A stretch of DNA of 64,000 nucleotides from Candidatus Cloacimonadota bacterium. GTDB lineage: Bacteria > Cloacimonadota > Cloacimonadia > Cloacimonadales > Cloacimonadaceae. Location of the stretch: positions 1 through 64,000 of the forward strand of contig JAQWBI010000004.1 of the NCBI GenBank assembly GCA_028706475.1, given 5' to 3'. Below, piece by piece: positions 1 through 64,000 of this stretch. How positions within the stretch are numbered: position 1 is the stretch's first letter; each line of letters opens with the position of its first letter. The position numbers were made by a program, and so were the translations under genes. The notes beneath the pieces were generated by a model. It did not search any database. It was not told where the DNA came from and saw only the letters and a program-made list of their open reading frames with translations.

Positions 1-18
1 AGATGTTCAAGGTATGGT

Positions 19-82
19 GAAGCAGATATTAAGCTGTTATCATCGAGTGGTCACCCGACTATAACCCAATGATATCTGCTTC
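19..82. repeat. Dispersed palindromic repeat, copy R1
   Basis: An imperfect palindrome of about 64 bases. Its outer arms GAAGCAGATAT and ATATCTGCTTC match perfectly. The centre carries the family signature TTATCATCGAGTG. It lies beyond the terminator of eno. Five other copies are at 11434, 19963, 33433, 44820 and 63812. Confidence 0.8.
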
Positions 83-124
83 GATACGCGATGATTCTCT
101 GGGAGTGGAAAGTGCGGATAAGAT

Positions 125-150
125 AAAAAGCCCCCGCCATTGGCAGAGGC
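125..150 (-). terminator. Rho-independent terminator of eno
   Basis: On the minus strand a nine-pair stem (GCCTCTGCC / GGCGGGGGC, with G-T pairs) closes a three-base loop and is followed by TTTTTATC. It starts about 17 bases after the eno stop codon. Confidence 0.75.
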
Positions 151-166
151 ATATAAAGAGATAAGG

Positions 167-1998
<1,832 letters not shown>

Positions 1999-2002
<4 letters not shown>

Positions 2003-4548
2003 TTTGTAACTATGATCTTTTTGTTGATCCGCTGTTTGTTGGCATCCTCAAGGCGCATGAAATAGACGCCACTGCCCAAAGCTCTGCCGCTATTGTCTTT
2101 GCCGTTCCAAGTACTCTTTTCGTTCTTGATGGCGCTGTCATAGACCAATTGACCGCGGAGGTTGTAGATATTTAGCATGGGTTTGTCCATGCCTTTTACG
2201 TTCAGGTGCAAGGCAGCATTGTTCCCAAAGCTAACTGGGTTTGGATACACCGAAAGCTGAGGCTTTTGGACCAGATCCTCATTGGCAGTAGTAAGGGTGA
2301 TGGTTACGAAGTTGCTGGGCTCGGTTTCAACTTCGCCGTTCGTAGCCGTCAGCCAAAAGTTGTAAGTGCCGTTTCCCGTTACGCCCCATAGCGTCCAGGA
2401 TGTATGAAAGCTGGGAATGGTGGTGTAAAGTTGAGGTTCTTCTCCGCTTCTTTGCCAATAAAGCTTGTAACCATCTATGTCGTTCAGCGGCATGGTGGAA
2501 GGATTCCACCAAAACTCCAAATTGTAGGATGTGTCTTCAACTAATTCGCTGCGCAACCTCAGATCCGATGGATTTTGCGGAGGCATACGGAAGAACATAT
2601 ATCGCAGCCCCGCTGTGGGTTCCTCAACTTCCAGCATGGTGCTTACACTGCCATCCGTAATCACATACATGCGCTCATAATCCGCACCGGTAATGCGGCG
2701 CAAAAGCTGATTCCAGGACTGATCCATTGTTACAAAAGTACGATCTCCAGCGTCATCGATGCTAACACCTACGATGTAGGTAACTGCTATGCCGTTCTCT
2801 ACATAATTCTGTTGCCAAGTGTAGGAATGGTTGAAATTGGCGATTTGATCGTAGATCTGATCAAAGCCGAAATCCACAGTGTTCCACTGCTCGCCGTCAA
2901 ACTCCTCATGACGATAGATATAGCGGTTGTCGCCCTCATCATAGAAGTAGTCGATAATATGGGGAGCCAGGAACAGCATGCTTTTGGAGATCGGGAAGAC
3001 CTCTCTGCCATTGATGATTTCGCTCTCGCCCCGCTGCTCTTTCAGATAATGTTGCCAAGAATCGATGTAAATATCGCCCAGAACGATGTCTTCTCCTGTG
3101 GAAGCATCAAATTCTGTGGGACTGATCAAGCTGCCCGGAGCAGCGTAAATCTGGCGGGAAGGTGTAGGTTCGTTGAGCAGGACGTAAAAACTACCTGTTA
3201 CTTCAGTCTCTATCGTGAAGGGATTGGCATCCAGGTCATGTGTTTCCAGAATCTCGCCACTCACCGGATCCACAAGGAGCAGATTGAGTTCTGTGGGGCT
3301 TATTTCGTCGTAGTCTTCTGTATCCCAAGAGAATGAACCGCTGAGAGTGACGCCGGTCTGCGGCTGGAACCAAGGTTCGAAATCCACTGTAGGCAGGCTG
3401 GCGCTGTCGTTGTTGTCCATGATGCCGATGCCGATCTCGAACGGAGTATATACTCCCCAATCGTTGTTTTCAGCTTTGATTACGTTTTGGCTGGCGCTGT
3501 AACTGGCGCAAACCACAGAGTGCAGAGTGTTGCTCTCGTCGATGTTGTCTTGAATGACATTTTGTCCATAAGCAAAAGGATGATTCAAAGCAAGATCACC
3601 CAGGACGGGCATGGCGTTGCCGGTGATATAGAATCCGGTGAAATTTCCGGTAAGGGTGTTTCCGGCGATATAAGGCATCGACGTGGCACCACCGATCATC
3701 ATGCCGGCACCGCTATTGGTATCTCCGGGGATAAAGTTGTTTATAATCAGGTTGTCGTGAACCACACCGCTGGCATTCAGCAGATAGATACCGGTGAGGT
3801 TGCCTTCTATGTGGTTGTAACGGATGGTAGCGTTGATCGCTCCAGCTCCTACAATATCCCATGCAGTGATGCCCTGTTTAAAATTGTCGTGGATATAGTT
3901 GTGCTCGATGATGGGATTGTTTTGTCCACCGGCAGATTGGTTTGCCAGTTGGATTGCACCGTAGTATTGGGTTACAGTGCCGTTGTAGCGCACTTCATTG
4001 TGATGAATCCAGGCATTACTGTTCTGAGGCACCAAGATACCGTTTTGCATGGTATGTTCAATGATGTTGTGGTGCACATCCATAACTGCAGGATTGAGAT
4101 TGCCGATGCCATAAAGGTGGAGGCCACGCTGGTTGTAGCTAAAGCGGCTGTAGGAGACTTCCATGGGAGAATCTACTGCATTGATGCCATATTCGGCATA
4201 TTCCACCACGATGTGCATGAAATTGCTCTCTTCCGTTTCATTTTCCAGGCGAATGCCTTTCCAGAGATTCGTGGGCGGAGTCTGGGCATTCTCAAAGCGT
4301 ATGCTGTCTGTCTCTGTACCGATAGCTTGGATATTGCCTTCGGCATTGATCTGATAGTTACCCATGGCCTGAACCAATACGCCAGGCTCTATAGTTAGGG
4401 TGGAACCGGCTGGGACAGTGACGTCTCCGACCAGGACATACGGATTGTTCGCAGCAGTCCAGGTTCCGCTCTGTATCCCGCTTACATCCGATGAGAATAA
4501 GACTGAACAAAGATATAGCAAGAGCAGCAGGAATGTGTATCTTTTCAT
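1999..4548 (-). CDS. Secreted beta-helix protein with FlgD-like/T9SS sorting domain
   Basis: An exported 849-residue protein. Residues 1-20 form a signal peptide. Residues ~35-410 carry many short NN/H/G-rich turns such as HHNIIEHTMQNGI and IEHNYIHDN, typical of right-handed parallel beta-helices (pectin-lyase/NosD type). A linker region follows, with a fibronectin-III-like stretch at ~660-760. The last ~80 residues begin with SVYPNPVSFG, contain WNGKDNSGRALGSGVYFMRL and end in KKIIVTK, which is the FlgD-like domain used as a type IX secretion signal. It probably acts on the cell surface or outside; a polysaccharide ligand is possible but not shown. Its stop overlaps the possible GTG start of the next gene. 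A good ribosome site (AAGGAG) precedes the ATG. Confidence 0.85.
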
Positions 4549-4564
4549 AAAAATCTCCTTTTAC

Positions 4565-4602
4565 TAAAAGGTGGAGAAGCTGCTATGCTGCTCACTCCAC
4601 CT
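4565..4602 (-). terminator. Terminator after the ferredoxin gene
   Basis: Arms AGGTGGAG and CTCCACCT pair across an 18-base loop; on the minus strand the second arm runs into TTTTAG. It separates the ferredoxin gene from the beta-helix gene. Confidence 0.55.
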
Positions 4603-4622
4603 GAATCTGTTGAGTAGTTTGC

Positions 4623-4793
4623 TTACTCGCTGATGGCCGATACCGGACATGTAGCAATGCAAGCCCCGCAATCAATGCAAGTGCCTTCATCACAATCAGC
4701 TTTACCGTCAACAAGGCTAAGAGCGCTTACGGGACATACATCCACGCATGCTCCGCAGCCGATGCAGGTTTCTTTATCAATCTTAACAGCCAT
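4623..4793 (-). CDS. 2[4Fe-4S] ferredoxin
   Basis: A small electron carrier of 56 residues for cytoplasmic redox enzymes. Two copies of the cluster motif are complete: CIGCGACVDVCP and CIDCGACIATCP, each CxxCxxCxxxCP, so two 4Fe-4S clusters are expected. The ATG at 4793 follows AGAAGGAG at good distance and gives the usual MAVKID start; an upstream in-frame start at 4823 would add a basic tail not seen in the family. It stands alone between a terminator and gpmA. Likely partners are pyruvate or oxoacid oxidoreductases, but none is in the window. Confidence 0.95.
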   Translation of the reverse strand: MAVKIDKETCIGCGACVDVCPVSALSLVDGKADCDEGTCIDCGACIATCPVSAISE

Positions 4794-4874
4794 GATAAGA
4801 CTCCTTCTGGTTTTTTTTGCCATGTTCTGCGTAGATGGATATTAGTCAAGCTTTTTTGCCTGATTCATATACTC

Positions 4875-4914
4875 CCATACCAAAGAACAGAACTGGCAGC
4901 TCCGCTTGGTATGG
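4875..4914. repeat. Inverted repeat between gpmA and the ferredoxin gene
   Basis: Nine-base arms CCATACCAA and TTGGTATGG separated by 22 bases. No T run follows on either strand, so it is a weak terminator candidate and may instead act as an mRNA end-stabilising hairpin. Confidence 0.5.
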
Positions 4915-4942
4915 AACATCCTGCACCAGCCAGCTGATCACG

Positions 4943-5686
4943 TTAGTTCTTGGCTTGATTTGCCACCTTATTGGCCGCTGCCTTCACTTCTTCTTCATCG
5001 GCCAGATAATATCGATTGCGGACTTGTAGGTCCTTATCGAATTCGTAAACCAGAGGAATCCCGGTAGGGATATTCAAGCTCACGATCTCGCTATCAGAGA
5101 TCTGATCGAGGTTTTTCACAATAGCGCGCAAGCTGTTGCCATGGGCTGTTACCACCATCTTGCGACCTGCTGCCAGGCGTGGAATAATCACATCTTTCCA
5201 GAAGGGCATGGTACGCGCTACGGTATCTTTCAAAGATTCACATAGAGGGATATGCTTCTCTTCCAGATGCCTGTAGCGAATATCAGCACCGGGATAGCGC
5301 TCATCGTTTTTATCCAGCGCGGGAGGTGGCGTGTCGTAGCTTCTGCGCCAGGCCAACACCTGTTCTTCACCGTATTTGGCGGCTGTCTCTGCTTTGTTCA
5401 AACCCTGTAATGCCCCGTAATGGCGTTCATTAAGCCGCCAATCATGCTGGATGGGGATATACATCAAGTCCATCTCGTCTAAGACCATCCACAATGTACG
5501 GATGGCTCGTTTTAATACCGAGGTGTGAGCTTCATCGAAGCTAAAGCCGGCTTCTTTGAGGCGTCTTCCGGCTTCTTTGGCCTCCAGCATGCCTTTTTCC
5601 GAAAGATCAACGTCCGTCCAGCCGGTAAAGAGATTAGCTTTGTTCCATTCGCTCTCACCGTGTCTTATCAATACTATCTTGTACAT
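4943..5686 (-). CDS. gpmA: 2,3-bisphosphoglycerate-dependent phosphoglycerate mutase
   Basis: Interconverts 3- and 2-phosphoglycerate, the step before enolase. It has 247 residues, the usual length for the cofactor-dependent type. The phosphohistidine motif [10 protein letters not shown] is at the start, followed by [25 protein letters not shown] and, late, [13 protein letters not shown] with the second catalytic histidine. The ATG at 5686 follows TAGGAGAATGGA; in-frame sequence up to 5800 is not family-like and overlaps the next gene. It lies 88 bases downstream of the cobalamin adenosyltransferase gene. Confidence 0.96.
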
Positions 5687-5774
5687 ATTCCATTCTCCTA
5701 ATGCATCAGAAAATCTGCCTTTCTGGCCCTGCAGCTTACATAATAATCTGCTTATTGGGCACAGCTGCTTGTCT

Positions 5775-6326
5775 TTATGTTTTATTGCAACCTGTATCAA
5801 GTTTGCTTTTGTATGTCAATACTCCTTCCTGAACCTCGATTGCGCGGGCCAGGATAAAAAAGAAATCTGAGAGCCGGTTCACATATTTTATCAGATTGGG
5901 AGGGACATCCGAGGCTTGTGCCAAAGCGATTACCCGGCGTTCGGCACGACGGGCAACGGTGCGACAAATATCCAAATGCGCACTGGCAATGCAGGATCCC
6001 GGAACCACGAAGCCTTGCAGATTTACCCGCTCCTCATAGAGGTGAATAGTATCCGTGATGGCATCCACTTCTTCCTTGCAGATGGGCATCAGATAGCTTC
6101 CATCCGGTGTGGCAAGCTCTCCCATCACACGGTACAGGCGGTTTTGAGTGTCCAGCAAGAGCTTTTTGATCTCCACATCTCCTATATGGTGTTTGGCTTC
6201 ACTGATGAAGGCATCCAGTTCGTCCAAGCTGCCATAGGCATCCACACGCAGATCGCTCTTCAACACCCTTTCGCCGGTGTATAAAGAGGTGCTACCCTGG
6301 TCTCCGCCTTTTGTAGTGATGCTCAA
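5775..6326 (-). CDS. Cob(I)alamin adenosyltransferase, PduO type
   Basis: Transfers adenosyl from ATP to cob(I)alamin to make adenosylcobalamin, the cofactor of methylmalonyl-CoA mutase and other radical enzymes. Family motifs are visible: [17 protein letters not shown] at the N terminus (ATP binding), [20 protein letters not shown], and [15 protein letters not shown] near the end. At 183 residues the length is typical. The start codon is TTG at 6326, eight bases after GAGG and just past the stop of ridA, which gives the expected short N terminus. A link to propionate metabolism by the carboxyltransferase operon at 57.6-62.6 kb is my inference. Confidence 0.93.
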
Positions 6327-6330
6327 GGTA

Positions 6331-6702
6331 TTACCTCATCGCGATCACGGATATTTCTACTAAGCCGTCTTTGGGCAAGCGCGCCACCTGAACGGCTTCA
6401 CGAGCCGGATATGGTGCACTGAAGTTGCGTGCATAGATCTCATTTAGCAGGGCAAAATCGTTCATATCTTTCATAAACACTGTTACTTTCATTACATGAG
6501 ACATTCCCATACCGGCAGCTTCCAATATGGCTTTCAAGTGCTGAAACACCAGATTCGCCTGGGCTTCAAAACCATCTGCCATATTCCCGGTATTTGGATC
6601 TATCCCCAATTGACCGCTAACAAACAAAGTGTCGTTCCTCAATGCTGCCTGCGAGTAAGGGCCGATAGCAGCCGGTGCACTGTGTGTCATGATGGATTTC
6701 AT
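6331..6702 (-). CDS. ridA: RidA family enamine/imine deaminase
   Basis: RidA proteins hydrolyse reactive 2-aminoacrylate and related imines made by PLP enzymes, protecting the cell. The 123 residues match the family throughout: HSAPAAIGPYSQA, LFVSGQLGIDPNTG, and PAREAVQVARLPKDGLVEIS containing the substrate-binding arginine. AAGGAG precedes the ATG. It sits 12 bases after hisS and 4 bases before the adenosyltransferase gene, so the three are probably one transcript. Confidence 0.95.
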   Translation of the reverse strand: MKSIMTHSAPAAIGPYSQAALRNDTLFVSGQLGIDPNTGNMADGFEAQANLVFQHLKAILEAAGMGMSHVMKVTVFMKDMNDFALLNEIYARNFSAPYPAREAVQVARLPKDGLVEISVIAMR

Positions 6703-6714
6703 TGTATCTCCTTG

Positions 6715-7995
6715 TTATGAGTTATTTAAAGATTTGCGGGCCAGCAGAATGGCATCCGTGATCTCGTGGAGCCCGATGTAATCCTGATGTTCTTTGATGA
6801 TGTTGCGCATCAGGATCTTACCCTCACGCACATTCTCATCCCGGATCACGATCAGCAGTTCACAGAGGGCTTTTTGAGCTAAAACCACATCCTCATCGAT
6901 GCTGTGCTTGTCCGTGCTGAGTACAGTCTTGATATCGTTATCGTGCAGTTCCTGAGCTATCTGCAGCATCATCATCTCCAGGTCTTCGCTTTGCGAGGCA
7001 ATGTAAACGCTGAAAGACTTGTCCAGAGGAGTAAACAGCCCTCGCCGATCCATCGTGTCAAAAATGCTGTCGATATTCAGATAAAAACCCACCGCGGGGA
7101 TCTTCTTGCCGGTAATCATCTGTGAAAGAAAGTCATAACGCCCGCCACCGCCGATCACCAAGTCATTGCCCCCGTTGCGGATTACGAAGTCAAACACGGT
7201 CTCGTTGTAATAAGCGAAGTTCTTGAACATGCGTGGATTGATCGTGTATTCGTGTGCCAGATTGGCTTGGATCATCTTTACCCGGCTAAAGTTTTTTTTG
7301 CACTTTGGGCAAAGGTAATCCAGCATCCGCGGACCTTTCGTGATGGTTTCCCAGCACTGCTCGTTATCACAGCCCGGATCCGCAAAGGGATTGGTGTATA
7401 GCTTTGTAAAGCAAGGTGTGCACAATCCGTCCTTGTGTTTGTCCAGATAGTCTTTCATATCTGAAACATAGGCAGGACGACAGACTTGGCAGCCAAAGCT
7501 GTTGAGGTGAAGCCGGACATCTTTCAATCCCAGGTTTTGGCAGATATTAATCCCCAATGAAATCACTTCATTCTCCGAAATCACGCTGTCGCTGCCTAAT
7601 AGCTCCACTCCCAATTGATGAAATTCCCTGGGTGCTGCGCTGTTTTCTTTGCGAAACATCGGACCCATATAGTAGAAGCGGTGCACATCTCTGTCCTTAA
7701 TAATCTGCGCTGTGTGGTGCAACACGCTGATGGTGCCTTCCGGGCGTAGAGTAAGCAGGCTGATATCTCCATTGGGACGGGACAGATTGACAATGCCTTC
7801 GGTGGCGTGTTCGACTTCATCTTCCTGCATTAGTGCGGTAATTCCCTGGTGGATTACCTCGTAATCCTGCAGGACAGACAGCCGAATCTCCTGATAATCG
7901 TGCAAAGCTAGCACATTGGCCACCTTCTGTTCCAATATCTTCCACTTCCACACCTTATCAGGCATAAATTGATGGATGCCAAGATTGCTATTCAC
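6715..7995 (-). CDS. hisS: Histidyl-tRNA synthetase
   Basis: Charges tRNA-His with histidine. This is a class II synthetase of 426 residues. Motif 2 and histidine-specific elements are visible: TLRPEGT, YYMGPMFRKEN, REFHQLGVE, and GGGGRYDFLSQM. Residues ~165-245 hold a cysteine-rich insert (CQVC, CTPC, CDNEQC, CPKC), as in one HisRS subgroup of low-GC and allied bacteria. The start is GTG at 7995 with AAGGA upstream; this gives a normal N terminus ending in HQFMPDK. The C-terminal anticodon-binding domain (~325-426) is present. Nothing is missing that would suggest the HisZ paralogue. Confidence 0.95.
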   Translation of the reverse strand: MNSNLGIHQFMPDKVWKWKILEQKVANVLALHDYQEIRLSVLQDYEVIHQGITALMQEDEVEHATEGIVNLSRPNGDISLLTLRPEGTISVLHHTAQIIKDRDVHRFYYMGPMFRKENSAAPREFHQLGVELLGSDSVISENEVISLGINICQNLGLKDVRLHLNSFGCQVCRPAYVSDMKDYLDKHKDGLCTPCFTKLYTNPFADPGCDNEQCWETITKGPRMLDYLCPKCKKNFSRVKMIQANLAHEYTINPRMFKNFAYYNETVFDFVIRNGGNDLVIGGGGRYDFLSQMITGKKIPAVGFYLNIDSIFDTMDRRGLFTPLDKSFSVYIASQSEDLEMMMLQIAQELHDNDIKTVLSTDKHSIDEDVVLAQKALCELLIVIRDENVREGKILMRNIIKEHQDYIGLHEITDAILLARKSLNNS

Positions 7996-8106
7996 TGCAG
8001 TCGTTCCTTCCTAATATATGTACTTATACTGGAAAATATAACGATGTTTTCGCCCCAAGCCACGAAAAAGGGCAAAGCGTACTCCAATGTCCCTTCCAAA
8101 AGCGAT

Positions 8107-10569
8107 TTATGGAAGCTTGCTCCAGATGCCTTCATACATCCTCCAGCCTTCTGCTGTTCTATATAGAGTAATTACCGCATGTGCAAAACCGGGATCGCTA
8201 TGAACCATATCCTGCCAGACCGGATTGAACACATATCCTGGCAAACGATGGGAACCTTGCTGAGTATAGCCGTAAAATACAAAGCCTCTATCCATATCCA
8301 ACAGCTTCTGAGCTATGCGCATGCTATTTTCCTGATCGATGTTTCCGAAGATCACCACATCCTTCCCTGTCAAATCCGTATCATCAAGCATTTGCAACAT
8401 CTCCTGACTGGCTTTCTCCCAAGTTCTGGGATACTCCTGCGCGACTATCTGTAGTGAATCTGTGCCAGGAGTAATAGGAATCATCTTGAATGCTGTCTTA
8501 CTATCCGATATCCGGTAGCCAAAGTTCAGTTGCATCTCACTCTCTGGCATTGCCAGGCGATATCTCCCAGCTCCCAATTCATCCACAGAGGCGTTGATAT
8601 CGTAAAAAGCACCCTCGACAAAGCGAGTAGGGGTAAAGTGCTCCCGAGCATTGTTGATGGGCACGCCATCTGCATCGGTCAACATAATATCCAGATAGTT
8701 ACTACTCTGTTTCTGCACTTCATGCTTGGCCAATTTACCTTGTTTCAGATCATAATACTGCCAGTCATCATCCCGATAGACCAGAATGTTATCGGGCAAG
8801 CGAGTGAATTGTGCGGGGATTCCGTTTGCCCTCAGAATATAGATAGCCAGCATCCTGTATTGAGTATCGCTGAGGTATTTCTGAGCTGCCAGCACGTCCA
8901 GTCTGGGCTGTCCGGACAGTGCTTTTGCACCGTCTATCTTGTATTTACGCTTCTGCCACTTCAGTGCCTTATCCATGCGCTTTTGCGGTGTCTTTCCTGA
9001 TTTCCGGAACGAATCGGGATACAGGATTGCCTTTGCTTTCTTGATCTGAGGGCGAGGCAATTCCTCGTAGAATACTGAAGGCATTATCAGCTCCGGAGGT
9101 GCATCACGATCCTGATCCTGCCAAAAACGATAGACTGCCTCCAAAAGCTGCGCATCTGCCTGCCACATAAACTTGGGATCGTATCCCATCAAAAAGCCGA
9201 TAAAGCTATCATCAACAGGCGTGTTCGCTTGCCAAAACTTCTCCAATTCGCCCAAGTTCCCCCGCGCAATCAGCGCTAGACTGTCCGGAACAGGAGACGC
9301 TTTCGCCCGCTCTTGCCAAGCGTCTATAGTGCTTTGCCAAGCCTCTTTGCGGGAAGCTATTTCTTCCTGATATTGCAGTGGAGCTTCCCGCCACACCATT
9401 TCATTGCCGGGATAGTTCATTACCGCATCAATGGCCTTTACATCCTGTTCGATAAGCACCAGTTCCACCGTTATCTTCTTTACTTCAGAGGCAGTTACTT
9501 TACTGAGTGCGTGTTTGGCATCTTTGTAAGCAGAAAGATAAAAATCCCCACTACCGGTACTGAATCCCAGCCTGCCATTCGCATCGCTTCTCAAATAAAT
9601 GATAGGACGCAGAGCCCCCCAGTTATACACCATCACAGCTACCTGCACATCCGCAAGCGGTTTGGCATCTTCATCCACGCAAATGATCTCCACACGGCGG
9701 GTGCGATCTTTGGCATAATTGGCGGTTGAATTGATGATGGTATCGTAATTTCCACGGATCAGAACCTCATCGTCTTCCGCTGCCAGACTGCCTTCTGCCA
9801 GGATTAATACAGTCTTGTCGATCATCCCGCTAAACCATGTTTGATCGGGAAAGTATGCGGCATCCATATCCCCGGTGTAATGCCACTCTGCATCCAAAAA
9901 CACTTCTGCCCAAGCGTGATTGTTGTCCATATGTGCCCACCAGGGAGTACTGGCGGGACGAGACGGCAATCCCACTGTGCGAGCGGCGGCTACAAAGAGA
10001 ATCTGCATCTCCTCACAGCGTCCGGTAAGGCTTTTTCGGGTAATGTCCAAGGGAGATTGATCGCGCCCGCTGGTCTGCATAAAGAGCATTTTTCCCACAC
10101 ACCAGCTCGCCACTGCCCTGTAACGTTGAAGGGGATCGGATATCTCCAGCACTTCCTGCAGTCCATCTTCAAGCATCGCTTTACGATAGGGGCTGAGGCG
10201 TTCGTCTGAAACACTCTGCTTTGCAATGTAAGATAGAAAGAACTCTGCGGAATAGTTCATGCCCTCTTTTTGCAGAAGATCGGTAATCGCCTGATAGTTT
10301 TCCATTACTATCTGCGGGGAAGCTTCTGCAAGCTTGCTATCAGCCTCATAAGCCAGAAGATACGCCATCAGGATATCGTCGTTACTTTGCAGTATCTCGC
10401 GGTAAGATCTAGCCAGCTTTCGAGGTAGTTTATTCAGGTTTGTACCGGCTTTTTGTTGAAGAGTGGTATAGAGTGTGGGATTGCCGGATTTCTGCAGCTC
10501 TTTGGGCAGTATTCCATTCAACTGCAACACTGCAACAATAAGTATCAGTAAAGGGACTATCTTGCGCAT
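8107..10569 (-). CDS. Exported transglutaminase-like domain protein
   Basis: An 820-residue protein with an N-terminal signal peptide (MRKIVPLLILIVAVLQL). Residues ~165-240 form a transglutaminase-like cysteine protease fold: LTGRCEEMQILFVAAARTVG with Cys185, NNHAWAEVFLD with His218 and GDMDAAYF with Asp234 give the complete Cys-His-Asp triad. After it come a carboxypeptidase-regulatory-like beta segment (~285-360) and a long uncharacterised region. It is probably a periplasmic or surface protease or amidase; the substrate is unknown. The ATG at 10569 has GAGGAG six bases upstream and is preferred to the TTG three bases before. It stands between hisS (110-base gap) and a 220-base gap. Confidence 0.8.
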   Translation of the reverse strand: MRKIVPLLILIVAVLQLNGILPKELQKSGNPTLYTTLQQKAGTNLNKLPRKLARSYREILQSNDDILMAYLLAYEADSKLAEASPQIVMENYQAITDLLQKEGMNYSAEFFLSYIAKQSVSDERLSPYRKAMLEDGLQEVLEISDPLQRYRAVASWCVGKMLFMQTSGRDQSPLDITRKSLTGRCEEMQILFVAAARTVGLPSRPASTPWWAHMDNNHAWAEVFLDAEWHYTGDMDAAYFPDQTWFSGMIDKTVLILAEGSLAAEDDEVLIRGNYDTIINSTANYAKDRTRRVEIICVDEDAKPLADVQVAVMVYNWGALRPIIYLRSDANGRLGFSTGSGDFYLSAYKDAKHALSKVTASEVKKITVELVLIEQDVKAIDAVMNYPGNEMVWREAPLQYQEEIASRKEAWQSTIDAWQERAKASPVPDSLALIARGNLGELEKFWQANTPVDDSFIGFLMGYDPKFMWQADAQLLEAVYRFWQDQDRDAPPELIMPSVFYEELPRPQIKKAKAILYPDSFRKSGKTPQKRMDKALKWQKRKYKIDGAKALSGQPRLDVLAAQKYLSDTQYRMLAIYILRANGIPAQFTRLPDNILVYRDDDWQYYDLKQGKLAKHEVQKQSSNYLDIMLTDADGVPINNAREHFTPTRFVEGAFYDINASVDELGAGRYRLAMPESEMQLNFGYRISDSKTAFKMIPITPGTDSLQIVAQEYPRTWEKASQEMLQMLDDTDLTGKDVVIFGNIDQENSMRIAQKLLDMDRGFVFYGYTQQGSHRLPGYVFNPVWQDMVHSDPGFAHAVITLYRTAEGWRMYEGIWSKLP

Positions 10570-10741
10570 CAATTCTCCTCTGAGTCTGTTTTGGGCCGCA
10601 GTTTACATAATCCTGGGCCTAGGATATATCCATTGAATATGAGGACATTCAATAGCTGTCGCAGTTGCCTTTGTAACTGAAGGGCAGTTTTTGGCAAGGA
10701 AAAGCTGAGTATCCCAAAAGTCGCAGAATTTGGCGGGAACC

Positions 10742-10766
10742 AAAAAACCGCCTCCGAAGAGGCGGT
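10742..10766 (-). terminator. Terminator of the zinc-ribbon gene
   Basis: On the minus strand a perfect eight-pair stem ACCGCCTC/GAGGCGGT with a TTCG loop is followed by six T. It lies 24 bases after the stop codon and is the clearest terminator in the window. Confidence 0.92.
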
Positions 10767-10790
10767 GGATTGTTGTTTCTATTGCCAGTT

Positions 10791-10961
10791 TTAGCGATTC
10801 TGGAATCTTTTACGATTGAATTCTGCTTTTTTGGCTTTGCGGCATTCAGGGCAACGTTGAGGTTCGTTTTGTAAGCCCTTTTCTCTGTAGAATTCTTGCT
10901 CTCCGTCGGTGAACACAAATTCTTTGTTGCAGTCTCTGCAGATAATGGTTTTGTCGGCCAT
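10791..10961 (-). CDS. Small zinc-ribbon domain protein
   Basis: A 56-residue protein of the 'probable zinc-ribbon' family found widely in bacteria without a known role. Two cysteine pairs are visible: CRDCNKEFVF and CPECRKAKKAE, about 30 residues apart, with a basic C-terminal tail (NRKRFQNR), so nucleic-acid binding is a reasonable guess. The ATG at 10961 follows AGGAGATACAAA and starts MADKTIICRDC; in-frame sequence further up to 11075 is not conserved in type. It is a single-gene unit with a candidate promoter at 11061-11090 and a strong terminator. The leader would be about 90-100 bases. Confidence 0.88.
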   Translation of the reverse strand: MADKTIICRDCNKEFVFTDGEQEFYREKGLQNEPQRCPECRKAKKAEFNRKRFQNR

Positions 10962-11060
10962 TTTGTATCTCCTGTGTTTTTGTTGGGGATCGAACATTCT
11001 TGGGCTTTCCCGTAAACACAAGGAATTGGCACTTGGGAATGTTGAATCACATCTGTTTTG

Positions 11061-11090
11061 ACTATGTTTAAACATTCATTTTTCTGTCAA
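11061..11090 (-). promoter_or_regulatory. Candidate promoter of the zinc-ribbon gene
   Basis: Minus strand TTGACA (11085-11090), 18-base spacer, CATAGT (11061-11066). Confidence 0.4.
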
Positions 11091-11433
11091 TACATTTTTT
11101 GGAATTTGCATATTCTGCTATGGATTTTTTTCATCACTCAAAACATGGCAAGCTCCAAATCTTCTGATATCCAGTATTCGAGGCACTATACCCGCTACGG
11201 CAACAGGGTAGATATTTCGAAGGTCCAAGCCGGGATCATACAACATGCGTCACACAAACCCGGCTTGAAACCTTTTTTTGCTATCGCTCTTCTACCTATG
11301 TCTGGATTATGCAAAATCCTAGAGACTCATCACGGAACGAATGTCGTTTTACAACTGGGCTGCCAACTCCACTTTGGCAGATAATCCACCGACCGGTTCA
11401 ACGGCTTCATTCCTCCTCTGGTTTATCGATACT
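11091..11433. other. Intergenic stretch with a terminator-like hairpin, no gene seen
   Basis: No convincing protein gene on either strand. It contains a strong hairpin at 11226-11267 and a shorter stem (CTGCCA/TGGCAG near 11360). The remainder shows nothing recognisable. Confidence 0.5.
11226..11279 (+). terminator. Orphan terminator-like hairpin
   Basis: Nine-base arms CAAGCCGGG and CCCGGCTTG pair across 24 bases and are followed on the plus strand by AAACC and seven T. No plus-strand gene precedes it, so it may end an unrecognised small RNA or be a relic. Confidence 0.4.
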
Positions 11434-11595
11434 TGAACCTGATATTATCGGGTTATCATCGAGTGAACACAGGATGATAACGGCTTGATATCAGCTTCAA
11501 CACTGCATAGAACAAAGGGAAAGAGGAGAATGATTCAAAAGCTCCCTTGGGTCGCTGTGGCAATTCGTAGATTACATACCAAGCTAGACATAACA
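11434..11595. repeat. Dispersed palindromic repeat with tail, copy R2
   Basis: A 66-base palindrome at 11434-11499 (arms with GATATTATCGGGTTATCATC and GATGATAAC...GATATCAGC) is followed by a ~95-base tail containing ACAAAGGGAAAGAGGAG and GTCGCTGT, shared with R4 and R6. Read on the minus strand, the element begins immediately after the tldE stop codon. Confidence 0.85.
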
Positions 11596-12870
11596 CTAGA
11601 ACGAAGTTTTATCCACGAAGTTGAATCCATCCACCAGGATGGGCGGTACGACAGCGCTTGCAGATGCCAGTTGAGCCCTGCCCAGTGCCAGTATTCTTTG
11701 TGTCATTTCGTGAGGGATCTCGTTGAATCGCAGATTGTTTACCGCATGTTTTATCTCGCCGTTTTCAAAGTACAATACGCCGTCACGGGTCATACCGGTG
11801 AGTTCACCTCGCTTCATATCCACCGGGCGGATATACCAGAAACGGTTTAGAATGAGTCCTCTGGGAACCATCTGCATCATTTCTGCTTCGCTGGTATCTT
11901 CACCGGGGATATACATATTGAAAGGCATTTGTGCTTCACATCCGGTTTTCTGCGCCCAGTAGCGATCCACGGGCATGTTCTTCAGTACTCCCCGCTCCAC
12001 CCAACAAGTCTCTTTTGACGGTAAACCCAGCATATCAAAAGCCGGTGCCAATATATCGTTGTTCGAAAGAGTAGAATACAGGCTGAACTTCTTGCCAAAG
12101 CACTCTTTCCCCAACATCCCTGTAAAAGGCGTGAAGCCCTCATCGCTCTGTCTGCGGTTCATCATCCAGTTCATATACCACATCAGTTCTAGCAGGGCAG
12201 GCGGACGCAGGATCACGGCGATCTTTTGCGCATTAAAAGACTGCTGATGTGCCAGAGCTTCAGCTTGGGATACCAAGCGGGCAAACTCGCTCTCCAGATC
12301 GAAAGGAGCAAAGTCTTTGGCCTCGTAGCTCACTTTAGTTTCCACCTCAGCTTTTTTGATGGTCATGGAATGTCCAAATTGAGTAGAGGATTCTTCCCCA
12401 GAGAAGCCATTCTTGCTGAAGAGATAGTTGCAGTTATAATGCTTTTCGCACATCCCTGATACTGTGGCATCCATCGCCTTGGCTTTATCGATGCTCTTTT
12501 GCACGATATCCACCATCTGAGCGGGGGTAAGCTTCAGAGTTGCTTCTGAGCAATTCTGCACTTTCGGCAATTCAGCGGGACCAACTGATGGCATATGTTC
12601 CGGATCTTCTGGAGCCAGGTGCGCATTCTCTTCTGCTGTTTGGATTAGTCTTGCCAGGTTTTCTTCATCACCCTGATTGACCAAGCTTTTACCGCTTTTT
12701 GTGCCAAATGATACATGGAAATCAATCCAGACCTTTGGCCCTGCCAGATGTTGTGTAATACCGTTTTGGGCAAAGCGGGTTTCATGGCTGTCGCTTTCTT
12801 TTATCCAGCAGGTGTAATCATCTGCGGAACAGTGTTCTCTGATGTATTGTTCGACGAATTTCTTGTTCAT
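11596..12870 (-). CDS. tldE: TldE/PmbA-like subunit of metalloprotease TldD/E
   Basis: Partner of TldD; the TldD/TldE heterodimer degrades unfolded peptides and matures some peptide products. The 424 residues match the PmbA/TldE side: no HExxxH zinc motif is present, while conserved stretches FTPFTGMLG, ILAPAFDMLGLPS and GVLYFENGEIKHAVNNLRFN are. Its ATG overlaps the tldD stop (ATGA), indicating translational coupling. Its TAG stop directly adjoins repeat R2. The assignment as the inactive-looking partner rests on the missing zinc motif. Confidence 0.88.
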   Translation of the reverse strand: MNKKFVEQYIREHCSADDYTCWIKESDSHETRFAQNGITQHLAGPKVWIDFHVSFGTKSGKSLVNQGDEENLARLIQTAEENAHLAPEDPEHMPSVGPAELPKVQNCSEATLKLTPAQMVDIVQKSIDKAKAMDATVSGMCEKHYNCNYLFSKNGFSGEESSTQFGHSMTIKKAEVETKVSYEAKDFAPFDLESEFARLVSQAEALAHQQSFNAQKIAVILRPPALLELMWYMNWMMNRRQSDEGFTPFTGMLGKECFGKKFSLYSTLSNNDILAPAFDMLGLPSKETCWVERGVLKNMPVDRYWAQKTGCEAQMPFNMYIPGEDTSEAEMMQMVPRGLILNRFWYIRPVDMKRGELTGMTRDGVLYFENGEIKHAVNNLRFNEIPHEMTQRILALGRAQLASASAVVPPILVDGFNFVDKTSF

Positions 12871-14309
12871 TGGGAACCTCCCACACGGATATTTCTGAAT
12901 CTTGCTGGAGCAGAACCATGGGTCATGCGGGCAGTTTGTGAAGGTTGCCCTTTACCGCAATTGACCACACCGAAGGGACGCCAGAAACGCTCGTCACAGA
13001 TGGCGTCGCAGCTATTCCAAAACTCTGGATTACAGGATTTGTAGAGCACTTTCTTGAGGGGTCGGAAGAGCTTGCCGTTCTTGATCTCCCAGAAGAAATC
13101 TCCACCAAACTGGAAATTCACCCGGTGTTGATCGATTGAAAAACTGCCTCTGCCCTGTATATATACGCCCTCTTCGGTATCTGCAATCAATTCCGCCGGG
13201 CTCAAGGGCTTGGTTCCGGGTAACATATACAGGTTTGGAATACGGTTGATGGGCTGGTCAAAATAGTAGGTAGCTCTGTTGCATCCGCGCGAGTAATCCA
13301 AGCCAATCTCCATGGCTGTGTCCCGTGTGGTTCCATATTCGTTCAGGATACCGTCTTTAATGATGTACCACTTCTGACCGGGAACGCCATCGTCGTCAAA
13401 GCCCATAGTAGCCATACCTTCGGGGAGAGTGTTGTCACCCACGAAGTTCACAATCTCGCTGGCATACCGATAGTTCTTTAGCTTTTCCGGAGTGGCAAAT
13501 GATACTCCCGCAAAATCTGCTTCCCAACCCAATACGCGGTCCAACTCGGTGGGATGTCCCACGGATTCATGCATGGTAAGGCCCAGATGATTCGGATCAA
13601 GGATCAGCGTGCGGCGTTCTTCAGCACCCAAAGTATCTGCTTTTACTTTTATCAATGCCTCTTGCGCCACGTGTTTCGCCTGTTCTGCTAGGTTCAATTC
13701 TTCGATCCACTCCCAGCCAACTGTTCTGCCGCCCTCGTCAAAGGTGCGGGACTGACTGTCCCCATCGGCAACTGCAGTAGCAGTGATAATTGGATTGATG
13801 TAGATGTAAGTAATATCCAGACGTGTGCCCAGAGTGCTGGCAAAGAGCTTTTCATCCTTGTGCATGATGATGTAGCTTACGGCTTGGCGAATACCTTCAT
13901 AGGCCAGCATATTGCGGTTTATCTCCAGCAGTAGATCCACCTTTTCGGTTAAGGGGATCTCGAAGGGGTCTTTCTTCACGGGAGTCCTGTACGATGCGAT
14001 ATAGCTGCGTTCCGGTGCCAGGCGGAGCTTTTTATCCTTGTTTACAGATGCAGAGAGCATTGCTATATCAAATGCTCTTTGCACCGTGTCAAGAACAGCT
14101 TCATCGCTGTAAACGTTGTTGTGTGCAAAGCCCCAGGCACCGTCCTTGAATACTCTAATGCCATAACCGTCCACCACTTGTGTATTTGCGGATTTCAGAC
14201 TGAGATTGCGCATTAGGATGAGTTGGTCTGTGCTTCTTTGAATACGGATGTCAGCATATTCTGCACCGAGGCTGGCAGCCGCATTCATCGCGAGATCGAG
14301 ATATTTCAT
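12867..14309 (-). CDS. tldD: TldD zinc metalloprotease
   Basis: Catalytic subunit of the TldD/E protease, cytoplasmic. The HExxxH zinc motif is complete in LTMHESVGHPTELDR (His247, Glu248, His252), and the C-terminal half has YIQGRGSFSIDQHRVNFQFGG-type sequence and GVVNCGKGQPSQ, with a conserved cysteine. Length is 480 residues. ATG at 14309 is preferred over the ATG six bases upstream because GGAGG is then correctly spaced. It overlaps tldE by four bases and lies 96 bases downstream of the membrane peptidase gene. Confidence 0.93.
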   Translation of the reverse strand: MKYLDLAMNAAASLGAEYADIRIQRSTDQLILMRNLSLKSANTQVVDGYGIRVFKDGAWGFAHNNVYSDEAVLDTVQRAFDIAMLSASVNKDKKLRLAPERSYIASYRTPVKKDPFEIPLTEKVDLLLEINRNMLAYEGIRQAVSYIIMHKDEKLFASTLGTRLDITYIYINPIITATAVADGDSQSRTFDEGGRTVGWEWIEELNLAEQAKHVAQEALIKVKADTLGAEERRTLILDPNHLGLTMHESVGHPTELDRVLGWEADFAGVSFATPEKLKNYRYASEIVNFVGDNTLPEGMATMGFDDDGVPGQKWYIIKDGILNEYGTTRDTAMEIGLDYSRGCNRATYYFDQPINRIPNLYMLPGTKPLSPAELIADTEEGVYIQGRGSFSIDQHRVNFQFGGDFFWEIKNGKLFRPLKKVLYKSCNPEFWNSCDAICDERFWRPFGVVNCGKGQPSQTARMTHGSAPARFRNIRVGGSQ

Positions 14310-14405
14310 ATCCATCCTCCAGAATGGCTTGATTTATAAAGCATGTATAGCCGTTTCCGACTATCAAAAACAGCTATTGCTAGATGATGTCTCTCGCCAG
14401 ATCTG

Positions 14406-15377
14406 TCAAGGTCTATCTGCGCTTTCTTCGTCATCCGCTTCATCTTCCAGGGGCAGATCCGGTAAACCCTGCATTCTGCGCCGGCGCTTGCGGGCAATGG
14501 CAAACATCACAAAAGGCAGAAAGGCAAATACTACAGTGTTCAATGCTACAAACAGATACAGATAGCCTTGTCGCTTGCTATACGAGCCGAAGCTTGTGTG
14601 AAAATCCCAAAGTGATGTCTGATAGCTTTGTGCAAAAGTTTGAGAAAAGATGCTACGCTTGCCCGCCTTGTTATTTGCAGCCACCTGATTCCAGAAGCTC
14701 TGCCACTGGGCTGGAAAGCGATCCTGCATATAGTGGGTTGCCATCGCCGAACTCAGATAGAAGTGAGGCCAGTCCTCCCGATTCTCAGGATATCTGTAGC
14801 TCATACGAAAGAGATCGCTTTGGGGTTGGATCAGGCTTTCTTTCAGATAGATGAGATATCGTTCATAACCCAATTGCTGGCTGAAATAGGTTGCCATACC
14901 TTCATGAAACCAGAGCGGAGCTTGAATAAACAGCTCCTCAATGTACCAGTGTATGTATTCATGCACCATTATCTTCAGATGATTGTCCGATACCTGATCT
15001 TTACTGCGAGCAAAGATGGCGCCTTCCTTCGAGTTGTAAAAAGCTTCACTAAATTCCACTATTGAAGCACTATCTTCACTCAGACTCCGGTATTCATCCT
15101 CGCCATACACGATGTATATGGGCACTTTAGCATCTGGATACACTCCAAATTGCATTTGCAGATCACCGATCTTGCCATCAAGAGCTTTACTGAGGTCGTA
15201 ATCCGCGGGGGAAGCTGGTTTATTGCTGTAGAGATCATAATATGAATTGCTGACCACCAAAAAGTGCGTGGCTGGCATCATATGAGCTATGAATAGATAG
15301 AGCACAAGGCAAAGCAGCTTCTTTGGTAGCGACCGGACATAGCAGATGTATCCCTGTCTGCCTTGCTTTGTGCTCAT
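14406..15377 (-). CDS. Membrane-bound HExxH (gluzincin-type) peptidase
   Basis: A 323-residue membrane protein. A hydrophobic segment near residues 20-42 and a second one near 276-298, followed by a basic RKRRRRMQG tail, place the body outside the cytoplasm. The zinc site is HEYIHWYIEEL (His139, Glu140, His143) with a third ligand in WFHEGMATYF (Glu159), the arrangement of peptidase MA-like gluzincins. The substrate is unknown. The gene follows the S4 protein gene by 13 bases and precedes tldD/E, so a role in peptide turnover is plausible but inferred. The start is not marked by a strong ribosome site. Confidence 0.78.
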   Translation of the reverse strand: MSTKQGRQGYICYVRSLPKKLLCLVLYLFIAHMMPATHFLVVSNSYYDLYSNKPASPADYDLSKALDGKIGDLQMQFGVYPDAKVPIYIVYGEDEYRSLSEDSASIVEFSEAFYNSKEGAIFARSKDQVSDNHLKIMVHEYIHWYIEELFIQAPLWFHEGMATYFSQQLGYERYLIYLKESLIQPQSDLFRMSYRYPENREDWPHFYLSSAMATHYMQDRFPAQWQSFWNQVAANNKAGKRSIFSQTFAQSYQTSLWDFHTSFGSYSKRQGYLYLFVALNTVVFAFLPFVMFAIARKRRRRMQGLPDLPLEDEADDEESADRP

Positions 15378-15390
15378 AGCGATGCTTTGC

Positions 15391-15651
15391 CTATTCCAGA
15401 GGCTCCCGCTTCAGCATTTCATAATAGTTGCCAGCATCCTTTTTGGATACATTCCCCATAGGTAACTCCTTGATGCGGAATTGATGCAGATAACCGTACA
15501 GTTTCATCTCCACAATGTCATTTGCTTTTACCATCAGGGATGCTTTGGCTGCTTTACCGTTCACCAATATCAAGCCTTTGTCGCAGGCATTTTTGGCGAT
15601 GCTGCGCGTTTTAGTGAGGCACAGCTTGTTCATCAGCAGGTCAATTCGCAC
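15391..15651 (-). CDS. S4-domain RNA-binding protein (Hsp15-like)
   Basis: A small S4 protein of 86 residues. The S4 fold is visible in RIDLLMNKLCLTKTRS, ACDKGLILVNGKAAK and VKANDIVEM, as in Hsp15, which rescues stalled 50S subunits carrying peptidyl-tRNA; the exact role here is not proven. I chose GTG at 15651, because GAGAGGAG lies just upstream and the protein then begins with the S4 helix. An upstream in-frame start at 15678 would add nine residues. It overlaps the end of the hybrid kinase gene by 11 bases. Confidence 0.85.
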   Translation of the reverse strand: MRIDLLMNKLCLTKTRSIAKNACDKGLILVNGKAAKASLMVKANDIVEMKLYGYLHQFRIKELPMGNVSKKDAGNYYEMLKREPLE

Positions 15652-18535
15652 TTTTCTCCTCTCCGTTGAAAGCGTCACGAATGCTGGTAGCTATATCACG
15701 GATTTTGAATGGCTTCATAATGAAGTCCTTGATGCCTTTTTCCCGGGCATCATCCACGGAGATCAGGGTAGTGAATCCGGTGCAGATAATCACCGGAAGA
15801 CCCTGCTTCATTGCCATCAACCGTTGCGCCAAATCGACTCCGTTTATATAGGGCATCGTCGTATCTGTTACCAGCATATCAACTTTATCCGGGTATTTCT
15901 CGAAGTACTCCAGGGCTTTACGAGGATCGGTAAAACCTTCCACCTTATAACCAAGGCGCATCAAGCCCTGACGGAATACATTCACCAATGCCGGCTCATC
16001 ATCCACAAACATAATAGTCTCTGTTCCACCGATATCCATGGCTTCTTCGTCTTCTTGTTTGTGAGTATGCCATTCGTCCGGCGTGTAAACGGGAATATAG
16101 ATGTAGAAACTGGTACCGACTCCTAATGTACTGTCCACTCTCACCGCTCCATGATGCGATTGCACGATACTATGGACGATCGAGAGTCCCAGCCCGGTGC
16201 CTTCATTATTGCTCTTAGTAGTAAAATAGGGATCGAAAATATGATCCATGATAGCGGGATCGATTCCGGTTCCGTTGTCGCTGACTGTCACCTTGAGGTA
16301 TTGACACTGTTTTAACTCCGGAAAAGCCTGCATATCCTGGGATTTGAAGTTTACCACTTCCACTGCGACACTTAGTTCGGCACCATCTTTATGCAGCGCA
16401 TGCATAGCGTTTGTGCCCAAGTTTATGATGATCTGATGTATCTGTCCGGGTACGGCGATTACCGTGCTGCGTTCTGTTGTATAATTCTCTTTGATCTTAA
16501 TTGAACGTGGTAGATAGCTGCGAAGGAAGCGTACTGATTCTTTTACGTGATCCACCAGTTCCACGACCTCCGTCTTGGATTCTTCCTGACGCGAGAAAGA
16601 GATCAGGTGAGAGATCATTTCCTTGGCTCTGGTAGAGCTTTTCAGTACTTCCACCAAGTTCAGTGCAGCGTCACTATCCGGAGGCAGATCGTCTCCGGCT
16701 AATTCCGTGTAACCGATAATGGCGGAGAGGATATTGTTAAAATCGTGAGCGATGCCTCCGGTGAGGCGTCCGATTGCTTCCAGGCGCTGCGTGCGTTTCT
16801 GCTGTTCTTCCCGCATGATCTCGTAAGTAACATCTTTACAGCTGGCAATGATGCTGGAGAGAATGCCTTCTTGATCGATAACCGGCTTCACGACCATATC
16901 CAGAGTGATTTTCTTGCTGTCTTTGCGGATCATATCCACTTTCCCGCGCCAGGGTTGAGAAGAGCGTACTCGCAGCCAGGATTGCTGCATTTCCTTGCGA
17001 CTGGTCGCATCGAAGGGGAGGCATTCAAAGGGCTGGTCCAAAAGCTCAATACGCCGATAGGAAGTGATCCTTTCGAAAATGGTATTCACATATTGGATAT
17101 TGCCTTGAGGGCTAAAGATCAAAATGCCTTCTCCCGCCTGTTCAATAGCTTGGAAGAGCACATTTATCTTCTCGTCTGCCTGTTTTTTATTCAAAGCGTA
17201 GGCGATTTGTTCGGAGATCGATTCCAGCAGCACGCGGTCATCATCGTCGTAGAGATCACCTCGTTGATAGGATTGCACCACAATGGCTCCGATCACTTTC
17301 CCGGCCAGCATCAGCGGAACTCCCAGGAAGTTGCGGCAGATTACACCCAAGAAACCCTTGTCTGCAGTACGATCACAAATTCCCTGTTCCGATAGCAACA
17401 GAGTGCGCTCTTCCGAGATAATCTGTGCGGTAAGCGAGGTATTGTTGTCTGCTTCCACAGGGCTGGAATCCTCGTTCATCTCGTCGACCAGATAGGGGAA
17501 TGTGATGATATTGCTGCGTTTATCGTACAACGCAATATAGAAGTTTGTAACGTCCAGCACTTGCGATAGAGCTTGATGGATGGTATAAAAGAGATCGTCC
17601 AGGCTACACTCGGTATTTACAGCGTGGGAGATTTGATGCAAGATTCCTGTAACCCGTTCAGATTTGCGAATCGGGCTAAGGTCAGAAAAGACTGCTGCAT
17701 AGAGCTTTTCTTTTGCGCTGTTGATGGGAACCAATGCCAGTCTATGATCGTGCAACTTGTGCCTGGTGTCAAAGAAGCTATACTCTATGTTTCTGTGTTC
17801 TGATGGCGGTTTTACAAAGAAATCCATCAGTTCTTGTTCTACCAGATCATTTCCCGAGGTCAGATTCACTGTTTTGCTGAAGGTGGTAAAGTAATCTTTA
17901 ATGGAGCTTCCAACCAGCATATATGCGCTTAGTCCGCTCAGGTTTTCCAAAGCATGGTTCACCAAAAAGATCTTCCCCTTTTCATCCAGCAGCATCATTC
18001 CTTCAGATACCTGCTCAAATATGCATCTGAACAGCGCTTCGCGTTCTTCCAGTTCTTTGCGGATTCTATCCAAGCCGGTGATGTCCTGCATGGCTACGAT
18101 CACTCGCTTGAAGTCCTCTTCCGCATCACCGGGGATACTCCAGGATATTCTGAAATGTAAGGCATTACCGTTTAGGTCGTAGTTTATAACTTGTCCCTCA
18201 AAGCTTTTTCGGCCTTCGGAAATCGCCACTATAGAGGCGAGGACACTTTCTCCCGCTTCGGCTCTGAAGACTTTATGGATGTTGTTCAGCAATTCCTGTT
18301 TGCTGGATGCACCAAAAATCCTCAGAGTGGTACTGTTTACATCCACTATCCTCAGTTTTGCCGTACACTCATGGAATTTTTCAGGATAAGTACGGAAATA
18401 AGCTTTGATGTCTTTCACTTCATCTTTTCGAAGCGCTTGAATGTAGCTATATACATCCGAAAAGTCCTCCACCCAAAGCGACACCGGAGATTGGTCATAA
18501 AGCATCCGATAAAAACTGGTCTTAAGTTTTCTCAT
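15641..18535 (-). CDS. Hybrid histidine kinase: PAS-PAS-GAF-PAS-HisKA-HATPase-REC
   Basis: A cytoplasmic 964-residue sensor; no transmembrane segment is visible. In order: PAS ~10-150, PAS ~165-290, GAF ~300-450, PAS ~455-575, dimerisation domain with phospho-acceptor His597 in GGIAHDFNNILSAI, ATPase domain ~690-815 (INLGTNAMHAL; SDNGTGID; GTGLGLSIV), and a receiver with FVDDEPAL, phospho-acceptor Asp891 and Lys in IMKPF. The HDFNN signature is that of many PAS-rich hybrid kinases. The signal is unknown. It follows ackA by 44 bases and overlaps the S4 gene. Confidence 0.92.
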   Translation of the reverse strand: MRKLKTSFYRMLYDQSPVSLWVEDFSDVYSYIQALRKDEVKDIKAYFRTYPEKFHECTAKLRIVDVNSTTLRIFGASSKQELLNNIHKVFRAEAGESVLASIVAISEGRKSFEGQVINYDLNGNALHFRISWSIPGDAEEDFKRVIVAMQDITGLDRIRKELEEREALFRCIFEQVSEGMMLLDEKGKIFLVNHALENLSGLSAYMLVGSSIKDYFTTFSKTVNLTSGNDLVEQELMDFFVKPPSEHRNIEYSFFDTRHKLHDHRLALVPINSAKEKLYAAVFSDLSPIRKSERVTGILHQISHAVNTECSLDDLFYTIHQALSQVLDVTNFYIALYDKRSNIITFPYLVDEMNEDSSPVEADNNTSLTAQIISEERTLLLSEQGICDRTADKGFLGVICRNFLGVPLMLAGKVIGAIVVQSYQRGDLYDDDDRVLLESISEQIAYALNKKQADEKINVLFQAIEQAGEGILIFSPQGNIQYVNTIFERITSYRRIELLDQPFECLPFDATSRKEMQQSWLRVRSSQPWRGKVDMIRKDSKKITLDMVVKPVIDQEGILSSIIASCKDVTYEIMREEQQKRTQRLEAIGRLTGGIAHDFNNILSAIIGYTELAGDDLPPDSDAALNLVEVLKSSTRAKEMISHLISFSRQEESKTEVVELVDHVKESVRFLRSYLPRSIKIKENYTTERSTVIAVPGQIHQIIINLGTNAMHALHKDGAELSVAVEVVNFKSQDMQAFPELKQCQYLKVTVSDNGTGIDPAIMDHIFDPYFTTKSNNEGTGLGLSIVHSIVQSHHGAVRVDSTLGVGTSFYIYIPVYTPDEWHTHKQEDEEAMDIGGTETIMFVDDEPALVNVFRQGLMRLGYKVEGFTDPRKALEYFEKYPDKVDMLVTDTTMPYINGVDLAQRLMAMKQGLPVIICTGFTTLISVDDAREKGIKDFIMKPFKIRDIATSIRDAFNGEEKSAN

Positions 18536-18579
18536 TCAAACAAACCCCTGCTTAAGTATGATACATGTGAGCATTTTGC

Positions 18580-19785
18580 TCATTCTTTGTTGATCAATCT
18601 CTGTGTTTCCAGAGCAATCATCAATTCTTCGTTCGTAGGTATTTTCAGCACTGTTACTTTGGATTCCGGTGTGCTAAGCACTTGGATATCGTCGGTAAAA
18701 CGGGCATTCTCTGCCAAATTCAATGTGATTCCCAAGGCATCCAGATTTCTGCAAACCTGCTCTCTGAGAATGGACATATTTTCTCCCACACCTCCGGTAA
18801 AGATGATCACATCCACTCCATTCAGAGCGGCGATATAGCTGCCGATGTATTTCTTGATCCTATAGCAATAGACATCATGAGCCTGAATAGCTTTGGGATT
18901 CTTACGGATCAGGATCTCATCTTCGATCTGACGCATATCGTTGGAGACTTGTGAAAGACCCAGCATCCCGCTTTTTTTGTTCAGGATATTATTCACATCA
19001 TCCACGCTAAGGCCCAAGGCCTGTTGCATGTGGATGGGGATTGCAGGATCGATATCGCCGCAACGGGTGCCCATCATCAAACCTTCCAGCGGAGTCAGAC
19101 CCATGGAAGTGTCGATGGATTTGCCCCCATCGATGGCGGTGATGGAAGCACCATTACCTATATGGCAGGATATTATCTTCATGTCTTCAATGTCTTTATG
19201 CAAAAATTCAGCTGCTTTCAGGCTTACATATTTGTGACTGGTTCCGTGAAAACCATAGCGGCGAATCTTATGTTCCAGATAAAATTCCAGCGGCAGAGGG
19301 TAGAGATAGGCTTCTGACGGCATGCTTTGATGGTAAGCCGTGTCAAACACACCACACTGTGGGCAATCCGGCATGGCAGTCCGCACAGCTTCTATTCCCT
19401 TCAGGTTGGCGGGATTGTGCAAGGGTGCCAGCGATACGCAATCCTGCATCACTTCCACCACATGATCCGTAACCACCACGGCATCGGAGTAATACTCTCC
19501 GGCATGCACCAATCTGTGCCCCACCGCGTCTATCTCGTGCAAATGGTTCAAGACGCCATGGCTGCTGTCCACCAATTCATCAAGAATCAATTGAAGACCT
19601 TGTTCGTGGTTTTCGATAACCATCTTGTGTTTCTTCTTCGTGTAAATGGGACTTTTATATGTGAAAAATGCGATGTCTTCTCCAATTTTTTCAACTATCC
19701 CTTCAGCCATTACATCGCGGGTTTTCATATCGATTAATTGATACTTTATGGATGAGCTGCCACAGTTTAGAACTAATATCTTCAT
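18580..19785 (-). CDS. ackA: Acetate kinase
   Basis: Makes ATP from acetyl phosphate and ADP, releasing acetate; the main substrate-level ATP step in many fermenters. It has 401 residues. Family motifs: LNCGSSSIKYQ at the start, FDTAYHQSMP, GFHGTSHKYVS, ISCHIGNGASITAI and GGVGENMSILRE. ATG at 19785 follows ACGAGGAATCAA; in-frame sequence up to 19848 is outside the family and spans the promoter. No phosphotransacetylase gene is in the window. It is the first gene of an apparent operon that continues through the hybrid kinase. Confidence 0.97.
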   Translation of the reverse strand: MKILVLNCGSSSIKYQLIDMKTRDVMAEGIVEKIGEDIAFFTYKSPIYTKKKHKMVIENHEQGLQLILDELVDSSHGVLNHLHEIDAVGHRLVHAGEYYSDAVVVTDHVVEVMQDCVSLAPLHNPANLKGIEAVRTAMPDCPQCGVFDTAYHQSMPSEAYLYPLPLEFYLEHKIRRYGFHGTSHKYVSLKAAEFLHKDIEDMKIISCHIGNGASITAIDGGKSIDTSMGLTPLEGLMMGTRCGDIDPAIPIHMQQALGLSVDDVNNILNKKSGMLGLSQVSNDMRQIEDEILIRKNPKAIQAHDVYCYRIKKYIGSYIAALNGVDVIIFTGGVGENMSILREQVCRNLDALGITLNLAENARFTDDIQVLSTPESKVTVLKIPTNEELMIALETQRLINKE

Positions 19786-19815
19786 TTGATTCCTCGTAGA
19801 ATTATACTTTGGTGC

Positions 19816-19844
19816 ATATAATCTCAAGTGCAATGATGTGTCAA
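19816..19844 (-). promoter_or_regulatory. Promoter of ackA
   Basis: Minus strand TTGACA (19839-19844), 17-base spacer, TTATAT (19816-19821), about 30 bases before the ATG. Best sigma70-like match in the window. Confidence 0.65.
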
Positions 19845-19962
19845 ACAAAATTGCGAAATATGACTATTTTTTCAAATGCACGGTGTAACTATTTGTGCTA
19901 TAAGCATCCCGGGGAAGAGAAATCTCCGTCTGCCAAGCCTGCTTTATAGATTATCCGGTTTT

Positions 19963-20026
19963 GAAGCAGATATCAAGCTATAACAATCTAGTGGTCACTC
20001 GATGATTACCCGATTATATCTGCTTC
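19963..20026. repeat. Dispersed palindromic repeat, copy R3
   Basis: Palindrome with outer arms GAAGCAGATAT and ATATCTGCTTC and the signature GTGGTCACTCGATGAT. It lies 40 bases after the mnmE stop, at the end of the long operon, and may help end it. Confidence 0.75.
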
Positions 20027-20065
20027 GGCACTACTTGTTACAGAGGGCAGGACGTGGACATCCAG

Positions 20066-21394
20066 CTATTTCCCAATGCAGAAGTTGTCGAATATCCTGC
20101 CTAGAAGCGCATCTGTGGGAACCACACCCAAGATGTCTTCCAAGGCCGATGCCGCTGAGATCAAATCACTAGCCACAAATTCAAATCCAGCATCAGCTTT
20201 TATAGCATTCTCCGCCATTCCCAAGGCTTCAAGACAACGGCTGAGGGCTGCCAAATGCCGGGCATTAGTGACTAACGGGCGCTCCAGTATCTGTGATGGC
20301 ATCTTCAAACCTTCCAGGATTACTCCAGACAGCTGCTCCAATCCGTCCGGTGTCACTGTTGAGCAGGGCACATGCCGGGCAGGAAGCTTACGAGCGGGGA
20401 AAAGATCGGCTTTGCTGGCCACATAGATGATCTTTTGTTCAAATTGCTGAATCCCAAAAGGTAATTCTGGTGCTTCCGTTTCATACAAGAAAAGGATAAA
20501 ATCAGAAGTTTTCATCAATTCATAAGAGCGTGATATTCCTTCCTGCTCGATACTGTCCTTGCTTTCCCTGAGGCCGGCAGTGTCCACCAGTACGATGGGA
20601 TATCCGGATAGTGAGAACGATTCCTCCAAGTAGTCCCGCGTGGTTCCGGGATGGGGAGTTACAATAGCCCGGTTTTGTTTGAGAAATGCGTTGAATAACG
20701 ATGATTTTCCGGAATTTGGAGCTCCTGCCAGGCATATCCTGACGCCCTCACGCAGTTTACGGGCATGACTGCCTTCTTCGTGTAAAGCCGAGGCTTTGTC
20801 CCGGATATTGCGAATCCTGGCAGCAAGATCATCCAGATCAATCTGCGGCAAATCCTGATCGGAAAAATCTATCGCCAATTCACAGCGCAGACGGGCATCG
20901 GAGATCTCGTCCAAAAGCTCCTGCAGATGCCGGCTCAGATAGCCCTTTACCTGCATCAACGCTGCCTCTGAGGCTTTAGAACTGTTGGCCACGATTAGGT
21001 CGTTCACCGCTTCAGCACGGCTGAGATCCATCTTATTGTTCAAAAATGCCCGTAGCGTGAACTCCCCTGGATTTGCCAAACGCGTGCGGGTAAGTAAAGT
21101 GCTCAGGATGCGATCGGCAATAAGGGGATTACCATGACAGCTGATCTCTATAATGTCCTCTCCGGTATAACTCTTCGGAGTACGAAAAATTGATAGCAGT
21201 ACCTCATCCACAGGCCTCTTTTCTGCATCCAGAAAGGTACCGAAAACCAGGCTGTGCGAGCTCGCATTGTGCAGCTTATCCGGCCGGTCAAAAAAGGAAG
21301 CCACCACAGGAAAAGTAGCGGGGCCCGATACTCTGATCACAGATATCGACGCAGTGCCGGGAGCGGTAATAAGCGCACAGATAGTGTCGTTCAC
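20066..21394 (-). CDS. mnmE: tRNA modification GTPase MnmE
   Basis: With MnmG installs the 5-carboxymethylaminomethyl (or related) group on wobble uridine of certain tRNAs. N-terminal folate-binding domain ~1-120, then G domain with GAPNSGKSS (G1), PGTTRD (G2 region), DTAGLR (G3) and a C-terminal FCIGK, which carries the invariant catalytic cysteine. At 442 residues it is slightly short but complete. The start is GTG at 21394, overlapping the dxs stop as GTGA with no clear ribosome site, so translation is probably coupled. Last gene of the 33.2-20.1 kb operon. Confidence 0.96.
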   Translation of the reverse strand: MNDTICALITAPGTASISVIRVSGPATFPVVASFFDRPDKLHNASSHSLVFGTFLDAEKRPVDEVLLSIFRTPKSYTGEDIIEISCHGNPLIADRILSTLLTRTRLANPGEFTLRAFLNNKMDLSRAEAVNDLIVANSSKASEAALMQVKGYLSRHLQELLDEISDARLRCELAIDFSDQDLPQIDLDDLAARIRNIRDKASALHEEGSHARKLREGVRICLAGAPNSGKSSLFNAFLKQNRAIVTPHPGTTRDYLEESFSLSGYPIVLVDTAGLRESKDSIEQEGISRSYELMKTSDFILFLYETEAPELPFGIQQFEQKIIYVASKADLFPARKLPARHVPCSTVTPDGLEQLSGVILEGLKMPSQILERPLVTNARHLAALSRCLEALGMAENAIKADAGFEFVASDLISAASALEDILGVVPTDALLGRIFDNFCIGK

Positions 21395-23262
21395 AGATGC
21401 TGCCGAACCGCTTCGGCGAGATGGGACGCAGTAAAACCGATTTCTTCCTTCAGCTTTTGAGTGTCGCCATGGCCGATGAAGTAATCCGGATAACCAAAAT
21501 TGACTACTCGTGCTTGGCTTTCCGAGAGGATCTGGGCGATGCGCCCACCGGTTCCGCCGATGATGGAGTTGTTCTCGAAGGTAAAAATATGACTACAGGC
21601 CTTGCCCAAAGCATGTAGTACATTCTCGTCCAAAGGTTTGACACTGCGGAGATTTACAATTAGCGGACTACAACCATCGCGTTTCAGGATATTGGCAGTA
21701 TCGATCGCCAGAGAAAGTGCATCTCCTACGGTAACAAAAGCATAGGGCGGATCGGAGAGATCGTCTGCAGAATTGATGATTTCCGCTTTGCCGGGCTCGA
21801 AAGCATCAATATAGATACTACGGTACAGAGCCTTCCCGCGAGGATAACGAATCACGACCGGACCTTCCTTGTAAGATGCTGCCCAAGTGAGCATTGCTTG
21901 TAGCTCTTCTGCACATGAGGGAGCAAGAATTGTGAGGTTTGGCACCCCTGCCAGGAAGGAAAGATCGAAGGCTCCATGATGTGTGGCACCGTCTTCCCCC
22001 ACCAAACCAGCCCGATCCAGGCAAAGTACGATGGGTAGTTTGGGTAGGGCCACATCGTGGATGATCTGATCCAGAGCGCGTTGAGCGAAGGTGGAATATA
22101 TGGCTACAAAAGCTTTGATCCCTCTGGTGCTCATTCCGGCAGCCAGGGTTAATGCATGCTGTTCGGCGATCCCCACGTCAAAGAAACGCTCGGGATATTT
22201 GGCTTCAAAACCGGAAAGCCCGGTTCCTGCACTCATAGCAGCAGTGATGGCGACGATGTCGGAATTGGTTGCGGCGAGATCCACCAAAGTATCGCCGAAC
22301 ACATCACTGTAACTCTTACTGCCACTGCTGGCAGTCTTGCCGCTTTGCCCATCGAAGGGGCCGATGCCATGGAAGGTGGAGGCATCATTTTCCGCAGGAG
22401 TATAACCCTTGCCTTTTTGCGTAACCACATGAATCAATACGGGGCCAACCATGAAGTTCTTTACCCGCTTCATGATGGTTATTAGATGCGGAATGTCGTG
22501 ACCGTCGATGGGACCTACATACTTGAAGCCGAGGTCTTCGAAAATGATATTTGGCACCAGGATGTTCAACATGGATTCTTCCAGCTTTTGCGCACCGTAG
22601 ATAAAGCGGCGACGGATGCTGGAGGGCAAGCTCCCGCTGAGATCCCAGATCTGTTTCTTGAGCGTATTGTAGCTTTTGGAGGCGTACATGCGAGCCATAT
22701 ATTTCTGCAATCCGCCCACATTTTTGGAGATGGACATGGCGTTGTCGTTCAGGATCACAATGAAGTTATCCGGTTGCAAATGCCCTGCATGGTTCAGGGC
22801 TTCGAAGCTCATACCGCCGGTAAGCGCACCGTCTCCGATTACGGCAATGCTGTGGAAATGCTCTTGTTTCAGATCCCGGGCGGCAGCCATGCCCAGAGCC
22901 GCGGAGATCGAAGTGCTGCTGTGCCCTGTGCTGAAAGCATCGTAAGGACTTTCGTGGATGTTTGTAAATCCGCTCAAACCGCCGTATTGACGCAGGGTGT
23001 CGAATCGTTCATTGCGTCCGGTGAGGATCTTCCAGGCATAACTTTGATGCCCTACATCCCACACAATGCGGTCTTTCATGGGATTAAACACATTTAACAA
23101 AGCCAGGGTAAAATCGACTGTGCCCAAGCTGGGAGCTATGTGTCCGCCGGTTTTGGCAACCACGGAAATGATGCGGTCGCGCAATTCCTGAGCCAGGTTC
23201 CGCAGTTCTTCATTTGTGAGCGCGTGAATTTTGTCGGGATTATCTATTCTTTCCAATATCAT
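21391..23262 (-). CDS. dxs: 1-deoxy-D-xylulose-5-phosphate synthase
   Basis: Condenses pyruvate and glyceraldehyde 3-phosphate, the first step of the MEP isoprenoid pathway; thiamine diphosphate dependent. It has 623 residues. Motifs: GHIAPSLGTVDFT, WDVGHQSYAWKILTGR, the ThDP site GDGALTGGMSFEALNHAG, NDNAMSISKNVG, and DRAGLVGEDGATHHG in the transketolase domain. AAGGA precedes the ATG at 23262, which lies 23 bases inside the upstream gene. Confidence 0.97.
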   Translation of the reverse strand: MILERIDNPDKIHALTNEELRNLAQELRDRIISVVAKTGGHIAPSLGTVDFTLALLNVFNPMKDRIVWDVGHQSYAWKILTGRNERFDTLRQYGGLSGFTNIHESPYDAFSTGHSSTSISAALGMAAARDLKQEHFHSIAVIGDGALTGGMSFEALNHAGHLQPDNFIVILNDNAMSISKNVGGLQKYMARMYASKSYNTLKKQIWDLSGSLPSSIRRRFIYGAQKLEESMLNILVPNIIFEDLGFKYVGPIDGHDIPHLITIMKRVKNFMVGPVLIHVVTQKGKGYTPAENDASTFHGIGPFDGQSGKTASSGSKSYSDVFGDTLVDLAATNSDIVAITAAMSAGTGLSGFEAKYPERFFDVGIAEQHALTLAAGMSTRGIKAFVAIYSTFAQRALDQIIHDVALPKLPIVLCLDRAGLVGEDGATHHGAFDLSFLAGVPNLTILAPSCAEELQAMLTWAASYKEGPVVIRYPRGKALYRSIYIDAFEPGKAEIINSADDLSDPPYAFVTVGDALSLAIDTANILKRDGCSPLIVNLRSVKPLDENVLHALGKACSHIFTFENNSIIGGTGGRIAQILSESQARVVNFGYPDYFIGHGDTQKLKEEIGFTASHLAEAVRQHL

Positions 23263-25192
23263 TTTGTAATCCTTGTTTTAAAGACTTGTATTCCAGATAC
23301 TTGATCAGGGCGATTTCAGTCAACATTAAAATCCCCGCCAGGATTAGCAGGCTTTTCCAGAGATCCTTGCCCAAGCGGGACATAAAGAGCTTGTCTTCGA
23401 AATCTTCGCCCAAAAGTGTGAAATTCTTTGGGACTTTTCCCGGTATAGTATCGCTATCCAGATAGCTGATGTTTACGGCCAGCTTTGCGGCTCTGGGACT
23501 GTCCGGATTTTGAGTGTAGATGCCGGGATCACTAGCTTTGAACAGGGGATTTGCCAGATCAATTCGGCTTGCGTCCGGCAATTCTAGCGCATTAGCTCTG
23601 ATGAGGTCTCCCACTTTCAGCTCGGTAACCGGCACATCTGCATTCATCAGGCTTGAGAGCTGGCGATAGGCATACACGGCAAAGGCAGGATCGGAAAAAA
23701 AGGGCGAGTCGGCGGCCAAGTCCCACAACCAGAGTGCTGAATTTGCATTCGTAACAGCCAGTGCCTTACTCGACGCGGAGATCAGGGGGGACGCTGCCGA
23801 AGATGCCTGCCAATGAGAACTAACCTGCGAAAACCTGAGGTTCTTATCTGCAATCAATGCGCTGGCTTGATGATGGGGAGAGACGAAGTCTATGCTGGCA
23901 GGCCCAGATACGAAATCGCCCAGTTTCAGGTTGAACCGCTTTTCCAGCCAGGTCTTGGTATCGCGTCCCAAGCGGGGTCCGGGACAGATTAGGCTACCCA
24001 TGCCACGTCTGTCCATCTCGGCAAAAAGCTCTTTGTGACGGGGACTAAGTGTTTCGAAGGGGTAAAAGAGCAAGAGTTGGTAATCATCAAGCATCTGCAG
24101 GTTTATCGCTGAAGGATCAATGCGGATGGGATCGCTACCACTAAACACACGCAGAATGCTGCGGAGCTGGGGAGGCAAGCCTGCATCTCCCACTACTGCG
24201 ATCCGGGGATTGGGATAGTGTTCAAAAGCAAAATAACTACGGTTGTCCGCAGAGAGATACTCATCCATTACTTCTATATAACCGGATTGCCAGCCGGTAT
24301 CGCGCAGTTCGAAGCTGATGCTTTCTTTCATGCTTTGGCGGGCAGCGAGGCTTACGAAGCGCTCTCCCACCTTGATGTCGTTCACTACAGCTTGAACCAG
24401 CACTTCGTCCCTTGGAGCAGAGCCATGGTTTGTGAGAGTAAATTCTATCGTCTGTTGTTTGGCGCGGTCCACGATCTGAGGCAATACCCGGGCATCAGAC
24501 AGGGAAAGGTTTTGGCGCGGTTCCTTTTCCGAGACGGGAATCAAGACAAGAGGAATGGAACTCTTATACTCGATGTTCTCGTTTACCAGATCGCTAATCA
24601 GATAGATCTCGCGATTGGGCATTTGCGCTTCTTCCAAGCGGGATTCCGCAAAAGCCAGGGTCTGAGGCCAATCCATCGGTTCATGGCTCCAAGAGATGCT
24701 TTTTAGGCTTTCCGGAGGGATCTCTTTGGCATAGATCTGGGCATGGAGGGCATTGAAAGCCTCATCCCGGGTTACCAGTATAAGGCGATCCTCCGGGCTG
24801 GCTTTGGCATTGATACGCTCTATGGCGCGAATCGCCAGATCCAGCCTGCTAAGTCTATCCTCAACATAGTCCATGCTGTAGGAATTGTCCAATACAATGG
24901 CAAGAGCGGTGGGAGGATGTTTGTCCGAATCTTTCAGAGCAGATGAAACCAGCATGGGGCGGGCAATAGCCAGACATAGCAGCAGAATGATCAGCATCCG
25001 CAGGATAAGGAGGATGATGTTCGTGATCTTACTGCGTTTTTTCTCATGCTCCCGGCTCTCTTTGATAAAGCGCAGTGAGGAGAATATAATGCGGTGTGGT
25101 TTCTTCTTTGCTAAAAGCCAGATTAGCAACGGCAAGACAGTTGCAGCTGCAAAATACAGTAATCCAGCATTCAGGAAAGAGAGTTCAAACAT
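23240..25192 (-). CDS. BatA-type membrane protein with VWA domain
   Basis: A 650-residue inner-membrane protein. The N terminus is the BatA/aerotolerance-type domain: a first membrane helix at ~10-26, the basic KKKPHRIIFSSLRFIKE segment, and a second helix at ~57-76. A von Willebrand A domain follows, with the metal site VLDNSYSMDY (DxSxS intact) at ~88-97. A last membrane helix is near 620-640. Such proteins are common in FCB bacteria, but this one is not next to a MoxR ATPase, so the Bat system is not complete here. It starts four bases after the PorV-like gene and overlaps dxs by 23 bases. Confidence 0.85.
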   Translation of the reverse strand: MFELSFLNAGLLYFAAATVLPLLIWLLAKKKPHRIIFSSLRFIKESREHEKKRSKITNIILLILRMLIILLLCLAIARPMLVSSALKDSDKHPPTALAIVLDNSYSMDYVEDRLSRLDLAIRAIERINAKASPEDRLILVTRDEAFNALHAQIYAKEIPPESLKSISWSHEPMDWPQTLAFAESRLEEAQMPNREIYLISDLVNENIEYKSSIPLVLIPVSEKEPRQNLSLSDARVLPQIVDRAKQQTIEFTLTNHGSAPRDEVLVQAVVNDIKVGERFVSLAARQSMKESISFELRDTGWQSGYIEVMDEYLSADNRSYFAFEHYPNPRIAVVGDAGLPPQLRSILRVFSGSDPIRIDPSAINLQMLDDYQLLLFYPFETLSPRHKELFAEMDRRGMGSLICPGPRLGRDTKTWLEKRFNLKLGDFVSGPASIDFVSPHHQASALIADKNLRFSQVSSHWQASSAASPLISASSKALAVTNANSALWLWDLAADSPFFSDPAFAVYAYRQLSSLMNADVPVTELKVGDLIRANALELPDASRIDLANPLFKASDPGIYTQNPDSPRAAKLAVNISYLDSDTIPGKVPKNFTLLGEDFEDKLFMSRLGKDLWKSLLILAGILMLTEIALIKYLEYKSLKQGLQNDIGKNR

Positions 25193-25195
25193 GAC

Positions 25196-26233
25196 CTAGA
25201 ATCCCAATCCCAGGGAAAACAAAAATTCACTGTCAGCGAGCTTTAACCCTTTGGAATTGAGCGAGAAATCGAAACGGAACATCTTGTAATAATATCCTGA
25301 ACCCAGAGTAAAATTGATGTTGTTGGCACCGTAAAAATCTTCGCTGTAAGCTCCTAAACGGACATCCAAACCTTGTTTCACTGTTTGGTCACTGCTGAGA
25401 CTGCTTGTGTCCCAATCCACATTGTAGCAATAACCTACGTGATAGGTTGTTTCGGGTTTACTGGAGATCTTACTCTGAATACCGAAACTGGTCTTTGATG
25501 TTCCGGAATTAAATTGGATACCTGTGGCAATACGGCGCTGAACACTCTTTGCCGGATAGTTTTCCCACCACAAACGGGACACCAGGTCGTAGGCACTTAA
25601 ACCAAACACTGTGTTTCCCCTTTGGACGCTAAGGCCTAAGTCCGTGCTGAAGCCCTTCACCTTGTCGTCAATGAAGTGGTCTCTTACAAACTGTGATCCA
25701 TCCAAGTGTTCTTCCAGGTACACCAACCTGCCGCTCAGGTATTTCAAGTTTACACCGGCAGCGATATCAGGCCAGCTTTTGTCCGTAATGCCAAAGCTCA
25801 ATTGGACCTTGTCCATTTTGTAGTCATAGTACAAGCTTTTTTGGGTGACGGGATTGAATTCACTGATGTTGACCGATGCCATGGGCTGGTAAGAGAAGGC
25901 TACCTGTTTTGCTGCCAAAGTAAAATACTTGAATTGTTTCTCTTTTAGAAAGTTGCTTACCTTTACTGCGTCAGCGAAGCGCACATCATCATCACCGGCA
26001 AATCTGTATGCCATGTACAAAATGGTGCTTTCGCTATTGGCCAGGAGCGCCGGATTGCCATAAGACACTAAGGGGTCTGCCGCATCGGTGACGTTCATCC
26101 CGCCCGTACCCAAAGCTATGGGAGATACATTGTTTTCCGGGATGGCATAATCGTAGCTGGTAATCGGCAGGGGGCTTTGGGCATACAGTGTAGCCAGAGC
26201 GAGCGTCATAAGCAACAGGATTGTGTGTCTCAT
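25196..26233 (-). CDS. PorV/PorQ-like outer-membrane beta-barrel protein
   Basis: A 345-residue protein with signal peptide MRHTILLLMTLALATLYAQ. The start of the mature part, PIALGTGGMNVTDAADPLVSYGNPALL, is typical of the PorV/PorQ group (UPF0164-like): a glycine-rich turn, then an 'NPA' turn. Repeated alternating strands end in FSLGLGF, a C-terminal aromatic as in outer-membrane barrels. PorV carries type IX cargo to the attachment complex and PorQ is a related component; which one this resembles more I cannot say. The gene adjoins the PAP2 gene (AAGGAG lies within its end) and is in the same apparent operon as a C25 peptidase with a type IX-like tail. Confidence 0.75.
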   Translation of the reverse strand: MRHTILLLMTLALATLYAQSPLPITSYDYAIPENNVSPIALGTGGMNVTDAADPLVSYGNPALLANSESTILYMAYRFAGDDDVRFADAVKVSNFLKEKQFKYFTLAAKQVAFSYQPMASVNISEFNPVTQKSLYYDYKMDKVQLSFGITDKSWPDIAAGVNLKYLSGRLVYLEEHLDGSQFVRDHFIDDKVKGFSTDLGLSVQRGNTVFGLSAYDLVSRLWWENYPAKSVQRRIATGIQFNSGTSKTSFGIQSKISSKPETTYHVGYCYNVDWDTSSLSSDQTVKQGLDVRLGAYSEDFYGANNINFTLGSGYYYKMFRFDFSLNSKGLKLADSEFLFSLGLGF

Positions 26234-27160
26234 CTAAAGAACTCCTTGCAGTTTGCGATGAACGTAATTTGCCAGATAGTAGCCACCCACTCCGATAAAG
26301 ACACCAAACACAGCGTCTATGAACCAATGATAATGGCAGTAAACCGTTGCCAGACTAAGGAAGAAGGCAATGGGAAGAAAGAGATAACCCAATTTACGAG
26401 CGTGCCGCAAAGCGGCAATGGTAAGCACGATGGTTACACCAATATGGGAAGACGGGAAAGCACCGCCCAAGTGATTGCTGTGACGGTAGATGAATACCAT
26501 TATATGGGTAAATGGGCCTCCCCGATACGTACGGGTTAGCTCCATCGCCTCAGGAATGAACCGACCACCGATCACAGGGATGATACTGTAGATAAAGTAA
26601 CAGAGATAGAACACGAAGCAGAGGTTGAAGATCAACTCCCGAAAGCCTTCCGGTTTCTTGAAATACAGATAAAGCGGCAAGCCCACTATCATGGGATAAT
26701 AGCAGAAATAGGCGAAGTGAAACAGCTCGCTGATCAGGATATGGTCATAGCTTTCTCCCCACACCATCGAAGGCAAATAACCGAACAGGCTCAGATCGAT
26801 ATTCATGAAGAAGGGATCCAACCAATCTGAAAAGATGATGCGATTGAAGACATGGCCACTGGTATAGAAGTATCCGAAGAGGGTAACGGGATACAATCCC
26901 CGAATCAGGCTGAGTGCATTGTACAAACGGGGATGCTTCAAGCTATCCATATTGCGATGCCAGCAAGCCATAAACAGGATTCCCACTCCAATAGAAAGCA
27001 TCGCCGGGATGTGGACAAGGGCATTCGAGGTGCGTTGAAAACCGATGGTCATATACAGCAATATCCAGCCTACGTAGGCCAGTGTAATCACATCAATGGC
27101 AGAAAGTAGTGATTTAGATTTGTTTGTCATAGATTCTATAGGTTTTATAGATTTTGGCAT
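26234..27160 (-). CDS. PAP2-family membrane phosphatase/phosphotransferase
   Basis: A 308-residue integral membrane protein with about six hydrophobic segments. The PAP2 signature is present as GGAFPSSHIGVTIV and HYHWFIDAVFG, giving the conserved histidines and aspartate of the SRxxxHxxxD core. The pattern (PSSH ... HWxxD) resembles the inositolphosphotransferase/AUR1-like branch, so it may act on a phospholipid or polyprenyl phosphate; the substrate is not known. ATG at 27160 overlaps the GNAT-like gene by 47 bases; an alternative ATG at 27130 would reduce this to 17. Neither has a clear ribosome site. Confidence 0.82.
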   Translation of the reverse strand: MPKSIKPIESMTNKSKSLLSAIDVITLAYVGWILLYMTIGFQRTSNALVHIPAMLSIGVGILFMACWHRNMDSLKHPRLYNALSLIRGLYPVTLFGYFYTSGHVFNRIIFSDWLDPFFMNIDLSLFGYLPSMVWGESYDHILISELFHFAYFCYYPMIVGLPLYLYFKKPEGFRELIFNLCFVFYLCYFIYSIIPVIGGRFIPEAMELTRTYRGGPFTHIMVFIYRHSNHLGGAFPSSHIGVTIVLTIAALRHARKLGYLFLPIAFFLSLATVYCHYHWFIDAVFGVFIGVGGYYLANYVHRKLQGVL

Positions 27161-28229
27161 CCAGCATCTCGGCTATGCGAATCATCATGGTGTTGTTCTC
27201 CAACACCCAGGAGAATTCACCACGGAAGAAGCCCTTGGGCAGCCCGTTTTTATATGAATAGTAATAGAAGAGAGTGTCGATCCCGCGGCCCTGATACTTT
27301 TTGACGAGTCCCATGGTAATTACTCTGGCGCTGCCGATCTTCTTTTGGGCTAGCATAGCTTTGATGACGGTGATGGGATTTACTCTGCCTTTCATTACCT
27401 TCAAAACCTCGTTATAATTTGGCATGGCCAGTGAAAATCCTGCAGGATGTCCGTCTTTCTCAGCGATGAAGATCAATTCGGGATCAGCCAGAGGCAGCAA
27501 TTCATCCACGATGTGATCGAATTCAGCTTTGGTCATGGGTACATTGCCCCAGTTGTATTCCCAGGCTCTTGTATATATTTCAAATACGGTCTCGATGTCT
27601 TTGCGTAGCTGCTTCTTGTTTTTAGAAAGGCTGCGAATAGAGACTCCGGCCCTGCGCTCAATGGCTGCAGCAAGTCGCTGTACACGCTCCGGTATATCTT
27701 TACGCTCGCTAAGGTAGGCATAGAGATCCATGGTTTTAACAAGCCCACAATGCTCAAACAGCTCTGCGTAATAGGGCTTGGCATGAGGCATCATCACCAT
27801 GGGAGGATCGGAAAAACCATCTATCAAAAGGCCTACTTCCTGATTCACGGAAAAGTTCATCGGTCCGCGCATGGCTGCAAAGCCTTTCTTCCGATTCCAC
27901 TGCGCCGCAGCATCAAAGAGCATTTCTGCAGCGTGTGCATCGTTTTCACATTCAAAGAAGCCAAAGAAGCCGATATCCTCTTTATGCTCCTTTTGATGTT
28001 GAGTGTTGGTGTGGGCGCTGATGCGGCCTATCACCCGGGAATCGTCTATCGCTAAAAAGAGTTGAACCTCAGAGTGGAAATAATAGGGATTCTTCTGGGC
28101 ATTGAAGAATTTGTATTGATCCGGTATCAAAGGAGGTACCCAGGCAGGATCATCTTTGTACAATCTGAATGGCAACATTATAAAGCTTTTTAAGTGCTTT
28201 TTACTCTCCACTGGTACTATCTTGATCAT
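27114..28229 (-). CDS. GNAT-fold acyltransferase-like protein
   Basis: A 371-residue cytoplasmic protein with two GNAT-like halves. The N-terminal half contains LFLAIDDSRVIGRISAHTN and a conserved GPMNFSVNQEVGLLIDGF stretch; the C-terminal half has LIFIAEKDGHPAGFSLAMP and MGLVKKYQGRGIDTLFYY, the Q/RxxG acetyl-CoA loop in recognisable form. Proteins of this size and pattern are frequent in FCB bacteria and mostly unnamed. The substrate is unknown. It lies between a PlsY-like and a PAP2 gene, so a part in lipid chemistry is possible but only by context. GAGG precedes the ATG. Confidence 0.72.
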   Translation of the reverse strand: MIKIVPVESKKHLKSFIMLPFRLYKDDPAWVPPLIPDQYKFFNAQKNPYYFHSEVQLFLAIDDSRVIGRISAHTNTQHQKEHKEDIGFFGFFECENDAHAAEMLFDAAAQWNRKKGFAAMRGPMNFSVNQEVGLLIDGFSDPPMVMMPHAKPYYAELFEHCGLVKTMDLYAYLSERKDIPERVQRLAAAIERRAGVSIRSLSKNKKQLRKDIETVFEIYTRAWEYNWGNVPMTKAEFDHIVDELLPLADPELIFIAEKDGHPAGFSLAMPNYNEVLKVMKGRVNPITVIKAMLAQKKIGSARVITMGLVKKYQGRGIDTLFYYYSYKNGLPKGFFRGEFSWVLENNTMMIRIAEMLDAKIYKTYRIYDKQI

Positions 28230-28236
28230 AGAAACC

Positions 28237-28881
28237 TCAAAACTCTCCTAAGCGTTTGGATACCACGAAGTTCAATCCCCCCATCAAGAAAGCGTTCACA
28301 ATGAGAATGGAATTGAAATAAGGGGGTAAACTGCCCTGATACAGATTGGTGAGATAAAAAAAGAATTGGAAGAGGATTACCGGTAAAATCACGATGGTAT
28401 ATTGGGCAAAGCGGATTTGCTTGAAACGCATCACCAGGACTACCGCCACTGCCGCAGTGATAACCATCGGCAGAAAAGCGAAGTAGGCAAAGAAGCCCAT
28501 ATAGGTAAAGATCCCGCGGCCACCCCGAAAACGGTGTGTAACTGGCAGGCAATGACCGATGAGCATCCCTATTCCGTAGAGCAACATCAGATTGGGGCTG
28601 TATAAAATGCTGATATCCAGAAAGTGGCTGTGCATATCCAAAAGGCGCAGGATAAACTCCACAACCAATAAAAACAGGTAGGCTTTGCTGAGATCTATTG
28701 CTCCAACCAGCACTCCCATGGGTTTACTTATGTTTGTATAGATGTTTTCGGTATCGGCCAGTCCTGTACCCACTTTATATATATTCAGTGAACGGAAGTT
28801 TTTGGCGATGATCCTTGCGGTGGAATAGCTGCCATAGAGATAGGCTATCAGAAACAAGAGGGCGGCTACCAGGAATATCAT
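28237..28881 (-). CDS. PlsY-like membrane acyltransferase, divergent
   Basis: A 214-residue integral membrane protein related to PlsY, which acylates glycerol 3-phosphate from acyl phosphate at the first step of phospholipid synthesis. The late motif is well kept: GHCLPVTHRFRGGRGIFTYMG. The first motif, usually GSGNxGxTN, is replaced by GTGLADTENIY, so the activity may differ or be lost. The topology (five to six membrane segments) fits. It overlaps yggS by four bases and precedes the GNAT-like gene by seven. GGGGAGG gives a strong ribosome site. Confidence 0.75.
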   Translation of the reverse strand: MIFLVAALLFLIAYLYGSYSTARIIAKNFRSLNIYKVGTGLADTENIYTNISKPMGVLVGAIDLSKAYLFLLVVEFILRLLDMHSHFLDISILYSPNLMLLYGIGMLIGHCLPVTHRFRGGRGIFTYMGFFAYFAFLPMVITAAVAVVLVMRFKQIRFAQYTIVILPVILFQFFFYLTNLYQGSLPPYFNSILIVNAFLMGGLNFVVSKRLGEF

Positions 28882-29582
28882 CTATCCTCCCCGTAATATC
28901 GTTCACCAAAGATGGCACTGCCAATGCGCAACATATTTGCCCCTTCTTCCAGGGCAATTTCCCAATCGTGGCTCATGCCCATGGAGAGATAGTCAAAGCC
29001 TGCCGGAAGATCTGTGCGCACCTTTTCAAAAAGTTCTCTCAACTGCCGGAAATACGGCCTGCTGATCTCCGGATCGGGATGCAGCTTGCCGATGGTCATC
29101 AATCCTCTCACTCTTAGAGTGGAATACGAGGCTATCTTCCACAGCAGTTCTTCGGCATTACCGAAGTTCACTCCGCTTTTCTGCTCCTCTTCAGTAGTAT
29201 TAACCTGGATCAAAATATCCTGGCTGCGATTTGTGCGTCCCAAAGCCTTGTGCAGTTTCTCTGCCAGATACACGGAATCTATGCTTTGAATGAGGTAGGG
29301 TTTCAAGCTGAGCAGTTGATTGATCTTGTTTGTCTGCAGATGGCCGATGAAGTGGAAGTAAAAGTCTTTATTTTGCATCATCGGCAGCTTGCGCATGGCT
29401 TCCTGTACCTTGTTTTCCGCGATGTGGGACACCCCGTTTTTAAGGGCTAATTCCATTGCTTCCACACTGTGGGTCTTGGTTACTGCTATCAGAGTTATTT
29501 GATCGGCTTCTCTGCCGCATCGAAGCAATACCTGCCCGATACGCTCTTGTATGTCTTTGATATTGTTGGCTATATCCTGCAT
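28878..29582 (-). CDS. YggS-family PLP-binding protein
   Basis: Single-domain alanine-racemase-like protein of the YggS/PROSC family, which keeps pyridoxal phosphate and amino-acid pools balanced; it has no known enzyme activity. In 234 residues: LIAVTKTHSVEA with the PLP lysine, ENKVQEAMRK, FHFIGHLQTNKI, VNTTEEEQKSGVNF, LMTIG and LSMGMSHDWEIALEEGANMLRIG near the end. AGGAGATTAG precedes the ATG. It begins nine bases after the C25 peptidase gene. Confidence 0.94.
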   Translation of the reverse strand: MQDIANNIKDIQERIGQVLLRCGREADQITLIAVTKTHSVEAMELALKNGVSHIAENKVQEAMRKLPMMQNKDFYFHFIGHLQTNKINQLLSLKPYLIQSIDSVYLAEKLHKALGRTNRSQDILIQVNTTEEEQKSGVNFGNAEELLWKIASYSTLRVRGLMTIGKLHPDPEISRPYFRQLRELFEKVRTDLPAGFDYLSMGMSHDWEIALEEGANMLRIGSAIFGERYYGEDR

Positions 29583-29590
29583 CTAATCTC

Positions 29591-32500
29591 CTATTTCAAC
29601 AGCAACATTTTGCGCGTGGAGCTGAAGCTCTCGCTTTTCAGACGATAGAAATACAAACCGCTGGCCAGCGCTCTGCCGGTGTTGTCAGTGCCATTCCATG
29701 TCACTTTGTGATTACCCTCGCTCATGTGTCCGTTTACCAAATTGCGTACCAATTGCCCCTTGGTGTTGTAGATATCCAGTCTGAGGTTCTGTGGCTTGCT
29801 TAGGTCAAACGCGATTGTGGTGTGGGGATTAAAAGGATTGGGGTAGTTTTGTGCCAGGTGGTTCGTAGCTGGAGTCTGTACATCATCATCGTTGTCCACA
29901 TATCCCGTGGCAGCAAAAGACCCTTGGCGGTTCAAAGCTCCACGGAAGATTGTCCAAGGTGTGAGGTTGTTTACTTCAGAACGAAGATTGCTCAGCAGGA
30001 CTCCCTGGGAATATCCGGTAATCAAGTTGAAATTGCCATTATTATGGAAGTCCACTAAAGTTCCGGGAGTAGCTCCGATATATGAAGTAAGATAAGGATA
30101 GCCGGGCATCATACTACCGTCGTGATTGAAGATATATATGTTGTTCACGCTACTATGCAGGATGATCTCGTATTGAGTGTCTCCATCCACATCTGCTACC
30201 AATGGCGGACAGTTGAAGATTACTCCTGTATTTACAGGGAATCCGTTGATGTGCTCTCCGTCTTGAGATATCACATATAAAGTGCCCCGATTTGATACGC
30301 AGACAATATCCAAAGAGCCATCCCGGTTGATATCCGCAGTGATATACCCTCCCAGGATTCTGAAGCTGGTCGCGATATTGAATTCGATCCCTTCCGGTCC
30401 TATCAGATAGGTATTGCTGGAGGTGCCCAAAGCAATCTTCCCGTTGTCCAGAATCACCGGACTTCCGTTGATTGCGCTATCAAGATTGAGTGCGTAATCC
30501 GGATTTTGACTGCCATCGGGATTTACGACCACCAGACCGCCATTACCCAGTCCTGCCACAATCTGCATGGGACCTTCAGGACTCAATTTTCCCACTGCCA
30601 AATTCGTCATGACTATACCGTTCAGTATCATGGGAAATCCCGGATAATCGTTTCCTTGATTGTCTAATACATACAGTTTGTTATCCATACCGGTAAATAT
30701 AATCTCATTGCTAGAGTTGCCATCCAGATCGGCAATCACGGGGCTGAAGAGAAGGGTTGTCTGTGTGTCGTAGCTGAAGATCAGATATCCGGTTAAAGAA
30801 ATGGCAAATACTTTACCTCTGCGATCCAGAATCACGATGTCGTCGCCGGCTTCGTCGTCGATCTGACCCATCGCTGCGCTGGAAGTTATATAAATCTCTT
30901 CAGGCGTACTGAAAGAAGAGACCTCTTGCCCATCCCCATCCACCACATGGACGATGCCAAACACGTCAAGATACAAAATTTCATTGTCGCCGTCTCCATC
31001 CTGATCCACCACCATCGGTGCGGAATTGCCGGCGCTGCTTGTCTCATACGGGAATTCTGCATCTATCAAAGTAATCTCATAAGTGATATCATAATGCTTT
31101 ATGCCCGTTGTAAGATGACTGATAGGATCAAAAGATTCCAGAGCCAACCTCAACGTATAGTTTCCAAAACCGCAGTCCTGCGGAAGCTGCAGAGTGAGCG
31201 CCACATCTTCATTTGATTGCTCTCCGGGTTGTAACTCGCTGATTATGATGCATGAATCCATAGGCTCCACTCCCACCGGCATAGCTATGATCCGAAGTGA
31301 TACATCATAGGCGTTTCCCCATCCTTCAGCGTTTGATATCACAGGCTTTACACTGATGATATCACCGGGATTGATGTTTCCGTCCGTATCGCCCAGAGAG
31401 TCATCGATACTGTAGCTTTCCAGACTCAGCATCGGCAAACTGGGATTGGGTAGTTTTACCTCCACAGAGGGATCGCCAAAGAGTATTTGCTCCATGTAGC
31501 ACCAGCGCATCACATCGTTTGTGAGAGCTGCATTCAGGTTTTGTTCTCGGGAGTATGTAAGAGCTTTCCCCAATTCCCGCATATTCATTTGATACAGGCC
31601 AATAAAGAACTGTCGATCGTAATACTGGCTGGCACCATCGATGCCACCGGGCATATACCACCCATAACGAGTATTGCCTACAAAGGCAAACAATGCTCCT
31701 GATGATGTCAGCAAATGTTCGCCAATGCTCTCTCCGTCTCCAGAAGTGCGTTGGTCAAAGGCTGCAGGATAACACCCCTGAGAATACAGAAAGCCATATT
31801 CTGTGTTTTGAAGCAGAGAAACAGAGTTGTTACCTTGTCCCATCAGGAAGGTCTCGTTTGAGTGTCCCATGTGATTCATCACGTTCGCACCATTATTGAT
31901 GCTCTCCACCACATATGCACCGCTGTACGAACCATCCCGTTCATAATGTGTGCTAAAGGCATATTCATCAGGAAGATACTGGGCTACGTCATCTTTGTAA
32001 TCTCCGCCCCAAGTGAGTGGATCGGGATTCAGATTTTCTCCGAAGAAAACGGCGATGTTGTTGCTATAAGTACTGTTGTCTACATAATACGTGATTTTGT
32101 TGAAGATGTTTTGGAATTCAGCCAAAGTCTCTGCAGGAAAGCGGCCGATATGCAATTCCGGGATTAAGTCCGTATCATCCTGCATCTCGCCATAGATTTC
32201 GTTACCATTTGCATTCCAAGTGCCATCAAGATTGCTGTAATACAGATCCGAAGGCATGTGATTGTCCTCTGTAGAGCCCACTCTGCCAAACACTCCGCGT
32301 TCCGGTACCACTTCATCGTCACCGCCCAAGATCACATATTCCAGTTGATTGGAGGTGCCCAGGGAAGTTAGATACGCATCTATTATGAAGTTGCGCACTT
32401 TATCAGCGTTGTCCACACCGTCATAATTCGCATAGATAAACTCCGTGCTATAGATGCCCGTGCTGATGCCTTTGCTTTCGCGCCAACTGATGTATTCTGT

Positions 32501-33193
32501 AAACCAGGGAATGCGGGAAGCACTGGTGATCACGATCATCTGTTTTGCGTCTGCAGGGTCCAGATTGCGGCTTGCATAACGGTTTTGGGCAGCATTGCTG
32601 TAAGTACTGATGGTTTCTGGGTTATGAATCATATCTTGCAGGATTTGAAGCGTCTGTGGGTGCTTTGATGAGAATAGGGATTGCCGCTCTGCTTCCGAAG
32701 GATCAAACGAGCCGTGCAGGTACAGTTCAAAAGAATCGTAGGCAATCAGTTCCCTACTTACGGGATTGTAGCGGATGGGATACACATTGAAGAGCGCAAT
32801 AGCGTAACCGCAATAGTATTGAGTTCCCAGATAGTCAAAATCCTTGTAGGGATAAAAATCGTTGCGTTCATACACTTGTGGATCGGCAGTGGTTTCGGTA
32901 TATATGTTTGTGGAAGATATCGGCTCTTGCTGTTTGGCAAAATCAATGTATATGTCTCTGCCCAGATTGCTGGATTGCCCCCAACTGATTTCCGCTGTGT
33001 CATACTTTTCGCCGTAGGGTAAAAGCACGCGCAATTGATAGTAGTGCAGCATAGGTCTGCCAGGCTCCAGCATCAGAGTGTATTCACTGCTGTACTCATG
33101 CCTGTTTCCCGGATATGTATCCACGCTAACTCTTAGTCCTCCTAGAGTGGCCAGGATGCAGATAAGCGACATAATTAGCATTAACTTGCGCAT
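29591..33193 (-). CDS. Gingipain-like C25 cysteine peptidase with FG-GAP-like repeats and T9SS tail
   Basis: A 1200-residue secreted protein. Signal peptide ~1-18; prodomain-like region to ~210; C25 peptidase ~215-560, with the catalytic pair in NHMGHSNETF (His444) and SQGCYPAAFD (Cys474). Then an immunoglobulin-like part (~570-700) and a propeller-like part (~740-1090) with DQDGDGD, DLDGNSS and DVDGDT calcium-type loops. The end, NYPNPFNPHTTIAFDL to the terminal KMLLLK, is a FlgD-like/type IX sorting domain. It is expected on the cell surface or free outside, degrading protein. GGAAG precedes the ATG. It is the first gene of the long operon ending with mnmE. Confidence 0.92.
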   Translation of the reverse strand: MRKLMLIMSLICILATLGGLRVSVDTYPGNRHEYSSEYTLMLEPGRPMLHYYQLRVLLPYGEKYDTAEISWGQSSNLGRDIYIDFAKQQEPISSTNIYTETTADPQVYERNDFYPYKDFDYLGTQYYCGYAIALFNVYPIRYNPVSRELIAYDSFELYLHGSFDPSEAERQSLFSSKHPQTLQILQDMIHNPETISTYSNAAQNRYASRNLDPADAKQMIVITSASRIPWFTEYISWRESKGISTGIYSTEFIYANYDGVDNADKVRNFIIDAYLTSLGTSNQLEYVILGGDDEVVPERGVFGRVGSTEDNHMPSDLYYSNLDGTWNANGNEIYGEMQDDTDLIPELHIGRFPAETLAEFQNIFNKITYYVDNSTYSNNIAVFFGENLNPDPLTWGGDYKDDVAQYLPDEYAFSTHYERDGSYSGAYVVESINNGANVMNHMGHSNETFLMGQGNNSVSLLQNTEYGFLYSQGCYPAAFDQRTSGDGESIGEHLLTSSGALFAFVGNTRYGWYMPGGIDGASQYYDRQFFIGLYQMNMRELGKALTYSREQNLNAALTNDVMRWCYMEQILFGDPSVEVKLPNPSLPMLSLESYSIDDSLGDTDGNINPGDIISVKPVISNAEGWGNAYDVSLRIIAMPVGVEPMDSCIIISELQPGEQSNEDVALTLQLPQDCGFGNYTLRLALESFDPISHLTTGIKHYDITYEITLIDAEFPYETSSAGNSAPMVVDQDGDGDNEILYLDVFGIVHVVDGDGQEVSSFSTPEEIYITSSAAMGQIDDEAGDDIVILDRRGKVFAISLTGYLIFSYDTQTTLLFSPVIADLDGNSSNEIIFTGMDNKLYVLDNQGNDYPGFPMILNGIVMTNLAVGKLSPEGPMQIVAGLGNGGLVVVNPDGSQNPDYALNLDSAINGSPVILDNGKIALGTSSNTYLIGPEGIEFNIATSFRILGGYITADINRDGSLDIVCVSNRGTLYVISQDGEHINGFPVNTGVIFNCPPLVADVDGDTQYEIILHSSVNNIYIFNHDGSMMPGYPYLTSYIGATPGTLVDFHNNGNFNLITGYSQGVLLSNLRSEVNNLTPWTIFRGALNRQGSFAATGYVDNDDDVQTPATNHLAQNYPNPFNPHTTIAFDLSKPQNLRLDIYNTKGQLVRNLVNGHMSEGNHKVTWNGTDNTGRALASGLYFYRLKSESFSSTRKMLLLK

Positions 33194-33432
33194 GATGTAT
33201 CTTCCTTATTCTCATGATGTCTATAATCAATTTCTTTAGCTATAATACAGAATCAAAAAGCCGCATATACGTCAAGAACAAATTGCAGTCTCCAAGGCGA
33301 GCGTATTTCTAAGGTAGAGCTTTTTATAATTCATCTTTCACAGGTACAAGCGGACGCTGTTCCGCCTATATCCGGCGCTACAGCGAGCGCCGGCACTACA
33401 CCACCCTTCTCCCCCAGAGAATCATCTATTGG
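33194..33432. other. Upstream region of the C25 peptidase operon with two GC-rich hairpins
   Basis: No gene is visible. A CTTGACG box occurs at 33270-33275 and a TATTAT further down, at 22 bases, an unusual spacing. Two perfect stems follow upstream: GCGGA/TCCGC at 33350-33365 and CCGGCGCT/AGCGCCGG at 33372-33393. Confidence 0.45.
33372..33393. repeat. GC-rich perfect hairpin
   Basis: Eight-base arms CCGGCGCT and AGCGCCGG with a six-base loop. A second stem (GCGGA/TCCGC, 33350-33365) lies seven bases away. No T run follows. Confidence 0.5.
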
Positions 33433-33572
33433 TGAACCTGATATTATCGGGTTATCATCGAGTGAGCACAGGATGATAACACCTTGATATCAGCTTCATC
33501 ACTGCATCAAACAAAGGGAAAGAGGAGTCGCTGTAGCAATATGGAAAATGCCACCCCAAGCTTGACATGACC
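33433..33572. repeat. Dispersed palindromic repeat with tail, copy R4
   Basis: Palindrome 33433-33498, nearly identical to R2, then a tail with ACAAAGGGAAAGAGGAG, GTCGCTGT and CTTGACATGAC. It lacks about 23 bases of the tail present in R2 and R6. On the minus strand it begins right after the stop codon of the DMT transporter gene. Confidence 0.85.
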
Positions 33573-34493
33573 TCAGTTGCGCTCAAGTATGTCTCCCTTC
33601 AGATAACGCTGTTTCAAACGCTTAAGGTCATTATATTGTGAAAGTACCAATCCCAGCAAAGTGAGGGCCAGCCCCACTATAGTGCGAATCCCGATGGGAT
33701 CTCCCAGAATGAAAAACGCCAGCACAACCGTAAAGACGGGGATCAGGTTTGTAAAGATATTGGATTTTGCTACACCCAAGCTGCGGATTACGTCTGTGTA
33801 CAGCACAAAGGCTCCTATGGTAGCAAACAGCGACATTGCGACGATAGTTGTCAAACCTCTGAGGGAATGACTGACCATAAAGAAATGATTGCCATCAAAG
33901 ATCAGGAACATGGGCAAGAAATACAGAGCTCCGAAAAAAGACTGATATGCCACAATAGTCAGTGTGCTGTATTTCAAAGTAAGCGGGCGCACTGTGAGGC
34001 TATAGCCCACCGCACCAAAGATTGCCAGTCCCAAAAACTTGACTCCCTTTAGAGTAGCAGACAAGTCTCCGCTGCCATAGCTCATAATCCCTACACCCAA
34101 GCAGGAAACTATCACTCCCATAATTACGTAGATGCTTAGCTTTTCTTTCAAGATGAGCCAGGCACCGATAGCTGCGAAAATGGGGATCGTGGCAATGATG
34201 ATACTGCCCATCGAGCTTGAAACGAACTGCATGCCATTTGCCTCTCCATTGAAGTACAGAAAAGGCTCAAAGAATGCCACTATCATCATGCGCCATAGGT
34301 CTTTAGCCTGCATCTTTTGCCAATGCCGACTAATGACCATCAGTCCAAAGAGCAGGACTGAGGCCAGAAATAAGCGTAGAAACACAATTTCATAAGGACG
34401 GTAGGTTTCGAAAGCGATTTTGTACCATACAAAAGTGATAGCCCAGAAGAACATCGCTCCAATGGCGCGCAGATATGTAATCCAGAGTTTCAT
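33573..34493 (-). CDS. DMT-superfamily (EamA) transporter
   Basis: A 306-residue inner-membrane protein with ten hydrophobic segments in two EamA repeats (~8-140 and ~155-290). Typical stretches are MFFWAITFVWYKIAF, NGEANGMQFVSSSMGSII and FTNLIPVFTVVLAFFILGDP. EamA proteins export or take up small metabolites; the substrate cannot be read from sequence. The start ATG overlaps the preceding stop by one base (TAATG), so translation is coupled. It is the last gene of the 44.7-33.6 kb operon. Confidence 0.9.
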   Translation of the reverse strand: MKLWITYLRAIGAMFFWAITFVWYKIAFETYRPYEIVFLRLFLASVLLFGLMVISRHWQKMQAKDLWRMMIVAFFEPFLYFNGEANGMQFVSSSMGSIIIATIPIFAAIGAWLILKEKLSIYVIMGVIVSCLGVGIMSYGSGDLSATLKGVKFLGLAIFGAVGYSLTVRPLTLKYSTLTIVAYQSFFGALYFLPMFLIFDGNHFFMVSHSLRGLTTIVAMSLFATIGAFVLYTDVIRSLGVAKSNIFTNLIPVFTVVLAFFILGDPIGIRTIVGLALTLLGLVLSQYNDLKRLKQRYLKGDILERN

Positions 34494-35092
34494 TAGCTAA
34501 ATTCTATCACTTCCCCACCGGGAATGTGCTTCAAAGCGCCGTCATCATTAATGTCCCGGCATACACCTGCTTCAATCTCGCCACTGTCTGTGTAGCCACG
34601 TATCTCCCAGAATCCGGGTATATAATGATCCATTAGTTCAATTCTAATGATGCTTTTGGCAGATTTGTAGCCCCAAAGATAGGGGATAAAAGCACGGATT
34701 GGTCCGCCATAATTCTCGTCCAAGAGCTCTCCGTCGAATGCCCAGGCAACCAGTGAGCGTTCCTTTTGCCCTATTGCCAGAGGAATCGAGGTGTCATACA
34801 CATCTCCCACCGACCAAAAGCGCAGATAGCGGCACCCGGAAAGTATTTTTGCGTGATCCAGCAGGTTTGCGATCCTCACTCCCGTCCAGGCACCATACAC
34901 AGACCAGCGGGTAACGCTGGTGAGCCGGGCATTAACTGTTTCTACCTGAAACTCCTGCAAATCCTGCCAGCTAAGCTTGACGGGATTCTCGCAAAGTCCG
35001 CAAATCTCCAGCTTCCAGTTTTCCCTATCCAAAGCCCCGGGATGCCCTTCAGCCCAGAAAACGGGGGTATTTATCTTAGCAAGTTTATGCAT
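34493..35092 (-). CDS. Sulfite-oxidase-fold molybdopterin domain protein with altered ligand residue
   Basis: A 199-residue protein covering only the oxidoreductase molybdopterin-binding fold. Conserved parts are WKLEICGLCENPVKLSWQDL, TRWSVYGAWTGVRIANLL, ENYGGPIRAFIPYLWGYKSA and IELMDHYIPGFWE. In this family a cysteine just before V-T-x-W-S binds molybdenum; here Ser59 (AGC) is at that place (LTSVTRWS). No signal peptide is visible, unlike MsrP/YedY. It could be an inactive homologue or use another ligand. GGGAG precedes the ATG. It overlaps nnr by eight bases. Confidence 0.8.
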   Translation of the reverse strand: MHKLAKINTPVFWAEGHPGALDRENWKLEICGLCENPVKLSWQDLQEFQVETVNARLTSVTRWSVYGAWTGVRIANLLDHAKILSGCRYLRFWSVGDVYDTSIPLAIGQKERSLVAWAFDGELLDENYGGPIRAFIPYLWGYKSAKSIIRIELMDHYIPGFWEIRGYTDSGEIEAGVCRDINDDGALKHIPGGEVIEFS

Positions 35093-36593
35093 CTTTATCT
35101 CCCAAATGTTCGATGATATCTCCGGGTAACACGGAATATGAATGCTGCTTCCGGCACAATCTTTCTGCGGTGCTACCCATCAGCAGGGCAGCCGAGCAAA
35201 CAGCTTGATATAGGGGCAGATTTTGGGCAGCAAATGACGCTATGATGCCTGCCAGAAGGTCTCCGCTGCCCCCGGTGGCCAAAGCGTCGTTCCCGGCACG
35301 GATCACCAGAGTTTTATCCCCGTCTGCATACAGGCTGCTATGCCCCTTCAACAGGATTGCACAGCCCCATGCCGCCTGAGCTTCGTTCAAGCGGGCGATG
35401 AGATCTGCATCCAAATCCTGTAGAGATATCCCCGCCAATCGGCAAAACTCCGCCTTGTGCGGCGTTAGCACAAAGTTACCTAGTTTCAGGAGTGGAATCA
35501 AGTCCCGGTTTTGCGCCAGTAACGTGATGGCGTCGGCATCTATCACACAAGGACATTCGGCATATTTCAGAATGATGCTTAGCAGGTGCAAGGCATATTC
35601 GTCCAAGCCCATTCCGGAGCCGATGCAAATGGCGTCGGCACGCTTGAGAAGCTCTTTCAGCTCCTTTTGGCAAGGCATATTCTTACTGGTTTCGGGAATG
35701 GCAAAATTCATCACCTCATCGCATGCTGCGGTGTAGAACGAAATTACTTCTTTGCGGGAGCAGATATGCACCAATCCTGCTCCACTACGTAAAGCGGATC
35801 TTGCAGATAGACGGACGCTACCCACATAACCCGGGCTTCCGCCAAAGATGTACACTCTGCCAAAATCCCCCTTATGTGCATTAGCAGGACGTTCAGGCAG
35901 GATGCACTCATTGTATATGTATGCAGCGGTGTCTTCCTTGTAGATTTCGGGAATACCGATGGGTATGCGTAAGAGCTTTCCACAGCGGAGGCAGCCATTT
36001 TGCAGGATATGGCCATACTTCAGCTCTTCGATGGCAAGCGTAAGGTCTGCTTTCATGCACTCCCCATTGCCATTATCTGCGTCCAATCCGGATGGAATAT
36101 CTATGGCTACCACCACTTCCGCCATGCTGGAGAATGCGGTAAAAGCATTATGTATCAGAGGCGGCAAATCCCCTTTGAAACCGATACCAAAGACTGCATC
36201 AATCAGAACAGGGATCACTCCGATAGCTTCAAGCACCGATCCCCGCAAGTCTCGTTGAGAGTTGATATCAAAGATAGGAATATCCAGCTTTTCGCATAGT
36301 AAACGGTTGTTTCTGCTTTCTTCGCTCATCTTACCTGTCCCCAGACTGAATATCAGAATTTCGGGACAAAAGGCAAAAAGATGCCGGGCAATTACATAGC
36401 CATCGCCGCCATTGTTGCCTGTTCCGCAAAGCACTACCACGCCATCCTGTACCTGATCAGGATACTCCCTCATAATATGATCGGCGCAGCGAGCTCCCGC
36501 AACCTCCATCAATACATGGGATGGAATGCCAAATTCGTCAATGGTTTTTCTGTCGATAGCTTGCATTTCTGTGCGGGAAAGAATCCGTTCCAT
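35085..36593 (-). CDS. nnr: Bifunctional NAD(P)H-hydrate epimerase/dehydratase
   Basis: Repairs hydrated NAD(P)H. The N-terminal epimerase (YjeF_N) domain has VLCGTGNNGGDGYVIARH and IDAVFGIGFKG; the C-terminal ADP/ATP-dependent dehydratase (ribokinase-like) has GGSPGYVGSVRLSARSALR, LTPHKAEFCRLAG and GNDALATGGSGDLLAGII with the catalytic aspartate. The start at ATG 36593 is properly spaced from AGGAGG; the GTG six bases earlier is too close. It has 502 residues, two bases after the histidine kinase stop. Confidence 0.95.
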   Translation of the reverse strand: MERILSRTEMQAIDRKTIDEFGIPSHVLMEVAGARCADHIMREYPDQVQDGVVVLCGTGNNGGDGYVIARHLFAFCPEILIFSLGTGKMSEESRNNRLLCEKLDIPIFDINSQRDLRGSVLEAIGVIPVLIDAVFGIGFKGDLPPLIHNAFTAFSSMAEVVVAIDIPSGLDADNGNGECMKADLTLAIEELKYGHILQNGCLRCGKLLRIPIGIPEIYKEDTAAYIYNECILPERPANAHKGDFGRVYIFGGSPGYVGSVRLSARSALRSGAGLVHICSRKEVISFYTAACDEVMNFAIPETSKNMPCQKELKELLKRADAICIGSGMGLDEYALHLLSIILKYAECPCVIDADAITLLAQNRDLIPLLKLGNFVLTPHKAEFCRLAGISLQDLDADLIARLNEAQAAWGCAILLKGHSSLYADGDKTLVIRAGNDALATGGSGDLLAGIIASFAAQNLPLYQAVCSAALLMGSTAERLCRKQHSYSVLPGDIIEHLGDKDA

Positions 36594-36595
36594 AC

Positions 36596-38149
36596 TCACC
36601 TCCTGAAGTGATCGGCATTAAAGAGTTTAATCTCGATGGTGGTACCTTCGTTGATCGCACTTTCCACCACGCGGATCCTACCTTGATGGTATTCTTCTAT
36701 GATGCGCTTTGCCAGGCTGAGCCCCAGCCCCCAACCTCTGGTTTTGCTGGTCACTCCAGGATCAAAGACCTTTTTCCATTCTCTGCGGGGAATGCCTTTG
36801 CCTTCATCGCGGATTTGGATATACACATAGGGATCCTTCTGGGTGGCAGTCAGGATGATATTGCCGCCCTTACCGGACATCGCATCCACACAGTTTTTGA
36901 TCAGGTTTTCCAAAGTCCATTTGATCAATTCCTCATCCATCATCACATTTATTTGCTCGATTTTACTGATCAGATGGATATCGATACGAGAACCCAAGTG
37001 CGGCATACGATGACGAAAATACTCCACCACATCAAAGAGAACCTGATGTAGATTGTGAGGCTCCAACTTTGTGATGCTGCCCACTTTACCGAAGCGGGAG
37101 GCGATGTTGCGTAAATGCTCCAGATCTCCCCGCATGAAGTTCAATATCTGTGGCATATCCGGTCGTTCTACTCCTTCCGTGGGACTCTCTGCCATATAGT
37201 CTATCCAGCCCATCAGCGATGTAATGGGAGTTCCGAATTGATGGGCGGTTTCTTTGGCCAGACTTACCCACAGAGTGTCTTTCTCGCTGCGTTTCAATAA
37301 TAGAAAGCCATAACTGCCAAAGAAAACTACCATCAGCGCCAAAAAGAGTTCCAGGATGATGATGTAGCGGATATAAGACAGAGATTGGGGATTGCTGAAG
37401 TAGATGTAGCCCATGGAATCTTGTTCGTTCAGCAGCGGGATCTCGGTCATGGATGATTGCCGGGAGAGCAGATCAAACTGATCAGCGATCGGCAATTGGT
37501 GAAAGCGGGCTGTTTCATCTACATTTACATTGCGCCAAAAGAGCGGTTCGCGGTTACGATCGGTTACTATGATCTCGTAATCTATGTTCTTTATAAACTG
37601 CTCAAAGGATATTGGCTTACTGTAAAAAGCATATCCGGTAAGAGTCCCCTCGTCGATCAACGGAGTTTGCACCATTTTGGATATATGCTCTTCCAATCTG
37701 GCCTTTGATGCTTCGGACAACTCTTCGTAAAGACTGTCTGGGCTAACTCCTACATTCTTCCATACCAAGGGCAAAAAATCATCATCCGTCACAATGATAG
37801 GGATCGGATTCTCCTGCATAAACTCGGTGGATATATAATCCCATAGCTGCTGTTGAAAATCTCGTTGTGCAGTGAATTGAAGGTATTTGGAGCTTACTTC
37901 GGTAAGCAATTGGGCATACTTCTCTGCCACTCTCAGATAGCCATCGGTATAGGCAATGTAGCGGGCAAATATGCGGGGAACGTACTCTTGCTCTGTTTTT
38001 GCTTTCTGGATGAGCACTTGAGTGTATATCGCAAAGAATACAAAGATGAATAGCGAGCCAAGTACTATGTATACTCTGAGATGATGAAAACGGTTACTTG
38101 GTTTTGGCCGATTCCCAGTGGGAATCGAGTTCCTCAAGGCTTGCTTCAT
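36596..38149 (-). CDS. Membrane sensor histidine kinase with duplicated sensor segment
   Basis: A 517-residue two-helix sensor. Membrane helices at ~26-46 and ~262-286 flank a ~215-residue extracytoplasmic part in which a PAS-like unit is repeated: IIVTDDDFLPLVWKNVGV ... GYAFYSKPIS and IIVTDRNREPLFWRNVNV ... GYIYFSNPQS. The kinase core has phospho-acceptor His303 in AKETAHQFGTPITSLMGW, NLIKNCVDAM (N box), DEGKGIP and GWGLGLSLAKRI. No response regulator is adjacent. ATG at 38149 has GAGGA upstream and lies 56 bases inside mazG; an ATG at 38182 is also open. The signal is unknown. Confidence 0.88.
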   Translation of the reverse strand: MKQALRNSIPTGNRPKPSNRFHHLRVYIVLGSLFIFVFFAIYTQVLIQKAKTEQEYVPRIFARYIAYTDGYLRVAEKYAQLLTEVSSKYLQFTAQRDFQQQLWDYISTEFMQENPIPIIVTDDDFLPLVWKNVGVSPDSLYEELSEASKARLEEHISKMVQTPLIDEGTLTGYAFYSKPISFEQFIKNIDYEIIVTDRNREPLFWRNVNVDETARFHQLPIADQFDLLSRQSSMTEIPLLNEQDSMGYIYFSNPQSLSYIRYIIILELFLALMVVFFGSYGFLLLKRSEKDTLWVSLAKETAHQFGTPITSLMGWIDYMAESPTEGVERPDMPQILNFMRGDLEHLRNIASRFGKVGSITKLEPHNLHQVLFDVVEYFRHRMPHLGSRIDIHLISKIEQINVMMDEELIKWTLENLIKNCVDAMSGKGGNIILTATQKDPYVYIQIRDEGKGIPRREWKKVFDPGVTSKTRGWGLGLSLAKRIIEEYHQGRIRVVESAINEGTTIEIKLFNADHFRR

Positions 38150-38855
38150 GGATTTCGTCCTCGTTGTATTGGCTTTCCACATAGCGGAATCGACGGTAAA
38201 ACTTGCGGTTGGTAGCTTTTAAAGCAGCTTCCGCGTCTATGTTCAGCTTTCGAGCCAGATTAACGATGCTGAACAGATAGTCTCCCAATTCCTCACTAAT
38301 GGCATCCTGGTCGTTCTGAGCCAGTGCTTCCAGCAATTCCTCATGCTCTTCCTCTATCTTTTCCAAGACCGGCTTCATGTCCTGCCAATCGAAGCCCACC
38401 GAGGCAGCCTTCTCCTGGATCCGTTGAGCATGGATCAAAGCAGGCAGTGCGCGCGGAATACCGTCCAACACGCTTTCCCGCTCCTTCTTCTCCTGTTTCT
38501 TGATGCGTTCCCAATTCATCTTCACACTTTCAGCATCATCCACCTGAACATCAGCAAACACATGGGGGTGACGGTGTACAAGCTTGTTGCAGATCGCCTC
38601 CAATACATCCGTCATCTCAAAGATTCCTTCTTCGGAAGAGATCTGAGCTTGAAACACAATGTGTAGCATGAGATCACCCAGTTCTTCCCGCAAGGCACCA
38701 TAATCCTTGTCTTCGATGGCCTCAACCACTTCGTAAAGTTCTTCTATGAAGTTTGGAACCAGAGATTCATGAGTCTGCTTTATATCCCAGGGACAACCAT
38801 TATCCTTGTCCCTTAACGCTGCAACGATGTCCACCAAGGCTTGAAACTTAGTCAT
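38094..38855 (-). CDS. mazG: Nucleoside triphosphate pyrophosphohydrolase MazG
   Basis: Hydrolyses NTPs to NMP and pyrophosphate, acting as a housecleaning enzyme and lowering ppGpp response in E. coli. The 253 residues have two MazG helical units with the ExxE...D metal motifs: CPWDIKQTHESL, EELYEVVEAIEDKD, REELGDLMLHIVFQAQ, and KIEEEHEELLEAL with SEELGDYLFSIVNLAR. AAAGGAG precedes the ATG. The gene's 3' end overlaps the downstream kinase start. Confidence 0.95.
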   Translation of the reverse strand: MTKFQALVDIVAALRDKDNGCPWDIKQTHESLVPNFIEELYEVVEAIEDKDYGALREELGDLMLHIVFQAQISSEEGIFEMTDVLEAICNKLVHRHPHVFADVQVDDAESVKMNWERIKKQEKKERESVLDGIPRALPALIHAQRIQEKAASVGFDWQDMKPVLEKIEEEHEELLEALAQNDQDAISEELGDYLFSIVNLARKLNIDAEAALKATNRKFYRRFRYVESQYNEDEIHEASLEELDSHWESAKTK

Positions 38856-38891
38856 GCCATTTGCTCCTTTGAGCTGAGATACCAGAGAGTA

Positions 38892-40055
38892 TCATTTCTT
38901 CAGACTGTTCGTTATCGCACTTACGCGGTGTTTATTGCGTTTGAACAGCTCAATCAGCAAAGCTACGGCTACGGCAAAGACGAATGCCACCAGAGTAGAT
39001 ATGATGCAGATTATCGCTCGCTTGGGGTAATCTCTTCGACCCGCCAGGCGCGGGGCATCCAGGATATCTATGGTGGGCATATCCTTCAGTTCCACCAGGC
39101 GCGCTGCTTCATACTGCGGATAGATGTATTCATACAGAGTACGGTTTATCTGCATGTTCATCTCCAGTCGCAGATGATCGGCAGTGATCTGAGGCAGTTT
39201 GCCCATATCCAGCAGATACTCTGGTGTATTCTTGTTTTCTTCCAGGTCTCGAATCTGCTTTTGGATGCTGTTTCTACGCAATATTGCCGCTTGCATCACC
39301 GGGCTGTTTTCGCCATAATTGGCCTTTGCCATTTCCAGGTCTAGATCTGCTTTCATACCTTCTGCGATCAACTCGGTATAAGATTTGATAATTGCTTCGC
39401 CCTGGGCTTCCAGATGCACCACTTTCGTGCTCTCTCCCATCTCCCGGCTGCGCTCGATCAGAGAATCCAGGCTAGCCTCTATCTCTTTCACTCTACCTTC
39501 CAGAAACTGACGGTTTAGCTTACCCTGTGTTACTTTCTGCTCTCTGTTGTATTTATCCAATTTCTGCAAGAGGTAATTCACCATATCCAAAGAAAGCTGT
39601 TTATCCTTTGAACTTATCTTGATGGAGATTAATCCGCTGGCATCGTCGTAGCCGGTAGAGAACATCTTGCCTCTCAACTTTTCTATGGCATCGTCCAGAT
39701 TTCTCAGGCTGTCGGGATGAGTAAGTTTAAAGTAATCGATAAGTTTGAACTCCCGGATGAGGTCTTCGGCAAAGGTTCGTGATCTCATCACTGTAGTGAG
39801 ATTCTCCGCATTTGGGGAGCCCTCGGAACCAAGCAGACTTGCCGCAACGCCGGAAAGCCCAGGTATATTTATCGGTAGTGACGAGGATTGATCTCCCACA
39901 GAGAAGAAGCTGGCTCTGGAACTGAATATCTGTGGAGTCAACAAACTATAAATCACTGCCGCGATGGCTACAATTAACACAATCGCGATGATCATCTTGC
40001 GATTTTCCGCCATGATCCTCAGTAGTTCAAAGATATCGAAGCTTTTATGTTCCAT
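38892..40055 (-). CDS. Wzz-like polysaccharide chain-length/co-polymerase protein
   Basis: A 387-residue inner-membrane protein of the Wzz/PCP type. Membrane helices near residues 21-41 and 345-372 enclose a long periplasmic part that is largely helical/coiled coil (~150-290). The segment before the second helix, DILDAPRLAGRRDYPKRA, has the proline/arginine pattern typical of the family. It lacks the C-terminal tyrosine kinase domain. No glycosyltransferase genes flank it, so the polysaccharide is unknown. ATG at 40055 follows AAGGA at good spacing; the ATG six bases before is too close. Confidence 0.82.
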   Translation of the reverse strand: MEHKSFDIFELLRIMAENRKMIIAIVLIVAIAAVIYSLLTPQIFSSRASFFSVGDQSSSLPINIPGLSGVAASLLGSEGSPNAENLTTVMRSRTFAEDLIREFKLIDYFKLTHPDSLRNLDDAIEKLRGKMFSTGYDDASGLISIKISSKDKQLSLDMVNYLLQKLDKYNREQKVTQGKLNRQFLEGRVKEIEASLDSLIERSREMGESTKVVHLEAQGEAIIKSYTELIAEGMKADLDLEMAKANYGENSPVMQAAILRRNSIQKQIRDLEENKNTPEYLLDMGKLPQITADHLRLEMNMQINRTLYEYIYPQYEAARLVELKDMPTIDILDAPRLAGRRDYPKRAIICIISTLVAFVFAVAVALLIELFKRNKHRVSAITNSLKK

Positions 40056-40064
40056 GAGCATTCC

Positions 40065-42578
40065 TTAGTCTATGCAAAACAATCTTTTGAAGAAGGACTT
40101 CTTGGCTTGGGGCTGTTTCAGAAGCTTCGCTTGCTCATCTTGCCTGATGTCCACATTCTTTTCTTTCAGGTATCCCATTATCACAAGCGAGGAGTCTCCC
40201 TGCATTTCTATTTCTCCAGCCAATACCACATCAGTGTTTTCGGGAGCGAAGATGCGGGCTCCTGGCAACATAGTGACACGAGCGTCTTTATGCATTTTCA
40301 GCTTTGCTCCTTTTTCCAAAGTAACATCGTGAGCTATTATGGTCTCTCCCTTAAGTGTCACCAAGCCTTCCACCCTGGACGGCAGAGTGTTCACCAGTTT
40401 CAGCAGCTTCGCCTCGCCTGCAGGGATTTCGATGGCGCATTTACCATCCTGTACCTGGTATATCTGCTTATCGTAAGGATCCATCAAGCCCACATTTTCC
40501 GAATAACCTTTGATGTATGGACTCAGAGTAATGTGCAGTGTTTGGGGATCTGCCTGAGGATAATGCTGATCATACAATGAGGGAGGCACCAAGTCTTCAC
40601 TGGTAGCCACACTACTGTTAAAGTAATTACCACGGCGATTTACCAGCATCAAATAGGGCGTTTTATCCGCATCGATATAATACCCGCATTGTATGTACCC
40701 GCTATAAGGAGCTTCTGTTTGATTTTGCACATACATCGCTTTTACTGGTATCTGTTTGGGGATTACCTTGGACTTCGTGGGCTTTGTCATGATCGTTCCG
40801 GCGTCCAGCCATTCCATGTCTTGCAGGATGTTTCCGTACATATAGACCTTGGGATTGGAGTGCATGATGGCGTCCATTGCCTCCATACCGGGTACCGGGG
40901 ACATGTGTTTCCCGTCTTTCATTATGGCACTCAGGCTTGTATATTCGCCATATCCATCTTGATCAATGTAGGATTGTAGTCTGTAGTGCAAAACCCCGTC
41001 CGCCTGATACACCAGGGGCAGATAAAGTAGAGCTTTTTGTGTGGCATATGGCGGTAAAACCCATTTTCTCCACGTATCCGGATCCCCCTTTTCCCATCTT
41101 CCGAATGCCTGTATGATGGGATAGAACTTTCTGGATGGATCCTCTTTGCAATAGCGGACTCCATGTTCATAAATCTGAAGCATATTGCTGTTCAAAACTT
41201 CCTGGAGGAATTCCCTGCCCTCTGCTCCCGGATTCAAGCTGTAGCCTTGAAGCATGGGATATATATCCGGTGCCACAATTCTTGGTTGAGCCGCACTAAT
41301 AAATCCTGCCACATTGTCGTAATAGACTTCATTTGTTTTGTCCAAGACGATGTCTTCATACTTATAATCGTAGATTGCGGTCATTATATTGATATCTTCT
41401 TCCGCCATTAGTTCATCCATTATTCTATAACTGTTGAACTGAGGTTGTAAAGGTTCGTCGAAGGTATAGAAACCTAGTACATTCCCTTTGCCTTGGCTAA
41501 TCAGATTCCGGGCCCGGCTCAGTAGTTTTGCCTTTTGGGCTTCGTCCATGGATCTCAATTCCCGGCTCATTTGATCTTCGATTTCCACATAGTCCAGCTC
41601 CAGGTTGCAGTTACCTTGCCAATACAAGCGTGCATTGAGGTTATCCAGAACGTACACACCAGTAGCATCAAGTTTAAACAGATTGGCGTCGATCAAATCC
41701 TGATAAGGTATCTTAAGCACAAAATCCACATAACCGTCCTCCCCGCGGGAACGCTCGTAATCTGCCAGTGTATATGCTGCCTCCTGAGCCGTACCCTTGG
41801 AAGATGATGCCGCAAGCGGGGTAGCCTTGGCGGCAAAGCCGCTTCCTTCCAGATTAAAACCCACCACTTCAAAGCGTAGAAGCTCCGTATCCGGTTTTAC
41901 ATCTGGAGCTATGTCCGCAAGCTTGAATCTATAGGTGACCCATAGATAATTGCCAGCATGAGTTGGAAGGTTTCTTCGATAAACGCGAAATGAATGTCCA
42001 AACCGCACATAGAAGCCATTTGGATTGGGCCAGCGATAGCGGAGATCCCCCATGGCATATCCTGGTTTATCTTTGCCCCGGATGCTTTGCCACACATATC
42101 CGTTTGAGGCCCTCGAATCTGCTTTTGCCCTTCCCGTGCGAGTAATCAGGTTATCATTACGCGATGCATACCAAAATCTGTTGTCTTTGCTGTCGCCGCG
42201 GTGGAGATCATTCTCATCCAGATATTCCGCCTCAAATCTCTGATAACTCGATGTTGTCATATATGAGATGGCATAATGCCTTTCATCAGCAGGGTCGTCC
42301 GAATACGACTTCTCTATGATCCATGCATCGATTTCGTGTTTATCCAGGGTTGCCAACAGTGCAGGAAAATCCGGGTCATCTTTTTTTGTCTCAACCAAAT
42401 TGCTGTTGTAGCCCATTTCATGCATATAACGGCTCAGTGTCTCCCGGTGTTCCACCAGGTAGGGAAATCTATTGCTTAGATAAGAATAAGTACCTATCAT
42501 AAACTCGTCTGAATGCTTTGCTCCTAGGTTCAGGCAAAGCAACAGAAGCAGCGGAACAATCCTGTATGCGCGTCTCAT
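40065..42578 (-). CDS. Large exported protein of unknown function
   Basis: An 837-residue protein with signal peptide MRRAYRIVPLLLLLCLNLGA. I do not recognise the family. A jelly-roll-like segment (~150-330; FYVRFGHSFRVYRRN, LWVTYRFKLADI) precedes a part with barrel-like pieces (NVLGFYTFDEPLQPQFNSYR, ~365-385), reminiscent of glycoside hydrolase TIM barrels, where the acidic pair could be catalytic. The C terminus has GxTIIAHDVTLEKGAKL and ARIFAPENTDVVL, repetitive short strands. It sits ten bases upstream of the Wzz-like gene, so a surface polysaccharide role is possible by context only. GGAGATGAT precedes the ATG. Confidence 0.65.
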   Translation of the reverse strand: MRRAYRIVPLLLLLCLNLGAKHSDEFMIGTYSYLSNRFPYLVEHRETLSRYMHEMGYNSNLVETKKDDPDFPALLATLDKHEIDAWIIEKSYSDDPADERHYAISYMTTSSYQRFEAEYLDENDLHRGDSKDNRFWYASRNDNLITRTGRAKADSRASNGYVWQSIRGKDKPGYAMGDLRYRWPNPNGFYVRFGHSFRVYRRNLPTHAGNYLWVTYRFKLADIAPDVKPDTELLRFEVVGFNLEGSGFAAKATPLAASSSKGTAQEAAYTLADYERSRGEDGYVDFVLKIPYQDLIDANLFKLDATGVYVLDNLNARLYWQGNCNLELDYVEIEDQMSRELRSMDEAQKAKLLSRARNLISQGKGNVLGFYTFDEPLQPQFNSYRIMDELMAEEDINIMTAIYDYKYEDIVLDKTNEVYYDNVAGFISAAQPRIVAPDIYPMLQGYSLNPGAEGREFLQEVLNSNMLQIYEHGVRYCKEDPSRKFYPIIQAFGRWEKGDPDTWRKWVLPPYATQKALLYLPLVYQADGVLHYRLQSYIDQDGYGEYTSLSAIMKDGKHMSPVPGMEAMDAIMHSNPKVYMYGNILQDMEWLDAGTIMTKPTKSKVIPKQIPVKAMYVQNQTEAPYSGYIQCGYYIDADKTPYLMLVNRRGNYFNSSVATSEDLVPPSLYDQHYPQADPQTLHITLSPYIKGYSENVGLMDPYDKQIYQVQDGKCAIEIPAGEAKLLKLVNTLPSRVEGLVTLKGETIIAHDVTLEKGAKLKMHKDARVTMLPGARIFAPENTDVVLAGEIEMQGDSSLVIMGYLKEKNVDIRQDEQAKLLKQPQAKKSFFKRLFCID

Positions 42579-42637
42579 ATCATCTCCAATGGTCTTTGTT
42601 TGTTGATCTACTCTGGTTAATCATCATATTGATCTTA

Positions 42638-43897
42638 CTATAACTTCAATTCCATCCAGGGTTTCAGCACTTCCGGAACTCGCAGACTGCCGTCAGCTTG
42701 CTGATAGCTTTCCAATATCGCGATCATTAGCCTGGGTGTGGCCAAACCACTACCATTCAAAGTGTGAGGATGACGCATCTTGCCTTCGGCATCCTTGTAG
42801 CGGATATTGGCACGCCGGGCTTGAAACTCTCCAAAACTACTTACAGAAGATACTTCCAGATACTTCCCGCTGCCTGCCGCCCATACTTCCAGATCGTAGG
42901 TCTTTTCACTGGCAAAACTGAGATCTCCCGTGCACAGCGACACTACCCGATAGTGCAATCCAAAAGCTTTCAGTATGTCCTCGGCATCATGCAGCATATC
43001 TTCCAAAGCGGCTTCAGAACACTCCGGCTCTACAAAACGTACCATCTCCACTTTATTGAACTGATGCAAACGCTGCAAACCTCGAGTGTCCTTACCATAA
43101 CTTCCCGCTTCTCTGCGGAAACAAGGAGTGTAAGCCACAAACTTTTGGGGGAGGTCTTTGTAGGACAGCACTTCGTCCGCATAGATATTGGTAACCGGCA
43201 CTTCTGCGGTCGGGATCAGGAAGAGGTCATCTTCGCTGACGTGGTACATATCATCTTCCAATTTCGGCAGTTGCCCCGTTCCGGTCATAGTCTTTCTATT
43301 CACGGCAAGAGGCACCATCAGCTCCGTGTAACCGTGCTTTTGCAGATGATATTCCAGCATAAAGTTTATCAGTGCACGTTCCAGCCGGGCACCAAATCCC
43401 GTATAAATGGGAAATCCGCTACCGGATATCTTTGCCCCGCGGGGAAGATCCAGCATAGCGTTATGGTTTGCCACATCAAGATGATCCAAAGGCTTAAAAT
43501 CGAATTTAGGCGGCTCGCCTTCATGGCGAATCACCTCATTCAAAGACTCATCCCTGCCGATCGGAACAGAAGGATGCGGGATATTCGGGATGCGGAGCAA
43601 GAGCGCATCCGCTTCGGCACTTACAGCGCTCAAGTCCAATTGGATGCTTTTGATCTCTTCTGCCACTTTTGCCATCTCTGCCAGCTCTTCCGCAACCTCT
43701 TCCCGTACTCTTTTCTTTTGGGCAATGATCTGAGACACAGAGTTTTGCCTGGCTTTTAACTGATCGAAATCATACTGCAGTTTACGGCGTTTTTCGTCGG
43801 CCGCCAAAAGCTCATCCAGATTCGCTTTTTCGTTCTTGTTTATAATTGCGTTTCGCACCACATCCGGATTTGCCCGGATATACTTCATATCTATCAT
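42638..43897 (-). CDS. serS: Seryl-tRNA synthetase
   Basis: Charges tRNA-Ser (and tRNA-Sec). It has 419 residues. The N-terminal long coiled-coil arm (~30-105) is visible, then class II motifs: FLIPTAEVPVTN, FRREAGSYGKDTRGLQRLHQ (motif 2), and LNGSGLATPRLMIAILE (motif 3). ATG at 43897 overlaps the tpiA end by four bases and has GGAG upstream; an ATG three codons later is an alternative. Two tRNA-Ser genes are at 52312 and 52438. Confidence 0.97.
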   Translation of the reverse strand: MIDMKYIRANPDVVRNAIINKNEKANLDELLAADEKRRKLQYDFDQLKARQNSVSQIIAQKKRVREEVAEELAEMAKVAEEIKSIQLDLSAVSAEADALLLRIPNIPHPSVPIGRDESLNEVIRHEGEPPKFDFKPLDHLDVANHNAMLDLPRGAKISGSGFPIYTGFGARLERALINFMLEYHLQKHGYTELMVPLAVNRKTMTGTGQLPKLEDDMYHVSEDDLFLIPTAEVPVTNIYADEVLSYKDLPQKFVAYTPCFRREAGSYGKDTRGLQRLHQFNKVEMVRFVEPECSEAALEDMLHDAEDILKAFGLHYRVVSLCTGDLSFASEKTYDLEVWAAGSGKYLEVSSVSSFGEFQARRANIRYKDAEGKMRHPHTLNGSGLATPRLMIAILESYQQADGSLRVPEVLKPWMELKL

Positions 43898-44685
43898 CTA
43901 TTGTGCTCCATATCATAGTGTTGTGCAATGTCAAGCATTTTTAGATAAGAATCGGAGTCCAGCGATGCTCCTCCGATCAAACCGCCATCAATGTCCGGCA
44001 TGCTAAGTAATTCAGAGATGTTTTCCGGCTTCACGCTTCCGCCATACAGTATACATAACGATTCCGCCAATTCATCATGGTAAGCTACAGACAGCCATTT
44101 TCGGATGAGAGCGTGAACTTGCTGAGCTTGCTCTCCCGTGGCAGTGCGACCTGTGCCAATGGCCCACACGGGTTCGTAGGCGATGATCAGTTCTTTACCG
44201 CTGTAGAGATTGATCTGGTACAGGCATCCGGATAACTGGTCTTTGATCACTTTCTCTGTGATTCCGGCATCGCGTTGTTCTAAAGTCTCTCCAATGCAAA
44301 GGATTGGAACGATCCCCTGTTGCATCAGCTTCATAGCTTTTTTCCGTACAATTTCGTTGCTCTCGGCGTGATATGCACGTCGCTCGGAATGCCCTACAAT
44401 ACAGTAAGGCAGCTGCAGAGAAGCAAGCATGTTTGCGGATACTTCGCCAGTAAATGCGCCATCGCCATGTACACTCACATCCTGTGCGGCTACTTTCACA
44501 GGGCTGTCGTCAAATTCTCTGAGTAATACGGCCAAAAAAGGATAGGCAGGTGCTACGATTGGGATCACATTGCCTGTGTTCTTACCCTGCAACGCCTCTC
44601 TGAGTTTCCGAGAAAACTGCTTGGCTTCATCTAAACCCTTATGCATCTTCCAATTGCCGGCTATAATAAGTTCTCGCACGTTCAC
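43894..44685 (-). CDS. tpiA: Triose-phosphate isomerase
   Basis: Interconverts dihydroxyacetone phosphate and glyceraldehyde 3-phosphate. 263 residues with IIAGNWKMHKG, VGHSERRAYH (catalytic His), IAYEPVWAIGTGRTA (catalytic Glu) and YGGSVKPEN with LIGGASL. The start is a GTG at 44685, or the GTG at 44679, which is better spaced from GAGG; no ATG is available nearby. It is the first gene of the operon that runs to 33573. Confidence 0.96.
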   Translation of the reverse strand: MNVRELIIAGNWKMHKGLDEAKQFSRKLREALQGKNTGNVIPIVAPAYPFLAVLLREFDDSPVKVAAQDVSVHGDGAFTGEVSANMLASLQLPYCIVGHSERRAYHAESNEIVRKKAMKLMQQGIVPILCIGETLEQRDAGITEKVIKDQLSGCLYQINLYSGKELIIAYEPVWAIGTGRTATGEQAQQVHALIRKWLSVAYHDELAESLCILYGGSVKPENISELLSMPDIDGGLIGGASLDSDSYLKMLDIAQHYDMEHNR

Positions 44686-44819
44686 CTCTGATTCATTTTA
44701 TCTAATATATACCAGTTTGGGGAAGGCGAAGATACGTCAAGATTTTTCCGAGAAACCCATAGCAGCCAGCAACTTTCAATTCATTTACCCCCACAGATCA
44801 AGCCCGGAACATCAAGCTG

Positions 44820-44888
44820 TGTTCAACGGGTCATAAAGCCGTTATAATCGAGTGAACACTGGACGATAACAGCTTTATATCTGCTTCA
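44820..44888. repeat. Dispersed palindromic repeat, copy R5 (degenerate)
   Basis: Keeps the core ATCGAGTGAACACTGGACGATAAC and the right arm ending CTGCTTCA; the left arm has diverged. The short tail (CATAAACCATAGAGGGAC) resembles that of R2. Confidence 0.65.
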
Positions 44889-44977
44889 GAACGGCATAAA
44901 CCATAGAGGGACAATAGTGATATAGTATACTACATGTACAAAGCAAAAGAATAAAAATAGGAAATGAACCGAATTCA

Positions 44978-45006
44978 TTGGGCAATTTGCCTCAGTCGCA
45001 TTATAT
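44978..45006 (+). promoter_or_regulatory. Candidate promoter of the Ppx/GppA-like gene
   Basis: TTGGGC (44978-44983), 17-base spacer, TTATAT (45001-45006). It would leave a leader of about a dozen bases before the ribosome site GGGGGA. Confidence 0.4.
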
Positions 45007-45025
45007 TTTGAAGTATGGGGGAATT

Positions 45026-45940
45026 ATGAAGCATAATAGTGACCTGAAAGTTCTGATCGAGTTTGGTTCAAACACTGCTAAAGTGCTTTCTGCAAATATG
45101 TCGGAAGGCAAAGAAGGCTGCTTCTATCGCTTACCTTTGCGGTTGGCATCCCAGATCAACGGCAAAGAAATGATGACTGCAGCGGGGATTAAAGCTATCC
45201 TGAAAACTATCGACGACGTTAAAAAACGCTTCCCGGAGACTGATGATATCATCCTTATCGCTACAGAAGCTTTGCGACGCGCAAGAAACAGTGACGAGAT
45301 CAAAAAGCTCATCAGCGAACAATTTGGCCTGAAGCTGCGCATCCTGACATGGGAAGAAGAGGCCGAAGCGGCATATCGCGGAGTAATAGGCACAAAAGGT
45401 GTAACCGGATTCATAAACTGCTTCGACATCGGTGGTTCCAGCACAGAGATCATCAAAGGAAACAATGAGAAGATACTTTACAGCAAGAGTTTTCCCTTGG
45501 GAGCAGTAAACCTGAGCCAAAGATTTATCAGAAAACAACCACCCACGCAATGTATGTATCTGGGACTTCAGATGGAATTGGAACGAGAGCTAGCCTGGAA
45601 CAACCCATTTGCCAAAAAATTGGTGGGAACCGGTGGAGCAGTGTACACCTGCGCAATGGTAGCACTGATGAATGAAGGGAAAAACGAAGCTGAAGCCCTG
45701 AAGGAAATTGACGGTTATGAAATGCGTAGAAGCGAAATACTGCGTCAAGAACGAACCTATCGCGCACTCACTCTGGATCAAATCCGCCTCATTCCCGGCA
45801 TGGATCCTTCCCGCGTGGATATCATGCTGGCAGCGGTGATGATCATCAGCAGAATCATGGATAGCACAAAGAGCAGCAACTTGATCGTGAGCAACCGGGG
45901 TGTACGGCATGGAATCATGTTTGCCGAGGGAGTTCGATAA
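45026..45940 (+). CDS. Ppx/GppA-family phosphatase
   Basis: A 304-residue member of the exopolyphosphatase/guanosine pentaphosphatase family (ASKHA fold). Present are KVLIEFGSNTAKVL (phosphate-binding loop 1), EEEAEAAYRGV (catalytic-type Glu), CFDIGGSSTEI (loop 2) and LVGTGGAVYT. It covers only the Ppx/GppA core without the C-terminal HD-type domain, like actinobacterial-type short members; whether it acts on polyphosphate or pppGpp is not shown by sequence. ATG at 45026 follows GGGGGAATT. This is the only plus-strand protein gene and it stands alone. Confidence 0.9.
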   Translation: MKHNSDLKVLIEFGSNTAKVLSANMSEGKEGCFYRLPLRLASQINGKEMMTAAGIKAILKTIDDVKKRFPETDDIILIATEALRRARNSDEIKKLISEQFGLKLRILTWEEEAEAAYRGVIGTKGVTGFINCFDIGGSSTEIIKGNNEKILYSKSFPLGAVNLSQRFIRKQPPTQCMYLGLQMELERELAWNNPFAKKLVGTGGAVYTCAMVALMNEGKNEAEALKEIDGYEMRRSEILRQERTYRALTLDQIRLIPGMDPSRVDIMLAAVMIISRIMDSTKSSNLIVSNRGVRHGIMFAEGVR

Positions 45941-45957
45941 AGTCACCCTGAAAAAGA

Positions 45958-45992
45958 AAAGGATCTCACACCGCGTATATGCAAGATCCTTT
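45958..45992 (+). terminator. Possible terminator after the Ppx-like gene
   Basis: Arms AAAGGATCT and AGATCCTTT pair across a 17-base loop. The T run is short (TTTCTATG), so efficiency is uncertain; the A-rich left side could make it work in both directions. Confidence 0.45.
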
Positions 45993-46432
45993 CTATGATC
46001 CGGCCATTCAGCCTGCTGTCTGAAGCCGGAACTATCCCTTTGTTGCCCATCCATATGGTCTAGCCTTTGCTTCATTGAGGCATCAGCCTACAGATATCAC
46101 AATACTCCTTATTGGTATAGTAAAAAAAGCCTACATCCATTATAGATGCCTGCCCATTACCCCTGAAGGATGCCCCGGCCTACAGATCCTACAACCTTCC
46201 GATCGCCCTTCTGCCTGATCCACCCAGCGCTATCTCGCTACCGAATAATGCGTGCGAAGATATACGATCCATGATGGATGTACGTAAATATATTGCAGGA
46301 TTTGCACCAAATATCATGAGTATCATATTATATTGATATTCAATATGTTGTGAGGAATTATCTGATAGCGGATGTGGTAAAATCTACCACACTCATGGCG
46401 CAGTAGAAGGCAGATTTAGTCAGATTATGGTA
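45993..46432. other. Intergenic region between convergent genes
   Basis: No protein or RNA gene is recognisable. The part near 46310-46360 is AT rich. It carries one of two copies of a 23-base palindromic sequence (46373-46395). Confidence 0.45.
46373..46395. repeat. 23-bp palindromic repeat, intergenic copy
   Basis: TGTGGTAAAATCTACCAC followed by ACTCA; identical to 46625-46647 inside the NtrC-type gene. Inner arms GTGGT and ACCAC are complementary. Confidence 0.8.
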
Positions 46433-47767
46433 TTATTTACCCGGTAATTCGATGCCCAGACTGCTGATTTTCTTACTGAGGTTAGATTTATCCATCTGGA
46501 GGTAACTTGCTGCGCGAGTAATGTTTCCATCGTGAATCAAGAGTATCTTTTCCAGGTAATTTCGTTCAAACTGACGTACCGTCTCCCGATATGAGGTAGG
46601 AATGTCATCGAGTTCAGGATACTTTGTGGTAAAATCTACCACACTCAAGGTCTGCGATATCGAAAAAACAGCTGCGCGCTCCACAGAGTTTTTCAACTCC
46701 CTTACATTTCCGGGATAATCCTGCTCAAACAGCCATGCGGCCGCAGAGGGGGAGATGATCTTGAGGGGAATCTGATGCCTGGTGCAAAAGCAATGTAAAA
46801 AGTAATCCGCCAGAATGATGATGTCATCACGGTGATTACGCAAAGGCGGGATATCTATTTTAATGGTGCTGATGCGATAGTAGAGGTCGTCGCGAAATAA
46901 AGCATTTTCCACCATATCCAGCAGGTTTTTATTCGATGCGCTGATAATGCGGGTGGAAACTTTGCAGGGGCCTCCTCCAAGCTTTTGAATCTCCTGTTCG
47001 GAGATCACTCGCAGCAGTTTTGCCTGTACGGTCATGGGTAATTCACCAATCTCATCCAAAAAGATACTACTGCCCTGAGCATACTCAAAATAGCCTTTGT
47101 GAGAATTTGTAGCTCCGGTAAAAGCTCCCTTTTCGTAGCCAAACAGTTCCGATTCAAAGAGCTCACTGGGTATGGACGCACAATTGATGGTCACCAGATT
47201 CTTTTCATGCAGATCAGACAGACGATGGATGGCCATAGCCGCCAATTCTTTACCTACCCCGGTTTCACCGCAAATAAGGACCGGGGTATCGAAACGTGAT
47301 GCTTTGATGATGGAATCATACACTTGCTTCATGGGCTCGGAATTGCCTATCATTCCGATCGACGAAAGCTGTAATCCATGCAGGTTTCTGCGCATCAGGA
47401 TGTTGTCTTTGAGCCGTTCCAACCGGATAATGAGATGCTCTTTGGCAATAGGCTTTTCAATAAAATCTGTAGCTCCGTATTTGATGGCATTTACAGCATC
47501 AGGAATGTGCGCAGCGCCAGAGATCATTAGGATGGGCATTTCCGGATAACGCTCATGCAGCTCTTCCAACATGGCAAAACCATCTTGCAGAGCAGGATAG
47601 CACATGTCCTGCATCACCAAATCGAACTTATATGTGTTCAATGCAGCCTGTGCTTCTGCGATACAGGAAGCGGAGTGGACAATATAGCCTTCCCTGCGCA
47701 ACAAATCTTCGATAAGCTTGCAAAATATCGTATCGTCATCAGCGATCAAAATACGTATGCTATTCAT
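46433..47767 (-). CDS. NtrC-family sigma54-dependent response regulator
   Basis: A 444-residue transcription activator. Receiver 1-120 with acidic DDD at 10-12, phospho-acceptor Asp54 and Lys in FIEKPI; AAA+ domain ~135-365 with Walker A GETGVGKE (167-174), the sigma54-contact loop EKGAFTGAT (212-220) and Walker B SIFLDEI; C-terminal Fis-type helix-turn-helix ~405-440 (GNITRAASYLQMDKSNLSKKI). All parts needed for sigma54 activation are present. It overlaps the upstream kinase gene by eight bases, so the two form a cognate pair. The linker to the HTH is encoded by one copy of a 23-base palindromic repeat. Confidence 0.94.
   Translation of the reverse strand: MNSIRILIADDDTIFCKLIEDLLRREGYIVHSASCIAEAQAALNTYKFDLVMQDMCYPALQDGFAMLEELHERYPEMPILMISGAAHIPDAVNAIKYGATDFIEKPIAKEHLIIRLERLKDNILMRRNLHGLQLSSIGMIGNSEPMKQVYDSIIKASRFDTPVLICGETGVGKELAAMAIHRLSDLHEKNLVTINCASIPSELFESELFGYEKGAFTGATNSHKGYFEYAQGSSIFLDEIGELPMTVQAKLLRVISEQEIQKLGGGPCKVSTRIISASNKNLLDMVENALFRDDLYYRISTIKIDIPPLRNHRDDIIILADYFLHCFCTRHQIPLKIISPSAAAWLFEQDYPGNVRELKNSVERAAVFSISQTLSVVDFTTKYPELDDIPTSYRETVRQFERNYLEKILLIHDGNITRAASYLQMDKSNLSKKISSLGIELPGK
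46625..46647. repeat. 23-bp palindromic repeat, coding copy
   Basis: Identical to 46373-46395. It lies within codons near residues 374-381 of the NtrC-type regulator. Confidence 0.8.
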
Positions 47768-50204
47768 CTTGAGATCCTTTTAACCAGATGGAAACAGTAG
47801 TCCCCAGACCCTCCTCGCTTTGGATGTCGATCAGACCGCCCATGGAATCGACGATTTTGCGGGTTTCGGGAATGCCGATGCCGGTTCCGGATTGATTTGT
47901 AGTGAAAAACGGTTTCCAGATATCTTCCATGTATTTTTGGGGAATGCCTTTACCGGAGTCTTCAATCTCCACTAACACGCTGAGGTTGCCGCCGGGGCTT
48001 TGGTGCAGAGGAAATTCACGGATGCTGATGTGTAGGGTGCCGCCTTCTGGCATGGCTTCCGTGGCGTTGTTTATGATATTCACAATGGCTTCTTCAAAGC
48101 GGATAGGCTCGATTTTAGCATGGATGGATTTTAGATTGTAATTACGAATGATCTTGATGTTATCCCGGATCTTGGTGTTGCTAAGAGCATGCTCCACCGA
48201 AGGGATGAGATCCTGAACTTTCAGATCGTAATTGTGCATTTCGGTGAAGCGCTGGAATGCGTGTGTGAACACGCGTACCTTTTCGATTTCGCTTTTGATG
48301 ATATCCAGATACTCGGCATCTTCCTGGCTGCAGTCTTTTTCCAGGGGGTCCAGAGCCAGAATCACGTTTGTGATGTGCCGGCGAACATGATGCGAGAGCC
48401 TGCGTGCAGTCTCTGCCCATTGCAGAGTATCGGATTCAATATCCGCCAGTTTTCGGTACATAAAGATGAAGTATCTACCAGAATAGCTATGAGATCTTTG
48501 CAGGCTTACTTTTAGCGGTTTCCCATTTAGAATGATCTCCAGATGCTCCTGACTGGACATACTGCGGCGCATCTTTGCCAGGGCTTCATCCAAATCTGGA
48601 GAGATGGTGCGCAAATGCTTACAATAACTTCGTGATTCATTTTGGGGAGCCATGGAAATAGCAACTTTATTCGCAAAGAGGATACAGCCCTTTTTGTTTA
48701 CCAGAAACACGCCTTCATCCAGTAGATTGTAAGTGGAGATGGCGTCCTGCTTGCGTTTACTGATGTAGATTCCCATGTAGATAACGATTGCCAGAAGGAT
48801 CAACATCAACCATAGGGCATGGGCTTTCAACAAGCGATATACCAGGAGAAAAAATGAGATATGCTGCAGATAGTAGAAGTGGATAGATTTGTCCATTATC
48901 ACTGCAATTGAGGTTTGCATGCCCTCTGCACGGTTGATCACTCTTATACCCATCAGGTTCTGATCCTCCAAAGACAAGGGTGTGCGGGCTATTTCCAGCA
49001 GATCATGATTAAAAACCTGCAGTTCATCCTCGTTATTCAGGGCAATTATTTCTTTTTTACCGTTGTGATCGATATCTGTGATTGTACAGATACGCTTCAC
49101 GTTCCGGACGGTGCGGCTATGGCATTCGTTCAAATCCTCGTCAAAACATATAATGCCTCTCAATGCATCAGATAATATCAAGCGATACTCTGAGGAGCTG
49201 TCCATGCGTTGCAAAAAATCATTATGATCAAACATCATCAAGCTTTTGGGTAAAGATAGTTCCTTTTTGCGGATAAGGCGCCCATCGTCGTAGCTAAACC
49301 GAATTATACAATCGGCATCAGTATTGTTGCCCCGCGTGGATGCTACAGCAAAGATGTCCAGCTTGCCGTCCTGATCCACATCCGCAACGTTCACAGTTAG
49401 TGCGCCTAAACCATCAAAGATCCTGTGCAAATGGGTCAGCTCACCTTTAGTGTTCAGTATCACTAAGTTCCCGCTGAAGTCGTTCAGACCGTCAATACTC
49501 ATAGTATTGTTGTTGAAAGAGATGTTTGAGAGCAGGAACTCTTTGCTTCCATCCAGATCAAAGTCATCATAGAAGAATCCGGAAAAAACCGCCGGGCTGC
49601 GATAGAACCATTTTTGTGCCCCACTTTCCCAATCATAGGCGATCAGTCCCCTGGGATTTGAACTGTAACCATCATAAGCTGTACAAACGATCTCCAGCCT
49701 GTCATCTCCATCGATATCATCAATTATCTGCGGGACGAAGAAAGCGGTCCAGGTGTAGGAATCCAAGTCCATCAGCTCATCTTCACGGTAATATGGCACA
49801 AAGCCTTTGTTTTCACGTAATAGAGGTACTTGCCAAGTGTATTTAGCAGCTCGTAAGGATAAAGTACTACCATTGTTCATACTGTAAAACAGCCAAGTGC
49901 TTTTGTCTTTCGGATTCTCAAGAACTTTCAGGGCACCTGGGCGATAATTTGCAGTGTTGATTTGTGAAATGGTTTTACCTTCTTGATTGTTGATCTCGAT
50001 CCTGCCCAAGTTATTTTCATAGAATGCAGATATCTGAAGCTCTCTGCCATCACCTTTGAGATCGGCAACGATTGTGTTGATTGCAGGATTTTCATAGCGA
50101 TTTGTCCTTTGAAGCTTCAGTTCGTGAGTAAGAAAGCTTTGTGTGAACCAACAGGATCCCAATAGAAACGAAAGTAAAAAAACAATTATCGTTCTTAGTT
50201 TCAT
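47760..50204 (-). CDS. Histidine kinase with extracytoplasmic FG-GAP/VCBS-like propeller
   Basis: An 814-residue sensor. N-terminal export signal (MKLRTIIVFLLSFLLGSC, with a possible lipobox). Residues ~30-445 hold at least five calcium-type loops: DLKGDG (48), DIDGDD (163), DFDLDGS (214), DVDQDG (275) and DIDHNG (377), as in FG-GAP/VCBS beta-propellers. A membrane helix at ~462-481 leads to a PAS-like part (~487-590) and a kinase core: RRLSHHVRRHITNV with His605 as acceptor, NIINNATEAMPEGG, EDSGKGIP, GTGIGIPETRKIV. The residue after the acceptor, usually Glu/Asp, is His. ATG at 50204 has GAGGA upstream; a GTG two codons earlier is an alternative. Cognate to the NtrC-type regulator next to it. 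Confidence 0.88.
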   Translation of the reverse strand: MKLRTIIVFLLSFLLGSCWFTQSFLTHELKLQRTNRYENPAINTIVADLKGDGRELQISAFYENNLGRIEINNQEGKTISQINTANYRPGALKVLENPKDKSTWLFYSMNNGSTLSLRAAKYTWQVPLLRENKGFVPYYREDELMDLDSYTWTAFFVPQIIDDIDGDDRLEIVCTAYDGYSSNPRGLIAYDWESGAQKWFYRSPAVFSGFFYDDFDLDGSKEFLLSNISFNNNTMSIDGLNDFSGNLVILNTKGELTHLHRIFDGLGALTVNVADVDQDGKLDIFAVASTRGNNTDADCIIRFSYDDGRLIRKKELSLPKSLMMFDHNDFLQRMDSSSEYRLILSDALRGIICFDEDLNECHSRTVRNVKRICTITDIDHNGKKEIIALNNEDELQVFNHDLLEIARTPLSLEDQNLMGIRVINRAEGMQTSIAVIMDKSIHFYYLQHISFFLLVYRLLKAHALWLMLILLAIVIYMGIYISKRKQDAISTYNLLDEGVFLVNKKGCILFANKVAISMAPQNESRSYCKHLRTISPDLDEALAKMRRSMSSQEHLEIILNGKPLKVSLQRSHSYSGRYFIFMYRKLADIESDTLQWAETARRLSHHVRRHITNVILALDPLEKDCSQEDAEYLDIIKSEIEKVRVFTHAFQRFTEMHNYDLKVQDLIPSVEHALSNTKIRDNIKIIRNYNLKSIHAKIEPIRFEEAIVNIINNATEAMPEGGTLHISIREFPLHQSPGGNLSVLVEIEDSGKGIPQKYMEDIWKPFFTTNQSGTGIGIPETRKIVDSMGGLIDIQSEEGLGTTVSIWLKGSQDE

Positions 50205-50224
50205 ACGCACTACATCCTCATGTT

Positions 50225-52075
50225 TTACGGTTGTAACTCGGTGGCTGTTTGGATCATGAATTTCAGCTCTGAGTCTGAGGCATAATTCTGCACATAGTCC
50301 CATAAACTGTGCCAGGACAGTCCATCGACATCTACCTCATCTCTGAGTAATTTAGCAAAGAGCGCAGTAAACACATAATCCCGCATGTCTTGTTGCGCTT
50401 CAGCTGAGGCGGTTAGGCTGGGATCATACTCCTCGTAGCGAGGTTTTGCAGAATGAGGACTATGATAGTAAAGCATCAACTTGCCCGCACTATCGCTTTG
50501 GATATCGGCAGTATCAGGCAACTCTATCTCAAACAAAGCGGAAATGCTCTGCCCCGAAGTCAACATATTTGGAGTGAACGAAGCACTGGATGTAGCGCTA
50601 CTCTCATCCATACCACTCACTGCGATCTGACGATAGCGGGTAATGCTGGAACCGGAAAAATCAAACTTTAACTGCAGATATTGTGCTGTAAGAGGTACAT
50701 ATTTCAATAGGCCCGCTTGGAGTTGATGCTGGAATTCCTTCAGACTATCCACATAGATGTATCTTGCTGAACTTTCACCAGATACCTTGTACAGATTGTT
50801 ATCCTGATACAGATCCAAGCCCAAACCTAAAATCGTGCATAAAATCCCTTGTTTGTGTGCCAGAGCCAGAGTGCTAGCCATATCTTGCAGGATCTGTTCA
50901 GAGTAAAAGCCATCACTGAAGAGCCACATTTCGCCATACATGGGTACACTTAGTGTATTGGGGAAGATTCCATGCTCTAACTGTGCAGTTCCATTATGCT
51001 CCAGTTTTATGGCCTGCTGTAGTGCTAATTGTAACGCATCAATCACATTTCCGCTTCCAGAAGCCGATATCTTATCCAAAGCTAGGTAAGCAGATGCTTT
51101 ATCCTTGCCATCCACCGAGATTACAAGCGGATCTTGTCGCGCGCAGATAATTGTGAGCCGGGTGTCCTGATTCATCTGCTCAATAAAACAACGTAAGCTC
51201 TCTTTGGCCAGATACAGCTTGTCTTCAGTTCCCATTCTGCCGGAACAATCCAGCACCACATACAGGTTTCGGGGATTTGCTTTCTCTGTATTTAGTACGG
51301 GAGACTTCATTCCCACATACAAAAAGCTCCGGTCAGGATCATAGGGATGCCGCATAATCTGGGTTGCCACTGTGAAAGCATCTGCTGACGAACCAGAAAT
51401 ATCTGGTTGCATATAAGCCAGCATCTCATCAACTCTCGGAGCATTCGGATTGGGCAGCCTGCCGGCAGAAAGAAGACGGCGGAGATAACTGAAATATGCT
51501 GTGTTCACATTTACAGATACATCGGTCAAAGGTTTGGCAGACACATCATAAAAAGGCATGGAACTAACGGGCAGAAATGCTTCAGGTAATACCGGAGGCA
51601 TGTATGGTGCGGCATAAGCGCCACTAACCGGCACCGGCTGAGGCATCAGCATATCCAGGGACGAATGCTCAACCGGTATTATGGGGATAGTAAGCATGAA
51701 AGCGATTGAGGGGGAAGACTCCATCCGCACGTTACAGAAGCTGTTTCGGGCAGGATGCACTCTCACATCTTGCCGGATACTCTCGGCACCGGGAAGCTGA
51801 AACTCCAGGCTGTAGATACCGGGAACAAGGGACTTGATGCTATATTCCCCCAGCGGGCCAGTATGCAAGCTGCGCACCTGAGCCTGTTGAAGATACACAT
51901 CGATTCGCACATCTTCCAGCCCTGTTCCATCTACAGCTCTGAACACACCACCAATCTGCCCCATGGGCATCACTTCAGAGTTGTGGCTGAAAAAGCTTCC
52001 ATAAAGTCCTGAGACCATTATTAGAAAGGCCATGATACATACAGTAAACATCCCTTGTTGCTTTCTGGACATCAT
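50225..52075 (-). CDS. Exported VWA protein (YfbK-like) with carboxypeptidase-regulatory-like domain
   Basis: A 616-residue exported protein: hydrophobic N-terminal segment ~8-27; a carboxypeptidase-regulatory-like beta domain ~38-120 (GGVFRAVDGTGLEDVRIDV); a proline-rich link; the YfbK-type segment VNTAYFSYLRRLLSAGRLP (~190-210); a von Willebrand A domain from ~270; and a C-terminal DUF3520-like part ending in FMIQTATELQP. The metal site reads VLDCSGRMG (276-281): the second serine of DxSxS is Arg280, so metal binding may be impaired. It begins the three-gene unit with the propeller kinase and the NtrC-type regulator (20-base gap) and may deliver the signal; that is inference. Confidence 0.82.
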   Translation of the reverse strand: MMSRKQQGMFTVCIMAFLIMVSGLYGSFFSHNSEVMPMGQIGGVFRAVDGTGLEDVRIDVYLQQAQVRSLHTGPLGEYSIKSLVPGIYSLEFQLPGAESIRQDVRVHPARNSFCNVRMESSPSIAFMLTIPIIPVEHSSLDMLMPQPVPVSGAYAAPYMPPVLPEAFLPVSSMPFYDVSAKPLTDVSVNVNTAYFSYLRRLLSAGRLPNPNAPRVDEMLAYMQPDISGSSADAFTVATQIMRHPYDPDRSFLYVGMKSPVLNTEKANPRNLYVVLDCSGRMGTEDKLYLAKESLRCFIEQMNQDTRLTIICARQDPLVISVDGKDKASAYLALDKISASGSGNVIDALQLALQQAIKLEHNGTAQLEHGIFPNTLSVPMYGEMWLFSDGFYSEQILQDMASTLALAHKQGILCTILGLGLDLYQDNNLYKVSGESSARYIYVDSLKEFQHQLQAGLLKYVPLTAQYLQLKFDFSGSSITRYRQIAVSGMDESSATSSASFTPNMLTSGQSISALFEIELPDTADIQSDSAGKLMLYYHSPHSAKPRYEEYDPSLTASAEAQQDMRDYVFTALFAKLLRDEVDVDGLSWHSLWDYVQNYASDSELKFMIQTATELQP

Positions 52076-52228
52076 TTTCTCCCATAATTAACATAGATTC
52101 CAAGTTTTTGTGCCAAAGGATATTCAGTCAAGAAAAAAGCTTTGGATGAACTTCATTTATATGTGGATATGTCCAGGATTGATGGCTCCCAGATGATTAA
52201 CATCCATTCTTTATCATCTGTTGATAAT

Positions 52229-52251
52229 ATTCCTCATATAAAATGAGGAAT
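52229..52251. repeat. Perfect 23-base palindrome upstream of the VWA gene
   Basis: Nine-base arms ATTCCTCAT and ATGAGGAAT around five bases. It lies in the 236-base gap between the tRNA cluster and the VWA gene and could be an operator or hairpin. No T run follows. Confidence 0.5.
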
Positions 52252-52270
52252 GCAAGCCAAGCGAAAATAC

Positions 52271-52296
52271 TTGACAGAAAGCCGGACGCATAATTT
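52271..52296 (+). promoter_or_regulatory. Candidate promoter of the tRNA cluster
   Basis: TTGACA at 52271-52276, with TAATTT at 52291-52296; the 14-base spacer is short, so the -10 assignment is uncertain. Confidence 0.35.
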
Positions 52297-52311
52297 TTGG
52301 ATTAAACATAT

Positions 52312-52397
52312 GGAGGATTAGTCCTAATTGGTAAGGCAGCGGTCTTGAAAACCGCCGGGTTCTGCCCATGGGGGTTCGAATCCCTCATCCTCCGCCA
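52312..52397 (+). tRNA. tRNA-Ser (anticodon UGA)
   Basis: Acceptor GGAGGAT pairs with ATCCTCC, followed by G and encoded CCA. The anticodon stem GCGGT/ACCGC closes the loop CTTGAAA with anticodon TGA. A long variable arm and T loop TTCGAAT agree with tRNA-Ser. Confidence 0.95.
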
Positions 52398-52437
52398 GAG
52401 TATAGAAGTGTAATTGATATATAGATAATTTGTGCCA

Positions 52438-52529
52438 GGAGAGGTGACCGAGCTGGCTGAAGGTGCACGCCTGCTAAGCGTGTGTAGGTCAAAAGCCTAC
52501 CCAGGGTTCGAATCCCTGCCTCTCCGCCA
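52438..52529 (+). tRNA. tRNA-Ser (anticodon GCU)
   Basis: Acceptor GGAGAGG/CCTCTCC plus G and CCA. Anticodon stem CACGC/GCGTG, loop CTGCTAA, anticodon GCT. Long variable arm (GTAGG...CCTAC). Confidence 0.95.
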
Positions 52530-52542
52530 CATATCTTCGAGT

Positions 52543-52617
52543 TGGGCAGTCGCCAAGCGGTAAGGCAGCAGGTTTTGGTCCTGCCATACGGGGGTTCGAA
52601 TCCTCCCTGCCCAGCCA
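52543..52617 (+). tRNA. tRNA-Gln (anticodon UUG)
   Basis: Acceptor TGGGCAG/CTGCCCA with GCCA end. Anticodon stem GCAGG/CCTGC, loop TTTTGGT, anticodon TTG. Short variable loop. Confidence 0.95.
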
Positions 52618-52626
52618 CTTTATTGT

Positions 52627-52700
52627 TGGGATGTCGTCTAATGGTAGGACAGCGGACTCTGGATCCGTATGTGAGGGTTCAAATCCTTCCATCCCAGCCA
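52627..52700 (+). tRNA. tRNA-Gln (anticodon CUG)
   Basis: Acceptor TGGGATG/CATCCCA with GCCA end. Anticodon stem GCGGA/TCCGT, loop CTCTGGA, anticodon CTG. Confidence 0.95.
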
Positions 52701-52708
52701 TTTGCCTT

Positions 52709-52732
52709 AACCCGGTTTCAGCCGGGTTTTTT
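52709..52732 (+). terminator. Terminator of the tRNA cluster
   Basis: Stem AACCCGG / CCGGGTT with loop TTTCAG, then TTTT; nine bases after the last tRNA. The LPP20-like gene ends just beyond on the other strand. Confidence 0.85.
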
Positions 52733-52745
52733 CGTATGGGGGATA

Positions 52746-53729
52746 CTATTGCTGTCCGAAGGCGTGGAGTACTTCGGTGCTTAGTTTACGTGCAAGGACT
52801 TTACTGCTGCGTTTCAATGCTCCACTTTCATTTCTATCGCCCTGATTTGCCGATGCAGATACCCTGAAGAGTTCTGTATCTTTATACATCAACATCAAAG
52901 TAGCTGCCAAATTTACGAAGTGCTGTTTGTTCATCTCTCGGGATTCCCGAAGCTCTATATCAACGATCAATCGATAATTTGATTCCGGAGCAAGGCTGAA
53001 ATCATGCTCTTTTAAAGTCTGTTTCAATTCATTCTCTATCTGCAGATCGTAATCGTTTCGAACTATTATTGATAGGGGCATCTGTTGTTTTGCTCTTTGG
53101 ATTTCCTGCAGGATGTAGTCTTCCCTGATGCTGGGATATCGGTTCTGAGTCACTGAAGTGGTAAAAGCGTTATAATAAAAGTAGTTCGTTTTGTTTTCCT
53201 GGAATAAATACTGAGCTTGAATATAATTTTTGATCGTATCCGGAAGTTGATCGCGAGCTTCCATTTTGAGCATTATTAGTTGTTCGTTGTTGTCGATTAT
53301 GCTACTGTAATGGGTCAGCACCTTATCCCTTTCTATGGCCGCCAATGCATGCCACAGGTGAGCAGATTCATCGTACCAGCTTTCCTTGATCTCAGCAAAT
53401 TGAAGACTGCCCACAGTGTAGGTTCTTACATCAGAAGAAACATGCTGGCTGTACTTGTTGGTAGTTTTTTTTGCATCCCGTTGTTCCATAGCTTCTTCAG
53501 TAACCCTGAGCCCAGAAGATATTCTGGTCTCAAGGAATCCTGAGAGACTTGACAGGGCGTTTGCTTTTGCTGCTTCGGCGGTCTTTCCTGTTCCGTATGC
53601 TGTGGCATATAAATCCTGAGGATAATACTTTGAGGGAGCAGCAATCCATTCTGGTGGTTTGTTGGTTATGGCAAGTGCGGGCAAAATCAAAACCGATATA
53701 AGTACTAAATTTAGCATACATTTTTTCAT
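52746..53729 (-). CDS. LPP20-like exported protein
   Basis: A 327-residue protein with signal peptide MKKCMLNLVLISVLILPALA. The next part, PPEWIAAPSKYYPQDLYATA followed by GTGKTAEAAKANALSSLSGF, is the LPP20-type pattern: Trp near the start, then a G-x-G turn and an alanine-rich helix. The rest (to 327) is a mix of helices and a late segment SNYRLIVDIELRESREM typical of small periplasmic alpha/beta folds. It is the last gene of a four-gene cluster of exported proteins and its function is unknown. ATG at 53729 has GAGG at a long spacing; a TTG five codons earlier is open. Confidence 0.75.
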   Translation of the reverse strand: MKKCMLNLVLISVLILPALAITNKPPEWIAAPSKYYPQDLYATAYGTGKTAEAAKANALSSLSGFLETRISSGLRVTEEAMEQRDAKKTTNKYSQHVSSDVRTYTVGSLQFAEIKESWYDESAHLWHALAAIERDKVLTHYSSIIDNNEQLIMLKMEARDQLPDTIKNYIQAQYLFQENKTNYFYYNAFTTSVTQNRYPSIREDYILQEIQRAKQQMPLSIIVRNDYDLQIENELKQTLKEHDFSLAPESNYRLIVDIELRESREMNKQHFVNLAATLMLMYKDTELFRVSASANQGDRNESGALKRSSKVLARKLSTEVLHAFGQQ

Positions 53730-53750
53730 GATGTCGTGCCTCAATCATTG

Positions 53751-53775
53751 CGGGGAGAGGATTGCCCCCTCCCCG
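53751..53775. promoter_or_regulatory. Strong intercistronic hairpin
   Basis: Arms CGGGGAG and CTCCCCG with further inner G-C pairs lie between the two exported-protein genes, just ahead of the LPP20-like ribosome site. No T run follows. It could modulate mRNA stability or translation. Confidence 0.45.
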
Positions 53776-53787
53776 TATGTTTTTAGA

Positions 53788-54498
53788 TCATGGTAGTTTT
53801 ATTTCTGCTGGCACTTCGATATTGTTTACCGAGGCTATCGTTAGCAAATTTTTCAGGGTATTGCCCTGTTGAGAGAGCATTGTAGGGATTTCTGCCGCCA
53901 TAGAAGCTGCCGCAGCAAGATTTTTGGCTTCTTTTGTTTTTGCTATTCCCTTCAGGGATTTGGAATTATCGGTATATTGTTTCACCGCTACCACCAGCGC
54001 AGTTTCCCTGATCACTGCTGAACCCATGCGCATTAATCCGGCTTTCATCCAGGCTTTTTGTAGCTCACTAAGTTCAGTCTTGTTGTCTGCCATTTCCTGT
54101 AATCTGGCTTCGGCTTCAGCAGATTTTTCCGTCATTACTTGCCCTGCATTGCCCGCTGCTGCTGCATCTGTTGCTGCCTGTGCAGCCACTACGTCTTTTC
54201 TGAGATCCAGAGCTTGCAACATGATTTCATTAGCATATGCTATATCTTCTTTGGCGGATTGAAACTCTACCATGATAGGCGTAAAATCCTTGCCCATTGA
54301 TGCCACAGACGCATACAAACTCGGAAGAATAGTAAGCACATCTCCAGAAATACTATTTGCATAAGCTATCTGTGCTTCCTCTGTTTCAAACTGGGAATCA
54401 TCCAGAATCAACTGGAATTCAGCCGTGTCTTTTTTCTTTTTGGCAAATGCCCCGAAGACAATTATTACCATAACCAGACTTACAATGATTTTTTTCAT
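53788..54498 (-). CDS. Exported alanine-rich helical protein, unknown function
   Basis: A 236-residue protein with signal peptide MKKIIVSLVMVIIVFGAFA. The mature part starts with lysines (KKKKDTAEFQ) and is almost all helical and alanine rich (for example AAQAATDAAAAGNAGQVMTE; ~100-160), with short hydrophobic heptads that suggest helical bundles or coiled coils. I do not recognise a family. ATG at 54498 follows AAGGAG; in-frame sequence up to 54666 overlaps the upstream gene in another frame and is not believable. Third gene of the cluster; 19 bases after the CsgG/LpoB-like gene. Confidence 0.75.
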   Translation of the reverse strand: MKKIIVSLVMVIIVFGAFAKKKKDTAEFQLILDDSQFETEEAQIAYANSISGDVLTILPSLYASVASMGKDFTPIMVEFQSAKEDIAYANEIMLQALDLRKDVVAAQAATDAAAAGNAGQVMTEKSAEAEARLQEMADNKTELSELQKAWMKAGLMRMGSAVIRETALVVAVKQYTDNSKSLKGIAKTKEAKNLAAAASMAAEIPTMLSQQGNTLKNLLTIASVNNIEVPAEIKLP

Positions 54499-54517
54499 TG
54501 TTCTCTCCTTTTTTATA

Positions 54518-55909
54518 CTACATCCCCATTTTGACTCGTAGCTGATCCACAAGATCTTGGGATGCTTTTGTAGATGCTTCGATGAGAGCGTTTGTCTTTG
54601 CCACGGTTGGGTTTTCGCCCAATCCGCTAAACTGTACCGGACCCACACTGCAGATCTTGGTGGCAAAACGCTTTCTGAGATCCATGATGTAGCTGTTTAC
54701 TTTAGCGTAGATTTTGTATTGACCCGTTACTGGATCAATCTCTTCCTGTCCCAGATCCAAGAGACCTATTGCGAGAAAATCCAAGCCGGCATCACGAGCC
54801 AGATCGGTAGCTTCTTTCTGAGTTGAACTGGCCACTTCTCCGATGGAAGCAAAGTCAAATGCTAGCTGCTCCGGAGTGATATCCGCTTCATAAGCCGGCA
54901 CCACATCAATTCCCGCTTTATTGAAGATCTCCGTTACCTTGGAATCTATCTCCTGTGGATTGAAGACCCGATAGATAATACCCTGGCTGCTTTTTACCAC
55001 CGATCCTGAGGATTGGAATGTCGAGAGAGTAGCACTATCCGTATTGCCCTTGGAGCTGTTTCTGTAAACAGTAGTGGTCACAATATTTCCGCTGGTGTTG
55101 ATATTGGTGTCTGTTCTATTTTCAAATTGGCTGTTTACATTTGTATCCTGTACCGTGTCGGATGAACTATGCATTTTGTCCAAGGATGTAGAACTGCTCG
55201 AGGTTACAGACAAGGCTGCATTATCGTCTTGATAATGTACGCTTCCAGACACAGCAGCATCGTCATGCGTTTTCAAGGTTGCTGCCGCAGTGTCTGTTTG
55301 CTGGATAACGCGAGTATCGGAAGAGCCATGCCCTTGCGTAGTAGTAACGATGTCGGTGTTGCCGCTTATCTTGCTGTGCTGAACGCGGTCATTATCGCTG
55401 GAGGCATTATAGCTATGTGAAGAGGAGCTGGCGGCAGTTCTGTTCACAGTATCGTCAAAAGCTTCCACCGCACTTACCTCCCGTGCCACATAGATAAAGC
55501 TAAGGTACGTATCCTGCTGCAGTTGTCTGCTGGATTGAGATCGTTGATTCGCCAAAAGATCAATCTGAGCATCGTTGATGGATACTTCCAAGTTCATCTG
55601 CCACTTGCCGTTCACCAATTCCCCTTCATTCAATTGCGTTACTTCCAGAATATATATATTGAGATTATCCATTATCTCGGGGAGGAGTGAATTGATCAGT
55701 TGCAGGCGTTGGGATTCAAGAGTCGCAGCCCATTTTTTGATGGCTTGCTCTTTGCCATTTTCAAAAACCCTATTGATTTCTTCTATGGAGGGTTTCTTTT
55801 TCCGGATATCCGTTTCTCCCTTCACCTTTACTTTGGTAATGGCATACATACTGTTTATCACAAATGATAGAAGCACACAGATGAAGATGTTCTTCAGAAG
55901 TTTTGACAT
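54518..55909 (-). CDS. Exported protein with CsgG/LpoB/FlgT-like C-terminal fold and Ser/Thr-rich centre
   Basis: A 463-residue protein with signal peptide ~1-23. An N-terminal alpha/beta part (~35-150) has the EQAIKKWAATLESQRLQLI helix and NEGELVNGKWQMNLEVSI strands. Residues ~155-310 are low complexity, rich in Ser, Thr, Asp, Asn and His (AASSSSHSYNASSDNDR). The C-terminal part (~315-463) reads as a CsgG/LpoB/FlgT-type fold: DSKVTEIFNKAGIDVVP, ARDAGLDFLAIGLLDLG, GQYKIYAKVNSYIMDL, and NPTVAKTNALIEASTKA. The fold call is mine from pattern, not search. GGAG precedes the ATG, with ten-base spacing; its start overlaps the upstream gene by 16 bases. Confidence 0.72.
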   Translation of the reverse strand: MSKLLKNIFICVLLSFVINSMYAITKVKVKGETDIRKKKPSIEEINRVFENGKEQAIKKWAATLESQRLQLINSLLPEIMDNLNIYILEVTQLNEGELVNGKWQMNLEVSINDAQIDLLANQRSQSSRQLQQDTYLSFIYVAREVSAVEAFDDTVNRTAASSSSHSYNASSDNDRVQHSKISGNTDIVTTTQGHGSSDTRVIQQTDTAAATLKTHDDAAVSGSVHYQDDNAALSVTSSSSTSLDKMHSSSDTVQDTNVNSQFENRTDTNINTSGNIVTTTVYRNSSKGNTDSATLSTFQSSGSVVKSSQGIIYRVFNPQEIDSKVTEIFNKAGIDVVPAYEADITPEQLAFDFASIGEVASSTQKEATDLARDAGLDFLAIGLLDLGQEEIDPVTGQYKIYAKVNSYIMDLRKRFATKICSVGPVQFSGLGENPTVAKTNALIEASTKASQDLVDQLRVKMGM

Positions 55910-57000
55910 CTTTTTATCACTCCTTTTTTTCCTTTTTTGTCTCTCATGAGTTCCTTATCTGCCTTAAAAGTATCAATCATTGTTTTTGTAACAGCGGTTA
56001 ACAAAACTTCATTGAAATTGGCAAAATCGTCCACGACCTGATTCTTTACCGTCAGCTTTGCCGCTCCATGCTTCACCTCATTGTTCCAATACACATCACC
56101 TAATTCAGCATCATAGATCTTCACGTTGGTATAAGCCCCATATACATACACTCTTTCAGTGTTTTTTTCCGAATGCAAAGCTTTATAGAACTTATCCACA
56201 TGGATGGCCAGATCGTAGCTGGCAGCAGGGATACTGAAATTCTGCATTTCAGCGTCAGAGAAGGAGAGTGCCATCTTTTGCCCGGCATAATCCCTGGAAT
56301 AGGGTAACATGGACACATTGAGATCAAACGCTAAAGCTTCTGTTGCTTGATTGGCGATCAGGGCAGCATAACTAGCTTCATTCTGCCCGCTGTCTGTGAT
56401 CTGATGCAAAACATCGTCGCTGAATGTTATATCACTCACTTTCATCGATAAAGTGCCGCTCTGTGCGAGATATACTTCAGCTACACGCCGGCTAAGACCG
56501 TTTATCACCTGTTTCTGGATTATCTCGTGAATCGTGTTTATGATGCGGGTCTGCAAAATATCGTCTTCAGAACCTTCAATGATATCCAGATACGCCACTT
56601 TCACAGGATAAGATTGAATTACTCGCATCTCATCATAATCCAGAATATTCAATGAGAAACCCAGATTGTAGATCAGCTTTACATACTCTCCGATCTGCTC
56701 AAAATCTACGTTCTCTCGCAATAGAGTGATAGTCATTGCCAGTCTGGTATCAATATTCGTGAAGACTAATTCGAAGTTACCAAAGACCTTGTTTTGTTCA
56801 AACATTCTAAAGAATTCTTGTTCCAATACGGAAAGACCGGAGGAATCCTTTTGTGCAAACAACTGATGAGTATATTTGTATCTTTGAGGGATATTGGCAT
56901 AATCTCCACTAAAGCTAAATCCAGCGTATCGCACTTGATTCTGTGCAAACGCAGCCTGGCTCAACACAATAACCAGTAAAATCAGACAGAATTTCTTCAT
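55894..57000 (-). CDS. Exported protein, first gene of the LPP20/CsgG-like cluster
   Basis: A 368-residue protein with signal peptide MKKFCLILLVIVLSQAAFA. The fold looks like repeated alpha/beta units; LVFTNIDTRLAMTITLLREN and KVAYLDIIEGSEDDIL are notable, and the late part (YVYGAYTNVKIYDAELGDVYW) resembles the strand pair of LPP20/CsgG-like proteins. The C terminus is very basic (RDKKGKKGVIKR). No family recognised. ATG at 57000 follows AAGGA; an in-frame start at 57024 is possible but poor. A promoter candidate lies 120-147 bases upstream. Confidence 0.75.
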   Translation of the reverse strand: MKKFCLILLVIVLSQAAFAQNQVRYAGFSFSGDYANIPQRYKYTHQLFAQKDSSGLSVLEQEFFRMFEQNKVFGNFELVFTNIDTRLAMTITLLRENVDFEQIGEYVKLIYNLGFSLNILDYDEMRVIQSYPVKVAYLDIIEGSEDDILQTRIINTIHEIIQKQVINGLSRRVAEVYLAQSGTLSMKVSDITFSDDVLHQITDSGQNEASYAALIANQATEALAFDLNVSMLPYSRDYAGQKMALSFSDAEMQNFSIPAASYDLAIHVDKFYKALHSEKNTERVYVYGAYTNVKIYDAELGDVYWNNEVKHGAAKLTVKNQVVDDFANFNEVLLTAVTKTMIDTFKADKELMRDKKGKKGVIKRCQNF

Positions 57001-57120
57001 TGAACATCCTTGTGATCTGTGCATTTTTGTGTCTTTGGCAATGCGTCATAACAAATCGTACATGTGAATCCACGACCCTTTAACGCCACAATATCCAGAG
57101 CCAGACACACAATAAATCTA

Positions 57121-57147
57121 AAGATAGTCTTTGAATAAATATGTCAA
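57121..57147 (-). promoter_or_regulatory. Candidate promoter of the four-gene exported-protein cluster
   Basis: Minus strand TTGACA (57142-57147), 15-base spacer, TATCTT (57121-57126). The leader would be about 110 bases. Confidence 0.4.
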
Positions 57148-57579
57148 GAACTATTATCTACTCTCACATCCCCCGGTTGTAAAACAGGATACAATAAGCT
57201 GGTTTTCTTCGTGCCATTTTCCCTTATAGGGATTCATATTGAATCTGGAAACTGAGCAGAAGCATCGAGTGACGAGCTCTGACAGGCGATAATAGACAAA
57301 GTCGTATATCTTCTTCCAAGTTTTGTTTCTATACTTCATAATGGCAGGGAATGCCAGCAAGTACTTATGTGCGAACCTCTTCAATGAGTACAGGAAACAC
57401 ATTGTAAGCAAAAGAATCGGATTCATGGTTTGTAAACTTATATATGATGTTAATTGTATACTTTCCCAGCCTTAGACTTGTTTCAAATGACGGTGGACTT
57501 CTTCGATTTTCCAACGCATTTTACTGCAAGACAATATATGCAAATATGTCGATACAATCTGTATATCTTGTTGTCGTGC
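57148..57579. other. Intergenic region, no supported gene
   Basis: AT-rich stretch. A 90-codon open frame on the minus strand (57426-57154) lacks a ribosome site and resembles nothing I know; I do not call it. No terminator for pyrF is visible. Confidence 0.4.
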
Positions 57580-58386
57580 TCAGCCCTTACACGCCCTATA
57601 GAGTTCTTTGGCTTTCATACCTGCCACAGTTGCGAAATCCGTATCCCGGGAAGCAAAGATGATACCGCGGGAACTATTGATGAGAATCCGTGGATCTGCA
57701 GGACTATCGATGGCATACCGTAGTACTGCATCCAAATCGCCTCCCTGCGCACCTACTCCGGGGATCAAAAAAAGCCTGCCCGGCATCATCATTCTCATTT
57801 CTTGCAGATGGGACACTTGAGTAGCTCCCACCACTGCACCCAACCTGCTTTCATCAAAATCCGCCAGCCACGATGCCACTTTGTGTCTCATATCGGCTTT
57901 ATGAAAGAAATCATCCGCACTTGGGTTTGATGTGAGCGCCAGCGCAAAGGCAAAGCTGCCCTCATGTTCCAGCAGAGGCAAAAGCACATCTTTGCCCATC
58001 AAAGGATTGATAGTGATGGCATCCACCTTGATATCTTTGAAAAACGCCTCTACATAGCCTTGCATGGTACTGCCGATATCGCCCACTTTACAATCCAGAA
58101 TCACGGGGATCTGCGAGGGAATATAGCTCACAGTTTTATACAAGGCTTCCAGCCCCCGGATGCCGTCAGCCAGATAGAAGGCAAGATTGGGTTTGTATGC
58201 CGTGGCATAGTCCGCTGTAGCATCGATGATGGCACGATTGAAGTGCCAGATCGGATTATCCGCCTTCTGCAAGCAAGGAGGCAGCAAATCGAGCCGGGAG
58301 TCCAAGCCTACGCAGACATGGCTTCCCAGCTCTTGATAACGGTTCTGATACTTAAGCCAAAACGATTTTGACACTATCTTCTCCAT
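57580..58386 (-). CDS. pyrF: Orotidine 5'-phosphate decarboxylase
   Basis: Decarboxylates OMP to UMP, the last step of pyrimidine synthesis. About 268 residues of the longer (type 2) bacterial form: [27 protein letters not shown] (substrate lysine), [17 protein letters not shown] (the DxKxxD catalytic motif) and [14 protein letters not shown]. The start is not certain: ATG 58386, ATG 58395, or a GTG at 58374 that has GGAG at good spacing. All overlap the end of pyrR, so translation is probably coupled. Confidence 0.93.
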
Positions 58387-58888
58387 CGATCTCATGGAGA
58401 GCTACTTTGATGATTTCCTCTTTGGAAGTAGGCACGTTTTTGCCCACATAATCTGCTTTGATGGGCAATTCACGGTGTCCTCTATCGATGAGCACTGCCA
58501 GTTGAATATTCCGCGGACGCCCAAAATCCATCAAGGCATCGATGGCGGCACGTACAGTTCTTCCGGTAAAGAGCACATCGTCCACCAGCACCACAATGGC
58601 GTCTTCGATCTCGAAATCCAGTTGAGAGCCCTTGATTACCGGTTGATGGGCAATGGTGGAAAGATCGTCCCTATACAGGGTGATATCCAGGACTCCCACA
58701 GGCACTTCCTGATTGGAGATGAGCTTTAGGTAATCTGAAAGCTGATTTGCCAATGGGACTCCACGAGAGCGGATGCCAACCAGGCGGATCTTTTCCAAGC
58801 CCCGGTTTTGCTCGATGATCTCATGTGCCATACGCTGAATAGAGCGCTTCATCTGAGCGCTGTCCATGATCTGGCTTTTAAATTGCAT
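58352..58888 (-). CDS. pyrR: PyrR bifunctional protein (regulator/uracil phosphoribosyltransferase)
   Basis: PyrR binds pyr mRNA in many bacteria and also has uracil phosphoribosyltransferase activity. 178 residues with [16 protein letters not shown] and the PRPP motif [20 protein letters not shown] basic segment and the late [10 protein letters not shown] agree with PyrR rather than Upp. No PyrR-binding RNA structure is apparent near it. It is 12 bases after the oadA-like gene; AAGGAG precedes the ATG. Confidence 0.94.
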
Positions 58889-58900
58889 TGCAAATACTCC

Positions 58901-60880
58901 TTAATCGGCTGTTATCACGGCCAAGACATCGCCTTTACTTACATTTGTTCCGGCAGACAGCGGAGCCGCACTGATGGTTCCATCCACCGGTGAGGGGATG
59001 TTGTTATACATCTTCATAGCCTCCAATACCAACACGGTCTCGCCACGCTTTACCTTTTCTCCCACTTGTTTCTCGTACTTCACCAGCATACCGGGCATAG
59101 GCGCATCGATGGACTCTCCGCCTGGAACGACTGGAGCGGCAGTCTTTGCAGCAGGGGCAGGTGCGGGAGAAGCAACGGGAGCAGGTGCAGATACTGGTTT
59201 AGGTGCAGCCACAGGAGCGGCTGGTCGGCTGGAAATCACTCTCGGTGTTCCACCTTTTTCCGCAACTTCCACCAGATAGTAGCTACCATCCACAAAGACG
59301 TCGAACTGACGCGCATCTTCCGGTTTTGCCGGAGCTTCCGGTTTTACCATCACTTGCCCGGCTTTGGCTTTGGATATCAATTCCTGCTCGGCTTCCACCT
59401 CTTCCAGGGTTCTGGCTTTCATCTCTTCCGGCATGGGATCCATTCCGTATTTGATGCGCAGGAATTTCTTCCCAGTTATGTTATAAAGAGCTACAATCAG
59501 CTGATCATCAAGGTTTTTAGCCAAGCCTTCGGTTTCTTTTTTCACTTGCTCCATCGCCGGAGGTATAACATCGCCGGGGCGCACTGTGATGGGCTTCTCA
59601 CCTTTGGGATAGCCCTTTAGCGCTCTGGTTTGCAAGTCCTTATCGATCGGTAATGTGGTTTTGCCATACAGGCCGTAGCAGAGATCCTTCACCTGCTCTG
59701 TGATGCGTGAGTATTCACCGTCTTTGGTATCAAACAGTGCATTGTTCACACTCTGGATACCCACTATCTGACTGGTAGGGGTCACCAGCGGAATCTGTCC
59801 CAAGTCCTTACGTACTTTGGGAATCTCTTCAAACACATCTTCCAACTTATCCAGTGCGTCCATCTGGCGCAATTGATTTACCAGGTTCGAAAGCATTCCG
59901 CCCGGAGTTTGGTGGATGATCACATCTGTATCGATGATGGAAAACTTTGTATTATCTACAAAGTGCATATATTTGGGGATGTCTTTCTCCATCTCTTTGC
60001 CGATCTTATTCAGTAGTCTGATATCGAAACCGGTATCGCGATTTGTACCCAATAGGCTGATTACCAGCGGTTCCACGCCGGGGTGGGAGGTGCGATAGGC
60101 ATACGGCCCCACGCAGGTATCGATGATGTCCACTCCGGCTTCAATGGCCTTGAATAGCGAGAGATCGCCCATACCGCTGGTGAAGTGCGTATGCAGATGG
60201 ATGGGAGTTTTCACGGCGGATTTTAATGCCAAAACTAGGTTATATGCATCGTAAGGCGCGATCAATCCCGCCATATCCTTGATGCAGATGCTGTCCGCAC
60301 CCATCTTCTCCAGTTGTTTGGCTTTGCTTACATAGTAGTCCACATTATAGATATCGCCACCCATTCGCTGCTCGGTCAGGGAGTAGCAGATGGTGCCTTG
60401 AAAGTGTTTATTGTTCTTTTTGATGATCTTCACTGCGGTTTGGAAATTACGAAAGTCGTTCAGAGCGTCAAATACTCTGAAGATGTCGATGCCATTGTCG
60501 CAAGCGCGCTGGGTAAATGCTTCCACCACATCATCAGCATAGTTTTGATATCCCACCAGGTTCTGTCCTCTCAACAGCATGGAGAAAGGAGTTTTGGTGA
60601 TGTGTTTTTTAAGTGTTCTGATGCGTTCCCATGGATCTTCGCCAAGGTAACGGTGCATGGTATCGAAGGTAGCTCCACCCCATACTTCCATGGAATAGTA
60701 GCCTACTTGATCCATCAGCTCTGCCACATGCAGCATGTCTTCTGTTCTACCTCTGGTGGCAAACAGCGATTGATGACCGTCGCGGAAGCTGAGGTCTTGT
60801 ATTTTGATAGGATTACTGGCTTGAGGCCGATGAGCTTCATAACGCATCTTGGTCATTTCGAGGATGCCGTGTTTATCCAT
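58901..60880 (-). CDS. Carboxyltransferase (OadA/PycB-type) with biotinyl domain
   Basis: A 659-residue two-part protein. The carboxyltransferase (DRE-TIM) domain, ~20-300, has IQDLSFRDGHQSLFATR, DIFRVFDALND, and LHTHFTSGMG with the metal histidines; a conserved helical domain follows to ~500. A Pro/Ala-rich flexible link (~565-590) leads to the biotinyl domain ~595-659 with the biotin lysine in LEAMKMYNN. It moves CO2 between biotin and pyruvate/oxaloacetate. With the mmdA-like subunit it could form a transcarboxylase or a membrane decarboxylase; no beta (sodium pump) subunit is in the window. AAAGGAG precedes the ATG. Confidence 0.92.
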   Translation of the reverse strand: MDKHGILEMTKMRYEAHRPQASNPIKIQDLSFRDGHQSLFATRGRTEDMLHVAELMDQVGYYSMEVWGGATFDTMHRYLGEDPWERIRTLKKHITKTPFSMLLRGQNLVGYQNYADDVVEAFTQRACDNGIDIFRVFDALNDFRNFQTAVKIIKKNNKHFQGTICYSLTEQRMGGDIYNVDYYVSKAKQLEKMGADSICIKDMAGLIAPYDAYNLVLALKSAVKTPIHLHTHFTSGMGDLSLFKAIEAGVDIIDTCVGPYAYRTSHPGVEPLVISLLGTNRDTGFDIRLLNKIGKEMEKDIPKYMHFVDNTKFSIIDTDVIIHQTPGGMLSNLVNQLRQMDALDKLEDVFEEIPKVRKDLGQIPLVTPTSQIVGIQSVNNALFDTKDGEYSRITEQVKDLCYGLYGKTTLPIDKDLQTRALKGYPKGEKPITVRPGDVIPPAMEQVKKETEGLAKNLDDQLIVALYNITGKKFLRIKYGMDPMPEEMKARTLEEVEAEQELISKAKAGQVMVKPEAPAKPEDARQFDVFVDGSYYLVEVAEKGGTPRVISSRPAAPVAAPKPVSAPAPVASPAPAPAAKTAAPVVPGGESIDAPMPGMLVKYEKQVGEKVKRGETVLVLEAMKMYNNIPSPVDGTISAAPLSAGTNVSKGDVLAVITAD

Positions 60881-60893
60881 TAGTTCTCCTTTA

Positions 60894-61085
60894 TTATCTA
60901 CTTCTTTTTCTCATTCTTCTTTGAGTAATGTCCCGGTATTGCATCGTCTGAGCACGGGCATAAGCCGGCCAGGGATGAGAGGGATTGCCGGGCAGAGGCC
61001 GGCTATAACTGATGGCACTTTCTTCGGAACTGATGAGTGCCAATACTGCCGAAACTGCTGCCAGAGAGCGTTTATCGTGTTTCAT
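60894..61085 (-). CDS. Small accessory subunit of the carboxyltransferase/decarboxylase
   Basis: A 63-residue soluble protein. It has the theme of small subunits that accompany methylmalonyl-CoA/oxaloacetate decarboxylases: an alanine-rich helix (LAAVSAVLALISSEE), then HPWPAYARAQTMQYRD and a basic arginine-rich end (TQRRMRKRSR). It lies ten bases after the mmdA-like gene and 13 before the oadA-like gene. GAGGACGGCGTA gives a good ribosome site for the ATG at 61085. The role is inferred from position and pattern. Confidence 0.7.
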   Translation of the reverse strand: MKHDKRSLAAVSAVLALISSEESAISYSRPLPGNPSHPWPAYARAQTMQYRDITQRRMRKRSR

Positions 61086-61095
61086 TACGCCGTCC

Positions 61096-62649
61096 TCATG
61101 CGGGGATGTTTCCGTGTTTCTTGGGTGGCAAGCTCTCGCTCTTTGTGCTTAACACTTCCAGAGCGTCCACCAGGCGTTTGCGAGTCTCCGAAGGCAGAAT
61201 CACCGCATCCACATAACCTCTGGAGGCTGCTACATAAGGATTGTTGAAGCGTTCTTCATAATCAGCGATCATCTCCGCCCGCTTCGCCACCTGATCTTCT
61301 GCCGCGGCAATCTCTTTGCGGAAGATAACGTTAGCCGCACCCTGTGCGCCCATCACTGCAATCTCTGCAGAGGGCCAGGCAAAGACCATATCTGCGCCCA
61401 AATGACGTGAACTCATGGCGATGTAGCTGCCACCATAGTCTTTTCGGGTAACCACAGTCAGTTTGGGCACCGTCGCTTCGGAATAACACCACAACAGCTT
61501 GGCTCCATGACGGATGATGCCGCTGTGTTCCTGATTGGTCCCGGGCAGATAGCCGGGAACATCGACAAAAGTAATCAGCGGGATATTGAAAGAATCGCAG
61601 AAGCGGATGAAGCGAGTGGCCTTGTCCGAGGCATCGATATCCAGGCAACCTGCCAGCACTGTTGGCTGACTTGCCACGATACCCACGCTGCGCCCTGCCA
61701 AACGCGCAAAGCCTACGATGATGTTTTGAGCATAATAGTAGTGCGGTTCAAAGAATATGCCGTCGTCCACCACGCTCTTCAATATGTCGCGCATATCATA
61801 ACCCATACGGGAGCTATCCGGGATGATGTCGTTCAATTCCGGACAATCCCTCCAGGGATCGTCAGCCGTCTCCACAAAAGGAGGATCTTCCATATTGTTC
61901 GCAGGCAGATAGCTCAATAGCGTCTTGATCTGATCTATGGCTTCAGCATCGCTTTCACAGGCAAAGTGCGCATTTCCGCTCTTGCTATTATGAGTCATGG
62001 CGCCTCCCAGCTCTTCCTGGGTTGTCATTTCGCCTGTAACGGCTTTGATCACATCCGGGCCGGTGATAAACATGAAACTGGTGTTTTTCACCATAAAGAC
62101 AAAGTCCGTCATAGCAGGAGAATATACTGCTCCACCGGCACAGGGCCCCATGATGGCGGTAATCTGCGGGATCACTCCGCTGGCACGTGAATTGCGGAAA
62201 AAGATGTCGCCATAACCCTTCAGGGCATCCACACCTTCTTGAATGCGGGCACCGCCGGAATCGTTGATCCCGATGCAAGGAACTCCGCTCTTTAGCGCCA
62301 TATCCATCACTTTACAGATCTTTGCAGCATGCATCTCGCCCAAGGACCCCCCCCGGGCAGTAAAATCCTGTGAGAAGGCAAAGACGTGCCTACCATTTAC
62401 CAAACCGTGACCGGTGATCACGCCATCGGAAGGAATCTCGATCTTTTCCATGCCAAAGTTGTCACAACGGTGACTTACAAACATATCCAGTTCCCTGAAA
62501 GTCCCGGGATCAAAAAGCAGATTCAATCGTTCGCGAGCGCTCAGTTTTCCGGCTGCTTTCTGCTTGGCAACGGCTTTTTCGCCACCCATCTGCATTATCT
62601 TCTGTTGTTTGTCCTTTAGCTTTTGGATATTCTCCTTTGTAGTATGCAT
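61096..62649 (-). CDS. Acyl-CoA carboxyltransferase (MmdA/PccB type)
   Basis: A 517-residue crotonase-fold carboxyltransferase: biotin-dependent transfer of CO2 to or from acyl-CoA, most likely propionyl-/methylmalonyl-CoA. Two CT halves are complete, with LSARERLNLLFDPGTF, NDSGGARIQEGVDALKGYG, IMGPCAGGAVYSPAMTDF, FITGPDVIKAVTGE and FVDVPGYLPGTNQEHSGIIR, YGGSYIAMSS. Glutaconyl-CoA decarboxylase is less likely because of the GARIQEG form. AAGAGG precedes the ATG. First gene of the operon running to pyrF. Confidence 0.94.
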   Translation of the reverse strand: MHTTKENIQKLKDKQQKIMQMGGEKAVAKQKAAGKLSARERLNLLFDPGTFRELDMFVSHRCDNFGMEKIEIPSDGVITGHGLVNGRHVFAFSQDFTARGGSLGEMHAAKICKVMDMALKSGVPCIGINDSGGARIQEGVDALKGYGDIFFRNSRASGVIPQITAIMGPCAGGAVYSPAMTDFVFMVKNTSFMFITGPDVIKAVTGEMTTQEELGGAMTHNSKSGNAHFACESDAEAIDQIKTLLSYLPANNMEDPPFVETADDPWRDCPELNDIIPDSSRMGYDMRDILKSVVDDGIFFEPHYYYAQNIIVGFARLAGRSVGIVASQPTVLAGCLDIDASDKATRFIRFCDSFNIPLITFVDVPGYLPGTNQEHSGIIRHGAKLLWCYSEATVPKLTVVTRKDYGGSYIAMSSRHLGADMVFAWPSAEIAVMGAQGAANVIFRKEIAAAEDQVAKRAEMIADYEERFNNPYVAASRGYVDAVILPSETRKRLVDALEVLSTKSESLPPKKHGNIPA

Positions 62650-62689
62650 CTATACCTCTTTTTATTAGTATTTACTTATTCACTTCAAT

Positions 62690-62725
62690 AAAAATGACAG
62701 CAGGAAAAAAGTCCCCTGCTGTCAA
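62690..62725 (-). terminator. Terminator between the broken lipoprotein gene and mmdA
   Basis: Ten-base arms TGACAGCAGG and CCTGCTGTCA pair across ten bases; on the minus strand the stem is followed by TTTTTATTG. It ends transcription from the pseudogene side, so the mmdA operon needs its own promoter, which I could not place. Confidence 0.85.
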
Positions 62726-62793
62726 TACAAAAATATCCGATCCCGCAAAATTACGGATTACAAAAGCATTCCAAATCGGATGCTAAGGCTTTC

Positions 62794-63372
62794 TTACTGA
62801 GTTACAACCACTCTCAGATTCTTGGTGGAGACCTTCATGTCTCCGCCGCAAAGCACATAACCCTTGAAAAGCTCGGAGGAATCCGTAATGCGGCTGAAAA
62901 TCCAGCTTTGACTTCGAGCGTCCTGATTTGATTTCGGAGATATCCGGACATCGCCATCAGTCCATTCACCATCAAAGAATATCACCGTCTTTCCCAAACT
63001 GAGATCAGCACTGGTGGCGATCCTGGTGGATGCTACCCAACGTGCCCACACTGTAGATCCATCCTGAACCTTCAGCATCTGACCCTGATTGTCCGTCTGA
63101 ATGCTTGGAGTCTGCACGACCTTACCCAAAAATACCAAATCTCAGGCAGTATCATTGGGAAGAGCTTCTTCCATAAAGAAGTAATCGGTAGCTGTCATGA
63201 AATGTGCATCCTGCCCCGCAATGGGTGCTACGGCAGTTTCTGTCGCTTGAGTATTCAAAATAGGAATATTGGGGAGTAAAACCACTTGCGGAGTACATGC
63301 CCAGATGAACATCATAACAATGGGGACCTACAAAGTAAGGCAACGCTTTACAGTCAATGCATTTGTCTTCAT
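62794..63372 (-). pseudogene. Lipoprotein gene with two in-frame stop codons
   Basis: One reading frame of 192 codons starts at ATG 63372 after a very strong site (GGAGGAGGAG) and ends at 62794. It is interrupted by TAG (63328-63330, codon 15) and TGA (63142-63144, codon 77). Read through, it gives a lipoprotein signal: basic KTNALTVKR, a hydrophobic stretch broken by the TAG, and FIWACTPQ with a lipobox cysteine. The mature part has WARWVASTRIATSADLSLG and VIFFDGEWTDGDVRI beta strands. TAG and TGA also end normal genes here, so they are true stops. No family recognised. The open part after the TGA (from TTG 63138) is only the C-terminal half. Confidence 0.75.
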
Positions 63373-63711
63373 TATCTCCTCCTCCGGAACATCCGGAATA
63401 TTCATCATTATTGCCATCATACATGACTCAGGTATTTTATCAAATGAAAACTGACCCTTTTAGGTTATTAAAGATATTATACTAAAGAATTTGATTACCA
63501 CAGTTTTACACCATTATTGTCTGATGATGGCTATCTTAGCTAGGGATTTTCTCTCTCCCTATTCTATATGTGAGACATCACTGGGACAAATCCTGTATGC
63601 CGGTTCTCTACGCGGGATTTATGCCCTTTGGGGCACTAATAGCAGTTACCTATCCGGGTTGTTGCACTACCCATTACTTGATTGCTAGGTCCCCAGAAGT
63701 AGGGCACCCAG
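63373..63711. other. Region upstream of the broken lipoprotein gene, no gene seen
   Basis: No convincing gene on either strand. Apart from the ribosome site of the pseudogene, nothing is recognisable. Confidence 0.4.
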
Positions 63712-63877
63712 CTAGTGTCATGTCAAGCATGAGGTAGCAATCTCCGTATTTCTACAGCGACCGAAGGGAGCCTTTGGATCATTTCTTCTTTCCCTATGTT
63801 TGATACAGTGTTGAAGCAGATATCAAGCCGTTATCATCCTGTGCTCACTCGATGATAACCCGATGATATCAGGTTCA
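63712..63877. repeat. Dispersed palindromic repeat with tail, copy R6
   Basis: Palindrome at 63812-63877, preceded by the ~100-base tail in the opposite orientation to R2 and R4 (reverse complement of GTCGCTGT, AGGGAAAG and CTTGACATGACACTAG). It is the most complete copy, including the ~23 bases missing in R4. Confidence 0.85.
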
Positions 63878-63898
63878 AGTATAGATAACTCAAGGAGG

Positions 63899-63989
63899 TA
63901 AGGTAGCATTCCGATGCTACTGGGAGTTATTGTAAGGTAGCATTCCGATGCTACTGGGAGTTATTGTAAGGTAGCATTTCGATGCTACC
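63899..63989. repeat. 34-bp tandem repeat with internal palindrome
   Basis: Two full units (63899-63932, 63933-63966; identical) and a partial third. Each unit holds GGTAGCATTCCGATGCTAC, whose arms GTAGCAT and ATGCTAC pair. The third copy has one change (C to T) and runs into CCTGCTTTTTTC at the window end, so the array is probably cut off. Confidence 0.85.
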
Positions 63990-64000
63990 CTGCTTTTTTC

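Follow-up and report, generated by a model that had tools for sequence, protein, structure and literature searches.

A four-gene cluster on the minus strand of a Candidatus Cloacimonadota contig is a genuine, co-inherited operon of exported proteins, most of which recurs in Burkholderiales, and we tentatively read it as encoding a ring or scaffold of the cell envelope. Within the window, by which we mean the whole 64,000-nucleotide stretch analysed, the genes lie at positions 52746-57000 in the order g4, g3, g2, g1:

55894-57000, minus strand: g4, gene 1; 368 aa, exported; start set by signal sequence and homologues
54518-55909, minus strand: g3, gene 2; 463 aa; start set by signal sequence and homologues
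54977-55474, minus strand: g3 insert rich in Ser, Thr, Asp and Asn (residues 146-311, approximately); predicted to be disordered
53788-54498, minus strand: g2, gene 3; 236 aa, Ala-rich; helical by inspection
52746-53729, minus strand: g1, gene 4; 327 aa, LPP20 family, with the C-terminal domain of the phylum's LPP20 proteins

Coding status and the LPP20 member

The starts of all four genes were set from signal sequences and homologues. The genes are tightly packed, with spacings of -16 bp (g4/g3), +19 bp (g3/g2) and +58 bp (g2/g1). All four proteins carry signal peptides as judged by eye, and a lipobox was found in none of them; lipobox-like motifs occur in some g1 and g2 homologues (for g2, at loci L034 and L063) and in a CsgG-like protein of Cupriavidus. 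None of the four open reading frames contains an internal stop, and within one genus pairwise dN (about 0.08-0.32) lies far below dS (1.0-2.1) for every gene, indicating that all four, of which g1 changes fastest, are under purifying selection. Both observations rule out a pseudogene or a mis-called reading frame. No Pfam or NCBIfam family was found above cut-off for g2, g3 or g4, no enzyme family in these collections passed its cut-off for any of the four proteins, and sequence searches of PDB chains with g1-g4 profiles gave no meaningful match; weak Pfam matches (methyltransferase, NPH3 and similar) fell below their cut-offs and were rejected. The earlier note, made from the letters alone, had described four packed genes with signal sequences and no enzymes, comprising one LPP20-like member, one with a CsgG/LpoB-like C-terminal pattern and an insert of about 150 residues, and one Ala-rich helical member; these descriptions hold for the operon as a whole and for g1, g3 and g2, respectively, the helical character of g2 being read from its sequence.

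Judged by its sequence, g1 is a true LPP20 protein. It matches the LPP20 family (PF02169) at 5.9e-8, with 33.5 bits against a gathering cut-off of 25.9, and its homologues match at up to 8.5e-20. Compared with an LPP20 set that includes members of LpoB-COG3014-LPP20 gene triads, it aligned by hhalign at 100% over 329 columns, and inspection revealed a long segment between the helix and the second strand. One genome (G073; loci L095 and L063) carries a canonical LPP20 gene in addition to the four-gene cluster, so the cluster's g1 represents a separate LPP20 lineage. Elsewhere in the window's own genome (L097:4538-7104, contig C26), genes for a CsgG-domain lipoprotein (416 aa) and, after it, a lipoprotein with an LPP20 domain (439 aa) form a second envelope pair.

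Modelled folds of g4 and g3

The structure models of g4 and g3 were built from three-sequence alignments and have pLDDT values of 54 and 49. In its AF2 model, g4 consists of two strand-helix-three-strand-helix units, and it appears to comprise two units of CsgG/LptE/FlgT type, a fold relationship that the earlier note did not contain. Foldseek returned 16 matches at E ≤0.001, including an LPHT ring entry from Vibrio (3.8e-5), HpaA and LptE as the best ones and also GNA1162, with FlgT, CsgG and PelC just behind. These matches belong to one broad fold group, which makes their agreement meaningful even for a poor model, although at a pLDDT of 54 the fold match stays tentative. The two halves were also considered as repeats recognizable by profile; profiles gave no support, and the repeat exists only in the modelled secondary structure. 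A single cysteine near the C-terminus of g4, C365 (55906-55908), is invariant in 8/8 aligned homologues from two phyla.

In the g3 model, an N-terminal domain (about residues 24-130; beta-alpha-alpha-beta-beta-alpha) is followed by a strand at 135-143, a disordered loop and a C-terminal domain at 318-463. The N-terminal domain is possibly SHS2-like: its SHS2-type Foldseek matches (FlgT, Tip-alpha, FtsA and PilM) are individually not significant, and no g3 match reaches E 0.001. Its reading as an LPP20 domain detectable by profile was dropped because profile comparison gave no support, and neither this domain nor g4 showed profile similarity to the proposed families. The C-terminal domain resembles LpoB and CsgG proteins in profile score and in its modelled topology, which is that of the CsgG/TolB-N group. 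LpoB is the closest of the families compared, at a score of 27-28 (27.9) that exceeds 26/26 control domains and comes close to the positive control; this control, the FlgT-like M domain of Pfam-confirmed CsgG-like proteins, scored 30.2 against LpoB. Pfam gave no match between g3 and LpoB (PF13036), for which the hhalign probability was 10-18%, and neither g3 nor g4 matched the CsgG family (PF03783), whole or by domain. The insert (168 residues, 52% Ser/Thr/Asp/Asn) is hydrophilic, sits after the presumed first strand of the C-terminal domain, is modelled as disordered and ranges from 36 to 168 residues across homologues; we predict that it is a variable disordered loop.

Patchy distribution and Burkholderiales counterparts

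Conservation in relatives, both as co-occurrence and as gene order, was the check that the earlier note had proposed for itself, and it came out in favour of the cluster. Separate searches for g3 and g4 recovered an identical set of 7/125 Cloacimonadota genomes, which represent four genera within a single family. All seven carriers have the complete cluster in the same order, and in each of six Cloacimonadota loci measured, g4 and g3 share exactly 16 bp.

The cluster is absent from close relatives: 11 congeners lack g3 and g4. In the five examined, tRNA-Gln and a terminator are followed directly by pyrF, which also flanks the cluster in the window. The missing block is as follows:

52733-57576, no strand: block missing from five congeners, by DNA alignment; ends approximate

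The empty site in five congeners indicates a patchy distribution of the block, which is probably mobile. The other carriers have different neighbourhoods, after mutL-miaA-PPIase genes in one setting and near a response regulator in another, and the operon has a GC content of 43.1% against 47.3% for the window. No integrase or flanking direct repeat, including a tRNA-derived attachment repeat, was found around the block. The operon was likely gained horizontally, although repeated loss may be an alternative.

Several features of the surroundings were also recorded. In the window, the cluster adjoins genes for a response regulator, an FG-GAP-repeat histidine kinase and a von Willebrand-A protein (46433-52075), and the latter two also sit beside the tRNA cluster in an operon-free congener (L112). 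In two genomes, the cluster has genes that look by eye like type I CRISPR-Cas immediately downstream of it (L033 13013-18001 and L034 353-7128). Loci L032 and L061 (genomes G032 and G067, of one genus and counted as different species) have near-identical-looking clusters and flanks, which may reflect recent exchange, close relatedness or a binning artefact.

Outside Cloacimonadota, we searched plasmid, phage and viral records, with chromosomes covered by one narrow pattern scan. By tblastn of the plasmid records, g4 and g3 are adjacent on the chromid of Cupriavidus metallidurans CH34 and on a plasmid of Caballeronia, with profile E values of 2.7e-43 and 1.8e-30 for g4 and 8.5e-41 and 2.4e-35 for g3; g2 homologues were recovered by hmmsearch at 6.3e-14 and 1.5e-5. 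The order g4-g3-g2 is thus kept in a second phylum, in both genera, with a constant g4/g3 overlap of 10 bp. The place of g1 is taken in Cupriavidus by a downstream CsgG-family lipoprotein (PF03783, 3.6e-10), whose Caballeronia homologue lies upstream of the cluster. By inspection, these proteins have an SHS2-CsgG-extension layout like that of FlgT, and their N-terminal domain scores 22.0 against the LPP20 profile, above all controls, so a partner of SHS2/LPP20 type is retained. The constant set is therefore g4, g3 and g2 plus such a partner. A contig scan with a Cloacimonadota-only alignment yielded only two loci; the narrowness of its peptide patterns kept Burkholderiales out of reach, so the distribution beyond Cloacimonadota is under-sampled. 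The phage and viral collections contained no relatives of the cluster proteins.

A candidate envelope ring and competing readings

From folds and gene order, and with low-confidence models, we consider it a little short of an even chance that this accessory operon encodes a multiprotein scaffold in the periplasm, probably an oligomeric ring or disk, close to the outer membrane and made from building blocks of flagellar H-ring type. In such an assembly g4 and g3, whose overlapping genes are probably translationally coupled, would be the core subunits, oligomerizing via domains of CsgG/LptE type. A ring former of SHS2/LPP20 type would be contributed at the outer membrane by g1 or, in Burkholderiales, by the FlgT-like protein; g2 would act as a helical adaptor; and the disordered Ser/Thr/Asp/Asn loop of g3 would span the peptidoglycan or fill the ring. 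The assembly would work in the manner of a flagellar H-ring or basal disk, but in cells where no flagellum is detectable, and it might support an appendage, an enzyme of the envelope or its mechanical strength. FlgP, Lpp20 and FlgT share a common SHS2-like fold, FlgP and FlgT make outer-membrane rings, and a beta-hairpin insertion accompanies ring formation (PMC12222027).

Like the H-ring or basal disk (FlgT, FlgO, FlgP), the operon encodes an exported set with an LPP20/SHS2-type member and CsgG/TolB-type domains; the best structural match of g4 is the Vibrio ring entry, and the Caballeronia and Cupriavidus versions include an SHS2-plus-CsgG protein of FlgT-like layout. Unlike it, the operon includes the additional helical g2, the Pfam FlgT and FlgO models are not matched by g3 or g4, and searches for the flagellar rod (PF00460) and FliG (PF01706), which were positive in flagellated control species, gave no match in 7/7 carrier genomes. 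The same kinds of parts as in flagellar rings, found where rod and FliG are absent, favour a scaffold or ring that is non-flagellar. Because these folds also occur in proteins that form no ring, such as LptE, they suggest a ring rather than prove one, and the window proteins, which lack lipoboxes, are only putatively attached to the outer membrane. A further parallel, by description and not by sequence, is the H. pylori HP1454-HP1456 (Lpp20) operon, which encodes co-transcribed secreted proteins with Lpp20-type domains, Lpp20 being recovered together with the ring protein FapH (PMC11756786); organization and the other domains differ. Of the envelope complex suggested in the earlier note, the conserved, exported and co-occurring cluster of LPP20/CsgG/LpoB/FlgT-like proteins is supported, and the complex itself is plausible.

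The main rival, which we think unlikely, is a peptidoglycan synthase regulator that has diverged, with g3 acting as an LpoB-like protein and g1 in the LPP20 place of the Cloacimonadota LpoB-COG3014-LPP20 triads, which are common in the order. LpoB spans the periplasm by a long disordered segment, as the g3 loop might; the g3 C-terminal domain is nearest to LpoB among the families compared, g1 is a full-length homologue of the third triad gene, and the order (CsgG-type, helical, LPP20) is loosely similar. In other families of the order, an LPP20 gene follows LpoB and COG3014, and it is missing at the corresponding site of the window's own genome (L096:4746-6747, contig C9). Only the LPP20 member of a triad is found at the cluster; LpoB and COG3014 of this genome lie on another contig. 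Yet a bona fide LpoB is kept elsewhere in this genome and in most congeners, and genome G073 carries a canonical LPP20 as well as the cluster, so the two systems can coexist and the cluster is not a simple replacement. The cluster also lacks COG3014, Pfam finds neither LpoB nor COG3014 in g4, g3 or g2, the triad has no recognizable counterpart of g4 or g2, and the operon contains no PBP gene.

A CsgG-like outer-membrane pore exporting a surface polymer or fibre is improbable, and less likely than an LpoB-like regulator given the absent substrate gene and an insert that is not pore-like. A related fold is seen in the g4 model and probably in that of g3, a CsgG-family protein adjoins the Cupriavidus cluster, and a 650-aa lipoprotein annotated as a cell wall anchor, a possible client, is encoded downstream of the Caballeronia cluster (L118:15525-17477). 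Against this, no counterpart of the 650-aa gene lies beside the Cupriavidus cluster, the window proteins do not match PF03783, and the g3 insert, hydrophilic and variable in length, is unlike a conserved pore hairpin. Inspection of the open reading frames beside the seven Cloacimonadota clusters revealed no curli-like amyloid subunit, accessory or substrate gene. The export of a surface polymer, which the earlier note had offered as an option, is accordingly not supported.

Quite improbable is a set of LptE/PqiC-like factors for assembling a lipid or outer-membrane protein: the structural matches of g4 and g3 include LptE, GNA1162 and XCC0632, and the Cupriavidus g3 is weakly similar to Pfam LptE (0.063), but the operon has no LptD-, MlaD- or PqiB-like partner, and presence in 7/125 genomes is ill-suited to a core assembly role. 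Anti-phage defence or other mobile-island cargo with no structural envelope role would fit the patchiness, the tRNA site and the empty alleles in congeners, but is highly improbable given no PADLOC match, no convincing PHROGs match, no enzyme or sensor domain and no relatives in phage or viral collections.

Returning to the ring or scaffold, a bolder form of this reading, which we regard as doubtful, is that a mobile operon shared by two distant phyla encodes a non-flagellar outer-membrane ring machine, resembling the H-ring or basal disk, built from SHS2/LPP20- and CsgG/LptE-type subunits and of the kind from which flagellar outer rings could be recruited. In two phyla, three families that have no Pfam or NCBIfam model occur together with a partner resembling LPP20 or FlgT, and C. 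metallidurans CH34 is culturable, which makes the question testable at the bench. If the ring is real, these bacteria would have an outer-membrane ring without a flagellum, opening the questions of what such a ring does and where the H-ring came from.
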